Shown: positions 1 to 64,000 of the stretch, one piece after another | Layout: each line of letters opens with the position of its first letter | Position numbering within the stretch: position 1 is the first letter of the stretch | Assembly: GCF_000739065.1 (NCBI RefSeq) | Contig: NZ_CP009149.1 | Span: 1,497,311-1,561,310, forward strand | From: Methanocaldococcus bathoardescens | GTDB taxonomy: Archaea; AGJL01; Methanococci; Methanococcales; Methanocaldococcaceae | Direction of reading: 5' to 3' | Length of the DNA: 64,000 bases | Made by a program: the position numbers and the translations under genes | The notes under the pieces: model-generated | What the model was told of the DNA's origin: nothing | What the model saw: the letters and a program-made list of their open reading frames with translations, nothing else | Databases searched by the model: none

Positions 1-162
1 TTTATATTGGAGGATATTATTGAGGAGATGAAAAGGCAGAGATTTCCTATAACATTCTCAGCTTATATCTCAGAACTCTACCCTACAACTGATGCTTTAG
101 AAGTAGAGAGAATCCCATTAATAACTAAAAAATTAAAGTTTAGGAGAAGAAGAAAAAGATAA
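1..162 (+). CDS. C-terminal end of an unidentified protein (partial)
   Basis: An open frame runs in from the window edge and stops with TAA, giving the last 53 residues of a protein. The tail is strongly basic (KFRRRRKR just before the stop). Nine bases separate it from cbiD, so the two are probably co-transcribed. In M. jannaschii the gene before cbiD is an uncharacterised protein; too little is visible here to name a family. Confidence 0.6.
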   Translation, partial: FILEDIIEEMKRQRFPITFSAYISELYPTTDALEVERIPLITKKLKFRRRRKR

Positions 163-171
163 TGGGAGATT

Positions 172-1248
172 ATGATTTATGATTTCAGAAAGAAATCAAA
201 ATTTGGCTACACTACTGGCTCATGTGCTGTTGCTGGGGCTTATTCAGCCCTTTATTATTTAAAATTTGGAAAAAAACTTAGTTATGTTGAGATTGAGAAT
301 TTAAATGGCGATAAATTAATTATTCCAATAGAAAAAATTGAAAAATGTGGAAATAAAGCTAAGGCAGTGGTTATTAAAGATGCTGGAGAGGATATAGATA
401 TAACAAACGGAATTGAAATCATTACTGAAGTAGAATTAAAAAAAGGAAAAAAAGATGTTGTTATTAAAGGTGGAGAAGGAGTTGGAATAGTTACAAAGGA
501 TGGTTTGCAGGTAAAGAAAGGAGAGCCAGCTATAAATCCAAAACCTAAAGAGATGATTAGAAACAACCTTTTAAAGCTTTTAAATGATGATGAAGTTGCT
601 GAAGTTACTATTTCAATACCAAAAGGTAAAGAACTGGCTAAAAAAACACTAAATCCAAAACTTGGAATCATCGGAGGTTTATCTATATTAGGAACTACTG
701 GAATTGTTAGACCAATGTCAAATGAAGCATATATGAACTCTTTAGCTCCACAAATAGATGTTGCATTAGCAAATGATTATAAGAGGTTAATTTTTGTTCC
801 TGGAAATATTGGAACTAAGTATGCTAAACAACTTTTAAATGCCAATGATGATGAGATAATTGAGGTTTCAAACTTTTGGGGATTTATGCTTGATAAAGCT
901 AAAGAAAAAGGAGTTGAAGAGATTTTAATCTTTGGACATGCTGGAAAAATAATTAAGTTGGCTGGGGGAATATATAATACTCATTCAAAGGTAGCTGATT
1001 GTAGAAATGAGATATTAGCTGCTTATTCTTCCCTATTTATTGATGACAAAGAGGCGATAAAAAAAATATTGTTTTCTAGCACAACAGAGGAAGTTATTAA
1101 AATTTTAGAGGAAAAAGGAATTTTAAATGATGTTTTCAACCTTATAGCTAAAAGAGTTGTTGAAAGGTTAAGTGAAAGATGGGAAGGTATTAAATTCAGC
1201 TGTATAATTATAGATATGAAAGGAAATGTTTTAGGAAGTTATTTATAA
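172..1248 (+). CDS. cbiD: Cobalt-precorrin-5B C1-methyltransferase CbiD
   Basis: This 358-residue protein matches CbiD, which methylates C1 of cobalt-precorrin-5B in the anaerobic (cobalt-early) cobamide pathway; methanogens need cobamides for methyltransferases. The N-terminal FGYTTGSCA block, the glycine-rich GGEGVGIVTKDGL segment and the GGLSILGTTGIV block near residue 165 are family hallmarks, and the length is normal. The ATG has a GGGAG ribosome binding site a few bases upstream. It follows the partial upstream gene by 9 bp on the same strand. Confidence 0.93.
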   Translation: MIYDFRKKSKFGYTTGSCAVAGAYSALYYLKFGKKLSYVEIENLNGDKLIIPIEKIEKCGNKAKAVVIKDAGEDIDITNGIEIITEVELKKGKKDVVIKGGEGVGIVTKDGLQVKKGEPAINPKPKEMIRNNLLKLLNDDEVAEVTISIPKGKELAKKTLNPKLGIIGGLSILGTTGIVRPMSNEAYMNSLAPQIDVALANDYKRLIFVPGNIGTKYAKQLLNANDDEIIEVSNFWGFMLDKAKEKGVEEILIFGHAGKIIKLAGGIYNTHSKVADCRNEILAAYSSLFIDDKEAIKKILFSSTTEEVIKILEEKGILNDVFNLIAKRVVERLSERWEGIKFSCIIIDMKGNVLGSYL

Positions 1249-1295
1249 CTATATGATGAAACCTTTATTAATATAGAGAGTATAGCTCCCTATGG

Positions 1296-1715
1296 CTATA
1301 AATCAACTATGTATCTAATCTTCCATCCATCTTCTTCTTGTTTAACTTCCATCATGTGATAGGTTACTGCTTTAACCTCCTCTTTTATATTATGCTTCTC
1401 TTTGTTTATCTTTTCTCCATAAGCAATGCATTTTAACTTATAGCCGTTATTATCTTTTTCAATTTTTACATCAAAGTCGCTAAAAACCAGATTTTCAACA
1501 TCAGTATAAAAAAGTAACTCATTTAGAAAATTGTATAAGAGCTCTTCCAAATCTTCCCCTTCTATTTCAAACTCTATTTTTTCCTTTTTATCAACTTTGT
1601 CAATATCAACCATAATATTGTAAAGTCCCTTAGCCCCCTCTTTAAACGCCTCTTCTAAACTTTTTCCTTTTGCTTCAACACCTAAATCAGCAGTAGTTTC
1701 AAAATAATTAAACAT
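1296..1715 (-). CDS. Archease
   Basis: A 139-residue acidic protein with the archease signature: [13 protein letters not shown] at the N-terminus, an [15 protein letters not shown] helix in the middle and the [10 protein letters not shown] block near the C-terminus, which carries metal-binding acidic residues in the family. Archease activates the RNA ligase RtcB and in Pyrococcus modulates a tRNA m5C methyltransferase. Here it overlaps the end of rtcA (stop and start share TTTAAATG) with the m5C methyltransferase gene just upstream, so three RNA-processing genes form one minus-strand operon. RtcB itself is not in the window. Confidence 0.9.
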
Positions 1716-2732
1716 TTAAACCACCTCAATAGTAAATCCATTGCAATTATTTTCTTTATACTCTTTAATCTCAAAATCTACATCCAAAAAGTGTTTAACC
1801 ACCCACATATTTGTTTTTGTGTGATTAGTTATCTCTGAAACTCCCACTATTCCTTTACCAAAAGCTAAGAATGGAATTATATGGTCTCCCATATATTTAT
1901 CTAAAGCCATTCCACTTTCTCTCTCTTTTAATAACTCATTAACAGCCCTTTCAGCAACAATCTCCGCCCTTAATCCTTTCTCTCCTAAACAACTTCCTCC
2001 TAAAGTATCGTTCCATAAAACTATCCCTGCTCCAGTAGAAATACCTTTTGAACATTCTATTTTTATATTGGGCAGAAGTTTTTCTTTGTTTAATAAATCC
2101 ACCGCCTTTTTTCTCATTCTTCTTGCTATATTCTCATCTAAATTTTGCACATAGCTAATTCCTTCAACCAAATCACTTTTAGAATGCTCTATTAAATCAA
2201 ATTTTTTAACTTTTGAAGGCTTTACTTCAAATATAACTTCTCCTCCCCCTTCTGGATAAAACCCTCTTTTCAAAACTTTTAGCTCTGTTAATACTCCAAA
2301 ATCTCTAAGGATTTTTAAGGTTACATTTTTTACATAATCAATTGGGGGGGCATGTTTAACATCAGTCCCTCCCTTTATTTTTATAGTGAATTTTTTGTTG
2401 ATTCCTAATGATAAAGGAAGGAGGGTTTGTATAACTAAGGATATACTTCCAGCAGTTCCAATATCGATTGTAAAATCTTTTGGAGCCAATTTTGAAGGTA
2501 TAAAAGTTAATTCTTCTGAGCCAATGTTCAATCCAAAAACTTCAGCATTGCAAAGTTTCTTAACAGCTTTAACTGCAGATACATGCTGAGGAGCTAAACC
2601 TTTATTTTTTCTCTTTTTCCTTATGTTAATAATTTTTACTGGTTTTTGAGTTAAAGCTGATAAAGAAACAGCAGTTCTTATAATTTGCCCCCCTCCTTCT
2701 AAATAACTTCCATCAATGACAATAAAATCCAT
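1716..2732 (-). CDS. rtcA: RNA 3'-terminal phosphate cyclase RtcA
   Basis: The 338-residue protein fits RtcA, which converts RNA 3'-phosphate ends to 2',3'-cyclic phosphates using ATP. Visible hallmarks are [16 protein letters not shown] at the N-terminus, [31 protein letters not shown] and the C-terminal region with [11 protein letters not shown], whose histidine is the adenylated residue in the family. I chose the ATG before DFIVIDGS because it has GGGGAT upstream; an earlier in-frame ATG (2744) overlaps the stop of the preceding methyltransferase gene and cannot be excluded. Confidence 0.93.
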
Positions 2733-2743
2733 ACTAATCCCCA

Positions 2744-3637
<894 letters not shown>

Positions 3638-3657
<20 letters not shown>

Positions 3658-4147
3658 ATCTTTCAATAATTTTTAAATAACTAACTACCAATATTGGGAC
3701 TAACGTTAATATAACTCCATATCCTGCAATTTCATGATATAGCCAAGGATTTTCTGGATGCATATTTACTAAATAGCAAACCAACACTATCCTAAAAATA
3801 TTTACAAAAAATGCCAATAATACAAAAAAGAGCCCAATTAAAAACTCTTTACTACTTTTAGAATAAACAATAATTAGAGCTAAAAATCCAGCAATTAAAA
3901 AACTTCCTGTGCATTCTTCAACTACTTCAACAGTGTTGTTTGGTAAATATATAAAATTATTCACCAATCTTGCATTTGGAATTATTATTTTTGTAAATAC
4001 GTAGCTTAGATAGGCGACTATTCCTATTAAATATTTTTCAAAATAGCCTAAAATAAAAAATGTTACTAAAAATGCGATATAAAACTTTATCAAAAACAGA
4101 ATTTTTTCTTTTTTGGATTTACCATTTGTGGATATATCCTCCACCAT
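3638..4147 (-). CDS. Archaeosortase/exosortase-like membrane protein
   Basis: A 169-residue protein with about four or five membrane segments. It carries the three-residue signature of the exosortase/archaeosortase transpeptidase family: cysteine in VEECTGSF, arginine in NIFRIVLV and histidine in LYHEIAGYG, in the correct order between membrane spans. Such enzymes cleave and anchor surface proteins with C-terminal sorting signals; no obvious substrate protein is seen in the window. It overlaps the end of thiL by 29 bases and its stop lies in a hairpin element. Start at MVEDIS is chosen from GGAGAGG upstream. Family assignment is by motif only. Confidence 0.75.
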
Positions 4148-5078
4148 AAAATTCCTCTCCATCAATAAACTGCCCCTCTTCTATAATTTTACCAATTTTA
4201 TAAATCTTTGAATAGCCTTTTAGTGAATCTTTCACTTTATTAAACTTGGATGTTGTAAATAAAAGCTCAAACTCCTCTCCACTATTTAAAACTACTTTTA
4301 TTGGGTTTAGGTTGAATTCTTCACAAAATTCAATAACATCGTCTGGAATAAGCTTAAAAATTTTATCACTGTATATCTCAAAATTTTTGAAATATGTTAT
4401 TTCCTTTCCTAAACCATCTGAGATGTCACAACAACCATTTATGAGTTTATTCATTAATAATCCTTCCTTAACCCTTGCAATAGGTTTTCTTAATTTTTCA
4501 ATAATCTTTGGATATTTTTGGCAAAGTTTTTCAAACTCACTATGGCTAATTTTGTTCTCCTTAAGCATATAATATAGAGCTAAAGCACAATAAACTCTAC
4601 CTAAATCATTAGTTACACAGATATCATCTCCAACTTCTCCCTTCCTATAAATTGGGTTGTCAGTTATTCCAAAGGCAGTTCCTGATAATACGAGCTCATC
4701 CCCTTTATTTGTATCTCCACCAACTACTGGGCAGTTATAAAGCTTAGAAAAATCATCTAATCCAGAATAAAGCTCTTTAATAAACTTCTCATTTGCTTCT
4801 TCTTTAGATAAGGATATTGATACTAAAAATGCCAATGGCTTAGCTCCCATGGATGCAATATCTGAAACATTTGCAGTTAAAATCCTTCCTCCGATTTCAT
4901 AAGGGGTTAAAATAGAAGGAATATGGGCTTTTTTAACCATCATATCTGTTGTAGCAACTAAATAAAAATTTTCATCAATTTTTATAACTGCACAGTCATC
5001 ATCAATGCCTTTTACTATATTTTCATTAGAAAATTTTAGAGTTTTTTTAATTAATTCAATTACTTTTACCTCATCCAT
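4119..5078 (-). CDS. thiL: Thiamine-monophosphate kinase ThiL
   Basis: ThiL phosphorylates thiamine monophosphate to thiamine pyrophosphate. The 319-residue protein has the family layout: GIDDDCAVIKI at the N-terminus (metal-binding aspartates), TTDMMV, NVSDIASMGAKP, VVGGDTNKGDE and the DISDGLGKE block with catalytic aspartates near residue 220. GAGGC precedes the ATG. A fused ThiD-ThiN, which supplies thiamine monophosphate, is encoded at 34212-35465, so two late steps of thiamine synthesis are in this window. Confidence 0.92.
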   Translation of the reverse strand: MDEVKVIELIKKTLKFSNENIVKGIDDDCAVIKIDENFYLVATTDMMVKKAHIPSILTPYEIGGRILTANVSDIASMGAKPLAFLVSISLSKEEANEKFIKELYSGLDDFSKLYNCPVVGGDTNKGDELVLSGTAFGITDNPIYRKGEVGDDICVTNDLGRVYCALALYYMLKENKISHSEFEKLCQKYPKIIEKLRKPIARVKEGLLMNKLINGCCDISDGLGKEITYFKNFEIYSDKIFKLIPDDVIEFCEEFNLNPIKVVLNSGEEFELLFTTSKFNKVKDSLKGYSKIYKIGKIIEEGQFIDGEEFYGGGYIHKW

Positions 5079-5090
5079 TTTTTAGCCTCT

Positions 5091-6461
5091 TTATGTTTTG
5101 AATTCGGCAGAGTATTTAACATCTATTAACCTATCTGTGTTTGCATCTAATAGCCCCACTATTAACCTTGTCTGTTTGTTATAAGGAACGTTAATCTTTA
5201 GCTTTACAACTTTCTCTTCTCCTGGTTTTATTGTTAATATAGAAGATTCTGTTGGATTGTAAACGTATCCATTACCAGCATCAAATGCACAATAGACTTT
5301 AACTTTTCCTTCTAAATTTCCTGCATTTTTTATATTAACTGTTATCTCAGCATAGCCATTATATAAATAACCTTTCCAGTCCCATAAATAAATAGGTTTT
5401 TCAGTTATTGGGTATACTTCAGCTTTTTCATTTTTTAATTCATCTGGAAGCGCTCCAATTTTCCATCCGTTATCTGTTGTTTCCAAATAGAAATATTTTT
5501 TTCCATTGTATTCAAAGTAATATCCATAACCATCTTTTAAATTTACTCCAACCCCCATATGTCTTGGGAATCTGATTAATGCAACATCATAACCCATCTG
5601 TTTTAATAAAGCGGCTGTTAATATTGATGTATCTTCACAATCTCCTCCATAATCAACCAAAGTCTCTATTGGGTATCTTGGATACTCATCATAGCCAGTA
5701 GAAACCTTGTCATAAGTGTAAGGAAGCTGTTGAACAAAGGAAATAACTAAATTTATCCTATCACGCTCATCATAATTATTTTCTTTGCAAATTTCATCTA
5801 TTTTTTGGATAACTCTATTTAAATACCAATCATCATAAGGGTCTAAAACGTAATATGAGTAATCCATAATATATTCTCTTTTTTTGGATTTGTAATAATC
5901 ATAGAGGTATTTTGGGATGTATAAATTTAAATAATGAATTTTTCCTTTGTATTCCCATGTGTATGTCATATAACAAACATCTGTGGAAGTTTGTGGATTT
6001 ATATTTTCTTTTTCATTTGATAGATGAGATAAAGATATGGGTGTATCAACCCATATAGTTTTTCCATTATCATAGGTAAAATCTATGGATATCCTTCCAA
6101 TGTTTGATGAGCTCTTTTTGATTTCATTTTTTTCTATTGTTAGTAAAATTCCATCACCATAAGATAGATTTTTAAATTTATCTAAATCTATAGATATTTC
6201 CTTATAATATAATTGGTTGTCCTTGTCATCATAAATACCTACTTTTAAAATTCCCTCTTTTTTAATAAAACTTGAATCTTCACCAACAAAATAGATTTTT
6301 AGAATGTATTCATTTTCATTCTCATTTAGGTCTAAAACTATTGAGGATATATCATTTTTCATTTCCATTAAATTATTGAAATCATTTTGATAGTTATTTA
6401 CAATACAACCAGAAAATATTATTGAAACAATCAAAATTGACAATAAAAGAAACTTTTTCAT
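5091..6461 (-). CDS. Transglutaminase-like surface lipoprotein
   Basis: The 456-residue protein starts with a lipoprotein-type signal (MKKFLLLSILIVSIIFSGC), so it is probably exported and lipid-anchored at Cys19. A transglutaminase-like domain is centred on residues 230-335: cysteine in YGGDCEDTS, histidine in RHMGVGV and aspartate in TTDNGW form the expected Cys-His-Asp triad. A C-terminal beta-rich domain (NIKNAGNLEGKVKVY) resembles CARDB/Ig-like modules. The cysteine-protease or cross-linking role is inferred; the substrate is unknown. A C/D sRNA lies just upstream on the same strand. Confidence 0.75.
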   Translation of the reverse strand: MKKFLLLSILIVSIIFSGCIVNNYQNDFNNLMEMKNDISSIVLDLNENENEYILKIYFVGEDSSFIKKEGILKVGIYDDKDNQLYYKEISIDLDKFKNLSYGDGILLTIEKNEIKKSSSNIGRISIDFTYDNGKTIWVDTPISLSHLSNEKENINPQTSTDVCYMTYTWEYKGKIHYLNLYIPKYLYDYYKSKKREYIMDYSYYVLDPYDDWYLNRVIQKIDEICKENNYDERDRINLVISFVQQLPYTYDKVSTGYDEYPRYPIETLVDYGGDCEDTSILTAALLKQMGYDVALIRFPRHMGVGVNLKDGYGYYFEYNGKKYFYLETTDNGWKIGALPDELKNEKAEVYPITEKPIYLWDWKGYLYNGYAEITVNIKNAGNLEGKVKVYCAFDAGNGYVYNPTESSILTIKPGEEKVVKLKINVPYNKQTRLIVGLLDANTDRLIDVKYSAEFKT

Positions 6462-6504
6462 AATTTTCCCTCTATCAATAATAGTAAATAAAAAAAAGAA
6501 AAAA

Positions 6505-6565
6505 TGGCATCAGCCGGCTTGCTACTCATCACAACTCAGACGGGGATAAACGTCATCATCTGCCA
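6505..6565 (-). ncRNA. C/D box methylation guide sRNA
   Basis: Read on the minus strand the 61-nt segment has C box ATGATGA (6553-6559), D' CTGA (6536-6539), C' GTGATGA (6526-6532) and D CTGA (6510-6513), closed by a TGGCA/TGCCA terminal stem. Spacers of 13 and 12 nt are the usual archaeal size. The D' guide is complementary to CGGGGATAA, a near-universal block of 23S rRNA domain V close to the peptidyl transferase centre. It is GC-rich in an AT-rich gap and lies 43 nt upstream of the lipoprotein gene on the same strand. Confidence 0.88.
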
Positions 6566-6714
6566 GATAAACATTTTAGCTTTACATTTATTTAAATCTT
6601 TTTAAGGTATGTTAATACCTAACTTTAATATTTTATTCATAAATAATACAAAAAATCGATTTTTAACATATTTAGAAAACTAAATCCCTATATTGATATT
6701 TTTAAAGAGATATT

Positions 6715-6737
6715 AGCTTATATAAGCTTATATAAAA
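6715..6737 (+). promoter_or_regulatory. TATA box region upstream of frhA
   Basis: A ten-base unit AGCTTATATA occurs twice in tandem followed by AAAC, giving two overlapping archaeal TATA-box candidates about 70-90 bp upstream of the frhA start. No transcription start can be read directly, so promoter function is inferred from position and composition. Confidence 0.5.
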
Positions 6738-6806
6738 CAACCTAATGATAGTTGATTTGATAAATAACTTCTCTTTTAATGCTTTATTACTTTGGAGGTG
6801 AATTTT

Positions 6807-8036
6807 GTGACTAATAGAATAGAAATTGCTCCTACAACCAGACATGAGGGACACGCTAAATTAATTTTAGAGGTTGATGAGGAAGGGATTGTAAATAAAG
6901 CATATTATTTAAACACAACTCCAGTTAGAGGATTCGAAACAATGTTAAAGGGCAAACCAGCAGAGTTTGCTCCAATTGCAGTTATGAGAATCTGTGGAAT
7001 CTGTCAAACAACTCACGGAATTGCTTCTTGTGAAGCTATAGAAAATGCTATTGACTGTGAAGTCCCAGATGATGGTTTATTATTGAGGGAGTTAGTTGGA
7101 ATTGGAAACAGATTACATTCCCACCCATTACATCACTTACTAACAATTGATGACTTTTTAAAACCAGATGAGGCAGATTTAAGAGTAGAATTAATAAAAT
7201 TAATTCAGAGAATGAGAAAAGTTGGGCAATTAGTTGTGGATATTGTAGGAGGAGAAGGAATTCACCCACCAAACATTGTAATTGGTGGAATGAGAACAAA
7301 CATAACAGAAAGAGCTAAATCAAAGCTATACTATGCTTTAAGACAATATGAAAAAGACGCTTACGAATTATATGAGAAATACACTGAATTAATTGAAAGA
7401 TACTTAGAAGAAGTAGGAATTCCTGACTTAGGAGCTCATGAATATCCATACATTGCAACTCACACAACTTATGGGGATAGATACGCTATAAACTGGGATG
7501 ATGTAACTGAAATACCTGCTCAAAGATACTATGAAGATGAAGAGGCAAGACAAACAACAACAGTTCAAATTCCTTTATATGCAGGAGTTCCAGCTGAAGG
7601 TGGACCAAGAGCAAGAATGGTTAAATTCGGTAACTTTAGAGCAGGAGGAAGTGCATTAGACATCAATATTGCAAGAGCTCAAGAAAACCTTGGAGCTGTT
7701 TATAGAGCTTTAGAGATTTTAGATGAACTCAACTTAAATGGAAAGACAAGAGCTGAAGTTGAATACAAAGATGGATTTGGTATTGGAGTTCACGAAGCTC
7801 CAAGAGCTACAAACACCCACATGGCTGAAGTTGGAAAAGATGGAAGAATTAAGAGCTATAGAATTATAGCAGCATCAACATGGAACTTCCCAATTGTTGA
7901 AAAGGCAATTGAAGGTTATCCACAGCAGTATGCTGAAGTTATAATGAGAGCTTATGACATATGAGCTTCATGTGCTACCCACATAATAGTTAAAGATGAA
8001 GAAACAAAAGAAGTTATTGAAGTAAGAAAGTTATAA
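6807..8036 (+). CDS. frhA: F420-reducing hydrogenase large subunit FrhA, selenoprotein
   Basis: FrhA carries the NiFe active site of the F420-reducing hydrogenase. [10 protein letters not shown] near residue 60 supplies two nickel ligands. An in-frame TGA at 7962-7964 is followed by [18 protein letters not shown] and more, ending with TAA at 8034-8036, so the second ligand pair reads Sec-x-x-Cys in place of Cys-x-x-Cys. The UGA is read as selenocysteine: the SECIS-like hairpin follows immediately and methanogen FrhA (FruA) selenoproteins are known. With this reading the protein has 409 residues. GGAGGTGA sets the GTG start at 6807. First gene of frhADGB. Confidence 0.95.
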
Positions 8037-8070
8037 GCCTCGAGGGGAACCCGAAAGGGACCCGAGAGGC
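8037..8070 (+). promoter_or_regulatory. SECIS element for FrhA selenocysteine insertion
   Basis: A GC-rich hairpin begins directly after the frhA stop: GCCTC pairs with GAGGC at the ends, an upper CCC/GGG stem carries a GAAA loop, and an internal GAA-versus-A asymmetric bulge sits below it. This bulge is the conserved mark of archaeal SECIS elements, which lie in the 3' untranslated region. Confidence 0.9.
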
Positions 8071-8137
8071 ACCTTCTTTAGAGTTTGAAATTAAACTTCC
8101 TCTAAATTATAAACTAAAAAATAAAACGAATGAAACC

Positions 8138-8677
8138 ATGAAAGCTGAGATAGAGAACCAAGATGATGAATTGTTTGATTTAACTCCTTCGTATTTAAAA
8201 AAAGAGATTATGGTATTAGCTTGCGGAAATATATTATTTGCTGATGATGGCTTTAGCGTTCATGTTATTGAAAAATTGAATAAAATTTTAACTGATGAAG
8301 AAAAAGAAAAAATCGCTTTAGTTGATGCCGGAGCTGGAGCTCCTCAGCAAGTTTTAACATTAATAGATGAAAATTCTAAAACAAAAAAGATAATTGTTGT
8401 TGATGTAATTGATTGGGGATTAAAACCTGGGGAGATTAAAATAATTAGAAAAGATGAGCTTCCAAATCCAAAATATCATAAATTAGATTCACATGCTTGG
8501 CCTTTAGCTTCTTTATTGAGAGAAGTTGCTGAAAAATACAATATAGAGGTTAAGGTTGTTGGCTGTCAAGCTAAGTATATCTCTGAGCCAGATGTGTATA
8601 TTGGGCTGAGTGAGGAAGTTGAAAAAGCCGTTGATAAGGCAGTGGATATAATTCTTAGAGAGTTGAGAGGTGATTAA
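8138..8677 (+). CDS. frhD: Coenzyme F420 hydrogenase maturation protease FrhD
   Basis: A 179-residue HycI/HyaD-type peptidase that trims the C-terminus of the hydrogenase large subunit after nickel insertion. [18 protein letters not shown] near residue 31 holds the first metal-binding acidic residue, [10 protein letters not shown] follows, and [11 protein letters not shown] near residue 118 holds the conserved histidine. About 27 residues precede the core, somewhat longer than typical; no strong ribosome binding site decides the ATG. It lies between frhA and frhG in the expected frhADGB order. Confidence 0.9.
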
Positions 8678-8678
8678 A

Positions 8679-9362
8679 GTGGTTAAAGTTGCTCACGTCC
8701 AATTGTGTAGTTGTTGCGGCTGTTTGGTTTCTTTAGCAGATACTTATGAAAAGCTTTTAGATGTTTTGAATTCAATTGAGTTGGTTTATTGCCAAACTTT
8801 AGCAGATGCAAGAGAAATTCCTGAATGTGACATTGCACTTGTTGAAGGTAGCGTATGTTTAGATGACCACCACTCATTGGAAGTTGCTAAGGAAGTTAGA
8901 GAAAAAGCAAAGATTGTTGTAGCTTTAGGAGCTTGTGCAGCAACAGGAGGGGTTACAAGATACTGTAGAGGAAACCAATTATCAAAGCCAGTTCATAGCT
9001 CATTCTCTCCATTAACTGAGGTTATTAAAGTAGATTTAGCAATTCCTGGTTGCCCACCTTCACCAGAGGCTATTGTTTCAGTAATAACAGCTGCATTAAA
9101 TGGAGATATGGAATATTTACAACCATTTGCTGAACTTGCAGAGAATGGTAGTGAGGCTTGTGGATGTGATGTTATCAACAAAGTAGTTAATAAATCCCTA
9201 TGTATGGGTTGTGGAACTTGTGCTTCAGCTTGCCCAACAAGAGCTATAGAGATGTTAGATGGAAGACCAAACATTTTAAAAGAACTCTGTATTAAGTGTG
9301 GAGCTTGCTCAGTTCAGTGTCCAAGAATTAGATTCCCAGAGTTAATTGAGAAGATAGAATAA
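8679..9362 (+). CDS. frhG: F420-reducing hydrogenase small FeS subunit FrhG
   Basis: FrhG passes electrons from the NiFe site of FrhA to FrhB. The 227-residue protein has the small-subunit cysteines (CSCCGC at the N-terminus, [20 protein letters not shown]) and a C-terminal ferredoxin-like domain with [12 protein letters not shown] and [12 protein letters not shown], giving binding sites for several [4Fe-4S] clusters. The GTG start at 8679 follows GAGGTGAT; this ribosome binding site overlaps the frhD stop, indicating coupled translation. Confidence 0.94.
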
Positions 9363-9397
9363 ATTTAAATTTAAATAATTTTTTGAGGTGGAATGGG

Positions 9398-10246
9398 ATG
9401 AATCCTTTTGGAGCTTATAAGAAAGTAGTTTCAGCAAGAAGTACATTAAAAGAAGTTTTAAAGAAGGCACAGGATGGAGGGATTGTATCTACTGCCTTCA
9501 TCTATGGATTAGAGAACAATTTATTAGATGGGGTTATAGTTGCAGATAATGCTGGGGAGTTTCAGGCAGTTCCTAAGGTAGCTACAACACCAGAAGAAGT
9601 TTTAGAAGCAGCAGGAACAAAATATACTGTCTGCCCTAATATATCAGTATTAAAGAGTGCTGTTAGAGAATATGGATGTGAAAAAATTGGAGTTGTAGGA
9701 ACACCATGCCAAGTTAGAGCTGTAAGAAAGTTAATGAAATATCCTATTGGTTTTAGACATGTTCCAGACAAGATTGCTTTGATTATTGGAATTTTCTGTA
9801 TGGAGAACTTCCCATACCAAGGATTAAAGTTAATTGTTGAGGAACACTGTGGAGTTAAGATGGAAGATGTTGTTAAAATGGATATTGGAAAGGGTAAGTT
9901 TTGGGTTTATACAAAATGGGGAGAGACAAAAGCAATTAAACTAAAAGAAACTCATCCTTACGAGCAAATTGCATGCCACGTCTGTACAGATTATACAGCA
10001 GAATTGGCAGATATTTCAACAGGTTCAGTTGGAAGCCCAGATGGATGGAGTACTGTGTTTATAAGAACTGCTAAAGCAGAGGAGATATTTAACAAAATGG
10101 TTGAAGATGGTTATTTGGAAGTTAAACCAATAGAAGAAGTTAAACCAGGTTTAGGGTTGGTTGAGAAATTAGCTAAGACTAAAAAAGAGAAGAACATGAA
10201 GGAAATCGGACATAGAAAGGAATTGGGATTGCCAGTTCCATACTAA
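9398..10246 (+). CDS. frhB: F420-reducing hydrogenase subunit FrhB
   Basis: FrhB is the FAD- and FeS-containing subunit that reduces coenzyme F420. The 282-residue protein shows the family features: YKKVVSARS at the start, [15 protein letters not shown], the CPN...[12 protein letters not shown] block, [12 protein letters not shown] and [15 protein letters not shown] with FeS-cluster cysteines, then [19 protein letters not shown] lies upstream of the ATG at 9398. It ends the frhADGB operon; T-rich sequence follows. Confidence 0.94.
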
Positions 10247-10257
10247 AAACACTACAC

Positions 10258-10285
10258 TATTTTCTCTTTTCTTTTTTTATTCCAA
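10258..10285 (+). terminator. T-rich terminator after frhB
   Basis: Runs of T (TATTTTCTCTTTTCTTTTTTT) start about 12 bases after the frhB stop. Archaeal transcription ends at such oligo-T tracts without needing a hairpin. The rest of the 138-bp gap holds the likely promoter of the next gene. Confidence 0.55.
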
Positions 10286-10384
10286 CTGTCTAATTTTCAT
10301 AGTGTGTTATTATTTTTCACAAAACTATTTTGATTTATAACTTTTAAATATCTAATAAGGATATCCTATTTTTGGTGATAAAAA

Positions 10385-12007
10385 ATGAAAACTGATATTC
10401 TAATTATAGGTGGAGGAGGAGCTGCTGCAAGGGCAGCAATAGAATGCAGAGATAAGAATGTTATAATAGCTGTTAAAGGATTATTTGGAAAAAGTGGATG
10501 CACAGTTATGGCTGAGGGAGGATATAATGCAGTTTTTAATCCAAAAGATAGCTTTAAAAAGCATTTTTATGATACAGTGAAAGGAGGAGGATTTATAAAT
10601 AATCCAAAGTTGGTGGAGATTTTAGTAAAAAATTCACCTAAAGAACTTTTAAACTTAGAAAAGTTTGGTGCTTTGTTTGATAGAACTGAAAATGGGTTTA
10701 TAGCTCAAAGACCATTTGGTGGGCAGAGTTTTAATAGAACTTGCTATTGTGGAGATAGAACAGGACATGAAATAATGAGAGGTTTAATGGAATATATATC
10801 AAAATTTGAAAGAATTAAAATCTTAGAAGAAGTTATGGCAATAAAACTAATTGTTAAAGATAACAGATGCTATGGGGCAGTGTTTTTAGATTTAAAAACT
10901 GGAGAGGTATTTCTAATATTTGCCAAAGCTACTATATTAGCTACTGGAGGAGCTGGACAGTTATATCCTATAACATCCAACCCAGTACAAAAGACAGGAG
11001 ATGGATTTGCAATTGCTTATAATGAAGGAGCTGAACTTATAGATATGGAAATGGTTCAATTCCATCCAACAGGAATGGTAGGAACAGGAATTTTAGTTAC
11101 AGAGGCGGTTAGAGGAGAAGGAGGGATTTTATATAACAAAAATAAAGAAAGATTTATGGCAAAATATGATAAAGAGAGAATGGAATTATCAACAAGAGAT
11201 GTTGTTGCAAGAGCAATTTATAGAGAGATTCAGGAGGGAAGGGGAGTTAATGGAGGAGTTTATTTGGATGTCTCCCATTTACCTGATGAAGTTATTGAAA
11301 AGAAATTAGAGACAATGTTAAAGCAATTTTTAAGAGTTGGAATTAATATTAGAAAAGAGCCGATGATTGTTTCCCCTACTGCACATCACTTTATGGGTGG
11401 TTTAAGGATTAATGAAAGATGTGAAACTAATATAATTGGTTTATTTGCCTGTGGAGAAGTTACAGGAGGGGTTCATGGAGCAAACAGGTTGGGAGGAAAT
11501 GCTTTAGCAGACACCCAAGTATTTGGAGCTATTGCTGGAAAATCAGCTAAAGAATTTGTTGAAAATAATGAATTTGAAGGTATTGATGCTGAAGAAGATA
11601 TTGCTGAGATATTAGATGAAATAAAAAGCTTAGATGGAAATTTAAATGTCTATAATTTAATTGATGATTTAAAAAAGGTTATGTGGGATTATGTATCCAT
11701 TATTAGAAATGAAAATGGATTAAAAAAAGCCTTAGAAAAAATTGATGAAATTGAGAGAAATATAGATAATGTTAAAGTTAATGGAATTATTGATTTACAA
11801 AAATACTTTGAATTAAAAAATATGGCTGTTGTTGCAAAATTGGTTACGAAATCTGCTTTATATAGAGAAGAGAGTAGAGGAGCTCATTATAGGGAAGATT
11901 TTCCAGAAACAAAGGAAGAGTGGAGAGGAAATATTATCATACAAGGAAAAAAGATGTGGTTTGAAAAGTTGGATTATGATGTTGATGAATTTTTAAAAAA
12001 TCTTTAA
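10385..12007 (+). CDS. Fumarate reductase-type flavoprotein, TfrA-like
   Basis: The 540-residue flavoprotein resembles the A subunit of the methanogen thiol:fumarate reductase (CoM-SH/CoB-SH). FAD-binding ILIIGGGGAAARAAIE opens the protein; ATGGAGQLY, VQFHPTGM, RGEGG, HHFMGG and CGEVTGGVHGANRLGGNAL are succinate dehydrogenase/fumarate reductase blocks, and the C-terminal SRGAHYREDFP is also typical. The FeS partner TfrB is not adjacent, as in M. jannaschii where it lies elsewhere. GGTGAT precedes the ATG. Aspartate oxidase is less likely given the C-terminal block. Confidence 0.85.
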   Translation: MKTDILIIGGGGAAARAAIECRDKNVIIAVKGLFGKSGCTVMAEGGYNAVFNPKDSFKKHFYDTVKGGGFINNPKLVEILVKNSPKELLNLEKFGALFDRTENGFIAQRPFGGQSFNRTCYCGDRTGHEIMRGLMEYISKFERIKILEEVMAIKLIVKDNRCYGAVFLDLKTGEVFLIFAKATILATGGAGQLYPITSNPVQKTGDGFAIAYNEGAELIDMEMVQFHPTGMVGTGILVTEAVRGEGGILYNKNKERFMAKYDKERMELSTRDVVARAIYREIQEGRGVNGGVYLDVSHLPDEVIEKKLETMLKQFLRVGINIRKEPMIVSPTAHHFMGGLRINERCETNIIGLFACGEVTGGVHGANRLGGNALADTQVFGAIAGKSAKEFVENNEFEGIDAEEDIAEILDEIKSLDGNLNVYNLIDDLKKVMWDYVSIIRNENGLKKALEKIDEIERNIDNVKVNGIIDLQKYFELKNMAVVAKLVTKSALYREESRGAHYREDFPETKEEWRGNIIIQGKKMWFEKLDYDVDEFLKNL

Positions 12008-12023
12008 AATATAAAATATAATG

Positions 12024-12086
12024 TTTGGCTCAGCTGCGGGAGTAGTCATCACAAAATCAGATAGCGAAATTGTCATCATCGCCAAA
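12024..12086 (-). ncRNA. C/D box methylation guide sRNA
   Basis: On the minus strand: C box ATGATGA (12073-12079), D' CTGA (12057-12060), C' GTGATGA (12046-12052), D CTGA (12030-12033), with a TTTGGC/GCCAAA terminal stem. The D' guide is complementary to TAGCGAAATT, the conserved 23S rRNA segment of the GGTAGCGAAATT region in domain IV. It lies 4 bp beyond the stop of the HNH gene on the same strand, so it may be processed from that transcript. Confidence 0.88.
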
Positions 12087-12089
12087 ATT

Positions 12090-12890
12090 TTATAGGCATT
12101 CTATGTTTTGCAGATATCTTGATACCTCTATATACCAGTGTGTAATAATTTCATTAGCTGTTGAGCAACATTTGTCAGATTTTAATTTGTAATTTATATC
12201 ACATTTTTCTGATATTTTATTGTCATACATTATAGTTATTTTGGGCTTAATTTTTTCATCATTTTTTAGTGTTTCAGAAATAACTTTTTGAAGATTACTG
12301 TAAAAATATGGTATGCATCTATCTGACCTATTGCCATGTGCTTCACGGTGACATCTTCTACACAATGTTATTAAATTCTCTAAGTTGTTATTATTATGAT
12401 TTCCATCTATGTGGTGTATTTCCAAATATTGGTATTTGCATTTTGAACATGCATAGTTATGCTTTTTGAGAATAGTTTCACGAAGTGATTTATTAATTGA
12501 TTTTCTTTCTTTTTCTATTTCTGAGTTAATCTCTTCCAGCAATTTTTTAGATAATACCCGGGAAATTGCAAATGCAAATTTATTCAATACATCTTCTATA
12601 ACTTTATCTTCATGGCTTTTTAAGTTTTCTTTTGTAATTATGACCATTTCAATATCCTCAAATAATTCATTGAGAAAATTTTTTAAAGTATATTTTAAAT
12701 TGTTTAATTTCTCATTTTGATGATATTTAACATGACACTGCCTACATAAAACTTCTAAATTATTTATATTATTGTTTTCAATATTCCCATCCATAAAATG
12801 AATGTCAAGATAATCATACCCACATTTTTGACATCTATATCCATCTCTTCTTAGTACTATCTTTCTTTTTTCTTTGGGTAATCTACCCAT
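12090..12890 (-). CDS. Tandem-HNH nuclease-like protein
   Basis: The 266-residue protein holds two zinc-type HNH modules joined by a helical linker. The second (about residues 140-185) has CSKCKYQYLEIHHIDGN then NLITLCRRCH, an intact HNH core. The first (residues 8-55) has CQKCGYDYLDIHFMDGN and NLEVLCRQCH; the catalytic-position histidine of the HH pair is phenylalanine, so it may only bind zinc or DNA. The C-terminal 75 residues show no recognised motif. No methylase partner is adjacent. The biological role is unknown; free-standing HNH proteins can be restriction or homing enzymes. Confidence 0.7.
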   Translation of the reverse strand: MGRLPKEKRKIVLRRDGYRCQKCGYDYLDIHFMDGNIENNNINNLEVLCRQCHVKYHQNEKLNNLKYTLKNFLNELFEDIEMVIITKENLKSHEDKVIEDVLNKFAFAISRVLSKKLLEEINSEIEKERKSINKSLRETILKKHNYACSKCKYQYLEIHHIDGNHNNNNLENLITLCRRCHREAHGNRSDRCIPYFYSNLQKVISETLKNDEKIKPKITIMYDNKISEKCDINYKLKSDKCCSTANEIITHWYIEVSRYLQNIECL

Positions 12891-12941
12891 ATTTCCACAT
12901 TTAAAAATTATGGTAGAAAATAAGATGGCTTTATTAGATTT

Positions 12942-13892
12942 TTATAAATCTCCTATCATACCTTTAACTATTATCTCAGTTGCTTCATCTTCATCTAAAC
13001 CTTTAGCCATCAATGTTTCTAACTGCTTTTTATCGACGCTACCTATTGCCGCTTCATGAGTTATCCTTGCTCTATCATCCCTAACAACAACTGTTGGAAT
13101 TGATTCAACTTCTGCATTTCCTTTAATAATCTCAGCACAGTCAATATGTCCTTTGCTATATGGGGCGTTTCCTTCAATTTTTAAGTTTAGAGTTACTTTG
13201 GAGTTGTCCATCGCCGCTCCTCTACTTTTTATAATACACTTAGCATTTTCTCCATCCAACTTAACAACTTCATTTATTTTGACAACATCTTCTTTTATAG
13301 CATAAGTTCTTGTGGTTATATCAACTATAGCATCCTTTTTGGCAATAATCTCCTGGTCTATATCTAAAGTTCCTATTCTTCCTTTTGTTAATGTGAAGTT
13401 TGAAATATAAATTCCTCCCTCATCAATCTCAACTTTTACTGTTGGTTTAACTAATATATCTCCTTCCATACCATGGTAGTGGAATTCATTGTAAGAGAAC
13501 TTTGCATTCTTTCCTATTTTTACAATACCATTCATTATATGCTTAATTCCCTTGCCTTTTGGGAATGAGCAATGAGACATTAGAGAGATTGAGCTATCAT
13601 CCTCTAAAATAATTTCGACATCTATGATTTGGGATATATTTTCTTCAGTAATTCCAAAACACATATGGATTGGTTGTTTAAATTTATAACCTTTCTTGAC
13701 AATAATTTTTGCCTTTATTTTTCCATCTTCTTCTTTCCCTTCTAATATTATTCCTTCAGCTTCTTTTACATCAATAATCTTACTTTCTTTAACAATCATT
13801 CTTGGGCCTTTACCATGAACAATTTCTTCAGGCTTTTCAGAAGTATATTTTATTACTTCAATTATCTTCATTAATTCCTCTTTAATGCTCAT
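12942..13892 (-). CDS. sufD: SufB/SufD family FeS assembly scaffold
   Basis: A 316-residue SufBD-family protein, beta-helical in the family, which with the ATPase SufC builds FeS clusters. Visible blocks are SLMSHCSFPKGKGIKHIMNG, the tandem beta segments in the middle, and the C-terminal VRDDRARITHEAAIGSVDKKQL, where the HEA histidine is conserved. It is shorter than bacterial SufB (about 480) and matches the compact archaeal form. sufC lies 29 bp upstream on the same strand; together they form the minimal archaeal SUF unit. GAGGGA precedes the ATG. Confidence 0.9.
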   Translation of the reverse strand: MSIKEELMKIIEVIKYTSEKPEEIVHGKGPRMIVKESKIIDVKEAEGIILEGKEEDGKIKAKIIVKKGYKFKQPIHMCFGITEENISQIIDVEIILEDDSSISLMSHCSFPKGKGIKHIMNGIVKIGKNAKFSYNEFHYHGMEGDILVKPTVKVEIDEGGIYISNFTLTKGRIGTLDIDQEIIAKKDAIVDITTRTYAIKEDVVKINEVVKLDGENAKCIIKSRGAAMDNSKVTLNLKIEGNAPYSKGHIDCAEIIKGNAEVESIPTVVVRDDRARITHEAAIGSVDKKQLETLMAKGLDEDEATEIIVKGMIGDL

Positions 13893-13921
13893 AAAAATCC
13901 CTCATTATTAATTTTAAAATT

Positions 13922-14653
13922 TTATTGGAAAGGTTTGTAACATTTTCCACATCTTTTTTTGTAAAACTCTCCAACTTCTTTTGGATCTCCACTCTTTATA
14001 ACCTCTCCAGCACAAATTAAGGAAGCTCTATCGGCATGTTCAGCCAACTCTTCTCTATGTGTAACAACTAATAAAGAGCATCCTTTTTCTTTTAAATAAT
14101 CAAAAACTCTCTTAATCTCATCAAATGATACAATATCTATCCCACTATCTGGTTCATCCAAGATAGCTAAATCAGGCTCTATACATATTATTGATGCCAA
14201 CTCTATTCTCTTCCTTTCTCCTCCACTTAGTGTTTCATCTACATATCTATCTAAATATTTATCAGGGTCTAGATTGACTAATTTTAAAGCTTCTCTAATT
14301 TTCTCTTCAGCAGTTTCTTTATCTTTTTTATATTTTTCATTCATTCCGAGCATTAAATAAGTTCTAACTTTAATCCCTTCAAATCTTGCTGGCTCCTGCC
14401 AAGCCAATGTCATTCCCATTCTCGCTCTCTCAGTAATGTTTTTATCAATTATATTAACACCTTTGAATATAATCTTCCCTTTAGTTGGCTTATATCCTGA
14501 AACTCCCATTATTGTATAAGCTAAAGTTGATTTTCCCGCTCCATTAGGTCCTATAATTGCATGAATCTCATTCTCTTTTACATCTAAATTTATACCTTTT
14601 AAAATCTCTCTATTCCCTCTATAAACATGCAAATCCTCTACCTTTAATAACAT
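13922..14653 (-). CDS. sufC: FeS assembly ATPase SufC
   Basis: ABC-type ATPase of 243 residues that works with the SufBD scaffold. Walker A is GPNGAGKST, the signature is LSGGERKR, Walker B is LAILDEPDSGID, and the switch histidine is in VVTHREE. The insertion ADRASLICAGEVIKSGDPKEVG is typical of SufC. The start at MLLKVED follows GGTGAG; an upstream in-frame GTG overlaps that ribosome binding site. First gene of the sufCD pair. Confidence 0.93.
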   Translation of the reverse strand: MLLKVEDLHVYRGNREILKGINLDVKENEIHAIIGPNGAGKSTLAYTIMGVSGYKPTKGKIIFKGVNIIDKNITERARMGMTLAWQEPARFEGIKVRTYLMLGMNEKYKKDKETAEEKIREALKLVNLDPDKYLDRYVDETLSGGERKRIELASIICIEPDLAILDEPDSGIDIVSFDEIKRVFDYLKEKGCSLLVVTHREELAEHADRASLICAGEVIKSGDPKEVGEFYKKRCGKCYKPFQ

Positions 14654-14767
14654 GATACTCACCAAAAACTATAAATAGGTCTTTTATGAATGTTCATTAA
14701 AAGCAAATATATTTTTAATAGCTCATACAATAAAAAGATTATCATTCCATAAGAAATAAAAAATAAT

Positions 14768-14911
14768 AAAACATGCCGGTCTCTTCAGACCTGTAGGGAA
14801 ACCCCTATTGGGATACCCCAAGCAGGACTTCACTACGTTCATTCCCGTTGTAGTCTGGTATCCCAATAGGGCGAAGCCTCTATGGAAATAAAAACATACC
14901 AGGTCTCTTTG
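14768..14911. repeat. GC-rich dispersed repeat in the S15 leader, copy 1
   Basis: A core at about 14796-14886 forms a long hairpin: CCCTATTGGGATACC (14803-14817) is complementary to GGTATCCCAATAGGG (14857-14871). The reverse complement of the core matches a second copy behind tRNA-Ala (from about 33992): both contain CCATAG, GGCTTCGC, CTATTGG, then AGA-TACA, GTAGTGAAG and CTGCTTG. The core is bracketed by imperfect direct copies of the S15 leader (AAACATGCCGGTCTCT at 14769 and AAAACATACCAGGTCTCT at 14891), as if the host sequence had been duplicated on insertion. Confidence 0.65.
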
Positions 14912-14935
14912 GACTGGCGACCATCGGGTGATAAA

Positions 14936-15397
14936 ATGGCAAGAATGCACGCAAGAAAAAGAGGTCGCTCCGGTTCAAAGAGACCCGTCAGGAAGGAAGT
15001 TCCTGAATGGGTCCAATACACACCGGAGCAAGTAGAGCAGTTAGTAGTAGAGTTAGCTAAGAAAGGTTACCAGTCAGCACAGATTGGTTTGATATTGAGA
15101 GACACCTATGGAATACCAGATGTTAAATTAATAACAGGTAAAAAGATAAGCAAAATAATGAAAGAACACGGCTTATATCCAAAAGTTCCAGAAGATTTAT
15201 TAAACTTAATGAGAAGAGCTGTTAATTTAAGAAAACACTTAGAACAGCATCCAAAAGACTTGCACTCAAAGAGAGGTTTACAGTTAATTGAATCAAAGAT
15301 TAGAAGATTAGTTAAATACTACAAGTCAAGAGGAGTTTTACCAGCAGATTGGAGATACACACCAGAGACAGCAAGATTGTTGGTCGAACAAGCATAA
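14936..15397 (+). CDS. rps15: 30S ribosomal protein uS15
   Basis: The 153-residue protein is archaeal uS15, which binds 16S rRNA helices 20-22. It has the archaeal/eukaryotic N-terminal extension ([17 protein letters not shown]) and the conserved [20 protein letters not shown] helix. The ATG at 14936 with GGTGAT upstream gives the canonical N-terminus; the frame is open 18 codons further upstream, but that stretch is leader with a CCAGG.../...CTGG hairpin and is not expected to be coding. The leader hairpin could be an autoregulatory site, which is speculative. Confidence 0.95.
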
Positions 15398-15399
15398 AG

Positions 15400-15425
15400 C
15401 CTTTTTCTCTTTTTCTTTTCTATTC
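15400..15425 (+). terminator. T-rich terminator after S15
   Basis: A pyrimidine tract with several T runs (CTTTTTCTCTTTTTCTTTTC) follows the S15 stop within a few bases, the usual archaeal terminator form. Confidence 0.55.
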
Positions 15426-15478
15426 TTAAAATTTAATTTTTAAAATTTAAATTAATTAAAAGTTTAATAAGTGATTTT

Positions 15479-16195
15479 ATGGAGGAGAAAATTAAAATTA
15501 AAGATTTTTATATAACGATTGATAGATGTTTAATTTATAAGGATTATGGTATAATAGCTGACACACATATTGGCTTTGACGTCTTTTTTGGTGAAGGAGG
15601 GGCTAATTTTCCATTACTGCAGAAAGATGAGGTTATAAAAAAAGCTTTAAATATAATTGAAAAATATAAAATTAACAATTTAATAATCAATGGGGATATA
15701 AAGCATAACTTTAAACCCTATCCAAGAGAAATTAAGTTTTTAAAAGAGTTTATTGATTTTATGAGTGAGTACGTTAGTATTATTTTAATTAAAGGGAATC
15801 ATGACACTTTTATTTCATCAGCTGGCTATGAAATTTTTGATTATTTTGAAATTGGAAGCTATTTAATTTTCCATGGTGATAAAGAGCTAAATATTGATAA
15901 AGATTTACTAAGAGATAAATTTTGGATTTTGGGGCATGAGCATCCATCAATAAAACTTAGAGATGAAGTTGGTGCTATTTTAAAATTTCCAGTTTATTTA
16001 TTAAACAAAAAGTATATTGTTTTACCGGCTTTCAACCCTTTATCACCTGGAAGTGATTTAATTAACAATTCAGCATCATCCAAAATTATAAAAAAAGATT
16101 ATTTAGATTCAGAAGTTATAGCAATAACAGACATTGGATTGTTAAATTTTGGAACACTTAGAGAGTTGAGAGAATTTGCTAAAACTCATCTCTAA
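15479..16195 (+). CDS. Metallophosphoesterase, archaeal ICC/MJ0037-like
   Basis: A 238-residue calcineurin-like phosphoesterase. The metal-binding motifs are in order: DTHIGF near residue 28, NGDIKH near 79, KGNHD near 105 and the GHEHP block near 159, followed by [10 protein letters not shown]. This is the archaeal family often called SbcD-like or ICC-like, with unknown substrate. GTGAT precedes the ATG. The 3' end runs into a hairpin element that may serve as terminator. Confidence 0.85.
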
Positions 16196-16196
16196 G

Positions 16197-16293
16197 TTTA
16201 GGACTTTCGCAGGAATAAATGTTCTATTGTATATTATGATGCTTTGGCATCAGAATTCCTTAATTTAAATATATAAACTGTGAAAGTCCTAAA
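16197..16293. repeat. Double-hairpin dispersed element, copy B
   Basis: Sixteen-base terminal inverted repeats (TTTAGGACTTTCGCAG and CTGTGAAAGTCCTAAA, one mismatch) flank an inner hairpin GATGC-TTTG-GCATC at about 16238-16252. It fills the whole gap between the convergent phosphoesterase and DUF655 genes. The outer stem is nearly identical to that of copy G at 29407-29502, and the interior GAATAAATG-TCTATTG and TATATAAACTG are shared too. Confidence 0.75.
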
Positions 16294-16296
16294 GTT

Positions 16297-16950
16297 TTAT
16301 TCTTTTAAGTAATAGGCCATATCATCCTCATTCAATATAATTCCCTTCTTCCATTTTACAAATAAGTAGTACTTATCTTTTTTATCATCTGAAAGCTCTT
16401 TTTCTATTCTTTTAGCTATAATTCTTACTGGGTTTTTTCCTACTCTCTCTTCAAAATCTTTAAAGCTTTCGAATTTTTTAGCTTCCCTCTCCTCAATAAT
16501 TTTCCACATATATTTCTTTTTGATTTCTGGGAGCAATTCTAAGGTATGTAATCTTGTAGTTATTGGTGGGCATTCATTGAAGAATCTTATAAACCTATCT
16601 TCCTGCATTTTGACGGCTTCCATTATAACATATAAAAGCTCTGACTTGGCTGTTGGGGTTAAGTTATCATATTTAATCATTCTTCTAACGTGGTCAATCT
16701 TGTCTCTTTTTCCTTTTCCAATATAGACTCTCTCTCCTAACTCTATATCAACATTTGGTTTTGGAACCATCTCCATTAATACAAATTGGTATTCCCCAAG
16801 TCCTTGGACTACTGGCTCATCAGGTTTGTTGGGATAGCCATAGGGTAGATAATCTAAAACCCATGCGTAGTTTTCAAATTTTTGTGGCTTATTTTTTTTA
16901 GGAAATCTCATTCCTTCATCATTTCCTTTTTTATATTGTCCTCTAACCAT
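16297..16950 (-). CDS. DUF655 protein, putative nucleic-acid-binding
   Basis: The 217-residue protein matches the archaeal DUF655 family. The N-terminal part (YAWVLDYLPYGYP, LMEMVPKP, RVYIGKGKRDKI) fits an OB-like beta domain; the C-terminal part from about residue 110 is helical and includes LLPEIKKKYMWKIIEERE, reminiscent of helix-hairpin-helix DNA/RNA-binding modules. It lies directly downstream of Rpo4/F and L21e on the same strand, the usual archaeal context, which suggests a link to transcription or translation. AGGTGA precedes the ATG. Confidence 0.85.
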   Translation of the reverse strand: MVRGQYKKGNDEGMRFPKKNKPQKFENYAWVLDYLPYGYPNKPDEPVVQGLGEYQFVLMEMVPKPNVDIELGERVYIGKGKRDKIDHVRRMIKYDNLTPTAKSELLYVIMEAVKMQEDRFIRFFNECPPITTRLHTLELLPEIKKKYMWKIIEEREAKKFESFKDFEERVGKNPVRIIAKRIEKELSDDKKDKYYLFVKWKKGIILNEDDMAYYLKE

Positions 16951-17000
16951 AAAATTTCACCTTTCATTTAAATCTACAAATTTAAATGAGTAATAAAAAA

Positions 17001-17324
17001 TTAAATATATTTCCTAACGATTTCTAAGATTTCCTCAGCATTTTCAGGCAATTCTCTTTTGTAATAGATAGCTCTTAAATCATCTAAATCTTCAGGTAAT
17101 ATATCGGCTATTTTAACTGCTGTTTTTTCATCTACTCCTAAAGATACTAATTCTTCAACTAATTTTTGTGCATCTTCTTTCTCTAACTTAGCAAATTTTT
17201 GTAAATAATCTAAAGCACATCCCTGTTCATAAGATAATTCCCCAATTTGAGCTCTATTATACATAATTTCAGTAGCCTCTGATACTGTTACATACCTCTC
17301 TCCAAGGATTTTTTTGCCTATCAT
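17001..17324 (-). CDS. rpoF: DNA-directed RNA polymerase subunit Rpo4 (F)
   Basis: The 107-residue protein is the archaeal Rpo4/RpoF subunit, which with Rpo7 forms the stalk of RNA polymerase. VTVSEATEIMYNRA at the N-terminus, the SYEQGCALDYLQKFAKL helix and the HRDC-like VSLGVDEKTAVKIADILPED segment are characteristic. GAGGGAG precedes the ATG. It sits between L21e and the DUF655 gene in the conserved archaeal cluster L21e-rpoF-DUF655. Confidence 0.93.
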   Translation of the reverse strand: MIGKKILGERYVTVSEATEIMYNRAQIGELSYEQGCALDYLQKFAKLEKEDAQKLVEELVSLGVDEKTAVKIADILPEDLDDLRAIYYKRELPENAEEILEIVRKYI

Positions 17325-17437
17325 TCTCTCCCTCTTAACTTAATAAAATAAAAATAACATTGTTATCATTTATCATTAAAGTTGTATTTGGAATTTAAAG
17401 AAAAATAATTAGAGTGTTTCAAGAAATTTAAAAATTT

Positions 17438-17533
17438 AATACGACCTTCGCGATTATAGGTTTGATTTGGAACTTAGATGCCTTTGGGCATCAATATTCA
17501 ATATAAAATATTTATCTCCGCGAAGGTCGTATT
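17438..17533. repeat. Double-hairpin dispersed element, copy C
   Basis: Perfect 15-base inverted repeats (AATACGACCTTCGCG at 17438-17452; complement at 17519-17533) enclose an inner hairpin GATGCC-TTTG-GGCATC. In reverse complement the interior TTGAATATT-GATGC and CTAAGTTCCAAA match copy G at 29407. One end overlaps the stop codon of L21e, so the last bases of that gene come from the element. Confidence 0.75.
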
Positions 17534-17828
17534 AAGCTGTAGCTGGTCTTAAATGCTGTGGATAAGCAATGATTTGTTTGTATTTTCCTCCATCTCTTAC
17601 TTTAACAATAAATGCTCTTCCTTGCTTACCAACAACAACTCCTGTTCTTCCATGGAATCTTGGGTGTGGCATTCCCTTATGGACTGATGGGTCTATAACT
17701 ATATGGACATACTCTCCTTCTTTAAACTCTCTCAAAGCTCTTGTTATTGGGTAGAGACCTCTTTCTCTTGGGTGTTTTGATAATTTTTTTCTTGTTTTTC
17801 TTCTAAATCCTTCACTCATTTGAACCAT
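17532..17828 (-). CDS. rpl21e: 50S ribosomal protein eL21 (L21e)
   Basis: A 98-residue archaeal/eukaryotic ribosomal protein. [36 protein letters not shown] and the C-terminal PQHLRPA are the usual conserved blocks. The start MVQMSEGF at 17828 has GGTGAG just upstream, giving a 17-base overlap with the end of pus10. The stop codon lies inside the arm of a hairpin element. Confidence 0.94.
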
Positions 17829-19143
17829 AATTCTCACCTTCAGTATCATTATCATGTATTTTTAAAACATCTAATTCCTTACATATACAGTTTTTGTTTA
17901 ATATAGATGAGACGGATGGGTTTGTTCTCCCATCATCTCCGCTGATTAGCTCTTTTATATATAATCCACCATCACAATATATAATCATCTCAAAATGATT
18001 GTCATCTACTTTACTGGTTTTAACTTTATATACCTTACGGATTCTCTCTAAATCAGCTCTTCTATGTAAAACCCTTTTTGGTGTTTTTTGGTAGATGGTT
18101 CTATTTTCAAGTTCTTTTTCGAGAAGTTTTAGCTCATCATCAGTAATTTTATCAGAGCATTCAACTAAAGCTCTATATGTTTTTCTATGTGGGGTGTTTT
18201 TAAATATAACTTTATCCTTTCTAACACCAAACTCTAAGTTTAAGACCTCTACCCTTCCATCTTTATTAACTTCTTCAGCAATTTTATTTAAATCAATTTT
18301 TCTTATCTTTGGCTCTTTAATCTCTAAAACAAATGGCCTCCCATCTCCAAGCATTCTAACGTCTATATCTTCTCTTCCAGCTCCATGAAATTTTGCATCT
18401 ACTCCTTTTGTTGCTTCTAAGAACGGTTTGGCAATGATTTCTTCAACAGATATTGGGTATTTTTTACCTGTGTAATTACAGAGCTCACATCCCTTCCCTC
18501 TACACTTTCTGCAAGGCCATCTTGTTTGTGGAATCCCTCTAACTAATTTTCTATATCTTCCCTTAATAAATAATGGGTTTATTTGTAAGTAAATCTCTTC
18601 ATTGTATGGATTTATATGAACAACTATATCTGGATATTCCTTATTTGGGGCTTTGTCCAATCTAACTGCCAACATCTTTCCAAATTCTCTTCCAAATTCT
18701 TGTTTTATACTCTCCATAAATTCTGTTTCAATCTCTTTTTCAAGCTCTTTAATCTCTTTGGGGATATGAGTTCCAATTAAAAATGTATCAAACTCATATT
18801 CTTTTAAAAGTTCAATTACTTTGTTTAACAACTTTTCCATTTTTTGTTTGTTAAAAATTCCTTTACACCATGGGCAGTTTTCTTTTTCTACCTCTATATC
18901 TTCCAATCTTATTTCATCAACTCCACTCCTTGCCAAAGCTTTTAATAATTCCAACTCCTCCTCATAATTTATTCCTTTTTCCTTAGCTTTTTTTATTTTT
19001 GCCTCAAGTTCCAAAGCTTTATATAGCTTTAACGCCCTACCTCTTTCAGTGTTTGTTGTATGTAATAACTTAGCATACAACCTTCCAAAGCATCTATCGC
19101 AGAGAGGATATTTTTTTAATATTTCATAATTTATAATCTCCAT
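17812..19143 (-). CDS. pus10: tRNA pseudouridine synthase Pus10
   Basis: Pus10 makes pseudouridine 54 and 55 in the T arm of archaeal tRNA. The 443-residue protein has zinc-binding pairs (CDRCFGR near residue 17, CPWC near 90, [12 protein letters not shown] near 215), a THUMP-like middle region and the catalytic domain with [18 protein letters not shown], where the second aspartate of DIDVRML is the expected catalytic residue. GGGGAG precedes the ATG. It is followed by L21e with a short overlap. Confidence 0.94.
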
Positions 19144-19223
19144 GTTTTCTCCCCAATTTAGTGTTTAAATTGATTAATTTTATAATTGGTTTATTAGATT
19201 TTTATAAATTTTTGGTGATGTAA

Positions 19224-21581
19224 ATGATAGCAAACGTGGATTTGCATATACACTCAAGATTTTCTGGTGGGACTTCTAAGGATATGAATGTAGAGAATAT
19301 TTTAAAGTATGGAAAATTAAAGGGATTAAATATCATTGGGACTGGCGATTGCACACATCCAGATTATTTGGAAGAGATAAAGCAATATAAAGATAGAGAG
19401 TTAGTTTTAACTACAGAGATTGAAGATAAGAATAGAGTCCATCATCTTATTTTATTACCTTCAATAAGTAAGGTTGAAGAGTTAAGAGAGGTTTTAAAAA
19501 AATATTCTAAGGATATTGATAAAGAAGGAAGGCCGAGAGTATCTATTGGTGGGGCTGAGCTTTTAGAAATTGTTAGGGATGTAGATGGCTTGATAGGGCC
19601 TGCTCACTGCGTTCCCCCAGATACATTGCTAATATTAGAAAACGGATTTAAAAGAATAGCTGATGTAAAAGTAGGGGATAGGGTATTAACTCACGAGAAT
19701 AGATTTAAAAAAGTTGAAAAAGTTTATAAAAGAAGATACTTTGGAGATATAATAAAGATTAAAGTTAGATATTTCCCGGAAGAAATAATATTGACTCCAG
19801 AACATCCTGTCTATGTCATTAAAACAGAAAAAAGATGCGATGGCTCTAACGGAATTTGTAAATTTAACTGCTTAACTCAATATACAAATCCCTCATGTAA
19901 AAAAAGATATAGAAAATACAGAAGAGAATGGATTATGGCTAAGGATTTGAAAATAGGAGATGTAATTGTCTATCCAATACCTAAAAAAGTGAGAGATATT
20001 AAATTTTTATCATTAGATAGATATTTCAGCAACATTAAGCAAAAATCTTGGAGAAATAGAATTCCAGAAAAAATTGAAGTTTCTGAAGAGTTTTGTAGAT
20101 TGGTAGGATATTTCTTATCTGAAGGTTATTGCTTTAGGGATGGAATCGGATTTGCATTATCTAAAGACGAAAAAGAAATTATTGATGATATAAAATATTT
20201 AATGAAAAAAATATTCAACTTAGAACCAAAAATAAGAGATGATGAAAGAAGTAATGGCATTGAGTTAAAATATTACTCAAGAGTTTTAAAAAACTTCTTT
20301 AGAGATTTGTTTTACTGTGGAGATGAAAAAAGAGCATGGAACAAAGCACTACCAAATGAGTTTTTGTATCTCCCTAAAAATAAACAACTCCAAATATTTA
20401 TTGGATGGTGGAGAGGGGATAAAGGAGTAACAACATCAGAAATTTTAATGAATCAACTAAGATTGATTTCTTTAAGATTGGGATTTATAATAACATTTAG
20501 CAAGCATATCCCAAAAAATCCAAAGATTGGAGATAGAAAAGTAATAAAATACCATACAAGATGGCAGGGAAGAATATCAACATTGGATGAAAATATTGTT
20601 AGCATATTGGAAAATGAGGACATAAAACTTCCAAGAAAAGATGTTAGATATGGATGGATTAGAGGAGATTATCTTTATACTCCAATTATAAAGATAGAAA
20701 AAGAGTTTTATAACGGCTATGTTTATAACCTAGAGGTTGAAGATGACTCAAGCTACGTTACTGTCTCTGGAACTTTACATAACTGCTTTACCCCATGGAC
20801 TTCCCTCTACAAGTCATTTGATTCAATATACGACTGCTATAACAAAAAACCTGACTTTGTAGAGCTTGGTTTATCGGCAGATACAGACATGGCAGACATG
20901 ATTCCAGAGTTGAGAGATTTGCCATTTTTATCAAATTCAGATGCCCATTCTTATCATCCTCATAGATTAGGAAGGGAATTTAACCAGATAGAGGTTGATT
21001 ATATTGGGGGAATTGAAGATAACTTTGAAGAGATTAAAAAGGCAATAAAACATAATAAAATAGTGGCTAATTATGGATTAGACCCAAAATTGGGGAAATA
21101 TCATTTAACCGCCTGTTCTAAATGCCATACAAGGTTTAAGTTGGAAGATGCTAAGAAATATAATTGGAAATGCCCAAAATGTAAGGGAAGTATAAAGAAG
21201 GGGGTTTTGAGTAGAGTTGAAGAGCTGAGTGATGGGAAGATAGAGCATCCAAAATTTAGACCGCCGTATTATAGAATAATCCCATTAGCTGAGATGATTA
21301 GCTTAACTATAGGCAAAGGGATATTTACAAAGGCTGTTCAAAGCTTATGGGAAGAGTTTATTAAAAAATATGGGAATGAAATTGAGGTTTTAATAAACGC
21401 AGATATTCAGGAATTAGCTAAGATTCATCCAAAAGTGGCAGAGACAATTAATCTGTTTAGAGAGGGGAAGATATATATTTATCCAGGTGGTGGTGGAGAG
21501 TATGGAAAGATTTCATTTAAACCTCAAAAGATTAATTGGTATAGAGAAGAGATAACTTTAGATAGGTGGTTAAAGCAATAA
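19224..21581 (+). CDS. PHP-domain phosphoesterase interrupted by an intein
   Basis: The spliced host protein is a PHP-type hydrolase (TIGR00375-like): VDLHIHSRFSGG and GTGDCTHPDY supply metal-ligand histidines and aspartates at the N-terminus, and LPFLSNSDAHSYHPHRLG follows the intein. A zinc ribbon (CSKCHTRF...CPKCKG) and a helical C-terminal region near FTKAVQSLWEEF complete it. Residues 129-520 are an intein inserted in the GPAH/CFTPW active-site block, so the extein is about 393 residues and should work only after splicing. The precise substrate is unknown. M. jannaschii MJ0043 has an intein in this gene, which supports the call. Confidence 0.9.
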   Translation: MIANVDLHIHSRFSGGTSKDMNVENILKYGKLKGLNIIGTGDCTHPDYLEEIKQYKDRELVLTTEIEDKNRVHHLILLPSISKVEELREVLKKYSKDIDKEGRPRVSIGGAELLEIVRDVDGLIGPAHCVPPDTLLILENGFKRIADVKVGDRVLTHENRFKKVEKVYKRRYFGDIIKIKVRYFPEEIILTPEHPVYVIKTEKRCDGSNGICKFNCLTQYTNPSCKKRYRKYRREWIMAKDLKIGDVIVYPIPKKVRDIKFLSLDRYFSNIKQKSWRNRIPEKIEVSEEFCRLVGYFLSEGYCFRDGIGFALSKDEKEIIDDIKYLMKKIFNLEPKIRDDERSNGIELKYYSRVLKNFFRDLFYCGDEKRAWNKALPNEFLYLPKNKQLQIFIGWWRGDKGVTTSEILMNQLRLISLRLGFIITFSKHIPKNPKIGDRKVIKYHTRWQGRISTLDENIVSILENEDIKLPRKDVRYGWIRGDYLYTPIIKIEKEFYNGYVYNLEVEDDSSYVTVSGTLHNCFTPWTSLYKSFDSIYDCYNKKPDFVELGLSADTDMADMIPELRDLPFLSNSDAHSYHPHRLGREFNQIEVDYIGGIEDNFEEIKKAIKHNKIVANYGLDPKLGKYHLTACSKCHTRFKLEDAKKYNWKCPKCKGSIKKGVLSRVEELSDGKIEHPKFRPPYYRIIPLAEMISLTIGKGIFTKAVQSLWEEFIKKYGNEIEVLINADIQELAKIHPKVAETINLFREGKIYIYPGGGGEYGKISFKPQKINWYREEITLDRWLKQ
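19608..20783 (+). mobile_element. Intein with LAGLIDADG homing endonuclease (in PHP gene)
   Basis: A 392-codon in-frame intein begins at Cys129 (CVPPDTLLILENG) and ends with the splice junction SGTLHN, followed by Cys521 of the extein (CFTPW). Splice blocks are visible: ILTPEHPVYVI with the TxxH-type block B, and YVYNLEVEDDSSYVTV as block F. In the middle LVGYFLSEGY and FIGWWRGDKG are the two LAGLIDADG helices with acidic residues present, so the endonuclease may still be active. Removal restores a continuous PHP motif. Confidence 0.95.
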
Positions 21582-21586
21582 ATTAA

Positions 21587-22369
21587 TTATTTTGAGAAAT
21601 CAATTTCTGTTCCTTCTACTTTTCCTAATAAAGCTTTATAAACATTTCTTACTTTATTTCCGTTAAATACAAAACTCCTACACTTATTTTTTCTAATCAT
21701 CTCTATCTTATATCTCATTCCACCAGTAACGTCTATACTGTTAGAGCCACTTAAATAACTTAATATTTCATCGATATTCTTTTCATCTATCCTTTTTACA
21801 GGTTTATTATCAATTAAAACACCATCAACATCTGTAGCGTAAAGTATTAAATCAGCTTTTAATTCATTAGCCAAATATGGAACTATATCATCTCCAGAAA
21901 TTATTTTATAGCCAATATTGTTATCAACTACTATATCACCATGAATAACTGGAATTAAACCTCTCTTAAGCATCTCTTTTATAGCAGAGGTGTCAAAAAT
22001 TAACTTATCTCCAAAAACAACAAACGAAGATGGTTGTATAGAGACAGCTGGGATATCATAGCTTTGTAAAGTATCTATAACTATGTTGTTAAATCTTCTC
22101 ATTGCTTTCTGTATATCCCAAAATCCTTTCTCCATATTTATAAATACTTTTTTATCGTTTTCAATTTTTAAGTATTTTTTAGCAACAGGATGTCCAAAAG
22201 AGCCTCCTCCATGCACAAGTATTAATTTTATTTCTTTATTTTGATTTTTATAATAATCTAAGGCGTTTTTTATTTCCATTGCTATTCTCTCTAAGTTATC
22301 CCATTTTACTGAAAAAGGCATATTTTTGTCTGATAAAATGCTACCTCCTAATTTTAAAATAGTTAGCAT
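21587..22369 (-). CDS. ipk: Isopentenyl phosphate kinase
   Basis: The 260-residue amino acid kinase-fold enzyme phosphorylates isopentenyl phosphate to isopentenyl diphosphate in the archaeal mevalonate pathway for membrane lipids. LKLGGSILSDK and LVHGGGSFGH are the nucleotide- and substrate-binding loops; the histidine after GSFG is the IPK-specific residue. GDIVVD, SGDDIVPYLA and DVTGGMRYKIE follow in the correct order. AGGTGA precedes the ATG. It is convergent with the PHP gene, 5 bp apart. Confidence 0.92.
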   Translation of the reverse strand: MLTILKLGGSILSDKNMPFSVKWDNLERIAMEIKNALDYYKNQNKEIKLILVHGGGSFGHPVAKKYLKIENDKKVFINMEKGFWDIQKAMRRFNNIVIDTLQSYDIPAVSIQPSSFVVFGDKLIFDTSAIKEMLKRGLIPVIHGDIVVDNNIGYKIISGDDIVPYLANELKADLILYATDVDGVLIDNKPVKRIDEKNIDEILSYLSGSNSIDVTGGMRYKIEMIRKNKCRSFVFNGNKVRNVYKALLGKVEGTEIDFSK

Positions 22370-22439
22370 AGTTTCACCTTATCTTTTATGGTCAAAAAAT
22401 TCAATAATTATTTAATAAGAATATTATAATGTAAAAAAA

Positions 22440-23225
22440 TTACATTTTTATCCCCTTAATTATGTATCTCAACCTATTTCCAGTTTTAATTTCATCAACT
22501 TCGATATCTAATCCAACATCCTTCATTTTTTCAATGATTAATTTTCTCCTCTCTTCTGGTTTTTTTGGCATCATTAAGGCAATAACTCCTTTTTTATTTA
22601 AAAAATTAATTCCCTCTTCAATTATTTTAAATGAAAATTCTTCTCCAAATTTTCCTCCACCAATTAATTCAACCTCCTTAGCTAAAGCTCCTCCAAACTT
22701 TCTCCCACTCGCAACAGAATTTTTTGAATAAAATGGAGGATATGAAATAATTAAATCAAATTTTTTATCTCTAATTTCTTTAATACCTTCAATGACTTTC
22801 CCTTTAGAATTTATAATTTTTATATCCAATTTATTTTTCTCTATGTTTCTTTTAGCAAAATCTATAAATTCTTCATCAACCTCAGTGGCATAAACTTCAG
22901 CATCATAAAATTTTTTTATTAATATAGAGATTATGGCAGAGTGTCCTGTCCCTATCTCCAAAACATTTGGTTTTTCTATGCCAAGTTTTTTTAACGTTTC
23001 AAAAGTTGATTTTATAAAAAGATATCTGTTTATTGGTGTAGGGATTAGTCCATTTTTATGGAATTCAATATCTAAACCAAACAAAACTTTCAAAACTGTT
23101 TTGTTATATTCCATTAATGCCTCTTTATCTTTAAAGTTAATCCTGAGCTTATCTCCTTTTTTATACACATATTTTTTTAGATTTTCATTGTATTTTATGG
23201 CATCTTCAATCTTTAGTCCAAACAT
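22440..23225 (-). CDS. METTL16/RlmF-like adenine-N6 RNA methyltransferase
   Basis: A 261-residue Rossmann methyltransferase. LEIGTGHSAIISILIKKF binds SAM, ATEVDEEFIDFAKRNIEKN is motif II and IISYPPFYS is an NPPF-type catalytic motif as in N6-adenine methyltransferases. The N-terminal FHKNGLIPTPINRYLFIKS recalls the LIPT-P region of METTL16/RlmF, pointing to an RNA substrate such as rRNA or U6-like RNA; this is inference. The only ribosome-binding-like sequence (GAGTGAC) is the arm of the hairpin element immediately upstream. Confidence 0.82.
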   Translation of the reverse strand: MFGLKIEDAIKYNENLKKYVYKKGDKLRINFKDKEALMEYNKTVLKVLFGLDIEFHKNGLIPTPINRYLFIKSTFETLKKLGIEKPNVLEIGTGHSAIISILIKKFYDAEVYATEVDEEFIDFAKRNIEKNKLDIKIINSKGKVIEGIKEIRDKKFDLIISYPPFYSKNSVASGRKFGGALAKEVELIGGGKFGEEFSFKIIEEGINFLNKKGVIALMMPKKPEERRKLIIEKMKDVGLDIEVDEIKTGNRLRYIIKGIKM

Positions 23226-23229
23226 ATAT

Positions 23230-23330
23230 AGTCACTCTCAAAATAAATAATTTTTTTGATGGCACATATATAAAAGCCCTATGGGGGCTTTTATAAGTTC
23301 CTTATTTGATAAAACACTTTGAGAGTGACT
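23230..23330. repeat. Double-hairpin dispersed element, copy D
   Basis: Perfect 13-base inverted repeats (AGTCACTCTCAAA at 23230-23242; complement at 23318-23330) enclose an inner hairpin AAAAGCCC-TATG-GGGGCTTTT at about 23271-23292, flanked in reverse complement by AATAAGGAAC. It fills the gap between two minus-strand genes, ending 5 bp before the start codon of the methyltransferase gene, whose weak ribosome binding site lies in one arm. Confidence 0.75.
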
Positions 23331-23334
23331 GTAT

Positions 23335-24618
23335 TTAAACCCTTATTTTTTCTCCTAATTTTGGAATTATTGCATCAAATCCGTGTTCTAAAGCCCAATT
23401 TCTTAAAATTGTTGCCTGAACTTCCTCTCCATGCTGTATAATTAATAGCTCTGGATTAACTTTTTTAATTATCTCATGTAGTTCATCCATTCCAGCATGA
23501 CATGAGAAGTTATACATACAAACTTCTAAGTTTGGCTTAACTTCATCTTTTCCAATAAATAACTTTCCTGTCTCAATTAAATGTCTCCCATTAGAATCTC
23601 TAACTTGATATCCGGTTAATAATAAAGCGTTTTTTGGATTGCGCATGAATAATTTTAAATAATATAGTATAGGCCCACCATCTAACATTCCAGCAGTTGT
23701 TACAACAATCCCTCCATTTTTTGATAAATTTTCAATTGCTCTAACTCTATCCTCTGATTTTTCAATCATTTTAACATTTTTTAAAGCTTTTTCTAATTGA
23801 TAAGATTCATTTAACATATCTTTATACTTTAACATTAACTTTGTAACTTCAACAGCCATTCCATCTAAGTAGATTGGCGCGTCTATCTTATAATCATTTA
23901 ATATTAATAATATTTCTTGAGCTCTATCTACAGCAAATACTGGAATTAAAGCAACCCCTCCCCTAAATAAAACCTCTTTTATTTTTTCTATAAAAGATAA
24001 CTCTACAGCTTTTCTATCCGGATGTATGCTATTTCCATAAGTTGATTCAATTATTAGAACATCAATATCATCTTTTGTATAGCTTAAATCAGCTCCTTTT
24101 GTTAATCTTGTGTCTCTAAGCTTTGTATCTCCAGTATATAAGATAGTTTTGTTATTATATTCTAATAAAATTGATGCACTTCCTGGAATATGCCCAGCAC
24201 TAAAGAGCTCATAGGAAAAATCTTTGTGGTATTTTTTATCGTTGTAATTTAGTGGGATTGTATGCCTCATAGCCTCTTTTACATCATGGTTGTTATAAGG
24301 TATTTCTCTATTTTCTGTTTCAGCAATTTTTACCATATCTTTTAGTAAAACTTTAATTAATCTTTTTGATAGCTCGGTTGTAGTTACAGGAACATCTATT
24401 TTTCTATGAAACAGTATTGGTAGAGCTCCTGAGTGGTCAAGATGGGCATGAGAAATAAAAACTTTATCAACGTCTCTTATTGATTCGTCTAATATAGGGT
24501 ATTCAATCTCTTTTCCAAGCTTAACCCCACAATCTAATAGTATTTTACTTTTGTCAGTTTTTATTTCTATACAGCTTCTTCCAACCTCTAACGCTGCCCC
24601 TCTAAAAATAATTTCCAT
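23335..24618 (-). CDS. Beta-CASP metallo-beta-lactamase ribonuclease
   Basis: The 427-residue protein is an archaeal beta-CASP RNase. Metallo-beta-lactamase motifs SHAHLDHSGALP, GHIPGSASI and YTGDTKL and the beta-CASP motifs EStYG, TAGMLDGGP and SCHAGMDEL plus QHGEE are present. It lacks the N-terminal KH domains of aCPSF1, so it belongs with the shorter aCPSF2/RNase J-like forms of about 420-450 residues; I do not decide between them. Likely role: mRNA decay or 3'/5' processing. GGTGAT precedes the ATG. Confidence 0.9.
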   Translation of the reverse strand: MEIIFRGAALEVGRSCIEIKTDKSKILLDCGVKLGKEIEYPILDESIRDVDKVFISHAHLDHSGALPILFHRKIDVPVTTTELSKRLIKVLLKDMVKIAETENREIPYNNHDVKEAMRHTIPLNYNDKKYHKDFSYELFSAGHIPGSASILLEYNNKTILYTGDTKLRDTRLTKGADLSYTKDDIDVLIIESTYGNSIHPDRKAVELSFIEKIKEVLFRGGVALIPVFAVDRAQEILLILNDYKIDAPIYLDGMAVEVTKLMLKYKDMLNESYQLEKALKNVKMIEKSEDRVRAIENLSKNGGIVVTTAGMLDGGPILYYLKLFMRNPKNALLLTGYQVRDSNGRHLIETGKLFIGKDEVKPNLEVCMYNFSCHAGMDELHEIIKKVNPELLIIQHGEEVQATILRNWALEHGFDAIIPKLGEKIRV

Positions 24619-24768
24619 ATTATCACCATTTTTACTAATTTTAATTTCTGTTATTTTTGCTATTAAATGTTTTTTATAAAAAATTTAATTTATATATTTA
24701 GGAATATTGATAAAATAGACATAAAAATAACTATAAACAAAGACCAGCTTAAAAATAGCTGATTTTAA

Positions 24769-25087
24769 ATTTCATCATTTGAGAGGTCTGATTTTAACCA
24801 ATTTGTAAGAAAAAAGTTCCAGCCCAGTAGTTTATGACATCGTTTCCATTCCGAATCGGTCTGATTTTAACAAGTAGAATTAATAAAGTCGCATATGACA
24901 AAAGCAGATAAAGAAGTTTCCATTCCGAATCGGTCTGATTTTAACCTCTTCCATTCAAGTCCCTCCTTTGAAAATGTATGCGCCTTATAAGTTTCCATTC
25001 CGAATCGGTCTGATTTTAACAAGCAAACTTAGAAGACCCCGATATTATAGAGTTGTTGTTTCCATTCCGAATCGGTCTGATTTTAAC
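24769..25087 (-). CRISPR. Short CRISPR array, no cas genes nearby
   Basis: Four identical 30-base repeats (plus strand starts GTTTCCATTCCG and ends GTCTGATTTTAAC) lie at 24842-24871, 24916-24945, 24991-25020 and 25058-25087. A degenerate fifth unit at 24769-24798 keeps only the TTTC and the last ~15 bases. Spacers are 43, 44, 45 and 37 nt. On the minus strand the repeat ends ATGGAAAC, like the type I-B 5' tag ATTGAAAC, and the degenerate repeat is at the left end, so the leader is on the right and transcription runs leftward. No cas gene is in the window. Confidence 0.95.
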
Positions 25088-25496
25088 AGGGCAATATTTT
25101 AGATATAAATTTAATTATTTCTCATAATATTTAAGCTTTTCTACATCATATTTGTCGAAGGGTAGGTTTCACCTTTTATTTATAAACCTTTGAAGTTTTA
25201 ATCTAAGGTTTATTTTCATCTTAACCATATATAAATTTTAAAGATTTTTAAAAACATCTTAATTATCAGGGAAATTTTGATTTGAAGGTAATTATCTAAA
25301 ATCTTTTAAAAATCTTAATAATTTAATAAATCCAAATATTCAAAATAATTAAAATAAGTCACCCTTAGAAATTTGTTAAGAACTCTTAAAATTGAAAAAT
25401 AAGCTCTTAAAAAGCTTTAAATTGAAAATAAAAAACTTTCCACGAGATAAATATCATTTAAATAGTTAAATAATTAAAAAAAGTAGATTGGAATTT
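25088..25496 (-). promoter_or_regulatory. CRISPR leader and 409-bp gene-free AT-rich stretch
   Basis: This AT-rich region separates the last perfect repeat from S27e and has no open frame of note. Its place next to the conserved repeat end, opposite the degenerate end, and its length fit a CRISPR leader; M. jannaschii has a conserved ~400-bp segment next to its arrays. Several short T and A tracts and repeated AATCTTTTAAA/TTTTTAAA motifs occur. Leader boundaries cannot be read exactly. Confidence 0.6.
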
Positions 25497-25685
25497 TTAA
25501 CCTAAAATTTCTAAAATCTTAGCTTTAACTTTTCCTTTTCCTCCTCTTGGCTCAACTAAAACTTTCCCACATGTTAAACATTTAACAACAGTAGCTGGGC
25601 TTCCAAACACAACTTGCTCGTTGTTGCATTCTGGACACTGGACTCTTAAGAATTTTGTTCTTGGTTGTGGGATTAACTCCATCAT
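25497..25685 (-). CDS. rps27e: 30S ribosomal protein eS27 (S27e)
   Basis: A 62-residue zinc-ribbon ribosomal protein with [20 protein letters not shown] and LTCGKVL, giving the two CxxC pairs, and the basic C-terminal [17 protein letters not shown]. Two adjacent ATG codons follow GGGGAG; the second (25682) has the better spacing, so the true start may be one codon later. L44e lies upstream on the same strand. Confidence 0.94.
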
Positions 25686-25753
25686 CTCCCCTCTCTACAA
25701 TTTTGTTTGAGTGTTTAAAAAGAGTTTTATAAATATTTTAAAGTTTTTAGAAT

Positions 25754-26038
25754 TTATTTCTCAACAAACTCAAATCTTCCTGACCTGAAACAACCATTTG
25801 CTTTTGTGTGCATTTTTCCACAGACAGTACATTTAAATCTTAAATCAATTTTCTTAACAGGTTTTGACCTGTCTGGTAAAGGTCTTGGGAAACCTCCATA
25901 ACCAGCTGTTACTCTTCTGAACTGCCTCTGACCCCAGGTTAATTCACTTGGTTTTCCTTTTTTTGCCTTCTCTACAACATGAATAGTGTGTTTTTTACAG
26001 TATGGACAGTATCTTCTAACTTTTTTCGGCATTTTCAT
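25754..26038 (-). CDS. rpl44e: 50S ribosomal protein eL42 (L44e)
   Basis: A 94-residue zinc-binding ribosomal protein of the L44e family. [17 protein letters not shown] and [13 protein letters not shown] supply the two cysteine pairs; [20 protein letters not shown] is the conserved centre. The start MKMPKK at 26038 follows AGGTGA and overlaps the end of the GINS gene by 23 bases, pointing to one operon PCNA-GINS-L44e-S27e. Confidence 0.94.
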
Positions 26039-26528
26039 AACTTTCACCTATTCCTGAGATAATCCTGTGTTTTTTTAAAATATCTGATATTTTTTTATTT
26101 AAAGAGAGGACATCATTTTTGTTTAGGTTATATATAAAAGTGCCATCTGTGAATGGTGGAAAGTTTTTATCAACCTTTACAACATCAATATCATTTATTG
26201 TATATATAGGTTTTGGTATCTCAATCTCATTAAGTTGTGTAGATTCTACATTTTCCTCAATTTTCAATTCAACGACAACATTTTCAATAGCATATATAAT
26301 ATTTAACTCTTCTGGAAGTAAGTTTTCTCTCTCATTGTCTAAATACAGGGCTTTGTATATTCTTAACTTTCTAAGCTCTTTAAAATAATATTTAGCTCTT
26401 TCGAGTTCAATCTCATCTTTAATATTTTTTATATATTCCCTAATATCATCATAAAAATTATCAGGAAGTTTTAATAATTTATCTGACTTTATTTCTTCAA
26501 AAAAATAATTTTTTAAGGATTCATACAT
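26016..26528 (-). CDS. Replication GINS subunit (Gins51-like)
   Basis: The 170-residue protein has a helical N-terminal A domain and a small C-terminal beta B domain ([26 protein letters not shown]), the order of archaeal Gins51/Sld5-Psf1 type. It would join Gins23 in the CMG helicase with MCM and GAN. The neighbour is PCNA, the most frequent archaeal partner of Gins51, and L44e/S27e follow. Sequence similarity in this family is low, so the call rests on domain order and context. The ATG at 26528 has GTGAT upstream. Confidence 0.82.
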
Positions 26529-26646
26529 AGTTATCACATATATCTTATCAATAATTAAGATGAATTAATAGCGAAGTCAATAAACACCTGTTGTCTCTAT
26601 AGGAGCTACAAAATGATTTTTAGACATAATTATTGTCTATAATAAA

Positions 26647-27390
26647 TTATCCTTCAATCCTTGGGGCTAACAAGAATGTTAAATTAACTCCTGCAAGACT
26701 ATATTCTAATTTCACAGGCATGTCATTTCCAAGATAAATTTTAATTATGTCCCCACTACTAACTCCCTTAACCATGTCCATTAAATAATCTAAATTGAAC
26801 GCACTCTTTGTCTCTTCTTTAACTTCTAAGCTAATAATTGCAGAGCTGTCTTTTTCAAACTCCGCGTTAAAATCATTTAAATCTCCTTTAGCATGGACAA
26901 CAAACTTATCCTCATCAGCCTTTAAAATTACATAATCGCTGAATAAATCAGCATCCTTTAAAGCTTCTTTGAATGCATCTCCCTTAATCATTATTACGTT
27001 TGGATATTCTATATCAGGAACTTTAACTGATGAAGCAGATAAATCTAATAAGGCCAAGCTGAACTTTCTCTTTCCAGTATTTTCAAAGATAATATTTAAT
27101 TTGTTCTTTTCTTCATCTAACTCTAAGATTAATTTATCTTTTGATTTTGCCCTATTCATGACTTTTTTGAATGCTTCTAAATCTATACCAATTTCATGAG
27201 AGTCAGCTTCATATTCTTCAAAAGCCAATCTTGGAATCTCTAAGCTAACTAATGCTACATGACTTGGGTCCATTGCACTTGCCTTAATCCCTTCCTCATC
27301 AACCTCAAAGCAAATCTCATCTAAAAGTGTTGAGACAGTATCAACAACTTTTTTAAACTCTTTTGCACTCTCCATAACTCCTCTGAACAT
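26647..27390 (-). CDS. pcn: DNA polymerase sliding clamp PCNA
   Basis: The 247-residue protein is PCNA, the homotrimeric sliding clamp. [39 protein letters not shown] in domain 1, the interdomain region after [13 protein letters not shown] and the C-terminal [18 protein letters not shown] are conserved. GGTGAT precedes the ATG. Only one PCNA is visible here. A near-palindrome at about 26616-26634 between the PCNA stop and the GINS gene might be a processing or termination signal. Confidence 0.96.
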
Positions 27391-27430
27391 ACCATATCAC
27401 CAATTTAAAATACTGCTGAAAGTGAAGATG

Positions 27431-27530
27431 TAGTGTTTTTCAAAATTTAATGTAGAAATAGGCATATATAAACCCCTACGGGTTTATATATAATTCCTTA
27501 GTAAATTTTAATTACTTTTGAAAAACACTA
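27431..27530. repeat. Double-hairpin dispersed element, copy F
   Basis: Perfect 15-base terminal inverted repeats (TAGTGTTTTTCAAAA at 27431-27445; complement at 27516-27530) enclose an inner hairpin ATATAAACCC-CTAC-GGGTTTATAT. In reverse complement the inner hairpin is preceded by ACTAAGGAATT, the shared family motif. It lies between the divergent PCNA and chorismate mutase genes, about 40 bp from the PCNA start. Confidence 0.75.
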
Positions 27531-27639
27531 TAGTATCTATCCACAAGATATAAAAACATTTTTATATCTCTTTTATATTTTTAGGTATTGCCCAATTTTT
27601 GTTTTAACACCTTTTGTTGATACTAATATAAATAACAAA

Positions 27640-27662
27640 CTTTATATATATTTTAGTTCATT
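27640..27662 (+). promoter_or_regulatory. TATA box for the chorismate mutase operon
   Basis: CTTTATATATATTTT lies about 40 bp upstream of the chorismate mutase ATG, after a gene-free gap, at a distance typical for an archaeal promoter with a short leader. Inferred from sequence and position only. Confidence 0.5.
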
Positions 27663-27686
27663 TATAATAAGCATTCTGTGATTACA

Positions 27687-27983
27687 ATGAGAGAGAAACT
27701 TGAGGAAATTAGGAAGAAAATTGATGAGATTGATAATAAGATATTAAAGTTAATTGCTGAAAGAAATAGCTTAGCTAAAGATGTAGCTGAGATAAAAAAT
27801 CAGCTTGGCATCCCTATTAACGACCCAGATAGAGAAAAATATATATACGATAGGATAAGAAAACTTTGTAAAGAACATAACGTTGATGAAAATATTGGCA
27901 TTAAAATATTTCAAATACTTATAGAACACAATAAAGCCCTTCAAAGGAAATATCTTGAGGAAACACAAAATAAAAACAAATAA
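27687..27983 (+). CDS. Chorismate mutase, AroQ type
   Basis: A 98-residue, all-helical AroQ-class chorismate mutase converting chorismate to prephenate for phenylalanine and tyrosine. LEEIRKKIDEIDNKILKLIAERNSLAKDVAEIK holds the conserved arginine and lysine residues of the first helix, and DPDREKYIYDRI follows. It is monofunctional: no prephenate dehydrogenase or dehydratase domain is fused. GTGAT precedes the ATG at 27687. S17e and dapA follow on the same strand. Confidence 0.92.
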   Translation: MREKLEEIRKKIDEIDNKILKLIAERNSLAKDVAEIKNQLGIPINDPDREKYIYDRIRKLCKEHNVDENIGIKIFQILIEHNKALQRKYLEETQNKNK

Positions 27984-28017
27984 TTGATAAAAATAAAAAA
28001 TTTAAGCAGGTGAGATA

Positions 28018-28206
28018 ATGGGAAGGATTAGACAGGCATTAATCAAAAGAACAGCTATGGAATTAATTAAGAAATACAGAGATTTATTTACAACAGATTT
28101 TGAAACAAACAAAAGAGTTTTAGAGCAAGTAGCTCAAATCTCAACAAAAAGATTGAGAAACAGAATTGCTGGTTATATCACTCACAAAATGAGACAGCTA
28201 CAATAA
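28018..28206 (+). CDS. rps17e: 30S ribosomal protein eS17 (S17e)
   Basis: A 62-residue archaeal S17e: MGRIRQALIKRTAMELIKKY at the start and RLRNRIAGYITHKMRQL at the end are the conserved blocks. CAGGTGAGATA lies upstream of the ATG. Between chorismate mutase and dapA. Confidence 0.95.
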   Translation: MGRIRQALIKRTAMELIKKYRDLFTTDFETNKRVLEQVAQISTKRLRNRIAGYITHKMRQLQ

Positions 28207-28216
28207 AGGTGAAGCT

Positions 28217-29086
28217 ATGTTTAAGGGGGTCTATCCCGCCATCATTACTCCTTTTAAAAATAATGAAATAGATTATAATGGATTAGAAGAGAATATAAAC
28301 TTTTTAATTGAAAATGGAGTTAGTGGAATTGTAGCTGTTGGAACAACTGGGGAAAGTCCAACTTTATCACATGAGGAGCATAAAAAAGTTATTGAAAAGG
28401 TTGTAGAGATTGTTGATGGAAGAGTTCAAGTTATTGCAGGAGCTGGTTCAAACTGCACAGAGGAAGCTATTGAGCTCTCTATTTTTGCTGAGGATGTTGG
28501 AGCAGATGCTGTTCTCTCTATAGCGCCCTATTACAACAAACCTACACAGGAAGGTTTAAGAAGACATTTTGGAAAGATTGCTGAATCAATAAATATTCCA
28601 ATTATCTTATACAATGTCCCATCAAGAACTTCTGTTAATTTAGAACCAAAAACAGTAAAGCTTTTAGCTGAAGAATACAGCAACATTTCAGCAGTTAAAG
28701 AGGCAAATCCTAATTTATCTCAAGTTTCTGAGCTTATACACGATGCTAAGATAACTGTTCTTTCAGGTAATGACGAGCTAACTTTACCAATAATCGCCTT
28801 AGGAGGGAAGGGAGTTATTAGTGTTGTAGCTAATATAGTCCCAAAAGAGTTTGTAGAAATGGTTAATTATGCATTAAATGGAGATTTTGAAAAAGCGAGA
28901 GAAATTCACTATAAATTATTCCCATTAATGAAGGCAATGTTTATTGAAACCAATCCAATCCCTGTTAAAACAGCTCTAAATATGATGGGAAGACCTGCTG
29001 GGGAGTTAAGATTGCCGTTATGTGAGATGAGTGAAGAGCACAAAAAGATTTTGGAAAATGTTTTAAAAGAACTTGGCTTAATCTAA
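28217..29086 (+). CDS. dapA: 4-hydroxy-tetrahydrodipicolinate synthase DapA
   Basis: DapA condenses pyruvate with aspartate semialdehyde, the first committed step of lysine synthesis. The 289-residue TIM-barrel protein has GTTGESPTLSHEEH, the catalytic tyrosine in LYNVPSRTSV and the Schiff-base lysine in SAVKEAN, then LSGNDELTLP and GVISVVANI. AAGGTGAAGCT precedes the ATG, 10 bp after S17e. Confidence 0.95.
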   Translation: MFKGVYPAIITPFKNNEIDYNGLEENINFLIENGVSGIVAVGTTGESPTLSHEEHKKVIEKVVEIVDGRVQVIAGAGSNCTEEAIELSIFAEDVGADAVLSIAPYYNKPTQEGLRRHFGKIAESINIPIILYNVPSRTSVNLEPKTVKLLAEEYSNISAVKEANPNLSQVSELIHDAKITVLSGNDELTLPIIALGGKGVISVVANIVPKEFVEMVNYALNGDFEKAREIHYKLFPLMKAMFIETNPIPVKTALNMMGRPAGELRLPLCEMSEEHKKILENVLKELGLI

Positions 29087-29103
29087 CTTTTACGGTGAGT
29101 TTA

Positions 29104-29352
29104 ATGGATGAAAAAACCATTGAAAAGATAAAAAAAGAGGCCGAAGAGATTATCAATAAATTTAGCGAGGTCTTAGAGAAGTTTAACTTAGAGATGGAAG
29201 AGAGCTACTATATTATTGACAGCAGAAATGTTCTTAGAGATGACGAAGCAATTGAAAGTAATCCAGAATTCAGGGAGAAATTTCTAAAAATTGCTCCTAA
29301 GGTAAATAAAGAAGGCTATGTTGTTGTAGAAAAAGGTAGCTGGTTAAAATAA
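29104..29352 (+). CDS. GatC-like amidotransferase subunit
   Basis: The 82-residue acidic helical protein resembles subunit C of the Asp-tRNA(Asn)/Glu-tRNA(Gln) amidotransferase: a helical EEIINKFSEVLEKF segment, then NVLRDDEAI, KFLKIAPKV and VVEKGSW, corresponding to the LR-D, APK and V-P-K blocks of GatC. GatA and GatB are not in the window. Start at the ATG after GGTGAG. A role with GatAB in making Asn-tRNA is likely but based on short motifs. Confidence 0.65.
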   Translation: MDEKTIEKIKKEAEEIINKFSEVLEKFNLEMEESYYIIDSRNVLRDDEAIESNPEFREKFLKIAPKVNKEGYVVVEKGSWLK

Positions 29353-29406
29353 AGGTTAAAACCAAAAAGTTTAAGTAAGGGTTCCCATATTATTAGATGA
29401 AAAACA

Positions 29407-29502
29407 TATGGGACTTTCGCAGGAATAAATGCTCTATTGAATATTGGATGCTTTCAGTATCTAAGTTCCAAAGTTTAATATATAAACTGCGAAAGTCCCA
29501 TA
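29407..29502. repeat. Double-hairpin dispersed element, copy G
   Basis: Perfect 16-base terminal inverted repeats (TATGGGACTTTCGCAG at 29407-29422; complement at 29487-29502). Interior CAGGAATAAATG-TCTATTG and ATATAAACTG match copy B; GAATATTGGATGC and CTAAGTTCCAAA match copy C in reverse complement. Inner hairpin GGATGCTTTCAGTATC is partly degraded. It sits about 20 bp upstream of the eL41 ribosome binding site. Confidence 0.75.
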
Positions 29503-29535
29503 AAAAACACAAAAACATTATAAGAGGGTGATACT

Positions 29536-29643
29536 ATAAAGAGGAGTTCAAGAAGATGGAAAAAGAAAGGAAGAATGAGATGGAAATGGTATAAGAAAAG
29601 ATTGAGAAGGTTAAAGAGAGAGAGAAAGAGAGCTAGGTCATAA
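29536..29643 (+). CDS. rpl41e: 50S ribosomal protein eL41 (L41e), probable AUA start
   Basis: The very basic peptide [20 protein letters not shown] followed by [14 protein letters not shown] is archaeal eL41; the [12 protein letters not shown] core is diagnostic. No ATG, GTG or TTG lies at the expected N-terminus. Instead GGTGAT (29528-29533) is followed after two bases by ATA (29536), in frame directly before KRSS, where other archaeal eL41 proteins start MKR. The next in-frame ATG (29575) would delete 13 conserved residues, giving 22 residues. Either an AUA start is used or the shorter form is made. A hairpin element lies just upstream. Confidence 0.8.
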
Positions 29644-29730
29644 ATTACTTTTCTATTTTTTAAAGTTTTATCTATGTTTTATTTTTATAGAAAAATTAAT
29701 CAATAAATTTAAATAAATTACTGTGATAGT

Positions 29731-30168
29731 ATGAAAGTTGAAGGTTTAACTAAAAAAATTATGGAACATTTAAAAGAGCCAATAACAATTAGAGAACTTG
29801 CTAAAAAACTAAATATCCATCCAAAAAACTTAGATGTTAAAATTAGAGTTTTGAGAGATTTAGGATTGGTAGAAACAAAAAAAGGTAGAAATGGAGGAGT
29901 TAGATTAACAAAAGAAGGAATATATTTATTAGAAAAGGGAGAAATTACCTTAGGAGCTTTAAAATTACAGATTGTAGCTAAGGATAGAATTGGTTTGTTA
30001 GCTGATATAACTTCAAGGATATCTAAGATTGGTGGGAATATAACATCAACAGTCCTTGAAAGAGATGGAGAGGATGTGGTTATTTATTTAATTGTAGAAA
30101 ATGTAGATAAGGATGAAATAAAAAATGCTTTAGAGGATGTAGTAAAAAAAATCTCTATTATTTGGTGA
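29731..30168 (+). CDS. Winged-helix regulator with ACT domain
   Basis: A 145-residue protein with an N-terminal winged helix (IRELAKKLNIHPKNLDVKIR, then VRLTKEGIYLLEKG) and a C-terminal ACT domain (LQIVAKDRIGLLADITSRIS). ACT domains usually bind amino acids, so this is probably a feedback-responsive transcription regulator; the ligand is unknown. The CYTH gene follows 6 bp later, so they share an operon. Confidence 0.82.
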   Translation: MKVEGLTKKIMEHLKEPITIRELAKKLNIHPKNLDVKIRVLRDLGLVETKKGRNGGVRLTKEGIYLLEKGEITLGALKLQIVAKDRIGLLADITSRISKIGGNITSTVLERDGEDVVIYLIVENVDKDEIKNALEDVVKKISIIW

Positions 30169-30174
30169 GTTGTT

Positions 30175-30705
30175 ATGATAGAGGTTGAGATTAAAGTGAA
30201 GATTGATGATAAAGATAAAGTTGTAGAGCAGTTAAAAAATCTTGGCTTTAAATTTATTAAGAAGAAATTTCAAGAGGATATATATTTCAATGGAATTGAT
30301 AGAGATTTTAGGGAAACTGATGAAGCTTTAAGAATTAGGAATGAAGATGGGAATTTCTTTGTTACTTATAAAGGTCCAAAAATAGATAAAATATCAAAAA
30401 CAAGGGAAGAGATTGAAGTAAAAATAGAGAATAAAGAAAAGATGAGGCAAATATTTAAAAAACTTGGGTTTAAAGAAGTTCCACCAATTAGAAAGATTAG
30501 AGAGATTTACAAAAAGGGAGATATAGAGGCAAGTATTGATGATGTTGAAGGTCTCGGCCTATTCTTGGAATTAGAAAAGTCAATATCTGATATTAATGAA
30601 AAAGATAGGATTTTGGAAGAGCTAATGGACATACTGAAAAGTTTAAATATTAGTAAAGACAATATCATTAGAAAATCATACTTGGAGCTAAGGGGGTTGC
30701 AATGA
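30175..30705 (+). CDS. CYTH-domain protein (class IV adenylyl cyclase-like)
   Basis: The 176-residue CYTH protein starts with the signature EVEIKVKI (ExExK) and continues with the triphosphate-tunnel pattern: RETDEALRIRNEDG, FVTYKGPKI, REEIEVKI, IREIYKKGDIEASIDDVEGLGLFLELE. Family members are adenylyl cyclases (CyaB) or triphosphatases; archaeal members have no confirmed role. The stop codon overlaps the start of a 32-codon membrane ORF (ATGA). Confidence 0.88.
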   Translation: MIEVEIKVKIDDKDKVVEQLKNLGFKFIKKKFQEDIYFNGIDRDFRETDEALRIRNEDGNFFVTYKGPKIDKISKTREEIEVKIENKEKMRQIFKKLGFKEVPPIRKIREIYKKGDIEASIDDVEGLGLFLELEKSISDINEKDRILEELMDILKSLNISKDNIIRKSYLELRGLQ

Positions 30706-30800
30706 AAAACTCAAAAATAAACAAAAGGCAAATATTGGCAATATTTGTAGCTTTAGTTATGATGCTCTCAGTGATTCCAGTGTTTTTGATGGGGCTTTAA
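30702..30800 (+). CDS. 32-residue predicted membrane microprotein
   Basis: A short frame starts at ATG 30702 overlapping the CYTH stop as ATGA, with AGGGGGTTGCA just upstream as ribosome binding site. It encodes a positively charged N-terminus (MKNSKINKRQ) and one hydrophobic segment (ILAIFVALVMMLSVIPVF) ending in LMGL. Strong ribosome binding site, coupled start and a clean membrane-spanning design support translation. No family recognised; it could modulate or anchor the upstream CYTH protein. Confidence 0.6.
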   Translation: MKNSKINKRQILAIFVALVMMLSVIPVFLMGL

Positions 30801-31286
30801 TTACTTAAAATAATTTCTAATCTTACATATTAATTCTCTTAAATCGTTTATGTTAGATGCTCTAATATCCTTTTTTTGTGGAAATTTTAAGATAATCTCA
30901 TCAAATATATTTGTATTTTGTGGTTTTTTCATCATGTAATAGTATCTTGCTATACAGTTAATTCTTGCAGTTATAAGCTCACTTAGATATGTTAAGCACA
31001 TGTCTTCAGTAACCAGTCCCATATAATTGTTCCCATCCTCTGGCTTCAACAAAGCTATTCCTACTAAAATCTCTACTATATCACATTTAATAAGCTCTTT
31101 AGAATTTTGTTGTTTCTTTTTTAGTTCATATAAATAGATAGCTAAATCTCTAATAGAATTCCACGGTAAATCTAAGTTGGCTTTTTCTAAATCATCCTTT
31201 TTTAATTTCCATAATGGAACCTCTTCATCATTCAACAATACTTTATATTCTAAGCAAAATTGGTATAATATCTCATAAACGTCCAT
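30801..31286 (-). CDS. Conserved hypothetical protein
   Basis: A 161-residue protein, mostly helical and charged, with KCDIVEILVGIALLKPED and LVTEDMCLTYLSELITARINCIARYYYMMKK in the centre. No enzyme motif, signal peptide or membrane segment is apparent, and I do not recognise the family. It is convergent with the CYTH/microprotein operon with no gap between stops. AAGTGGA is the likely ribosome binding site for the ATG at 31286; a GTG three codons earlier is in frame. Confidence 0.7.
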   Translation of the reverse strand: MDVYEILYQFCLEYKVLLNDEEVPLWKLKKDDLEKANLDLPWNSIRDLAIYLYELKKKQQNSKELIKCDIVEILVGIALLKPEDGNNYMGLVTEDMCLTYLSELITARINCIARYYYMMKKPQNTNIFDEIILKFPQKKDIRASNINDLRELICKIRNYFK

Positions 31287-31350
31287 GTTTTCCACTTAAA
31301 ATGTTTTCTTTTATTTATATATTGAAAGATTTTCTTAATAAAACCTTAAA

Positions 31351-31944
31351 TTAATATCCATTCTCAACAAAATTCTTAATAAGTTTTAATCCTAAATCTG
31401 GGAATTTTAAGTTATTTGATTCAGTTAATATACTTTCTGGATGGAATTGAACACCCTCAATTGGTAACTTTTTATGTCTAACTCCCATAATATAGCCGTC
31501 ATCTAAACTCTTAGCAGTAATCTTTAACTCTTTTGGCACTTCATAGGCAACTAATGAATGGTATCTTCCACCATAGAATGGATTAGGAATATCTTTAAAA
31601 ATTCCCTCACTGTCATGCTCTATTAAACTTGCCTTTCCGTGCATAACTCTTTTTGCTCTCCCAACCTCTCCACCAAATGCCTCAACAATACATTGATGCC
31701 CTAAACAAACCCCCAATATTGGAATTTCTACTTCTTGAATAATTTTTATACAATTTCCAGCCTCTTTTGGTGTTTTTGGTCCTGGACTTATAATTATCCT
31801 ATCAGGATTTATTTTCTTTATTTCTTCTAATGTGATTTTGTTATCTACTAACTTAACTTTATAGCCCAAAGTTCCTACGTATTGAACTAAATTCCAAACA
31901 AATGAATCTATATTGTCAATAACAAGCACTTTTTTAGTTCCCAT
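31351..31944 (-). CDS. trpG: Anthranilate synthase glutamine amidotransferase TrpG
   Basis: A 197-residue class I glutamine amidotransferase: IDNIDSFVWNLVQY, ISPGPKTPKEAG, the nucleophile cysteine in LGVCLGHQ, YHSLVA and the catalytic HPES near the C-terminus. It supplies ammonia to TrpE in tryptophan synthesis. TrpE is not adjacent; trpD lies about 4 kb away on the same strand. Start chosen at MGTKKV, eight bases after GGGGGAT. Confidence 0.9.
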   Translation of the reverse strand: MGTKKVLVIDNIDSFVWNLVQYVGTLGYKVKLVDNKITLEEIKKINPDRIIISPGPKTPKEAGNCIKIIQEVEIPILGVCLGHQCIVEAFGGEVGRAKRVMHGKASLIEHDSEGIFKDIPNPFYGGRYHSLVAYEVPKELKITAKSLDDGYIMGVRHKKLPIEGVQFHPESILTESNNLKFPDLGLKLIKNFVENGY

Positions 31945-32069
31945 TTTAATCAATCCCCCAAAATTATCCCATTATAATATTAAAAAATATAAAATACATT
32001 ATAAAGGATAATAATCACCTTTTCCTATAAAAATTTTAAAAATTTAGTGCAAAAAAATAATTAAACAAT

Positions 32070-33770
32070 TTACATTCTTCCTGGACAATTTATTCCTAAC
32101 AATCCTAAACCAGTTTCTAATACAGTTTTAGTGCTTTTAACTAATGCTAATCTTGATTTTTTAATGTTATCATCAACTTTTGCCATTAAAATTGGGCAAT
32201 TTGCATAGAATCTATTGAATGCCTTAGCAAGCTCTAATAAGTAGTTTGCTAACACATGCACTTTTCTATTCTCAGCGCTCTCTCTAATTATGTCCTTAAA
32301 TTCATCTAACATCTTAATTAACTCCTTCTCTTCATCAGTTAATTCGTAGTTAAATACTGCCTCATCTTTGATTCCTTTATTTTCTGCCTCTTCCAATATT
32401 CTACAACATCTTGCGTGGGCATATTGTATAAATGGACATCCAACTTTTTCAAAATCTAAAGCTTCTTCCCATTTAAATACCATTGGCTTTTCTGGGGAAA
32501 TTCTTGCTATGTTGTATCTAACTGCCCCCAATCCAATATCATAGGCAATATTTTCCTCTACCCCTCTCTTGTTACACTCTTCCTTAGCTCTTTTTATAGC
32601 CTCTTCCAATAACTCATCAGTACTTATAAATCTTCCTTTTCTTGTACTCATTGAACCTTCTGGAAGAGAGATGAATTCATAGAATATAACTTCTGGCTCT
32701 TTACTTCCAAGTAATTTTAAGGCAGCTTTAACCATCTCAGCTGTTAATTTGTGGTCAGCCCCTAAAACATCTATTCCTACATCACACTTTGATAACTTAT
32801 CTAAATGATAGGCAATATCTCTTGTTGAATATAAGCTTGTTCCATTTGCTCTTGCTAAAACCATCTTCTTTTGAATTCCAAAATCTGATAAATCAAGCAT
32901 GTAGGTTTCTTCTTTAATTACCTTTCCAGTTTCCATTAATTTTTTTATAACTTCCTTAACCATCCCATTTCTTACATAAGAGCTTTCCCAAATAAAGGTG
33001 TCATGCTTAATATTTAAGTTTTTTAGTGTTTCTTTTATCCCATCTAATGCATAATTAACGGCAAACTCAAATTTTTTAACTACTTCATTATCTTCATTCT
33101 TTTCTAAGGCATCTTCATACTCTCTCATTAATTCAAGAATTTTTTCCTCTTCTTCAGGATGTTCTTCTAAATATTTATTAATTTTTACATAAGTTTCAGC
33201 AATTGCATGGTCTTTCTTTTTCTCTTTATCTAAACCAAATAATTCAATTCCATAAACAACCAAAGCCATCTGCCTACCCATATCATTTACATAGTAATGG
33301 GTTTCAACATCATAACCATAAAACTCCAATATTCTTTTTAAACAATCTCCAATAATGGCATTTCTTAAATGTCCAATATGTAAAGGCCCATTAGGATTTG
33401 CTGATGTATGTTCTAAGATAATTTTTATTCCTTTTTTGTCTCCTTTACCATAATCATTTCCTTTTTTATCAATATCCTCCAATAGATGTTTAGCAAATTC
33501 ACTATAGTCAATATAGAAGTTTATATATCCATTAACTGCCTTTATCTCTTTAACTCCTTCAATGTTCATAGCTTTTAACTTATCTACAATTTCTTCAGCA
33601 ATAATTTTTGGATTTTTCCTCAATTCTTTAGCTAATTTAAAGCAAATATTTACAGAGTAATCTCCTAACTCTAAGTTTGGTGTTTTATCCAACTTTATAT
33701 CAATCTCTTTTCCTATCTCTTCACTAATTACTTTTTTTAATGCATTGATAATATTGCTTTTGATATCCAT
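32070..33770 (-). CDS. argS: Arginyl-tRNA synthetase
   Basis: The 566-residue class I synthetase charges tRNA-Arg. An N-terminal additional domain precedes the HIGH motif in NPNGPLHIGHLRNAI; VNDMGRQ, TRDIAYHLDKL, GADHK and MSTRKGR (the KMSKS counterpart) follow; the C-terminal helical domain (VGCPFIQYAHARCCRIL, ANYLLELAKAFNRFYANCP, TVLETGLGLLGINCPGRM) recognises the anticodon. GAGGG lies upstream of the ATG at 33770; an earlier frame codon overlaps it. Confidence 0.95.
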   Translation of the reverse strand: MDIKSNIINALKKVISEEIGKEIDIKLDKTPNLELGDYSVNICFKLAKELRKNPKIIAEEIVDKLKAMNIEGVKEIKAVNGYINFYIDYSEFAKHLLEDIDKKGNDYGKGDKKGIKIILEHTSANPNGPLHIGHLRNAIIGDCLKRILEFYGYDVETHYYVNDMGRQMALVVYGIELFGLDKEKKKDHAIAETYVKINKYLEEHPEEEEKILELMREYEDALEKNEDNEVVKKFEFAVNYALDGIKETLKNLNIKHDTFIWESSYVRNGMVKEVIKKLMETGKVIKEETYMLDLSDFGIQKKMVLARANGTSLYSTRDIAYHLDKLSKCDVGIDVLGADHKLTAEMVKAALKLLGSKEPEVIFYEFISLPEGSMSTRKGRFISTDELLEEAIKRAKEECNKRGVEENIAYDIGLGAVRYNIARISPEKPMVFKWEEALDFEKVGCPFIQYAHARCCRILEEAENKGIKDEAVFNYELTDEEKELIKMLDEFKDIIRESAENRKVHVLANYLLELAKAFNRFYANCPILMAKVDDNIKKSRLALVKSTKTVLETGLGLLGINCPGRM

Positions 33771-33864
33771 GTTTTCCCTCATCCTTTTTTATTTAATTTA
33801 AAATTAGCCAATTTGTTTAAATACTTTCTTTCCAATTTGTTAATTTAAATGTATAATAGAAAAA

Positions 33865-33872
33865 TTTATATA
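33865..33872 (+). promoter_or_regulatory. TATA box for tRNA-Ala
   Basis: TTTATATA lies 33 bases before the first base of tRNA-Ala, the usual spacing of an archaeal box A with a short 5' leader. Confidence 0.6.
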
Positions 33873-33905
33873 TCAGAATGATAAATAAAAGCAGTGCTAT
33901 TTTGT

Positions 33906-33982
33906 GGGCTGGTAGCTCAGACTGGGAGAGCGCCGCATTGGCTGTGCGGAGGCCGCGGGTTCAAATCCCGCCCAGTCCACCA
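33906..33982 (+). tRNA. tRNA-Ala (GGC), CCA encoded
   Basis: A 77-nt cloverleaf: acceptor GGGCTGG/CCAGTCC with the G3-U70 pair that marks alanine, D stem GCTC/GAGC, anticodon stem CCGCA/TGCGG with loop TTGGCTG (anticodon GGC), T stem GCGGG/CCCGC, discriminator A and encoded CCA. Position 37 is T, which is unusual. The 3' half is duplicated 165 bp downstream. Confidence 0.95.
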
Positions 33983-34152
33983 TTTTTCTAACCATAGGGC
34001 TTCGCTCTATTGGTATACCCAGGATGCATCACCTCGCTTCACTCGGTGATGCCTCTTAGATTACAGTGGGGCTGAATGTAGTGAAGCTCTGCTTGTTTTG
34101 ATGAACCTTTTTCTAAAAGGTTCGTTTAAATCCCGCCCAGTCCACCATTTTT
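33960..34152. repeat. GC-rich dispersed repeat (copy 2) between duplicated tRNA-Ala 3' ends
   Basis: A 28-base direct repeat covers the T-loop to CCA and a T tail (33960-33987 and 34125-34152, one mismatch). Between the copies lies a GC-richer segment from about 33992 that matches the S15-leader repeat in opposite orientation, with an extra hairpin GCATCACC-TCGCTTCACT-CGGTGATGC inserted at about 34025-34052. A second hairpin GAACCTTTT-TCT-AAAAGGTTC ends it at about 34103-34123. It has no open frame and looks like a small insertion or a remnant of integration into the tRNA gene. Confidence 0.7.
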
Positions 34153-34211
34153 TGGTTTCTAAAAGTTTTAGTTTTATAATTTTATAAAATTTAATTAAAA
34201 TATTTAAATAT

Positions 34212-35465
34212 TTACATTAAGGTATTATATATCTTTTGAATAACTTCAACTTTTTTAACAACTTCAACTGCATCCCTACCTAAAACTCTAATCATCGGCT
34301 CTTTTCCTTCTCCTCCTCTATCATAAATAATGTCTGGAACTCCGCCGAATTTTTCACAGGCAAATTTTGTTCCCCATTCCATTGTTGAAACATTTGGCGG
34401 TTCTTCTTTCCTATCAAATGAAGAAACAGTAAATTTATCTTTTAGCATTTTTATTAACTCATCTTCATATTTTATGTTCATGCAAGCTCTTATCTCTGGA
34501 TTAAATTTATTTGCAGATAAAATTATCTTTGCTATATGTTCAGATGCTCCAAACTCTATATCTCCAACGATATAAAAACTTCCAAGCTTATTTTTTATTA
34601 TCCTCCCAGTTAATGCGGCAACATCTTTAAAATCCTTTGGAAATGGTAATGATTCAGCTATATTACTTCCAACTTCTGGAATTAATGTAAAGTTCATCTT
34701 TTTTAATAGATATACAGCATAGCTAAGGTTTTTTATCACTTTTTCTTTATTAATATATTTTGGGTTAGAGTTGTATCCAAACTTTGTTTTTTTGGCATAT
34801 ATAACTGAAGATAAAACAAATCTTTTTGCTTCTTTAATGGCATCTTCTAAATCATAGCCTTTAGATAAAAATGCAGTTATAGCTGTTGAATAAACACAGC
34901 CGGTTCCATGAACTTCTCTCTCAACCTTAAATCCTTTAAATGTATTTATATTTACTGAGCCTCTCTTTAAAATATCATCAATGCCAGTAACTAAGATGTA
35001 TAAATCATCTTTAATCTTTAGATTATTATTTTTTACAAAATCAATGATTTTTTCATACTCTTCTCTATTTGGTGTAATTAAAAAGCTTTTATTGAAAAGT
35101 TCAGCATATTTTTCCATTAATTCTTCATCAACAAATGAAAACTTTGTTGTAGATGCAAGAACTGGGTCGCATATAACTCTTAAATCATATCTATCAATAT
35201 ATTTTAGCAAAATATCAATAGCTGGTTTTGTTAAAACTCCGGTCTTAACGTATTCAATATCAAACTCCTCAAAAATTGCCTTAAACTGCTTTTTTATATT
35301 CTCTTCTGGTAAATCAAATTTCTCATAAACCATTTTGTTATTTTGGGGAATTATTGATGTTGTTATTGTTGGACAATAAACTCCCAAAGTGTGGGCAGTT
35401 TTTACATCTGCGGAGATGCCAGCTCCACTTGTAGGGTCGTAGCCACCAACAGCCAAGATAACCAT
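34212..35465 (-). CDS. thiDN: Bifunctional ThiD-ThiN thiamine synthesis enzyme
   Basis: A 417-residue fusion. The ThiD part (1-250) has AVGGYDPTSGAGISADVKTAH, CDPVLAS and GTGCVYSTAITAFLSKG and phosphorylates hydroxymethylpyrimidine (phosphate). The C-terminal ThiN domain (about 255-417), with VGSNIAESLPFPKD, GDIEFGASEH and PPNVSTMEWGTKFA, is the archaeal thiamine phosphate synthase replacing ThiE. GGTGAT precedes the ATG at 35465. ThiL at 4119-5078 would use the product. Confidence 0.92.
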   Translation of the reverse strand: MVILAVGGYDPTSGAGISADVKTAHTLGVYCPTITTSIIPQNNKMVYEKFDLPEENIKKQFKAIFEEFDIEYVKTGVLTKPAIDILLKYIDRYDLRVICDPVLASTTKFSFVDEELMEKYAELFNKSFLITPNREEYEKIIDFVKNNNLKIKDDLYILVTGIDDILKRGSVNINTFKGFKVEREVHGTGCVYSTAITAFLSKGYDLEDAIKEAKRFVLSSVIYAKKTKFGYNSNPKYINKEKVIKNLSYAVYLLKKMNFTLIPEVGSNIAESLPFPKDFKDVAALTGRIIKNKLGSFYIVGDIEFGASEHIAKIILSANKFNPEIRACMNIKYEDELIKMLKDKFTVSSFDRKEEPPNVSTMEWGTKFACEKFGGVPDIIYDRGGEGKEPMIRVLGRDAVEVVKKVEVIQKIYNTLM

Positions 35466-35506
35466 CAAAATCACCAAATTGTTAATTTTAAGAAAGAAAA
35501 AAGTTG

Positions 35507-35755
35507 CTATAAGGATTTTACATTTACTTCTCTTAAGCACTTCATAACTTTATTTATATTTTCTTCTAAAAATTCAATTTTTTCTAAATCTTCTTTAATT
35601 TTTTCGTCTTTAATTTCACCACTAAAAATTTTATTTTTAAGCTCATTTATAGTTTTAGCATTATATTTTTTTAATATTTCATTTAGTTCATTCTCAAGCT
35701 CTTTCAATTCTTCTAAAAATACTTTTTTCATTGAATTTATTATTAATTTTTCCAT
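35507..35755 (-). CDS. Small coiled-coil protein downstream of trpD
   Basis: An 82-residue, highly charged helical protein with heptad-like repeats (FLEELKELENELNEILKKY, then EKIKEDLEKIEFLEENINKV). GAGGG lies before the ATG and the frame begins 2 bases after the trpD stop, so it is co-translated with trpD. No family recognised; it may be an interaction or regulatory subunit, but nothing in the sequence shows a specific role. Confidence 0.7.
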   Translation of the reverse strand: MEKLIINSMKKVFLEELKELENELNEILKKYNAKTINELKNKIFSGEIKDEKIKEDLEKIEFLEENINKVMKCLREVNVKSL

Positions 35756-35757
35756 AG

Positions 35758-36768
35758 TTAGCCCTCTTTATAGAATTCAATTAATTCTTCCAATTTATTC
35801 AATGCCTTTCCACTATCAATGGATTTTTCAGCTAATTTTATCCCTTCTTCAACATCTTTAGCTTCTTCAGCAATATATAGGGCAAATGCAGAATTTAAAA
35901 CAACAATATCCCTCTTAGCACCAACTTCCTCCCCTTCAAATATCGCCCTAATTATTTTAGCATTTTCTTCAGCATCTCCTCCTCTAATATCTTCTAATTT
36001 AGCTCTATTTATGCCAAAATCTTCTGGTTCAATGTAATAGCTCTTTACTTCTCCATTTCTTAGCTCAGATATCTTTGTTTTTCCAATGGTTGTTATCTCA
36101 TCCATTCCACTACCATGCACTACTAAAGCCCCTTTTAAACCAAGATTCTTTAAAACATAAGCTAATTTTTCTGTTAATTTTTCATCATAAACTCCCATTA
36201 GTTGATAATTGGCATTTGCTGGATTTGTTAAAGGTCCTAATACATTGAAGACGGTTCTAATCCCCAATTCTCTTCTAACTGGGGTTGCATACTTCATTGC
36301 TGGGTGAAAATGTGGTGCAAATAAAAATCCAATACCTATCTTTTCTATTGATTCTTTAACTCTCTCTATAGGAACATTCAAATTAACTCCTAATGCCTCT
36401 AAAACATCTGCACTACCGCTTTTACTGCTAACTGCTTTATTTCCATGCTTTGCAACTGGAACATAAGCAGAGACTACAAAAGCAGTGGCAGTGCTTATAT
36501 TAAAGGTGTTTAAGTTGTCTCCACCAGTTCCGCATGTATCTAACAACTTAGGAACATCTGGCTCTATTTTTAATGAAAATTCCCTCATAATTTTTGCAAA
36601 AGATGTTATTTCCTCAATTGTTTCCCCTTTCATTCTTAAAGCTGTTAATATAGCGGCTATTTGTGTTGGTTTTGCATTTCCACTCATAATTTCCTTCATA
36701 ACTCCTTCTGCTTCCTTTTCATTTAAATCTTTAAATTCAATAACCTTTTTTAATGCTTCAGTAATCAT
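35758..36768 (-). CDS. trpD: Anthranilate phosphoribosyltransferase TrpD
   Basis: TrpD transfers phosphoribose from PRPP to anthranilate. The 336-residue protein has [51 protein letters not shown] and [14 protein letters not shown], the PRPP and anthranilate binding blocks. Start chosen at MITEAL, preceded by GGTGAT. It is followed by the coiled-coil gene and sits divergent from enolase with a hairpin element between. Confidence 0.95.
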
Positions 36769-36843
36769 GCTATCACCAACTTTATAGCATCTCAAAACCT
36801 ATAAAAACTTATAAATAATTGCCATATATATAACTTTGAGCAC

Positions 36844-36950
36844 TATAGTTTTTTGCAAAATATCTTGAAATGAATAAGGAAGCATGAAGCTTTATATTAT
36901 AAAGCTTCAAATACACCTTTTTAATTTTAATAGGTTTGCAAAAAACTATA
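36844..36950. repeat. Double-hairpin dispersed element, copy H
   Basis: Perfect 16-base inverted repeats (TATAGTTTTTTGCAAA at 36844-36859; complement at 36935-36950) enclose an inner hairpin GAAGCTTTATATTATAAAGCTTC at about 36886-36908, preceded by GAATAAGGAA. It occupies the leader region between trpD and enolase and ends 10 bp before the enolase ribosome binding site. Confidence 0.75.
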
Positions 36951-36981
36951 AATTTAGCAAGGTGATATTTTGTTATACAAC

Positions 36982-38253
36982 ATGGATGAGAGATTTGAAA
37001 TTAAAGATATTGTTGCGAGAGAAGTTATTGACTCAAGAGGAAACCCAACAGTTGAAGTGGAAGTTATAACAAAAGGAAATGGTTATGGCTCAGCTATTGT
37101 TCCAAGTGGTGCATCAACTGGGACACATGAGGCATTAGAGTTGAGAGATAAAGAAAAAAGATTTGGTGGAAAAGGAGTTTTAATGGCTGTTGAAAATGTT
37201 AATTCAATAATTAGGCCAGAGATTTTAGGATATGATGCAAGAATGCAGAGAGAAATAGATAATATAATGATTCAATTAGATGGAACACCAAACAAATCAA
37301 AGTTGGGGGCTAATGCAATATTAGCTGTTTCTTTAGCTGTAGCAAAGGCAGCAGCGGCAACAGCAAAAATGCCACTCTATAAATATTTAGGAGGCTTTAA
37401 TTCCTATGTTATGCCAGTTCCAATGATGAATGTTATCAATGGAGGAAAACATGCTGGAAATGATTTGGATTTGCAGGAGTTTATGATAATACCAGTTGGG
37501 GCTACATCAATTTCTGAAGCTGTAAGGATGGGTTCAGAGGTTTATCATGTATTAAAAAATGTTATCATGGAAAAATACGGTAAAAATGCTGTAAATGTTG
37601 GGGATGAGGGAGGTTTCGCTCCTCCATTAAAAACATCAAGAGAAGCATTGGATTTATTAACTGAGAGTGTTAAAAAAGCTGGATATGAAGATGAGATTGT
37701 CTTTGCCTTGGATGCTGCTGCTTCAGAGTTTTATAAAGACGGCTATTATTACGTTGAAGGTAAGAAATTAACAAGAGAGGAGCTTTTAGATTATTATAAG
37801 GCATTGGTTGATGAATATCCAATTGTCTCAATTGAAGACCCATTCCACGAGGAAGATTTTGAAGGCTTTGCAATGATAACTAAGGAGTTAGATATTCAGA
37901 TAGTTGGAGATGATTTATTCGTTACAAACGTTGAAAGACTAAGAAAAGGTATAGAGATGAAAGCTGCAAATGCTTTATTATTGAAGGTCAATCAGATTGG
38001 AACTTTGAGTGAGGCTGTTGATGCTGCCCAATTAGCATTTAGAAATGGTTATGGAGTTGTAGTTTCACACAGAAGTGGAGAAACAGAGGATACAACAATA
38101 GCTGATTTGGCAGTTGCTTTAAACTCTGGGCAGATAAAAACAGGGGCTCCAGCAAGAGGAGAAAGAACAGCTAAATACAACCAGTTAATTAGAATTGAGC
38201 AAGAGTTAGGACTTAGCAAATATGCTGGAAGAAACTTCAGATGTCCATTCTAA
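36982..38253 (+). CDS. eno: Enolase (phosphopyruvate hydratase)
   Basis: Enolase interconverts 2-phosphoglycerate and phosphoenolpyruvate. The 423-residue protein has [43 protein letters not shown], the metal ligands in [16 protein letters not shown] and GDDLF, and the catalytic lysine in LLLKVNQIG followed by SHRSGETED. The ATG at 36982 matches the known archaeal N-terminus, but GGTGAT at 36961-36966 is better spaced for an in-frame TTG at 36970, which would add four residues. Confidence 0.96.
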
Positions 38254-38288
38254 TTTTTCATAAAATTATTTTTTGTGTGGGATTGCAT

Positions 38289-39917
38289 ATGGATAATTTA
38301 TACAATGACAAGCTTCCACTTGGTAACATTGGATACATTAGTGGGAAGTTTATTATTAAAAATAGAAAAATATACTTTTTTGAATGGGTTGAGTATATTA
38401 TAAAAATAAAAGATAACATTAATAATGTTGAAATCTTTTTTGGTGATGAAAAAGCTCAAAAAATTGAAAATATTTTTAGATTTACATTTAAAAATTATGT
38501 TGGAAAATCAATTATAAAAATTTACAGAAATCAGGAACTTATTTTTGAAAAACCTATAGAGGTTGTGTCAGAGAAGTTTGCTAATATGTATAAAACCTCG
38601 GATGATTATGTAGAGACAATAATAAATAACTATGAAATTTTTATTTCATCATTAATTTCTGAAATATCTAAAAAATATCTTGAACTTCCGTTTAGTATTA
38701 AATCTCCAACAGGATTTGAATTTATTGAAAGTGACAAATCAATATCTGAATTCTTTGCATATCATTTTTTAAAAAATAACAAAGAAAAAATAATTTCATC
38801 TTATGAAGAAATTCTAAAAAATCCGCACAGAAAACTTATAGACAAAGTTGAGTGGGCTGATTATTGGGAAGTGAATGAAATTTCTGAAGAAACTATTTTT
38901 GGAATCATTCAACATCCAGAATATTTAATAAAAACATTTAATCCAGTTGCAGATAAATTTAATGGATATTTCCCACAAAAACTTCTTCAAAGAAAAAAAT
39001 ATGAAACTTTTGATACTTTAGAAAATCGTTTTATTAAATATTTCCTTAATGAGTTAATAATGTGGACAGAAAAAACTATAGAATTTTTAAAAAGTAATTT
39101 TGGTAATAAAAAAGATGATTTTATAAAGGAAATAATTAACAATTTACAAGAATTGTGTAGTTCACTTGGATGTTTTAGAAATAATCAAATATTTAGTGAT
39201 GTAGGTGAATTAGACAGATTTCCATACACTTCACAAGTATTATTAAAGCGTTATGGTTATAAGGATTTATTTGAACTTTGGAGAGAATTTAGGACATATT
39301 ATCCAATTTTCACTGAAATTAAAAAATGTATTGAAAATAAAGATATAGCAAAACTCTATGAATATTGGTGTTTCTTTAAACTTGTGGAAGAATTGGGCAA
39401 TATATTTGGTATAGATGAATTAAAGATAGTTGTTGAACCTATTGGGGATTCGTCAGAGAGGAGTAATGTATATGCAAAATTTGATAATGGATGGAAACTA
39501 TATTTTAATAAAAGATTATCTCCAAAAAAATACAGCTATTCTGTCTCTTTAAGACCAGATTTCTCACTATTTGATGAAAATAATAACTTAATTGGAGTTT
39601 TTGACGCAAAGTTTAAATTTGATATTCCAAAATTCAAAGAATTTGATGAGGAAGAAAAAGCATTTGAAAAAACCTATGATTTCAAAACTTGGGCAAAACT
39701 TGAAGATATCTATAAGATACATACTTATAGAGATGCTTTAAAAGTGAGATTTGCAGTTGTATTATATCCTGGAGAAAGAAGTGTTTTCTTTGATGTAGAT
39801 GGAGGGAGGATTGAAGATTTCAGCTTAGAAAAATTGCTTAATGAAGATTATTGTGGGGTTGGTTATATAAGGTATCTACCAGAGGGGAGTAATTATGGAA
39901 AAAACTGTATGGATTGA
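38289..39917 (+). CDS. DUF2357/PD-(D/E)XK nuclease, McrC-like subunit
   Basis: The 542-residue protein has an N-terminal DUF2357-like part and a C-terminal PD-(D/E)XK nuclease core: aspartate in SLRPDFSLFD (about 422) and DAKFKFD (about 439-444). Such proteins pair with McrB-type AAA+ motors as the nuclease of modification-dependent restriction. The next gene overlaps it by 23 bases and is the motor. Start at the ATG after GTGGGATT; the frame is open further upstream into enolase, but that part is not expected to be coding. Absent, from memory, at this place in M. jannaschii. Confidence 0.82.
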   Translation: MDNLYNDKLPLGNIGYISGKFIIKNRKIYFFEWVEYIIKIKDNINNVEIFFGDEKAQKIENIFRFTFKNYVGKSIIKIYRNQELIFEKPIEVVSEKFANMYKTSDDYVETIINNYEIFISSLISEISKKYLELPFSIKSPTGFEFIESDKSISEFFAYHFLKNNKEKIISSYEEILKNPHRKLIDKVEWADYWEVNEISEETIFGIIQHPEYLIKTFNPVADKFNGYFPQKLLQRKKYETFDTLENRFIKYFLNELIMWTEKTIEFLKSNFGNKKDDFIKEIINNLQELCSSLGCFRNNQIFSDVGELDRFPYTSQVLLKRYGYKDLFELWREFRTYYPIFTEIKKCIENKDIAKLYEYWCFFKLVEELGNIFGIDELKIVVEPIGDSSERSNVYAKFDNGWKLYFNKRLSPKKYSYSVSLRPDFSLFDENNNLIGVFDAKFKFDIPKFKEFDEEEKAFEKTYDFKTWAKLEDIYKIHTYRDALKVRFAVVLYPGERSVFFDVDGGRIEDFSLEKLLNEDYCGVGYIRYLPEGSNYGKNCMD

Positions 39918-41697
39918 GAGAATTAATATTAACAACCAAAAAATGAGAAGACACTTTGTGAATACTATTGAAAGGGGAGTTGTTGTTAATGAAGAATTTG
40001 AAAATATTCTAAAAGAGGCTTTTGGAGAACAATATAAAGAATTTATAGTTGAAGAAAACGGGCAAAAAATTATAAGATTTTGGGGAAAGAGTGGATTATA
40101 TTCAAACCGTTCCTCTCCAAAATATGGAGATATTGTAGTTATTGTTCTATATAACCATGGAAATTATGAATCAAGTATGTATGTTGGTATAACAAGTAAT
40201 ATGGTTAAGAATGATAGATTAACAGAATATTTAAAGAGAAATCCGTCAACTACATGGGAAAATGCAGGCAGGTTTCCAAATGTATTTCTTATAAATGTTT
40301 CTAAGATAAATGACGAAAAATTAGCAAATGAAATTACTGATCTGTTTGAAAAAGGACAATTAATTCCTCCTCAGGGAAGTTTAGCAAAAGTCTCACTAAA
40401 TGATTTTAGTGAAGAAAATAAGAAAAAATTATTAGAAATTCTGGAAAATTTGGGCTTTAACTTTAAAGTTATAGGCAATCAAAATACACTTCTTGAGGAG
40501 AGAGATATGGATTCTTTAGAACTTTTAGAGGTTTACAAATCAAAAGGTTATTATTTTCCATCTCATATAGTATCCCAATTTTATTCATCTTTAAAAACAA
40601 AAGGATTTGTAATTTTGTCTGGTTTGAGCGGAACAGGAAAGACAAAGATTGCCTTAAAATTTGCCGAGCTTTTAAATAAAGATAATGACAAAAATTACAT
40701 TTTTCTTTCAGTTAGGCCAGATTGGAGAGATTCAAAACAATTACTTGGATATTACAATCCACTTGATAATAAATATTATAAAACCCCACTTTTAAAGCTG
40801 ATATTAAGGGCTATTGAAGATTACGATAAAAATAAAGAAAATGCAAGTCCGTACTTTGTAATCCTTGACGAGATGAACTTGGCTCATGTTGAATACTACT
40901 TTGCAGATTTTTTAAGTGTTTTGGAAAGTGGTAGGGACAAAGATGGATTTACAAGAGAAAGTATAAAACTTCACAATATTGATGAGGTTGAAACTAATCA
41001 AAAAATCCCTAAAGAAATTAAACTTCCCCCAAACCTCTACATTATAGGGACTGTAAATATAGACGAAACGACTTATATGTTTAGTCCAAAGGTTTTAGAC
41101 AGGGCATTTATCATAGAATTTTATGATGTTGATTTAGATAACTATCCTCCAGAAGAGCAGAACATTTCAGATGATACCATTTCAGAGATTAGGAATTTAA
41201 TATATAATGATTTAAAAAGACAGGGAAAATTCTTAGCAGTTTCAAAAGATGAATTAAATAATGCAATAAGAGATTTACCAAATAATTACAAAGAAATTCT
41301 AAAAAACCTTAATAAAGCATTGGAAGTTTATAACTTACATTTTGGTTATAGAGTTTTTGATGAAATATGCTTATTTTTCAAAAATGCTAAAGAGAGTTGG
41401 GAAAAAGGAATAATCAACTTTAAAGATAAAGATGAAATATTTGATTTAGCAATGTTAATGAAAATTCTCCCAAAATTTCATGGTAACAGAAGAAAACTTG
41501 AAAAACCTTTAATTGAAATTCTTAAAATATGCTTAAAGGATGAAAAAGAGATTGAGGAAATTAATTATGAAAAAATTATAGATATGTTGAAAAATTGGGA
41601 TAATAAAAAAGGGAAATTTAGATTCCAACATACTGGAAAGAAAGTTTTAAGGATGTTAAGACAACTTTATGAAATTGGATTTGCATCATTTGGATAA
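39895..41697 (+). CDS. McrB-like AAA+ restriction motor
   Basis: A 600-residue protein. The N-terminal ~190 residues (with GDIVVIVLYNHGNYESSMYVG) have no catalytic motif and probably sense modified or foreign DNA. The AAA+ module has Walker A GLSGTGKTK (about 243), Walker B YFVILDEMNLAHVE (about 322) and a sensor block TVNIDETTYMFSPKVLDRAF where McrB has its NxxD signature. A helical C-terminal part follows. AGGGGAG precedes the ATG. With the nuclease upstream it forms a two-gene McrBC-type defence module. Whether it uses GTP or ATP cannot be read from the sequence. Confidence 0.85.
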   Translation: MEKTVWIERININNQKMRRHFVNTIERGVVVNEEFENILKEAFGEQYKEFIVEENGQKIIRFWGKSGLYSNRSSPKYGDIVVIVLYNHGNYESSMYVGITSNMVKNDRLTEYLKRNPSTTWENAGRFPNVFLINVSKINDEKLANEITDLFEKGQLIPPQGSLAKVSLNDFSEENKKKLLEILENLGFNFKVIGNQNTLLEERDMDSLELLEVYKSKGYYFPSHIVSQFYSSLKTKGFVILSGLSGTGKTKIALKFAELLNKDNDKNYIFLSVRPDWRDSKQLLGYYNPLDNKYYKTPLLKLILRAIEDYDKNKENASPYFVILDEMNLAHVEYYFADFLSVLESGRDKDGFTRESIKLHNIDEVETNQKIPKEIKLPPNLYIIGTVNIDETTYMFSPKVLDRAFIIEFYDVDLDNYPPEEQNISDDTISEIRNLIYNDLKRQGKFLAVSKDELNNAIRDLPNNYKEILKNLNKALEVYNLHFGYRVFDEICLFFKNAKESWEKGIINFKDKDEIFDLAMLMKILPKFHGNRRKLEKPLIEILKICLKDEKEIEEINYEKIIDMLKNWDNKKGKFRFQHTGKKVLRMLRQLYEIGFASFG

Positions 41698-41718
41698 CTA
41701 AAGCATTTGGGTGAGACT

Positions 41719-42969
41719 ATGGATTTAGAGAAATTAATAAAAATTGGTGAGAGAGAGGGATTTGAAACAGAAGTTCTTTTTGTTAAATCTTATGATGTGA
41801 GTGTTGATTTAGATGGGAAGAGTGTAGATAGTTTTCAAACAGGAATTTCCTATGGTATTGGAGTTAGAGTTATAAAGGATGGAAAGGTTGGTTTTGCCTA
41901 TGCAAATAAGTTTGATGAAAATATTGTTTATAAAGCCATGAAAAATTTGGTTGAAGATAAATATACAAAATTTGCTGAACCGCAAAAGTATAAAGAGCCA
42001 AAGGGAATGTTTTATAAAGAAATTTTAGATTTGGATGAAGAAAAATTGTTAGAAGACCTAATAACCATGAGAGATATTGCCTTAGATAATAATGCCATTG
42101 TTTTAAGTGGAGGAATTTCTAAAGAAGTTGGATATGCAAGGTTGATAAATTCAAATGGTGTGGATGTTGAGGAAGAAGATACTTATTTCTCTGCTTCAAT
42201 ATCTATAATGTATAATGGAGAAACATCTTATGAAAGTAAAACTCAGCATAATATTTTTGATGTTGAGGAAATTAGCTATAAAGCATTAGATTTAGCTAAA
42301 AAATCAGCAAATGGAAAAGCTATTTCATATAAAGGAAATATAGTTTTATCACCAAGGGCATTGTATGATTTGTTAGCTTACACTTTAATGCCAGCATTCA
42401 GTGCTGAGAATGTTCAGAGAGATAGAAGTATTTTAAAAGGAAAAATTGGAGAGCAGATTTTTAGTGAAAATATAACAATAATTGATGATGGAACTTTAGA
42501 TTATGCTTTATACTCTTCAAAGTGTGATGGAGAAGGGACAAGAACTCAAAGAACAGTTTTGGTTGAAGATGGAGTTTTAAAAAATTATTTGTATGATATA
42601 AAGAGAGCCAATAAAGAAGGAAAAAGCTCAACTGGAAACTGTTCAAGGGGTTATAGCTCTCTACCTTATGTCTCACCAACAAACTTTATTATTAAAGAAA
42701 CAAAAAATAGCTTAGATGACTTTGATGAATATGTCTATATTAATGGAGTTATCGGCTCTCATACATCAAATCCAATAACTGGAGATTTTGCTGTAGAAAT
42801 ACAAAACTCATACTATTACAAAAATGGAGAGATAATCCCAATTAAAAAAGGAATGTTTGGTGGAAATATATTTGAGATGTTTAAAGAGGCGATTCCATTA
42901 AATGATGTTGAGCAGAGGGGTAAGTTAATCTCTCCATCAATTGTATTCAAAGGAGAGATTGTTAATTAA
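41719..42969 (+). CDS. TldD/PmbA family metalloprotease subunit
   Basis: A 416-residue protein of the TldD/PmbA (PF01523) family, whose bacterial members process peptide antibiotics and antitoxins. The N-terminal SVDLDGKSVDSFQTGISYGIGVRVI and C-terminal GNCSRGYSSLPYVSPTNFIIK and VNGVIGSHTSNPITGDFAVE-like block are typical of PmbA. The zinc HExxxH motif of TldD is absent, so this is the PmbA-type, non-zinc subunit. Start at the ATG after GGGTGAG. A TldD partner is not in the window. Confidence 0.85.
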   Translation: MDLEKLIKIGEREGFETEVLFVKSYDVSVDLDGKSVDSFQTGISYGIGVRVIKDGKVGFAYANKFDENIVYKAMKNLVEDKYTKFAEPQKYKEPKGMFYKEILDLDEEKLLEDLITMRDIALDNNAIVLSGGISKEVGYARLINSNGVDVEEEDTYFSASISIMYNGETSYESKTQHNIFDVEEISYKALDLAKKSANGKAISYKGNIVLSPRALYDLLAYTLMPAFSAENVQRDRSILKGKIGEQIFSENITIIDDGTLDYALYSSKCDGEGTRTQRTVLVEDGVLKNYLYDIKRANKEGKSSTGNCSRGYSSLPYVSPTNFIIKETKNSLDDFDEYVYINGVIGSHTSNPITGDFAVEIQNSYYYKNGEIIPIKKGMFGGNIFEMFKEAIPLNDVEQRGKLISPSIVFKGEIVN

Positions 42970-43142
42970 TAAATTCATATAAACAAATTAACAAAACCCA
43001 TATATAACTTTTTGGCAATATATGTAGTTAAAAATATACACATTGTATTAGGATATTATATTTTAAGTTATATTTATTTTAAGTTAAGTTTGGAAAATTA
43101 CATGTTATTAAGAGATTACAAATTTGTTTTTAGGGTGAAATA

Positions 43143-43388
43143 ATGCCAATGGGTTTGGGAGTTCATTATGTAGGTAGTGAGGGAGTAGCTATAAGTCCAT
43201 TTTATAGCATTCTTTGGATGATTATTTGGATTGCCATTATTGCTGTAATATTGTATATACTAATTTCCCCATTAAAAAAACAATCAAATGCAATAGACAA
43301 TGAAAAGCTTATAAAAATAGAGAAGGATGTTGAGGAGATAAAAGAAATTGTTAGAGAGTTAAAGAAGAAATGGGAAGAGATAGAGTGA
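43143..43388 (+). CDS. Small membrane protein with cytoplasmic coiled coil
   Basis: The 81-residue protein has one membrane segment (about 23-43, SILWMIIWIAIIAVILYILI) and a charged C-terminal coiled coil (LIKIEKDVEEIKEIVREL). The preceding 170-bp gap holds no gene. GGGTGAAATA precedes the ATG. An ArsR-type regulator starts 4 bp after its stop, so the two form an operon and may be a membrane-linked switch; function unknown. Confidence 0.7.
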   Translation: MPMGLGVHYVGSEGVAISPFYSILWMIIWIAIIAVILYILISPLKKQSNAIDNEKLIKIEKDVEEIKEIVRELKKKWEEIE

Positions 43389-43392
43389 TTTT

Positions 43393-43680
43393 ATGAAGTT
43401 GATAGATGTAGTTAAAATGGGAGAGGCATTGTCTAATCCAATAAGGGTTAAGATGCTATATATCTTAAATAAACAACCAAAAAATATTTATGAATTAGCT
43501 AAGGAGTTGGAATTATCAAGACCTGTTGTCTATGCCCATTTAAGAAAATTAGAAGATGCTGGTTTAGTTGAGAGTGATTTAGTTTTAGAAGGAAGTAGAG
43601 CAAAGAGAATTTATAAAGCAAAAGAATTCAAATTTTATATTGATAATGAGATTATAAAAAATTTATTTGAGGATGAATAG
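43393..43680 (+). CDS. ArsR-type winged-helix transcription regulator
   Basis: A 95-residue winged-helix protein of the ArsR/HTH_5 type: MGEALSNPIRVKMLYILNK, then ELAKELELSRPVVYAHLRKLEDAGLVES as the recognition helix and wing. No cysteine metal site is visible, so it is not a classical metal sensor. Its upstream partner is a small membrane/coiled-coil protein; it might control that gene. Convergent with glyS. Confidence 0.85.
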   Translation: MKLIDVVKMGEALSNPIRVKMLYILNKQPKNIYELAKELELSRPVVYAHLRKLEDAGLVESDLVLEGSRAKRIYKAKEFKFYIDNEIIKNLFEDE

Positions 43681-43688
43681 CTATTCTT

Positions 43689-45422
43689 TTATTCTTTCAA
43701 TCTTTCTTTTAAATAATCAACAAGCTCATCTATTTTAACTCTAACTTGCTCTCTTGTATTTCTTTCTCTAACAGTTACAGTTTTATCCTCTAATGTTTGT
43801 CCATCTACTGTTATACAGAATGGAACCCCTATTTCATCAGCTCTCATATATCTTCTTCCAATAGCTCCACTATCATCATACTCAGCTATAATACCATTTT
43901 CTCTTAGCATTTGCTCAATTTCCTTAGCTATTTTTGGCATATCATCTTTATTGACTAATGGTAAGACATAAGCTTTTATAGGGGCTATTGATGGCTTTAA
44001 ATCTAAATAAACTCTATCCTCTTCCTCTCTGTATGAATGCTCCAGTAAGCAATAGGTAATTCTATCAATTCCATAGGATGGTTCTATAACGTGTGGGATA
44101 ACTTTCTCTCCTTTAATAACTTTTTTAACCTTTTTAATTTCAACATAATCTTTTAGAATTTCAAATTCTTTTCCATCAATGTTTATTGTTATTTTACCAT
44201 CTTTTTCAATGTTTTTAACAAACTCTTCTTTCTCTTTTTCACTTAAATTGTTTATATATGCTTCAATTGCTTTTGTATCTTTCTTGAATATCCTTCCAAC
44301 AACTTTATAATTTAGATTTATTTCATAGGTTTCTATCTCTCTTTCCTCATCAAGCTCAACAAATACTGAGAGCTCAACGCCACTATGTGAAGAATGGCTT
44401 CTTAAATCGTAATCTGTTCTATCAGCTATTCCCACACACTCAATCCATCCAAATCTTTCTGTATATATTTCAGCATCCCAACAGTCAATAGCATAGTGTG
44501 CCATTTCGTTTGGGAGGTGTTGTCTAAATCTAATTTTATCTTTATCAATTCCAATTGCTTCTAAAAACCTCTTTGTTAAAGCTATAAAGTAGGCAATTGT
44601 CTGATGCCTTATAATTCCCTTCTCAACAGCCTCTCCAATACTTATCTTAATTACCTTTTCATCCTCACTTAAGTTTTCATCCATCTGTCTTTCAGCTGGC
44701 AGTAATGGGACAACTTCATCCTTAACCAAATCAAATTTTTCATGCTCCTTTCTTTCTGGATGAACGAAATATTCAATCTCTGCCTGTGTGAATTCTCTCA
44801 ACCTAATAACTCCCTGTCTTGGGGAAATCTCGTTTCTATAACTTTTACCAATTTGAACTACACCAAATGGTAGTTTATTTCTAAAGAATTGGGCTAATCT
44901 TCTAAACTGTATAAATATTCCCTGTGCTGTTTCAGGTCTCATGTATCCTGTTCTCTTTCCTCCCGGCCCTATAGATGTGACGAACATTAAGTTGAATTTC
45001 TTAACCTCTCCAAGCTCTCCTCCACATTTTGGACATCTTATATCGTGTTTTCTAATAAGCTCTTCCAATTCTTTTAATGTTTTTCCTTCAGTATCTACAT
45101 CTACAAACTCTTCAATTAAGTGGTCAGCTCTAAATGATTCTAAACAGTTTTTACACTCAACAATTGGGTCTGTAAAGTTATCAACGTGCCCAGATGCCTT
45201 TAAAACTTCGTAGGGTGTTACTGTTGGGCTTTCAATCTCATAAAATCCTTCTTTAACAATATACTGCTCTCTAAACTTTGATATGATGTTATTTTTTAAT
45301 AAACATCCTAAAGGTCCGTAATCAACAAATCCAGCAATTCCTCCGTAAATCTCAAATGAACTCCATAGATAACCTCTTCTTCTTGCTAAATCCATGATTT
45401 TCTCATAGATATCTTTGCTCAT
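43689..45422 (-). CDS. glyS: Glycyl-tRNA synthetase
   Basis: A 577-residue class II glycyl-tRNA synthetase of the archaeal/eukaryotic homodimer type. Motif 1 region is GFYEIESPTVTPYEVLKASGH; a CxxC zinc-like pair (CKNCLESF, CPKCGG) lies in the insertion; motif 2 is KSYRNEISPRQGVIRLREF; motif 3 is EPSYGIDRITYCLLEH; the C-terminal anticodon-binding domain ends with EQVRVKIDELVDYLKERL. GGTGAT precedes the ATG. Confidence 0.95.
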   Translation of the reverse strand: MSKDIYEKIMDLARRRGYLWSSFEIYGGIAGFVDYGPLGCLLKNNIISKFREQYIVKEGFYEIESPTVTPYEVLKASGHVDNFTDPIVECKNCLESFRADHLIEEFVDVDTEGKTLKELEELIRKHDIRCPKCGGELGEVKKFNLMFVTSIGPGGKRTGYMRPETAQGIFIQFRRLAQFFRNKLPFGVVQIGKSYRNEISPRQGVIRLREFTQAEIEYFVHPERKEHEKFDLVKDEVVPLLPAERQMDENLSEDEKVIKISIGEAVEKGIIRHQTIAYFIALTKRFLEAIGIDKDKIRFRQHLPNEMAHYAIDCWDAEIYTERFGWIECVGIADRTDYDLRSHSSHSGVELSVFVELDEEREIETYEINLNYKVVGRIFKKDTKAIEAYINNLSEKEKEEFVKNIEKDGKITINIDGKEFEILKDYVEIKKVKKVIKGEKVIPHVIEPSYGIDRITYCLLEHSYREEEDRVYLDLKPSIAPIKAYVLPLVNKDDMPKIAKEIEQMLRENGIIAEYDDSGAIGRRYMRADEIGVPFCITVDGQTLEDKTVTVRERNTREQVRVKIDELVDYLKERLKE

Positions 45423-45548
45423 TCAATCACCATGATAAGATTTTTAGGTATTTAGATTAAAATGAGGGTTGCATATATAATTTACTGTAATATTTTTAAA
45501 AATGCAATTTATAAGATTTTGAATAAAGTAATTTGGGGAGAGGATTCT

Positions 45549-47570
45549 ATGGAGGAAAATAATCTTAAGTGGTGGGAGTATTTTATTATTGGATTGGTTA
45601 GCATATTGATTATTGAAGGTATATTAAAAATACTTACAACATTTGGCATTGGATATGGGGTATTATTAAGTATAATGTTATTTTTGTTCGTAGTTTTATT
45701 GATACAGGTAGAAAAAATTGTTAGCTTATTCTTAGGTAAGGTTGTAGATAACGAAGAATTTAGTGGCAAAATTAAAGAATATGGTTTAATCAAACAGTTA
45801 ATTAATATATGGAACAATAAAATTAAAAGATATTCTTATTATTTGGTGTTAGTGTTTATTTTTACTCCGTATGTGTGTATGGGGGAAACTAAGGTAATAG
45901 ATTATCTTTTAGGATTTATTGCAACTTATATAAACCTGAATAATGTAGTATCTTACTTAAATACAATAGCCACAGTTGTTGGTGCAGTAAGTGCTATTGT
46001 TATTACAATTACTGCTATAGTTATTCAACATGTTTCTGCAGAACGAGGTTATGTTCTGATGGAATTATTCTTTAGGGAGAAAATATTTTGGGAATATCTA
46101 ATTTTAAATATAGCCACAATTATATTATCTGTGATGTGTATTATCTTTCTCCCAATAGATAACAGTTTTATAACAACTTCTATCTTATCTATTCTAACAA
46201 TAATGATGATATTATGTTTTTTAACGCTATTTCCTTATCTATTGAGAGCTATTGATTATTTAAAGCCAGATAAGTGTATTGAATTAGTATTATATAAAAA
46301 TTCAAATAAAATGAGTGATGAGAGAATATATACGGCATATAAAATTATTAAAAAATTTATAGAACTAAAAGAAATGGGTGCAGTAATTGAGGGAATCAAC
46401 GGGCTAAATAATAGTTTTATTAAATTATATAACAAATATAAAAATGAACCTAATGCTAACAAATTTTTTGAGAGTAATTTATACAGTATTATTGGATTTA
46501 TAGATACATATATAAATGCATTAGAAAAATATGATATATTAAAAGAACCTTATTGGCATAGAGTTTTGGAAACTTCGATAGATACACTATGTAAAATTGC
46601 AGAGATAAAAATAAAAGATGGCAAAGATATTCACTGGGAAATAGAAACAATAATTATGATTTATGTTAAATTTATGTCAATAAATGTTGATGATAGCGGA
46701 ATTAAAGGATTTAAAATTGTATTTACAAAAAAGATAATTGAATCTATAGGAGAGCTTTTTAAATATAGTATGTCATTGGATGTGTCATACCGTAGAGCTT
46801 TTAATACCATTTCATCCGAAATAATTTCTGAATATAAACGGTCTAAGGACGGTGTTTATTTGTGGTTATTAGAAGAACTTCTTGAAAAAATATACAATCC
46901 TGATGGAGAATACAAAACGGTGAAGAATGCTATAAAAGACAACAGTTACCAATTTATATTGAGTGATATTAATAATTTAAAAGAAAAAATTGAAAAGTTA
47001 GATAATAAGTGCAGTTATACGGCAATAGGTGAAAATTCAGAGGACATTAAATTCACCATACACCGACCTGAAATTAATCAAATTAATGATAAAATATATG
47101 ACATCTATAAAGTCATGTTAGAGGAATCATTCGATTTAGGAAGATACGATATTTTTCACTATGTTATAGATAATTTAAGGCAAACTAACAAAAGATATTT
47201 ATTAGATATAGCAAATAAATTTTATATTCCAATTAACACTACAGAAAAAAACAGTCATGGTGTAAAGATTTACACAACTTTTAAAACTTCAGATGATGGA
47301 GAAAAAATTAAAAATATGTTGTATTTAGCATATTTTGATGGAGATACTTTAAAATATAAATTACTTATGGACGTATTAAAGTTCAAAGACCAAAATGATT
47401 TAATCTACATAACTAATGACTTAAAAAAATATCCAATAGAAGAAATCAAAAAAGCAAAAGAAGAATTAGAAAAAGATTTATCAAAATATGTAAAAGAAGA
47501 TGAAATAGAGAGAGTTAGAGAAAATCTAAACAAAATCTTTGAATCATTATCAAAAATAAATAAATCATAA
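45549..47570 (+). CDS. Large predicted membrane protein of unknown function
   Basis: A 673-residue protein with about six membrane segments in the first 235 residues (for example EYFIIGLVSILIIEGILKIL, TIATVVGAVSAIVITITAIV, ILNIATIILSVMCIIFLPI, LSILTIMMILCFLTLFPYLL), followed by about 440 charged, mostly helical residues. No known catalytic motif is apparent. GGGGAGAGG precedes the ATG. From memory the flanking genes glyS and the CitG-like gene are adjacent in M. jannaschii, so this looks like an accessory insertion. The architecture (membrane anchor plus large cytoplasmic helical domain) is compatible with a defence or signalling protein but no function can be assigned. Confidence 0.75.
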   Translation: MEENNLKWWEYFIIGLVSILIIEGILKILTTFGIGYGVLLSIMLFLFVVLLIQVEKIVSLFLGKVVDNEEFSGKIKEYGLIKQLINIWNNKIKRYSYYLVLVFIFTPYVCMGETKVIDYLLGFIATYINLNNVVSYLNTIATVVGAVSAIVITITAIVIQHVSAERGYVLMELFFREKIFWEYLILNIATIILSVMCIIFLPIDNSFITTSILSILTIMMILCFLTLFPYLLRAIDYLKPDKCIELVLYKNSNKMSDERIYTAYKIIKKFIELKEMGAVIEGINGLNNSFIKLYNKYKNEPNANKFFESNLYSIIGFIDTYINALEKYDILKEPYWHRVLETSIDTLCKIAEIKIKDGKDIHWEIETIIMIYVKFMSINVDDSGIKGFKIVFTKKIIESIGELFKYSMSLDVSYRRAFNTISSEIISEYKRSKDGVYLWLLEELLEKIYNPDGEYKTVKNAIKDNSYQFILSDINNLKEKIEKLDNKCSYTAIGENSEDIKFTIHRPEINQINDKIYDIYKVMLEESFDLGRYDIFHYVIDNLRQTNKRYLLDIANKFYIPINTTEKNSHGVKIYTTFKTSDDGEKIKNMLYLAYFDGDTLKYKLLMDVLKFKDQNDLIYITNDLKKYPIEEIKKAKEELEKDLSKYVKEDEIERVRENLNKIFESLSKINKS

Positions 47571-47573
47571 TTT

Positions 47574-48455
47574 TCACCATAATACTGTCTCTTCCTTATC
47601 TATCCTATCTAATATAAATATCATCAATGATGAAGCAATTAAGTCAGCAGTAGTTCCGGGATTTAACTTATTTCCTTCTTTTGATAAATATTTGTCAAAT
47701 TCTTTGACTTTTTCCTCTTTAAAGTTATTTAATACATCTTCAGCCATTTTAGAAACTTTTAAAGCTGTTTCAAAACCTCTCTTTCTCGCAATTAATGTAT
47801 CAGGATATTTAGCCAATAGGTTTAAAAATGTTTTTGTTACAGCTAAGTTTATGTTGTTGAGTTCATCATAATACTTTTTTAATAAATTGTATCCTTCAAA
47901 TGAAATTTTAAAGTTATCAACCCACTCTTTACTTATATTATCCCACTCTGCAGATATTTTATAAACATCTAAAAGAGTTAAACCTTTCTCAATAAGTTCT
48001 TTTTTTGCATCTTCTGAAGTAACATCAGGCCCTTTCTTTGGTTTATTGACATAAGCCATCGCTATATTTATTGCATCATAGACATTTAAAGCATCTTCGA
48101 CAGTTGTATTTTCGGCAATTTTCTTTAAATTATCTTTCAACTTATTTTCATCAAAACTATCTAATTTTCCAGCCGCCATTGCTATAGGGATGTGAAGCAT
48201 TATAATTCCTAAATTTGCATTAGTTGGAGACCATTTTTTGCTCTCAATTACTGCCTTTTTTATATATAATCCAACATCTTTATCTTTTTGAGCCGCTTCA
48301 TAAACCACATTTCCAAATGCAATTCCAGAGTTTATAAAGTGATGATATTTGATGTCTCTATAATCCCTATTTCTATGAACATTTCCAGGTTTGAAAGAGC
48401 TAACTTCTAAACAACAGGCAATTTGTGATGCTTTCATTATATCAAAAGGATTCAT
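47574..48455 (-). CDS. CitG/MdcB-like triphosphoribosyl-dephospho-CoA synthase family
   Basis: The 293-residue all-helical protein belongs to the CitG/MdcB family (COG1767): [36 protein letters not shown] and [19 protein letters not shown] are the conserved blocks. Bacterial members make the prosthetic group precursor of citrate/malonate lyases; methanogens lack these lyases, so the substrate here is probably a different nucleotide transfer. GGTGAA precedes the ATG. Convergent with the membrane protein gene. Confidence 0.85.
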
Positions 48456-48536
48456 GTTTTCACCAAAATTTTTATATATTTGAGTAATTATGTAAGTATT
48501 TAATTTTTGTATTCATGTTTGATTATGGGGGCAACT

Positions 48537-49124
48537 ATGGGGACTTTAGAACTAATTTTGCTGATATTGATTTTATTTCTCACTCCTTATTTGATAGCAC
48601 TCTTTATAATTTTTGGACCTCCAGATAGTATTATAGATTACATTTTATACAAAAAATACAAAAAAGCAAAGGAAGAATGGCATTATATAACCTCAACAGA
48701 CATTGGGATGAATAGAAGCAGATGGATTTTTATATTAATGGTAGAAATAATTGCTTTATTTTTTGGATTTTATATTTTAATCAATATAAATCATCCGCAT
48801 GATGAAATATTAACATTTTCGCTTATATTTTTATTTATTATGTCCATTTATGACAAACTCAATCCTGCTTCTGGAACTGTTGAGATTTATAAAGAAGGAA
48901 TTGCCGTATATATTAAAATATTCAACACTTTAAAACCATTTTTAAACTACTACCTTGTTTTACCTTGGAAGTTCTTTAAAGGATACAAATTAAAAGTTAG
49001 TAAGAAAAATATAAAATATGTTGTCTTAATTCCAAAATCTAAGCTGTTTTTTGATATTTATCTAATAGACGAAGATGGAAAAGTTGAAGAAGCCATTAAA
49101 AACTATTTAAATCATATTCAATAA
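48537..49124 (+). CDS. Conserved hypothetical membrane protein
   Basis: A 195-residue protein with three hydrophobic segments ([20 protein letters not shown] near the N-terminus, [19 protein letters not shown] near 62-85, [13 protein letters not shown] near 92-105) and a beta-rich soluble C-terminal part ([20 protein letters not shown]). The latter resembles a PH-like domain, but this is a guess. Start after GGGGGC. The end overlaps the convergent XTP pyrophosphatase gene by 18 bp. Confidence 0.65.
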
Positions 49125-49664
49125 AAACTTTTTAAATTCTTCAAAAGCTCTTTTTCTATGGGATATTTCACTTTTTTCTTCTGTAGTCATCTCTGCAAAA
49201 GTTCTTTCTTCTCCTTCTGGAATAAAGATGCCATCATAGGCAAATCCATATCCTTTACTTCTTATTTCTTCTGCAACTCTTCCTTTAACAATTCCTTTAA
49301 ATAATCTAACTCCATTTTCATCACAGTAACCAATAACTGTTTTAAAATAGGCGTTTCTATTATCTTTACCTTCTAAAAGTTTTAAAATTCCTTCATTTCC
49401 TATTGTTTCCTGAACAAACTTTGAATATGTTCCTGGAAATCCGTTTAAAGCTTCAACAAAAAACCCGCTATCTTCAACAATAACTGGTTTTTTTATTTTT
49501 TCATAAACCCACTTTGCCCCAAATTCAGCAACTTCTTCTAATGTTCCCTGAATTTCAGGATATTCAATCTTTATCTGCTCAATTTCTATATCTTTTAAAT
49601 CTTTTAAAATAATATTTGCTTCTTTAATTTTATTTGGATTTCCAGTAGCAAAATAGATTTTCAT
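49107..49664 (-). CDS. XTP/dITP pyrophosphatase (house-cleaning NTPase)
   Basis: A 185-residue protein of the Ham1/RdgB family (M. jannaschii MJ0226 is the structurally solved archetype). [51 protein letters not shown] and [14 protein letters not shown] are the nucleotide- and metal-binding blocks. It hydrolyses XTP, ITP and dITP to monophosphates, keeping deaminated purines out of nucleic acids. GGTGAG precedes the ATG. Confidence 0.95.
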
Positions 49665-49688
49665 GCTCTCACCAAAATTTTATAAAGA

Positions 49689-49763
49689 TGATGTCCCCCC
49701 AGTTTAACACCCTCTCTCATCCTTAGCTCTGCCATGTCAAGAGAGCTAACCCACTGGGGGGTA
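49689..49763 (-). ncRNA. Probable H/ACA box guide RNA
   Basis: A GC-rich segment in an AT-rich gap. On the minus strand CCCCCCAGT pairs with ACTGGGGGG (plus 49753-49761 and 49695-49703), and the 3' arm is followed directly by ACA (49692-49694). Above the stem lie single-stranded bases of pocket size and a CTCTCT/AGAGAG upper stem; an alternative hairpin TTAGCTCT/AGAGCTAA (49742-49749 and 49723-49730) also exists. The upper stem starts about 15-17 nt from ACA, the spacing used for pseudouridylation. Target not identified. Confidence 0.6.
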
Positions 49764-49853
49764 TTAGTACTCTAAATAATAAAGAGTTATTTAATTATTT
49801 GCCAATATATCTATTAATTTAAATTAATTAATATAATTCTCTAAAATAAAAAA

Positions 49854-49941
49854 TGGTGCAGGGGAGGGGATTTGAACCCCCGAACCCCTTCGGGACCGGA
49901 TCTTAAGTCCGGCGCCTTTGGCCAGGCTTGGCGACCCCTGC
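49854..49941 (-). tRNA. tRNA-Leu (UAA), CCA encoded
   Basis: An 88-nt tRNA with acceptor GCAGGGG/CCCCTGC, anticodon stem CCGGA/TCCGG with loop CTTAAGA (anticodon TAA), a long class II variable arm (TCCCGAAGGGGTTCGGG) and encoded CCA. The long variable arm and A73 fit leucine. Confidence 0.95.
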
Positions 49942-49968
49942 ACCGTAAGCGAATCACCGCAAGCGAAT
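49941..49968 (-). repeat. Two 14-bp tandem units in the tRNA-Leu 5' leader
   Basis: On the minus strand the sequence ATTCGCTTGCGGTG is followed by ATTCGCTTACGGTG, the last G being the first base of tRNA-Leu. The two units differ at one base. Their GC-richness and position suggest a duplicated leader or processing signal. Confidence 0.7.
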
Positions 49969-50094
49969 TATAGAATAGATGAACTCATATATATACTTTT
50001 CGGTTCTATGTAAAAGATAAACATATATTAATAAGTTTTTTCTATAATAGTAAAAAACCTATTTTAATAGGAAATTTATTTCCTGAGGTAAAGT

Positions 50095-50604
50095 ATGAAA
50101 AAGTTAAAGAGGATGACCTTAATTTTATACAACTCTTATGATAAAACAAGATGGCATGAGGCTCATAAAAGAGCTATAGCAAGAGCAGCTCCAATATGTT
50201 ATGCGTTTGATTGCAACTTGGCTATAATGGATTTTCCATGTGAAATGGAAGATATTTTAAATATAAAAACAACCATTGGTAATTCTGGAGAATACTTGGA
50301 GAAATTAATTGAAAAAAATAGATTTTTTATTGTTGATAAATTTCTTCCTCAATTTGGAATTCCAATTGCTTCAACTTCTAAGCCAGATGAAAAAAAGGTT
50401 ATAACCCCATTAGATACTGCCTATTTATTAAAGAAAAAGCCAGTTGGGATATATGTTGGACTTGGAAGGCATGGGTTACCAAAAGATATAATGGAATCAT
50501 GCACTTACCATTTAGATATTACTGAAAAGAGGGTGTCTTTAGAAACTTGCACAGCCATTGGCTGTATTCCAGCTGTTATATACTGTCACACTAAATATCT
50601 CTGA
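50095..50604 (+). CDS. DUF531 archaeal protein, SPOUT-like
   Basis: A 169-residue protein of the archaeal DUF531 family. RWHEAHKRAIARAAPICYAFDCNLAI, VGIYVGLGRHGLPKDIMES and VSLETCTAIGCIPAVIY are the conserved blocks; the glycine-rich GLGRHGLP turn followed by VSLETCTAIG recalls the knotted SAM-binding region of SPOUT RNA methyltransferases, which is inference. GAGGTAAAGT precedes the ATG. It directly precedes the ATP synthase operon but has its own spacing of about 90 bp. Confidence 0.8.
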   Translation: MKKLKRMTLILYNSYDKTRWHEAHKRAIARAAPICYAFDCNLAIMDFPCEMEDILNIKTTIGNSGEYLEKLIEKNRFFIVDKFLPQFGIPIASTSKPDEKKVITPLDTAYLLKKKPVGIYVGLGRHGLPKDIMESCTYHLDITEKRVSLETCTAIGCIPAVIYCHTKYL

Positions 50605-50641
50605 TATCTAAAAATAGTGATAGACTTGAAGGATAAAAAAT

Positions 50642-50649
50642 TTTATATA
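50642..50649 (+). promoter_or_regulatory. TATA box of the ATP synthase operon
   Basis: TTTATATA lies about 45 bp upstream of the AtpH start, leaving room for a short leader that contains the strong AGGTGGAAGT ribosome binding site. It is the best TATA candidate between the DUF531 gene and atpH. Confidence 0.6.
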
Positions 50650-50693
50650 CTTGCTCTATTTTTAAAATATTACCAATAACTGCAGGTGGAAGT

Positions 50694-51008
50694 ATGAGTG
50701 TTAGTGTTATGGATGCAATAAAAGAGGTAAAATTAGCTGAAGAGCAGGCAGTTAAGGAAATAGAAGAAGCAAAAAATAGAGCTGAGCAGATAAAGGCAGA
50801 AGCAATTGAAGAAGCAAAAAAACTTATTGCTGAAACTGAAGAGGAAGCAAAAAAACTTGTTGAAGAAATGATTAAAAAAGCAGAGGAAGAGGCAAAAAAA
50901 GAAGCTGAAAAGATTATTGAAGATACAGAAAAAGAGGTAAAAGAGATTATATCAATCGCTAAGGTTAAGATACTCTCGTTGAAGTTATCAGAGATTCTTG
51001 AAATCTAA
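50694..51008 (+). CDS. atpH: A-type ATP synthase subunit H
   Basis: A 104-residue coiled-coil protein, almost entirely alternating E, K and A ([20 protein letters not shown]), as expected for subunit H that forms the peripheral stalks with subunit E. AGGTGG precedes the ATG. First gene of the H-I-K-E-C-F-A-B operon. Confidence 0.9.
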
Positions 51009-51026
51009 ATTAACAAGGTGATTTTA

Positions 51027-53057
51027 GTGAGACCTGTAAGAATGAAGAAACTAAAAGCGGTGATATTGGATGAAAAAATTGATAATGTTGTAAGAAGCTT
51101 GCATGAAGCGGGAATTGTTGAACTCTGTGATTTATCTGAAAAATTGGAAGATTTGGAATGGAAGACATTGTTATCACCATCATCATCAGCTGATTATGTT
51201 AGAAATGTTACAACATTGATGATAAGGGCTGGTAGAGTATTGGATATGTTTTCAAGTGTTAGCCAGAAAGAGACAAGTATAAAAGATATTCTAAACCCAA
51301 AACCTGTTGAAAAGAAGAAAGTCTCGTTCAACTCTTATAAAGAAGTTATTGAATATGCTGAAAAGATATTAAATGAGATTAGCAAAGAAGTTGATGGACC
51401 AGCTGAGAAATTATCAGAGTTGGATAACAAGAAATCCAAGTTGTTGCAGTTGAGAGAGCAAATATCTTACTTAAAAGGTTTAGAGTTTGATTTAAAATAT
51501 CTTGGCTCTGGAGAGTATGTGTTTATTGGAGCTGGAAGTGTTCCTAAGGAAAGAGTTGATGAATTGAAAGTAGAGCTTGACAAAGTGGCAGATGGATACA
51601 TTGAAGTATTTACTGGAAATGAATTTGAAAAGGATAAGAAGATTAGAGTTCCAATTGTATTTGTTACATTAAAAGAGAAGCTTGAGAATGTTTTATCAGA
51701 GATTAGAAAGTTTGAATTTGAAAGATATGACATAAGTGATGTAGAAGGAACACCAAGTGAGGCATTATCAAAGATAGAAAGTGAATTAAAAGCGATGGAA
51801 TCAGAAAGAAACAGCTTAGTAGAAAAATTAAAAGCATTGGCAGAGAAATGGGAAAAGGAATTGTTGGCTGTCTATGAATTGTTATCAATAGAAAAAGCAA
51901 GAGGAGATGCATATTCACAATTTGGTAGAACAAATAGAACTTACTACATAGAAGCATGGGTTCCTGCAAGAGATGCTGAAAAAGCTAAGAGCTTAATTGA
52001 AAACTCAGCAGATGGCTTTGCATTTGTTGAAATAACTGAGCCAGATGAACCAGAAGAGAAAATACCTGTCCTCCTTGACAATCCAAAGGTTATTAAACCA
52101 TTTGAGATGCTCACAGAGATGTATGCTCTACCAAAATACAATGAAGTTGACCCAACATTATTGTTAGTTCCAGGTTTCTTGCTGTTCTATGGAATTATGC
52201 TAACAGATGCAGTTTATGGTTTGCTATTAACTCTAATTGGTTTATGGATTTGGAAGAAGATGGGTAAAGTTAGTGAAGGAGCTAACAAACTTGGTTATAT
52301 CTTAACATTGGCTGGAATCTCAACAATTGTAATGGGTATTATAACAGGAGGTTACTTAGGGGACTTCTTATTACAGTTCTTGAATATAAATATCTACGAC
52401 TACGGATTAGCGTTAGTTAACCCATTGGGAGAGAGTAAATACATTCCAAATGGTCCAATAGCAATATTAGGATTCTCTATAGCTGTTGGGGTCTTGCATC
52501 TATTGATTGGATTGATAGTTGGATTTATGGAAAATATGAAAAAAGGTAATAAAGAAGAGGCAATATTCAATCAAGGAATTTGGATATTCTTAATATTGGC
52601 ATTGATTATTGGATTATTATTCCCAGTAAGCCCAATATATGGAATATCAGCAATAATATGGGGAGCTATAGCTGTTGTTGTAATACTATGTGCAATTAAA
52701 GGATTCAAAGAAAATGGAATTATGGGAGCTGGTTTAGGAGTTATGGATATAACAGGATTCTTAGGAAACGTGTTATCTTACGCAAGATTGTTGGCTCTCT
52801 GTTTAGCTACTGGAGGTTTAGCAATGGCAGTAAACATTATGGCTAAGCTTGTTGGAGATTCCATTCCAGTAATTGGAATAATAATTGCTCTGCTCATACT
52901 ATTACTTGGGCATGCATTCAACTTCGTAATGAATGGGTTAGGAGCGTTTATCCACTCTCTAAGATTGCACTACGTAGAGTTCTTCAGCCAGTTCTATGAA
53001 GGTGGAGGTAAGAAATTCACACCATTTAAGGCAAATAGAGAATATACTACTGCATAA
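51027..53057 (+). CDS. atpI: A-type ATP synthase membrane subunit I (a)
   Basis: A 676-residue protein with a coiled-coil cytoplasmic half (to about 375) and about eight C-terminal membrane segments. The arginine in LSYARLLALCLATGGL is the expected essential residue facing the proteolipid ring. The stator domain LVEKLKALAEKWEKELLAVY contacts the peripheral stalks. GGTGAT sets the GTG start at 51027; another GTG three codons earlier overlaps it. Confidence 0.95.
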   Translation: MRPVRMKKLKAVILDEKIDNVVRSLHEAGIVELCDLSEKLEDLEWKTLLSPSSSADYVRNVTTLMIRAGRVLDMFSSVSQKETSIKDILNPKPVEKKKVSFNSYKEVIEYAEKILNEISKEVDGPAEKLSELDNKKSKLLQLREQISYLKGLEFDLKYLGSGEYVFIGAGSVPKERVDELKVELDKVADGYIEVFTGNEFEKDKKIRVPIVFVTLKEKLENVLSEIRKFEFERYDISDVEGTPSEALSKIESELKAMESERNSLVEKLKALAEKWEKELLAVYELLSIEKARGDAYSQFGRTNRTYYIEAWVPARDAEKAKSLIENSADGFAFVEITEPDEPEEKIPVLLDNPKVIKPFEMLTEMYALPKYNEVDPTLLLVPGFLLFYGIMLTDAVYGLLLTLIGLWIWKKMGKVSEGANKLGYILTLAGISTIVMGIITGGYLGDFLLQFLNINIYDYGLALVNPLGESKYIPNGPIAILGFSIAVGVLHLLIGLIVGFMENMKKGNKEEAIFNQGIWIFLILALIIGLLFPVSPIYGISAIIWGAIAVVVILCAIKGFKENGIMGAGLGVMDITGFLGNVLSYARLLALCLATGGLAMAVNIMAKLVGDSIPVIGIIIALLILLLGHAFNFVMNGLGAFIHSLRLHYVEFFSQFYEGGGKKFTPFKANREYTTA

Positions 53058-53159
53058 TTCCTTCTAAGATTATTTAAATCTTTCCAATACTCGATATAAC
53101 AATAAAATATAAAAATAAAAAATACAACTTAAAACTTAATAAAATTGAGGTGATATTGT

Positions 53160-53816
53160 ATGGTAGACCCTTTAATCTTAGGAGCTGTTGGTGCTGGTTT
53201 AGCAGTCGGTATTGCTGGTTTAGGTTCTGGAATTGGGGCAGGAATTACAGGAGCAAGCGGAGCAGGAGTTGTTGCAGAAGACCCTAATAAATTCGGTACT
53301 GCAATTGTCTTCCAAGCATTGCCACAGACCCAAGGTTTGTATGGATTCTTAGTTGCAATCCTTATATTGTTCGTCTTTAAGACAGCTTCACCTTGGGCAA
53401 TGTTTGCAGCTGGTTTGGCAGCTGGTTTAGCAGGTTTATCAGCTATTGGTCAGGGGATAGCTGCTTCAGCTGGTTTAGGTGCAGTTGCTGAAGATAACAG
53501 CATATTTGGTAAAGCGATGGTCTTCTCTGTCCTTCCAGAAACCCAGGCAATCTATGGTTTATTAATAGCTATCTTATTATTAGTTGGTGTCTTTAGCGGT
53601 CCAGGTTCAACAGAGATAGCTGCTTTAGGGGCAGGGTTTGCAGTTGGTTTTGCTGGTCTCTCTGGTATCGGGCAGGGTATTACAGCTGCTGGAGCTATTG
53701 GAGCTACAGCAAGAGACCCAGATGCTATGGGTAAAGGGTTAGTCTTAGCAGTTATGCCAGAGACATTCGCTATCTTTGGTTTGTTGATAGCAATCTTAAT
53801 CATGCTCATGGTATAA
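53160..53816 (+). CDS. atpK: A-type ATP synthase proteolipid subunit K, triplicated
   Basis: A 218-residue rotor subunit made of three tandem helical hairpins (about 1-75, 76-148, 149-218), so six membrane helices against two in ordinary c subunits. Hairpins 2 and 3 carry the ion-binding glutamate (LPETQ, MPETF), but hairpin 1 has glutamine (LPQTQ, Gln56). Each ring subunit therefore moves two ions instead of three. M. jannaschii has the same arrangement, as known. GAGGTGAT precedes the ATG. Third in the operon. Confidence 0.95.
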   Translation: MVDPLILGAVGAGLAVGIAGLGSGIGAGITGASGAGVVAEDPNKFGTAIVFQALPQTQGLYGFLVAILILFVFKTASPWAMFAAGLAAGLAGLSAIGQGIAASAGLGAVAEDNSIFGKAMVFSVLPETQAIYGLLIAILLLVGVFSGPGSTEIAALGAGFAVGFAGLSGIGQGITAAGAIGATARDPDAMGKGLVLAVMPETFAIFGLLIAILIMLMV

Positions 53817-53888
53817 ATCAACTAAACCCTTTTTGAATTTTAATAAATTTTTTAAATCTTTTAAATTTAATTTTAACAGGTGAAATTG

Positions 53889-54500
53889 ATGGGAGTTGAT
53901 AAAATAAAATCAAAGATATTGGAAGATGCTAAAGCAGAGGCAAATAAAATAATCTCAGAAGCTGAAGCAGAAAAAGCTAAAATCTTAGAAAAAGCAAAAG
54001 AAGAAGCAGAAAAGAGAAAAGCAGAGATATTAAAGAAAGGAGAAAAAGAAGCAGAAATGACTAAGAGTAGAATTATTTCAGAGGCAAAATTAGAGGCAAA
54101 GAAAAAGTTATTGGAAGCTAAGGAAGAGATTATAGATATGGCAATAGAAAAATTAAAAGAAGAGCTTGTTAAACTGCCTGAACAACCAGAATATAAAGAT
54201 AAATTAGTAAACTTAATAAGAGATGGAGCTGTCTCATTAGGAGGAGGAGAGTTAGTTGTAAGATTAAACAGAAGGGATATGGATATTATTGATGATGCAA
54301 CATTGTGGTATTTAGAAAAAGAAGTAGAAAACATGACAAAGAAAGTAACTGTATTGAAGAAGGGAGAGCCAGTAGATATTACTGGAGGATGTGTAATAGA
54401 AACTGCTGATGGATTGAAATCATTAGACAATAGCTTAGAAGCGATATTCAACAGGAACTTAAATGTAATTAGGGCGAGAATTACAGAGAAGTTATTCTAA
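53889..54500 (+). CDS. atpE: A-type ATP synthase subunit E
   Basis: A 203-residue peripheral-stalk subunit: a long charged N-terminal helix (KAKEEAEKRKAEILKKGEKE) followed by a globular domain with DIDDATLWYLE-like and GGCVIETADGLKSLDNSLEA segments, the usual E/NtpE layout. It pairs with subunit H. AGGTGA sets the ATG at 53889; an earlier in-frame GTG lies in this ribosome binding site. Confidence 0.93.
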   Translation: MGVDKIKSKILEDAKAEANKIISEAEAEKAKILEKAKEEAEKRKAEILKKGEKEAEMTKSRIISEAKLEAKKKLLEAKEEIIDMAIEKLKEELVKLPEQPEYKDKLVNLIRDGAVSLGGGELVVRLNRRDMDIIDDATLWYLEKEVENMTKKVTVLKKGEPVDITGGCVIETADGLKSLDNSLEAIFNRNLNVIRARITEKLF

Positions 54501-54512
54501 AGGTGATGCCTG

Positions 54513-55712
54513 ATGGCGATAAACATAGAGACGTTATTAAATTTGGAAACATTGTATTCAACATTAATGACATATTTTGACAATCCTCTCACTTTACTCA
54601 TTGTTATAGCAACTGTCATCATTGTTCTTATTGTGATTGTATGGATTACAAAGATGGTTATTGATTTAGCTCCTTATGCTTATGTCAATGCAAGAATAAG
54701 AAGTAGGGAAGCAAGATTACTTGATGATGCTAAGTTGAATGAATTGATAGAATCTGGTAGCTTAGAGGAATTGGTTGGACTATTAGAAGATACTGATTAT
54801 GGGCAGTATGTTGTAGAGGTTATGAATGAATTAAAAGACCCTGTTGCTGTTGAAAAGGCATTAGATATGTATTTAGCTGACTTGTATGCTTTAATATATA
54901 GAATATCCCCAGACAACGCAAAGAAAGTTTTAAAAGTATTTGCTAAGAAATTTGACATCAAAAATATAAAAACATTGATTAGAGCTAAGTTTGTTGGATT
55001 AAATGCTGAAGAAACATACAGCTTATTAATCCCGTTAGGAAACATACCAGTTGAAAAATTAAAAGAATTATCTGAAGTCAAAACAGTAGAAGAGGTTATT
55101 AGAGGTTTAGACGGCACAGAATACTTTAAGGTATTGCAGGAAGAGTTATCAAATTATGAGCAAACATCTAACATAATAGGGTTTGAATTGGCATTAGATA
55201 AGTATTACTTGGAAAGTTTAAGAAAGACAATAATGACTGAGGGTAAAGAGGAGGACATCTTTAGAGAGTTTGTAGGAACATTAATTGATGTAGAAAACTT
55301 AAAAGTTATATTAAAAGGTAAAGCTGATGGTTTGTCAGCAGATGAACTCAGCAGATATGTATCTTTAACTGGCTATGAATTAGCTTCATGGAAGTTGAAG
55401 GATTTAATGAGTGCTGGTGGAATAGAGGGAGTTTTAAGTGGTTTGGAAGGGACAAGTTATGCTGAAGTTCTATCTGAAGCAATGGAAGAATTTGAAAAAA
55501 CAAAATCCATATATGCCTTTGAAAAGGCATTAGATAAATTCGTATTAGAAAAGGGTAAGAAGTTATCAACAAGAAAACCATTTGGTGTTGGACCAATTAT
55601 TGGTTTAATTGTTAGCAAAGAGCTTGAAGTTAAAAATCTTAAGGTAATAATTAAAGGTAAAATAGAAAACTTAAAGCCAGAAGAAATCAGAAGCTTGCTC
55701 ATATCTTTATAG
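54513..55712 (+). CDS. atpC: A-type ATP synthase subunit C with N-terminal membrane helix
   Basis: The 399-residue protein is subunit C (V-type subunit d), the socket between rotor shaft and proteolipid ring. NARIRSREARLLDDAKLNELI and the helical triple-repeat layout (LRKTIMTEGKEEDIFREF, KNLKVIIKGKIENLKPEE) are typical. It is about 45 residues longer than most because the N-terminus carries a hydrophobic segment (LTLLIVIATVIIVLIVIVWI) that looks like a membrane anchor. GGTGATG precedes the ATG. Confidence 0.92.
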   Translation: MAINIETLLNLETLYSTLMTYFDNPLTLLIVIATVIIVLIVIVWITKMVIDLAPYAYVNARIRSREARLLDDAKLNELIESGSLEELVGLLEDTDYGQYVVEVMNELKDPVAVEKALDMYLADLYALIYRISPDNAKKVLKVFAKKFDIKNIKTLIRAKFVGLNAEETYSLLIPLGNIPVEKLKELSEVKTVEEVIRGLDGTEYFKVLQEELSNYEQTSNIIGFELALDKYYLESLRKTIMTEGKEEDIFREFVGTLIDVENLKVILKGKADGLSADELSRYVSLTGYELASWKLKDLMSAGGIEGVLSGLEGTSYAEVLSEAMEEFEKTKSIYAFEKALDKFVLEKGKKLSTRKPFGVGPIIGLIVSKELEVKNLKVIIKGKIENLKPEEIRSLLISL

Positions 55713-55721
55713 GTGAGGTAA

Positions 55722-56018
55722 ATGAAAGTTGGTGTTGTTGGCGATAGAGAAACAGCCATTGGTTTTAGATTGGCTGGTTTAACTGATGTTTATGAAGTTA
55801 AGAATGATGAAGAGGCAGTTAAAGCTATTAATGAACTTGCAAACAATGAAAATATTGCCTTTATAATTATCACAGAAAGAATAGCTGAAAGTATAAAAGA
55901 TAAGATAAAAAATATAGATAAGGTTATTGTTGAAATCCCAGATAAGCATGGTAAGCTCGATAGAATAGACCCAGTTAAAGAGTTAATAAGAAAAGCAATT
56001 GGAGTTTCAATGAAATAA
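55722..56018 (+). CDS. atpF: A-type ATP synthase subunit F
   Basis: A 98-residue Rossmann-like central-shaft subunit: VGVVGDRETAIGFRLAGLTDVYEV, FIIITERIAESI and VIVEIPDKHGKLDR are conserved. GGTGAG precedes the ATG. Seven bases separate it from atpC; subunits A and B follow. Confidence 0.93.
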   Translation: MKVGVVGDRETAIGFRLAGLTDVYEVKNDEEAVKAINELANNENIAFIIITERIAESIKDKIKNIDKVIVEIPDKHGKLDRIDPVKELIRKAIGVSMK

Positions 56019-56102
56019 TTCTATAATTAATTTAATAACCTATAAATAACACTTTAAATCTATTTGGATAAAAACAAATAATCATAAAGTGAGGTAGAGA
56101 AT

Positions 56103-57866
56103 ATGCCAGTTGTTGGTAAGATTATCAAGATTGCAGGACCTGTCGTCGTTGCAGAAGGAATGAAAGGAGCTCAGATGTATGAGGTCGTTAAGGTAGGAGA
56201 AGAAAAATTAACTGGAGAAATTATTCAGTTGCAAGATGATAGAGCAGTTATTCAGGTTTATGAGGAGACATCAGGGGTTAAGCCAGGAGAACCAGTTGTT
56301 GGGACTGGAGCACCATTATCAGTTGAGTTAGGGCCTGGAATGTTAAGAGCTATGTATGATGGTATTCAAAGACCATTAACAGCAATTGAAGAGAAAACAG
56401 GTTCAATCTTTATCCCAAGAGGAGTTGATGTCCCTGCATTACCAAGAGATATAAAATGGGGATTCAAACCAACTGTAAATGAAGGAGATTATGTTGAAGA
56501 AGGAGATATAATTGGAACTGTTGATGAAACACCTTCAATAGTTCACAAAATCTTAGTTCCTGTTGGAGTTAAAGGAAAAATTGTTGAAATAAAAGAAGGT
56601 AAATTTACAGTTGAGGAAACAGTTGCAGTTGTTGAATTAGAGAATGGAGAAAGAAAAGAGTTGACAATGATGCAAAAGTGGCCTGTAAGAAAAGGAAGAC
56701 CATACAAAGAGAAGTTACCACCAAAAATCCCAATGATTACAGGGCAGAGAGTAGAGGATACTTTCTTCACATTAGCTAAGGGAGGAACAGCAGCAATTCC
56801 AGGTCCATTCGGTTCTGGAAAAACAGTTACTCAGCACCAGTTGGCAAAGTGGTCAGATGCTGACGTTGTCGTTTACATTGGATGTGGAGAAAGAGGAAAC
56901 GAGATGACAGAGGTTACTGAAGAGTTCCCACACTTAGAGGACATTAAGACCGGAAACAAATTGATGGATAGAACTGTATTAATTGCAAACACATCAAACA
57001 TGCCTGTCGCTGCAAGGGAAGCATCTGTCTATACAGGAATTACAATTGCAGAGTACTTCAGAGATATGGGTTACGGGGTTTTATTAACAGCAGATTCAAC
57101 ATCAAGATGGGCAGAGGCAATGAGAGAAATTTCAGGTAGATTAGAGGAGATGCCAGGGGAAGAAGGATATCCAGCATACTTAGCTTCAAGATTAGCTCAG
57201 TTCTATGAAAGGGCTGGAAGAGTTATCTGTTTAGGGAAAGATAACAGAGAAGGATTCGTTTCAATTGTCGGAGCAGTTTCACCACCAGGAGGGGACTTCT
57301 CAGAACCAGTTACATCAAACACACTAAGAATTGTTAAGGTATTCTGGGCATTAGATGCAAACTTAGCAAGAAGAAGACACTTCCCAGCTATCAACTGGTT
57401 GCAGAGTTATTCATTGTATATTGATGATGTTACAGAGTGGTGGAACACAAACACAGGTCCAGACTGGAGGCAGTTAAGAGATGAAGCAATGGGATTGTTG
57501 CAGAAAGAAGCAGAGTTACAAGAGATTGTTCAGTTAGTTGGGCCAGATGCATTGCCAGATAAAGAAAGAGTTATCTTAGAAGTTGCAAGAATGCTCAGAG
57601 AGGATTTCTTACAGCAAGATGCATTCGATGAAGTAGACACTTACTGTCCACCAATGAAACAATACTTAATGTTAAAGATAATTATGACATTCTACCAAGA
57701 GGCATTGAAAGCAGTTGAAAGAGGAGTCGAACCAGCTAAGATTTTAAAGGTTTCAGTCAAACAAGATATTGCAAGAATGAAATATATCCCACACGATGAG
57801 TTCATAAATGTTAAATCAAAAGAGATAATGGAGAAAGTTAAGAATGAATTAGGTTCATTAAACTAA
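56103..57866 (+). CDS. atpA: A-type ATP synthase catalytic subunit A
   Basis: The 587-residue catalytic subunit hydrolyses or makes [23 protein letters not shown] opens the beta-barrel domain; the non-homologous region (about 110-190) typical of A-type/V-type A subunits follows; Walker A is [24 protein letters not shown] carries the arginine-rich nucleotide block; [19 protein letters not shown] and the C-terminal [19 protein letters not shown] complete it. GAGGTAG precedes the ATG. No intein is seen in this gene. Confidence 0.97.
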
Positions 57867-57926
57867 ATTAACTAAAAACTTAATTCTTTCTTATCATTAC
57901 AAACTTTTTATTGAGAGGTGATGAAA

Positions 57927-59324
57927 GTGGCAGCAACTACATCAGCAATAGAATACTCATCAGTTAAGAGTATTGCAGGGCCATTATTAATTGTTGAAGG
58001 TGTTGAAGGAGCAGCTTATGGAGAGATTGTTGAAGTTATCTGCCCAGATGGAGAGAAGAGAATGGGGCAAGTTTTAGAGGCAAGAGAGGGTTTAGCTGTT
58101 GTTCAGGTATTTGAGGGGACAACAGGATTAAGCACAAACCAAACAAAAGTAAGATTTACAGGAAAGACAGCTAAGATTGGAGTTTCAATGGAAATGTTAG
58201 GGAGAATCTTTAACGGTAGAGGAAAACCAATTGATGGAGGACCAGAAATAGTTCCTGAGAAAGAGTTAGATATTAATGGTTATCCATTGAACCCTGTTTC
58301 AAGAAAGGTTCCAAGTGATTTCATCCAAACAGGTATTTCAACAATTGATGGAATGAACACATTAGTTAGAGGGCAGAAATTACCAATATTCTCAGGTTCT
58401 GGTTTGCCACACAACCAATTAGCTGCTCAGATTGCAAGACAGGCAAAAGTTAGAGGAGAAGGAGAGAAGTTCGCGGTCGTTTTCGCAGCAATGGGTATTA
58501 CATCAGAAGAGGCAAACTTCTTCATGGAAGAGTTTAGAAAGACAGGAGCTTTAGAGAGAGCTGTTGTCTTTATAAACTTAGCAAATGACCCTGCAATTGA
58601 GAGAATCTTAACACCAAGAATTGCTTTAACTGTTGCTGAATACTTAGCTTATGAGAAAGATATGCACGTTCTCGTTATCTTAACAGATATGACAAACTAC
58701 TGTGAAGCATTGAGGGAAATTTCAGCAGCAAGAAACGAGGTTCCAGGAAGGAGAGGTTACCCAGGTTACATGTATACTGACTTAGCTACAATATATGAAA
58801 GAGCTGGTAGAGTTAAAGGTAGAAAAGGAACAATAACTCAAATTCCAATCTTAACAATGCCAGATGACGATATAACCCACCCAATTCCTGACTTAACTGG
58901 TTATATTACAGAGGGGCAGATTGTCTTATCAAGAGAGTTGCACAGAAAAGGTATCTATCCACCAGTTGATGTCCTTCCATCATTATCAAGATTAGCTGGA
59001 AACGGGCAAGGAGAAGGAAAAACAAGAGAAGACCACAAGAAAGTTATTAACCAGGCTTATGCTGCCTATGCAGAAGGTAGAAGTTTAAGAGATTTAGTTG
59101 CTGTCGTTGGGGAGGAGGCATTAACAGATAGAGATAGGGCATACTTAAGATTTGCAGATGAGTTTGAAGATAAGTTTGTTAGACAAGGAAAAGATGAGGA
59201 CAGAAGTATAGAAGAAACTCTCGACTTGTTGTGGGAGTTGTTAGCTATATTACCAGAAGAAGAATTGAAGAGAATTGATAGAGAATTAATTGAGAAATAC
59301 CATCCAAAATACAGAAAAAAATAA
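57927..59324 (+). CDS. atpB: A-type ATP synthase regulatory subunit B
   Basis: The 465-residue non-catalytic subunit alternates with subunit A in the hexamer. [22 protein letters not shown] at the start, a degenerate P-loop [58 protein letters not shown] and SRLAGNGQG follow the family. GAGAGGTGAT fits a GTG start at 57927 (first residues AATTSA); ATG 57921 is also possible. Last gene of the operon; subunit D is not in the window. Confidence 0.95.
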
Positions 59325-59429
59325 ATTCTAAATTTTAATTTTTAAACTTTTTAAGATTTTTAATGACATTAAATTTTATTTTTATTTTTTATATTGTATT
59401 TATATATTGCAATACTTAAGTGTGAGAGT

Positions 59430-59879
59430 ATGGGAAAATGTAGGCATAACGGTGAAGTAAGTATTTTTGGTGTAAGACCTGCGAGCTTTCCTTATTTTCC
59501 ATTTCATTTAAAAGACAAAATTGGAGGTTTTGTGATATTGGATGAGCTGTGGTTAAGAAGATGGTGTGAGATTATAGAGTATCCTATGAGGATTCCTACC
59601 TTATATGTGCCTATAAAGGATTATGGTATTCCTACTGTTGAGGATATGGATTTGATTGTTGATTTTATAAAATATCATACTTCTAAGGATAGAGAGGTTG
59701 TTGTTTCGTGCATTGGTGGGCATGGAAGGACTGGAACTGTCTTAGCTGTTTGGGCTGAATTGAATGGGATTGAAAACCCAATAGAGTACGTTAGAGAGTG
59801 TTATTGTGGGTGTGCAGTTGAGACAGAAGAGCAGGAGGAGTTTGTGAGGGAGTATTTGAGGATGAGGAAGAGGATATAA
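59430..59879 (+). CDS. Dual-specificity phosphatase-like protein
   Basis: A 149-residue protein with a cysteine-based phosphatase P-loop: VVSCIGGHGRTGTVLAVW holds the CxxxxxR signature, and the upstream DYGIPTVEDMDLIVDFI would supply the general acid aspartate. It belongs to the tyrosine or dual-specificity phosphatase superfamily; substrate unknown. The ATG at 59430 follows GTGTGAGAG; a frame extends 12 codons upstream without a ribosome binding site. A beta-propeller gene fragment follows. Confidence 0.75.
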   Translation: MGKCRHNGEVSIFGVRPASFPYFPFHLKDKIGGFVILDELWLRRWCEIIEYPMRIPTLYVPIKDYGIPTVEDMDLIVDFIKYHTSKDREVVVSCIGGHGRTGTVLAVWAELNGIENPIEYVRECYCGCAVETEEQEEFVREYLRMRKRI

Positions 59880-59948
59880 CTATTCTAAAATTTTTTATAA
59901 TTTTTATATTAAGGTTTTATAATTGAAAATAATAAAGTGGGGAAGAAA

Positions 59949-60219
59949 ATGAGTAAGTTAGATGTTAAAAAAAGAAATGAACTAATGGGAATTTAAAGCC
60001 CCTATATTCACAGAATACGAGGTAAGAAAAATATTAGTGAAGGATAATACTGTAATAGTAGGATGCAAGAACAATTTGGCTTATGCTTTAAATTTAAAAA
60101 CAGGAAGAGACAGTGTATATTCAATAACTACAAAAGATGACATTGTGATAGTGGGATGTAGTTATGATGAAGATGTAGGTTATGCGGATGTTAAAATAAA
60201 GTTTATGCTTTTAACTTAA
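59949..60219 (+). pseudogene. Frameshifted remnant of a beta-propeller-type gene
   Basis: GTGGGGAAG precedes an ATG (59949) that encodes MSKLDVKKRNELMGI and stops at 59994. Shifted by one base, the reading continues as WEFKAPIFTEYEVRKILVKD and TVIVGCKNNLAYALNLKTG, ending with TAA at 60219. Two copies of the TVIVGC/DIVIVGCSYD pattern resemble blades of WD40/PQQ-like propellers. Too short and frameshifted for a full protein, so it is a decayed copy or a fragment; the original function is unknown. Confidence 0.55.
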
Positions 60220-60283
60220 ATAAGATAATTTAAAACTAATGTTTCCTTAATAAACATAAAATGACTGCTATCTTTTTCTCTCT

Positions 60284-60658
60284 TTAGCCTTCATACTCAA
60301 CAGTTGCATTTTTTATATTAAACTCTTTTCCTCCAGATAGCTTTAACCTTATACTTTTACAATTTGGACAGTAGATTTCAAATTCATCTATTATCTCTGC
60401 TTCTCCTTCATATCCACAATCTAAACATTTGCATTTTGGTTTTATAAATTCAACATTAATTTTAGCATTCTCGCAGATAGTCCCTTCTGCAATAACTTCA
60501 AATGCAAATTTCAATTGCTCAACATTGATAAATGTTAGTTCTCCAACTTCTAAGTTAATTTCACTAACTTTCTTTATCTTTTTTCCTTTTTCTTCCTCTT
60601 TTTTTACGCTATTAAGTATTGCTTCAAGTATAGCTGTGGCATAGGACAATTCATGCAT
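60284..60658 (-). CDS. hypA: Hydrogenase nickel insertion protein HypA
   Basis: A 124-residue protein that delivers nickel to NiFe hydrogenases such as FrhA. MHELSYATAILEAI carries the N-terminal nickel-binding histidine, and the zinc site is CKCLDCGYEGEAE...YCPNCKS. GTGAT precedes the ATG. It overlaps the ribosome binding site region of the exosome-associated gene upstream, suggesting one operon. Confidence 0.93.
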   Translation of the reverse strand: MHELSYATAILEAILNSVKKEEEKGKKIKKVSEINLEVGELTFINVEQLKFAFEVIAEGTICENAKINVEFIKPKCKCLDCGYEGEAEIIDEFEIYCPNCKSIRLKLSGGKEFNIKNATVEYEG

Positions 60659-60663
60659 GGTTA

Positions 60664-61125
60664 TCACTTATCTTCATTCAATTCAAGAGCTTCAGCAACA
60701 ATTTCTTTAACTTTTTCCTCCTTATTTTTTGGAGCAAATATTTTGAAGTTGAAAACAGTCCTTATAACATCATCCCCATCTATAACTCTACACTCTCCTA
60801 AATAAGCTCTCTGCTTATCAAACCTAACATAAAATTTGTTATCCTCAACTCTTAAGTGTAAATCTTTTTTTAACTTATTTAAATTTCTCTCATCAGATTT
60901 TATCAAATCCATAATATGTTTGAATATCTTCTTAGCTTCCTTTCCTTCAACACCTACATTGATAATTTTTATTGGGTTTCCAAAGTATCCCTGTGTTTCA
61001 ACAACTTCTAAATTTATTTTCTCCTCATCAACATCCTCTGGAATAAAAAACTCTATAGCCTCTAAAACCTTATCCTCATCCTCTGTAGCATGCACTATTG
61101 CACTAATTTTTATAGAATTTAGCAT
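60664..61125 (-). CDS. Exosome-associated RNA-binding protein, COG1325/PF01877
   Basis: A 153-residue protein of the archaeal RNA-binding family predicted as an exosome partner. SIKISAIVHATEDEDKVLEAIEFFIPEDV, VETQGYFGNPIKII and DKQRAYLGECRV are the conserved blocks. AGGTGTTACT precedes the ATG. It leads hypA and probably shares its transcript. The role is known only by family prediction. Confidence 0.85.
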   Translation of the reverse strand: MLNSIKISAIVHATEDEDKVLEAIEFFIPEDVDEEKINLEVVETQGYFGNPIKIINVGVEGKEAKKIFKHIMDLIKSDERNLNKLKKDLHLRVEDNKFYVRFDKQRAYLGECRVIDGDDVIRTVFNFKIFAPKNKEEKVKEIVAEALELNEDK

Positions 61126-61230
61126 AGTAACACCTTTTTTGAAATTAATAAATATCTCTCCAATAAAATGAAAACATTAAAGAAATAATTAATTAACAAT
61201 TAATATAAAAAAAGTTAAAACTATAAAAAT

Positions 61231-61494
61231 TTATTTAGCTAAAACAATCTCAATTGTTGAGACATTAACTTCTCTTCCATCTGGATTCTTCACTTTGTCT
61301 GTTCCTATCTCTATTTTTTTAACTTTTATGTCTTTTATAAATCTGTTTCTTATCATCTCTGCAACATCTACTGCTTTATTGATAGCTTTTCCTCTTGCTT
61401 TTATTATCACTTCATCATTGCTTGTTAGCTGTGTAAGAACTGCTACAACGTAGTTCATCACTGGCTTCTTCCCTATTAACACTACATTATCCAT
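61231..61494 (-). CDS. albA: Alba chromatin and RNA-binding protein
   Basis: An 87-residue Alba protein that coats archaeal DNA and binds RNA. VVLIGKKPVMNYVVAVLTQL, IKARGKAINKAVDVAEMIRNRF and VSTIEIVLAK are the family blocks; the lysine pair in GKKPVMNY is the DNA-contacting site that is acetylated in relatives. GGGAGC precedes the ATG. Confidence 0.94.
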   Translation of the reverse strand: MDNVVLIGKKPVMNYVVAVLTQLTSNDEVIIKARGKAINKAVDVAEMIRNRFIKDIKVKKIEIGTDKVKNPDGREVNVSTIEIVLAK

Positions 61495-61556
61495 GCTCCC
61501 AACCTTTCTGAGTTATCTGTTGTGGTATATTTTAGGAGCATATAGAATTAACTCCA

Positions 61557-62468
61557 TTACCTATTTATATTTTTCATCCAATTAACAACCCTCTTTATCC
61601 CCTCTTTCAAATCAACCTCTGGTTCCCAACCCAATGACTCTGCCTTTTTTATATCCAAATAAATTCTATAAACTTCTCCTTCTCTTGGTTTGTCATATAT
61701 TGCATTCCCTTTAAATCCAATTTCATTTTTTATTATATTAAATAATTTATTTACTGATGTTTCTTTTCCAGTGCCTATATTAACTGTCTCATTTTTCCAA
61801 TTTAATGCCATAATATTTGCTTTTGCAACATCTCCAACATAAACAAAATCTCTTGTTTGATTCCCATCTCCAAAAATAATTGGATTTTCATTTTTTAACA
61901 TCTTGTCTATAAATATACTAATAACCCCTGCCTCTCCTTTTGGGTCCTGCCTTTCTCCATAAACATTTGAGTATCTTAAAATTGCATATTCAATTCCATA
62001 TAAACGGTTGTATAACTTGATATATTCCTCCCCAACATATTTGCTTAGTCCATAAGGGGATAGAGGATTTATTGGATGATTTTCATCAACTGGAAGATAA
62101 TTCGGTTCTCCATACACTCCAACGGATGATGCAAATATTATTTTATTTATGTCATACTTTCTCATAAACTCCAAAATATTTGTAGTTCCTAAAACGTTGA
62201 TATCTCCATCATATATTGGATTTTCAACAGAGCTTCTAACGTTTATCTGAGCTGCTTGATGGATTACAACTTCAATATCTTTAAAATTAATTTTTTTATC
62301 TAAATCCTTATCTCTTATATCTGCATTTATAAACTCTGCCTTTGGATTTATGTTATTTTTATTTCCTGTTGTTAGATTATCTAAAATAATTACATCATAA
62401 TTGTTTTCAATTAGCTTATCTACAATATGGCTACCAATAAAACCTGCCCCTCCAGTAACTAATATCAT
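61557..62468 (-). CDS. galE: UDP-glucose 4-epimerase-like (extended SDR) GalE
   Basis: A 303-residue extended short-chain dehydrogenase. NAD binding is VTGGAGFIGSHIVDKL; the catalytic serine is in FASSVGVYGEPNYLP and YxxxK in YGLSKYVGEE; SNVYGERQDPKGEAG and FVYVGDVAKAN follow. It probably epimerises UDP-sugars for glycans. GGTGAA precedes the ATG. Confidence 0.9.
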   Translation of the reverse strand: MILVTGGAGFIGSHIVDKLIENNYDVIILDNLTTGNKNNINPKAEFINADIRDKDLDKKINFKDIEVVIHQAAQINVRSSVENPIYDGDINVLGTTNILEFMRKYDINKIIFASSVGVYGEPNYLPVDENHPINPLSPYGLSKYVGEEYIKLYNRLYGIEYAILRYSNVYGERQDPKGEAGVISIFIDKMLKNENPIIFGDGNQTRDFVYVGDVAKANIMALNWKNETVNIGTGKETSVNKLFNIIKNEIGFKGNAIYDKPREGEVYRIYLDIKKAESLGWEPEVDLKEGIKRVVNWMKNINR

Positions 62469-62503
62469 TTTTTCACCAAAAATTAATAAAAAATCATAAG
62501 GAA

Positions 62504-63601
62504 TTAGCTTAATGACTCAATTAACTTTCTTCCAGCTTCTTCCATTGATGTTTCATAAGGTATTCCATGCTCTTCCAATATTTTTCTTCCAATCTCTTCA
62601 TTAGTTCCCATCATTCTAACAGCAAATTTTATATTTGGATGTTCTTTTAAAACCTCAACAATTCCTTTTGCAACTTCATCACATCTTGTAATTCCTCCTA
62701 AAATATTAATAAATATTCCCTTAACATTTTTATTCTCTAAAACTTTTCTTAAAGCTAATTTTACTGTTTCAGTATCAGCCCCTCCTCCAATATCTAAGAA
62801 GCAAGCTGGTTTTCTGCCAAGGTTATTTATAACATCCATACTTGCTAATGTTAAACCTGCCCCATTACCTATAATAGCAACATCTCCATCTAACTCAACA
62901 TAGGCAAATGGCAATTTTTCTTTATTTTTGTATTCTTCAAATATCTCATAATTATGTCTAAATGCTGCATCGTCATCTAAATGGATAACAGCATCAGCAG
63001 CATAGGCATTTCCATCTTTAGTTATAACTAAAGGATTTATTTCAACCATTGTAGCATCTAACTCTTTAAAGATTTTATATAATTTATAAATAATGTCAGC
63101 AACTTTTCCAATCTCATTACTTGGCACTTTTGCCTCTTTAACTATCCACCTTGCTATATATGGAAGGAATGGTTTTTTAACATCTATATGATATTTTATA
63201 ATTTTCTCTGGCTCTTTTGATGCAACTTCTTCAATATCCACTCCTCCTTCAGTTGAGAAAATAATTAGTGGTTTTTTAGCATCTCTATCAATAATAATTG
63301 ATACATAATATTCCTTTTCTATTGGTAATTTCTCTTCAACTAAAATTTTTTCTACTTTTTCTCCTTTGATTTCTTTATTAAATAGTTCTTCTGCTTTCTT
63401 TATGAATTCTTCTTTATTTGATGCAAATAAAATTCCCCCTGCTTTTCCTCTTCCACCAACTAAAACCTGAGCTTTTAAAACAACATCTTTTTCAATCTCT
63501 ATTCTGTTTAAATCATCTTCCTTATACACTAAAAAACTTTCTGGGACAGGGATACCATACTTTTTAAATATATTTTTAGCCTCATATTCATGTAGTTTCA
63601 T
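62504..63601 (-). CDS. sucC: Succinyl-CoA ligase subunit beta SucC
   Basis: A 365-residue ATP-grasp protein. LHEYEAKNIFKKYGIPVP at the start, KAQVLVGGRGKAGGI, VEINPLVITKDG, and GNGAGLTLASMDVI with the C-terminal ligase half (LGGITRCDEVAKGI) are conserved. With SucD (not here) it makes succinyl-CoA in the incomplete TCA pathway. AGGTGAT precedes the ATG. Confidence 0.95.
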   Translation of the reverse strand: MKLHEYEAKNIFKKYGIPVPESFLVYKEDDLNRIEIEKDVVLKAQVLVGGRGKAGGILFASNKEEFIKKAEELFNKEIKGEKVEKILVEEKLPIEKEYYVSIIIDRDAKKPLIIFSTEGGVDIEEVASKEPEKIIKYHIDVKKPFLPYIARWIVKEAKVPSNEIGKVADIIYKLYKIFKELDATMVEINPLVITKDGNAYAADAVIHLDDDAAFRHNYEIFEEYKNKEKLPFAYVELDGDVAIIGNGAGLTLASMDVINNLGRKPACFLDIGGGADTETVKLALRKVLENKNVKGIFINILGGITRCDEVAKGIVEVLKEHPNIKFAVRMMGTNEEIGRKILEEHGIPYETSMEEAGRKLIESLS

Positions 63602-63680
63602 TCTATCACCTTAAATAATATAAATTCTCTTTAATGCTAATTTTTAATGTAAATAGTCATATAAAAAATTTGGTGGTATA

Positions 63681-64000
63681 ATGCAGATTCCTAAAACACA
63701 TCCAAGATACGAATCTTTAATGAAGAGAGAAAAGGTAATTGAGGCATTAGATAAAGGGATTTTAGCTAAAGCTGGATTAATAGCTCATGGTAGAGGTGAG
63801 ATGTTTGATTATTTAATTGGGGAAAAAACAACACCAATAGCATTAGAAGCAATAAAAGCTGCTGCTGCTATGTTAATTTTAGCTAAAAATCCAGTGATAA
63901 GTGTTAATGGAAATACAGTGGCTTTGGCAATAGATGAAGTTGTTGAATTAGCTAAGGAATTAAATGGAAAGATAGAGGTTAATTTATTTTATAGGACTAA
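63681..64000 (+). CDS. 4-phosphopantoate--beta-alanine ligase (partial)
   Basis: The first 106 residues of a gene cut by the window edge. [37 protein letters not shown] and [19 protein letters not shown] identify the archaeal phosphopantothenate synthetase (COG1701), which joins 4-phosphopantoate and beta-alanine in the archaeal CoA pathway. GGTGGTATA lies before the ATG. Confidence 0.92.

Follow-up and report, generated by a model that had tools for sequence, protein, structure and literature searches.

The fruA gene of this Methanocaldococcus genome carries an in-frame UGA at codon 386 that is read as selenocysteine (Sec) and directed by a SECIS element located after the true stop codon, a reading to which we assign a probability of about 98%. 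The gene, also called frhA, encodes the alpha (large) subunit of the F420-reducing [NiFeSe] hydrogenase, 'FruA' being what the Sec form of FrhA is customarily called. The original prediction had proposed the selenoprotein, and was right to do so; the sole correction concerns novelty, both selenoprotein and SECIS having already been published. The feature is a correct rediscovery and ordinary for Methanococcales: PMC11881835 credits Wilting et al. 1997 with identifying the M. jannaschii SECIS and Rother et al. 2001 with showing heterologous expression directed by the 3'UTR element. The M. maripaludis fruA SECIS has since been dissected in vivo with a Sec-dependent reporter (PMC9622424, PMC11881835), and FruA figures in standard lists of methanogen selenoproteins (PMC2933860, PMC11097638).

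The features concerned are given below, with positions counted within the window, i.e. the whole 64 kb stretch of DNA that was analysed.

6807..8036, forward strand: fruA (frhA), F420-reducing [NiFeSe] hydrogenase alpha (large) subunit, GTG start, selenoprotein of 409 aa (TGA=U frame, TIGR03295, PDB matches)
6993..7004, forward strand: N-terminal nickel-ligand motif CGIC (C63, C66), from the TGA=U translation
7962..7964, forward strand: in-frame UGA, Sec386, first ligand of the C-terminal nickel pair (U386/C389), from frame reading and conservation
7965..8033, forward strand: FruA C-terminal segment, ASCATH plus tail (third-position substitution bias; 4ci0_A ends at CATH)
7983..8033, forward strand: FruA residues 393-409, which FrhD is expected to remove by cutting after His392 (chain end of 4ci0_A)
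8034..8036, forward strand: true stop UAA of fruA, in the frame with TGA=U
8037..8070, forward strand: archaeal SECIS in the 3'UTR, KTL motif GAA/A and GAAA loop (fold, motif scan, covariation, covariance model)
8138..8677, forward strand: frhD/fruD, hydrogenase maturation endopeptidase (TIGR00130, 4.1e-66)
8670..9362, forward strand: frhG/fruG, gamma (small, FeS) subunit (TIGR03294, 2.1e-124), starting at GTG 8670 or at an in-frame GTG shortly after
9398..10246, forward strand: frhB/fruB, beta subunit, F420-binding (TIGR03289, 7.3e-152)

FruA matched TIGR03295 (coenzyme F420 hydrogenase subunit alpha) at 686.7 bits against a curated cut-off of 392.5 (1.1e-206), and the match was full-length, covering positions 1-410 of 412. 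Its nearest solved structures were PDB 9r51_A (1.1e-126) and 3zfs_A (5.1e-105), and its nearest named relatives were Methanocaldococcus proteins of 92-95% identity. A ribosome-binding site, GGAGGTG, lies just 5' of the GTG at 6807, and the D (protease), G and B genes follow directly downstream.

Gene, UGA, tail and hairpin could all be read directly from the DNA. Under translation table 11 the open reading frame ends at 7964, after IMRAYDI, just where the original prediction had placed the apparent end of the gene and where it had expected an automatic caller to truncate it. Reading TGA as U instead yields a single open frame over 6807-8036, of 409 residues plus stop, in which codon 386 is the sole TGA; the 23 further sense codons with their ASCATH metal-ligand segment are present as foreseen, and every coordinate that had been given for fruA, TGA, stop and hairpin proved correct. 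The nickel ligands form two pairs, C63/C66 at the N-terminus and U386/C389 at the C-terminus, followed by H392. The C-terminal motif reads RAYD-I-U-ASCATH, and the proposal that the TGA occupies the position of the first Cys of the CxxC nickel pair holds, since Cys stands in the same column of Cys paralogues and of solved Frh structures.

Several observations concern other parts of the window. Rfam placed the C/D-box guide RNA sR1 at 6508-6564 (reverse strand), just upstream of the fru operon, and sR39 at 12028-12083 (reverse strand). An exosortase/archaeosortase-like membrane protein (PF09721) is encoded at 3638-4165 (reverse strand), with a ThiL-like kinase gene and a transglutaminase-like (DUF553) lipoprotein-like gene (5091-6461) as neighbours, and a short CRISPR array of four 30-nt repeats, of Rfam type CRISPR-DR13, lies at 24842-25087. 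No plasmid match was found.

We then compared fruA across the order. A phylum-wide search returned the same 36 Methanococcales genomes only, of which 35 contain fruA; a single fragmentary genome (54% complete) gave no fruA match. A TGA lies inside the gene in 35/35, and its codon position is shared by all 35 distinct fruA genes aligned. Across 30 distinct loci, substitutions in the first 13 codons after the UGA numbered 588, 87 and 2588 at codon positions 1, 2 and 3, the same kind of third-position bias as before the UGA (1982, 1708 and 11209). Judged by this pattern, the codons after the UGA are under protein-level selection. In addition, 11 Methanococcaceae genomes carry a stop-free Cys copy reading RAYDPC(I/V)SCATH, with Cys in the Sec column; no such second, Cys-type copy was found in Methanocaldococcus genomes at the search threshold used. 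Homologues lacking the UGA might have been expected to end differently if the reading were wrong, yet the 11 Cys paralogues and the solved Frh structures keep the same C-terminus.

These data bear on whether the UGA is a true stop, leaving FruA truncated and inactive or pseudogenised, as the automatic end at 7964 would have it. We consider this highly improbable and rejected the pseudogene reading: the tail beyond the UGA holds the required C389 and H392, and its conservation across 35 genomes bears the marks of protein-level selection; Methanocaldococcus genomes have no Cys-type copy, at that threshold, to take over from a truncated FruA, and the F420-reducing hydrogenase has a central role in making methane from H2 and CO2.

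The FruA proteins of M. jannaschii and M. maripaludis, whose alignment had been suggested as a check, have the same Sec position. The closest relative, a genome whose identity as M. jannaschii we infer, has its UGA at the same codon of a 96% identical protein, and its 34-nt SECIS is identical letter for letter; it is another species, and its trimmed tail is one codon shorter (RKL, versus RKML here). Methanococcus maripaludis and M. voltae FruA (fruADGB) share the Sec position, the 3'UTR SECIS and the operon order, but differ in the sequence of the basal SECIS stem and in having a Cys twin, FrcA, whereas the Methanocaldococcus genomes examined have the Sec form only and no Frc. The Frh of Methanothermobacter marburgensis (PDB 3zfs, 4ci0, 4omf) is the same enzyme, with the C-terminus RAYDPCLSCATH, but has Cys for Sec and Pro for the Ile just before it. 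The aligned residue is likewise Cys, within DPCxSCATH, in the F420-reducing hydrogenase of Methanothermococcus thermolithotrophicus (9r51), as in M. marburgensis (3zfs, 4ci0). Bacterial [NiFeSe] hydrogenases (for example PDB 5jsu and 3ze6) also have a large subunit with Sec, from the same superfamily, but belong to another hydrogenase group, and in bacteria the SECIS is part of the reading frame and follows the UGA immediately (PMC11881835).

The hairpin at 8037-8070, GCCUCGAGGGGAACCCGAAAGGGACCCGAGAGGC, lies immediately 3' of the true stop of fruA and can be divided into GCCUC-GA-GGG-GAA-CCC-GAAA-GGG-A-CCC-GA-GAGGC, with the asymmetric GAA/A loop between GGG/CCC and CCC/GGG. It folds at -21 kcal/mol (z -2.65; 1/200 shuffles equally good), and a scan for the GAA/A motif on both strands of the window returned this one site, with 0 in 10 shuffles. 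The 'kink-turn-like' GAA/A motif of archaeal SECIS elements and its flanking G-C clamps have been tested in vivo (PMC11881835), and the UTR location and the motif between G-C clamps given there are both found at 8037-8070. Among relatives, the hairpin is present in 30/30 distinct genes with a 3'UTR read, 50-104 nt from the UGA and mostly directly after the stop; GAA lies opposite A throughout these 3'UTRs, save at one locus with AAA (L051). In a 14-sequence alignment, 95.9% of cells are paired, with 18 two-sided changes versus 4.3 in shuffles, and sliding the partner strand destroys the pairing, no slid version being found nearby. One further sequence (L007) was left out of this alignment as the helix finder parsed a shifted register, its GAA/A hairpin being plain by eye. 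At the gathering score, Rfam gave no SECIS family match at the hairpin, which reflects the Rfam library rather than the element itself; we therefore built a covariance model from the relatives. Folding, motif scan and covariation together uphold the predicted SECIS-type hairpin with its GAA/A bulge right after the real stop, and the hairpin is the described archaeal SECIS.

One relative (L059, genome G002) has an unusually compact arrangement. Its FruA tail extends only 12 codons past the UGA, which would leave just 6 residues for FrhD to trim, and its SECIS stands as close as about 50 nt to the UGA, less than the usual lower limit of 80 nt stated in PMC2933860.

The Sec machinery was sought in the genome, a single contig of 1,607,556 bases. 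Absence of selB, selD or tRNA-Sec had been named as evidence that would tell against the reading; instead the complete Sec gene set was found, comprising a tRNA-Sec with anticodon TCA (UCA) and, all above their curated cut-offs, SelB (546 bits), PSTK (365 bits), SepSecS (616 bits) and SelD (232 bits), the last with an in-frame TGA of its own. Genome-wide, the covariance model (fruA SECIS hairpins plus one vhuU SECIS) revealed six SECIS elements, behind fruA, fwuB, vhuU, a HesB-like gene, vhuD and selD; apart from selD, the names of the additional genes were given by resemblance to the published set. In-frame UGA codons occur in the contexts TASVUHGPS (fwuB), DPUYSC (vhuU), GFGUGGPKFG (HesB-like gene) and HGUACK (selD), while vhuD has two, CCYQUGYG and VVGUKKGE. 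The vhuD and selD elements score weakly (E 0.2 and 5.5), yet lie just behind genes with in-frame UGA. The five elements other than that of fruA (L064-L068) map, in the order fwuB, vhuU, HesB-like gene, vhuD and selD, to genome positions 654576, 657300, 818109, 659797 and 763316, and automatic callers may truncate all five genes.

Even when no selenium is added, M. maripaludis continues to make some of its selenoproteins (PMC11097638), which would fit a UGA read through as another amino acid, such as Cys or Trp, in a selenium-free manner. For fruA this has very little probability and was rejected, given that the genome has the SECIS, tRNA-Sec(UCA) and every gene of the Sec set, and that reporter activity with the published SECIS requires selenium (PMC9622424).

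Under the selenocysteine reading, Sec would be made on its tRNA by PSTK and SepSecS from selenophosphate supplied by SelD, and archaeal SelB would bring Sec-tRNA(Sec)(UCA) to decode the UGA at codon 386 on instruction from the SECIS. The NiFe(CN)2CO site would then be held by Sec386 with Cys389 and by Cys63 with Cys66. Trimming of the peptide by FrhD after His392 is expected because, in M. marburgensis, chain 4ci0_A stops at the equivalent His, and should close the site, after which mature FruA, with FruG and FruB, would reduce coenzyme F420 with H2. For Sec insertion, trimming and enzyme activity, this scheme draws on published work on fruA in relatives and on established knowledge of NiFe hydrogenases. 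No evidence speaking against the selenocysteine reading emerged.

We also observed a striking uniformity of codons around the UGA (7959-7973 region). Among the 35 distinct Methanococcales fruA genes, the codon before it is AUA in 32 and AUG in 3, never AUU or AUC, although AUA accounts for just 604 of the 1489 Ile codons (41%) of this gene set, with no other conserved Ile column exceeding 66% AUA. Anticodons of the CAU type decode both AUA and AUG. Sec genes have Ile or Met where the Cys paralogues keep the Pro of DPC; downstream, Ser +2 is UCA in 32/35 and Cys +3 is UGU in 35/35, with Ala +1 free to vary. A nucleotide-level or P-site tRNA constraint on the recoding site, besides the SECIS, nevertheless seems unlikely. 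The third base is at least 90% uniform in 8/97 comparable columns, which weakens a strict context constraint; 3 of these 8 lie within 3 codons of the UGA (hypergeometric 0.025, for a comparison chosen after seeing the data). Two further points count against such a constraint: the sequences are related by descent, and the vhuU gene of this genome retains Pro before its UGA (CCU UGA). The uniform codons are thus at most a hint of a context effect; were it real, the context around the UGA may favour Sec insertion over termination.

The biology of selenoprotein FruA has been described since 1997, and ordinary gene calling would shorten fruA by 24 codons, with the loss of half of the nickel site. 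The Methanocaldococcus genomes have the Sec gene only and therefore an apparent need for selenium in F420 reduction by hydrogenase. This suggests that Methanocaldococcus, without a Cys twin, depends on selenium for its F420-reducing hydrogenase.
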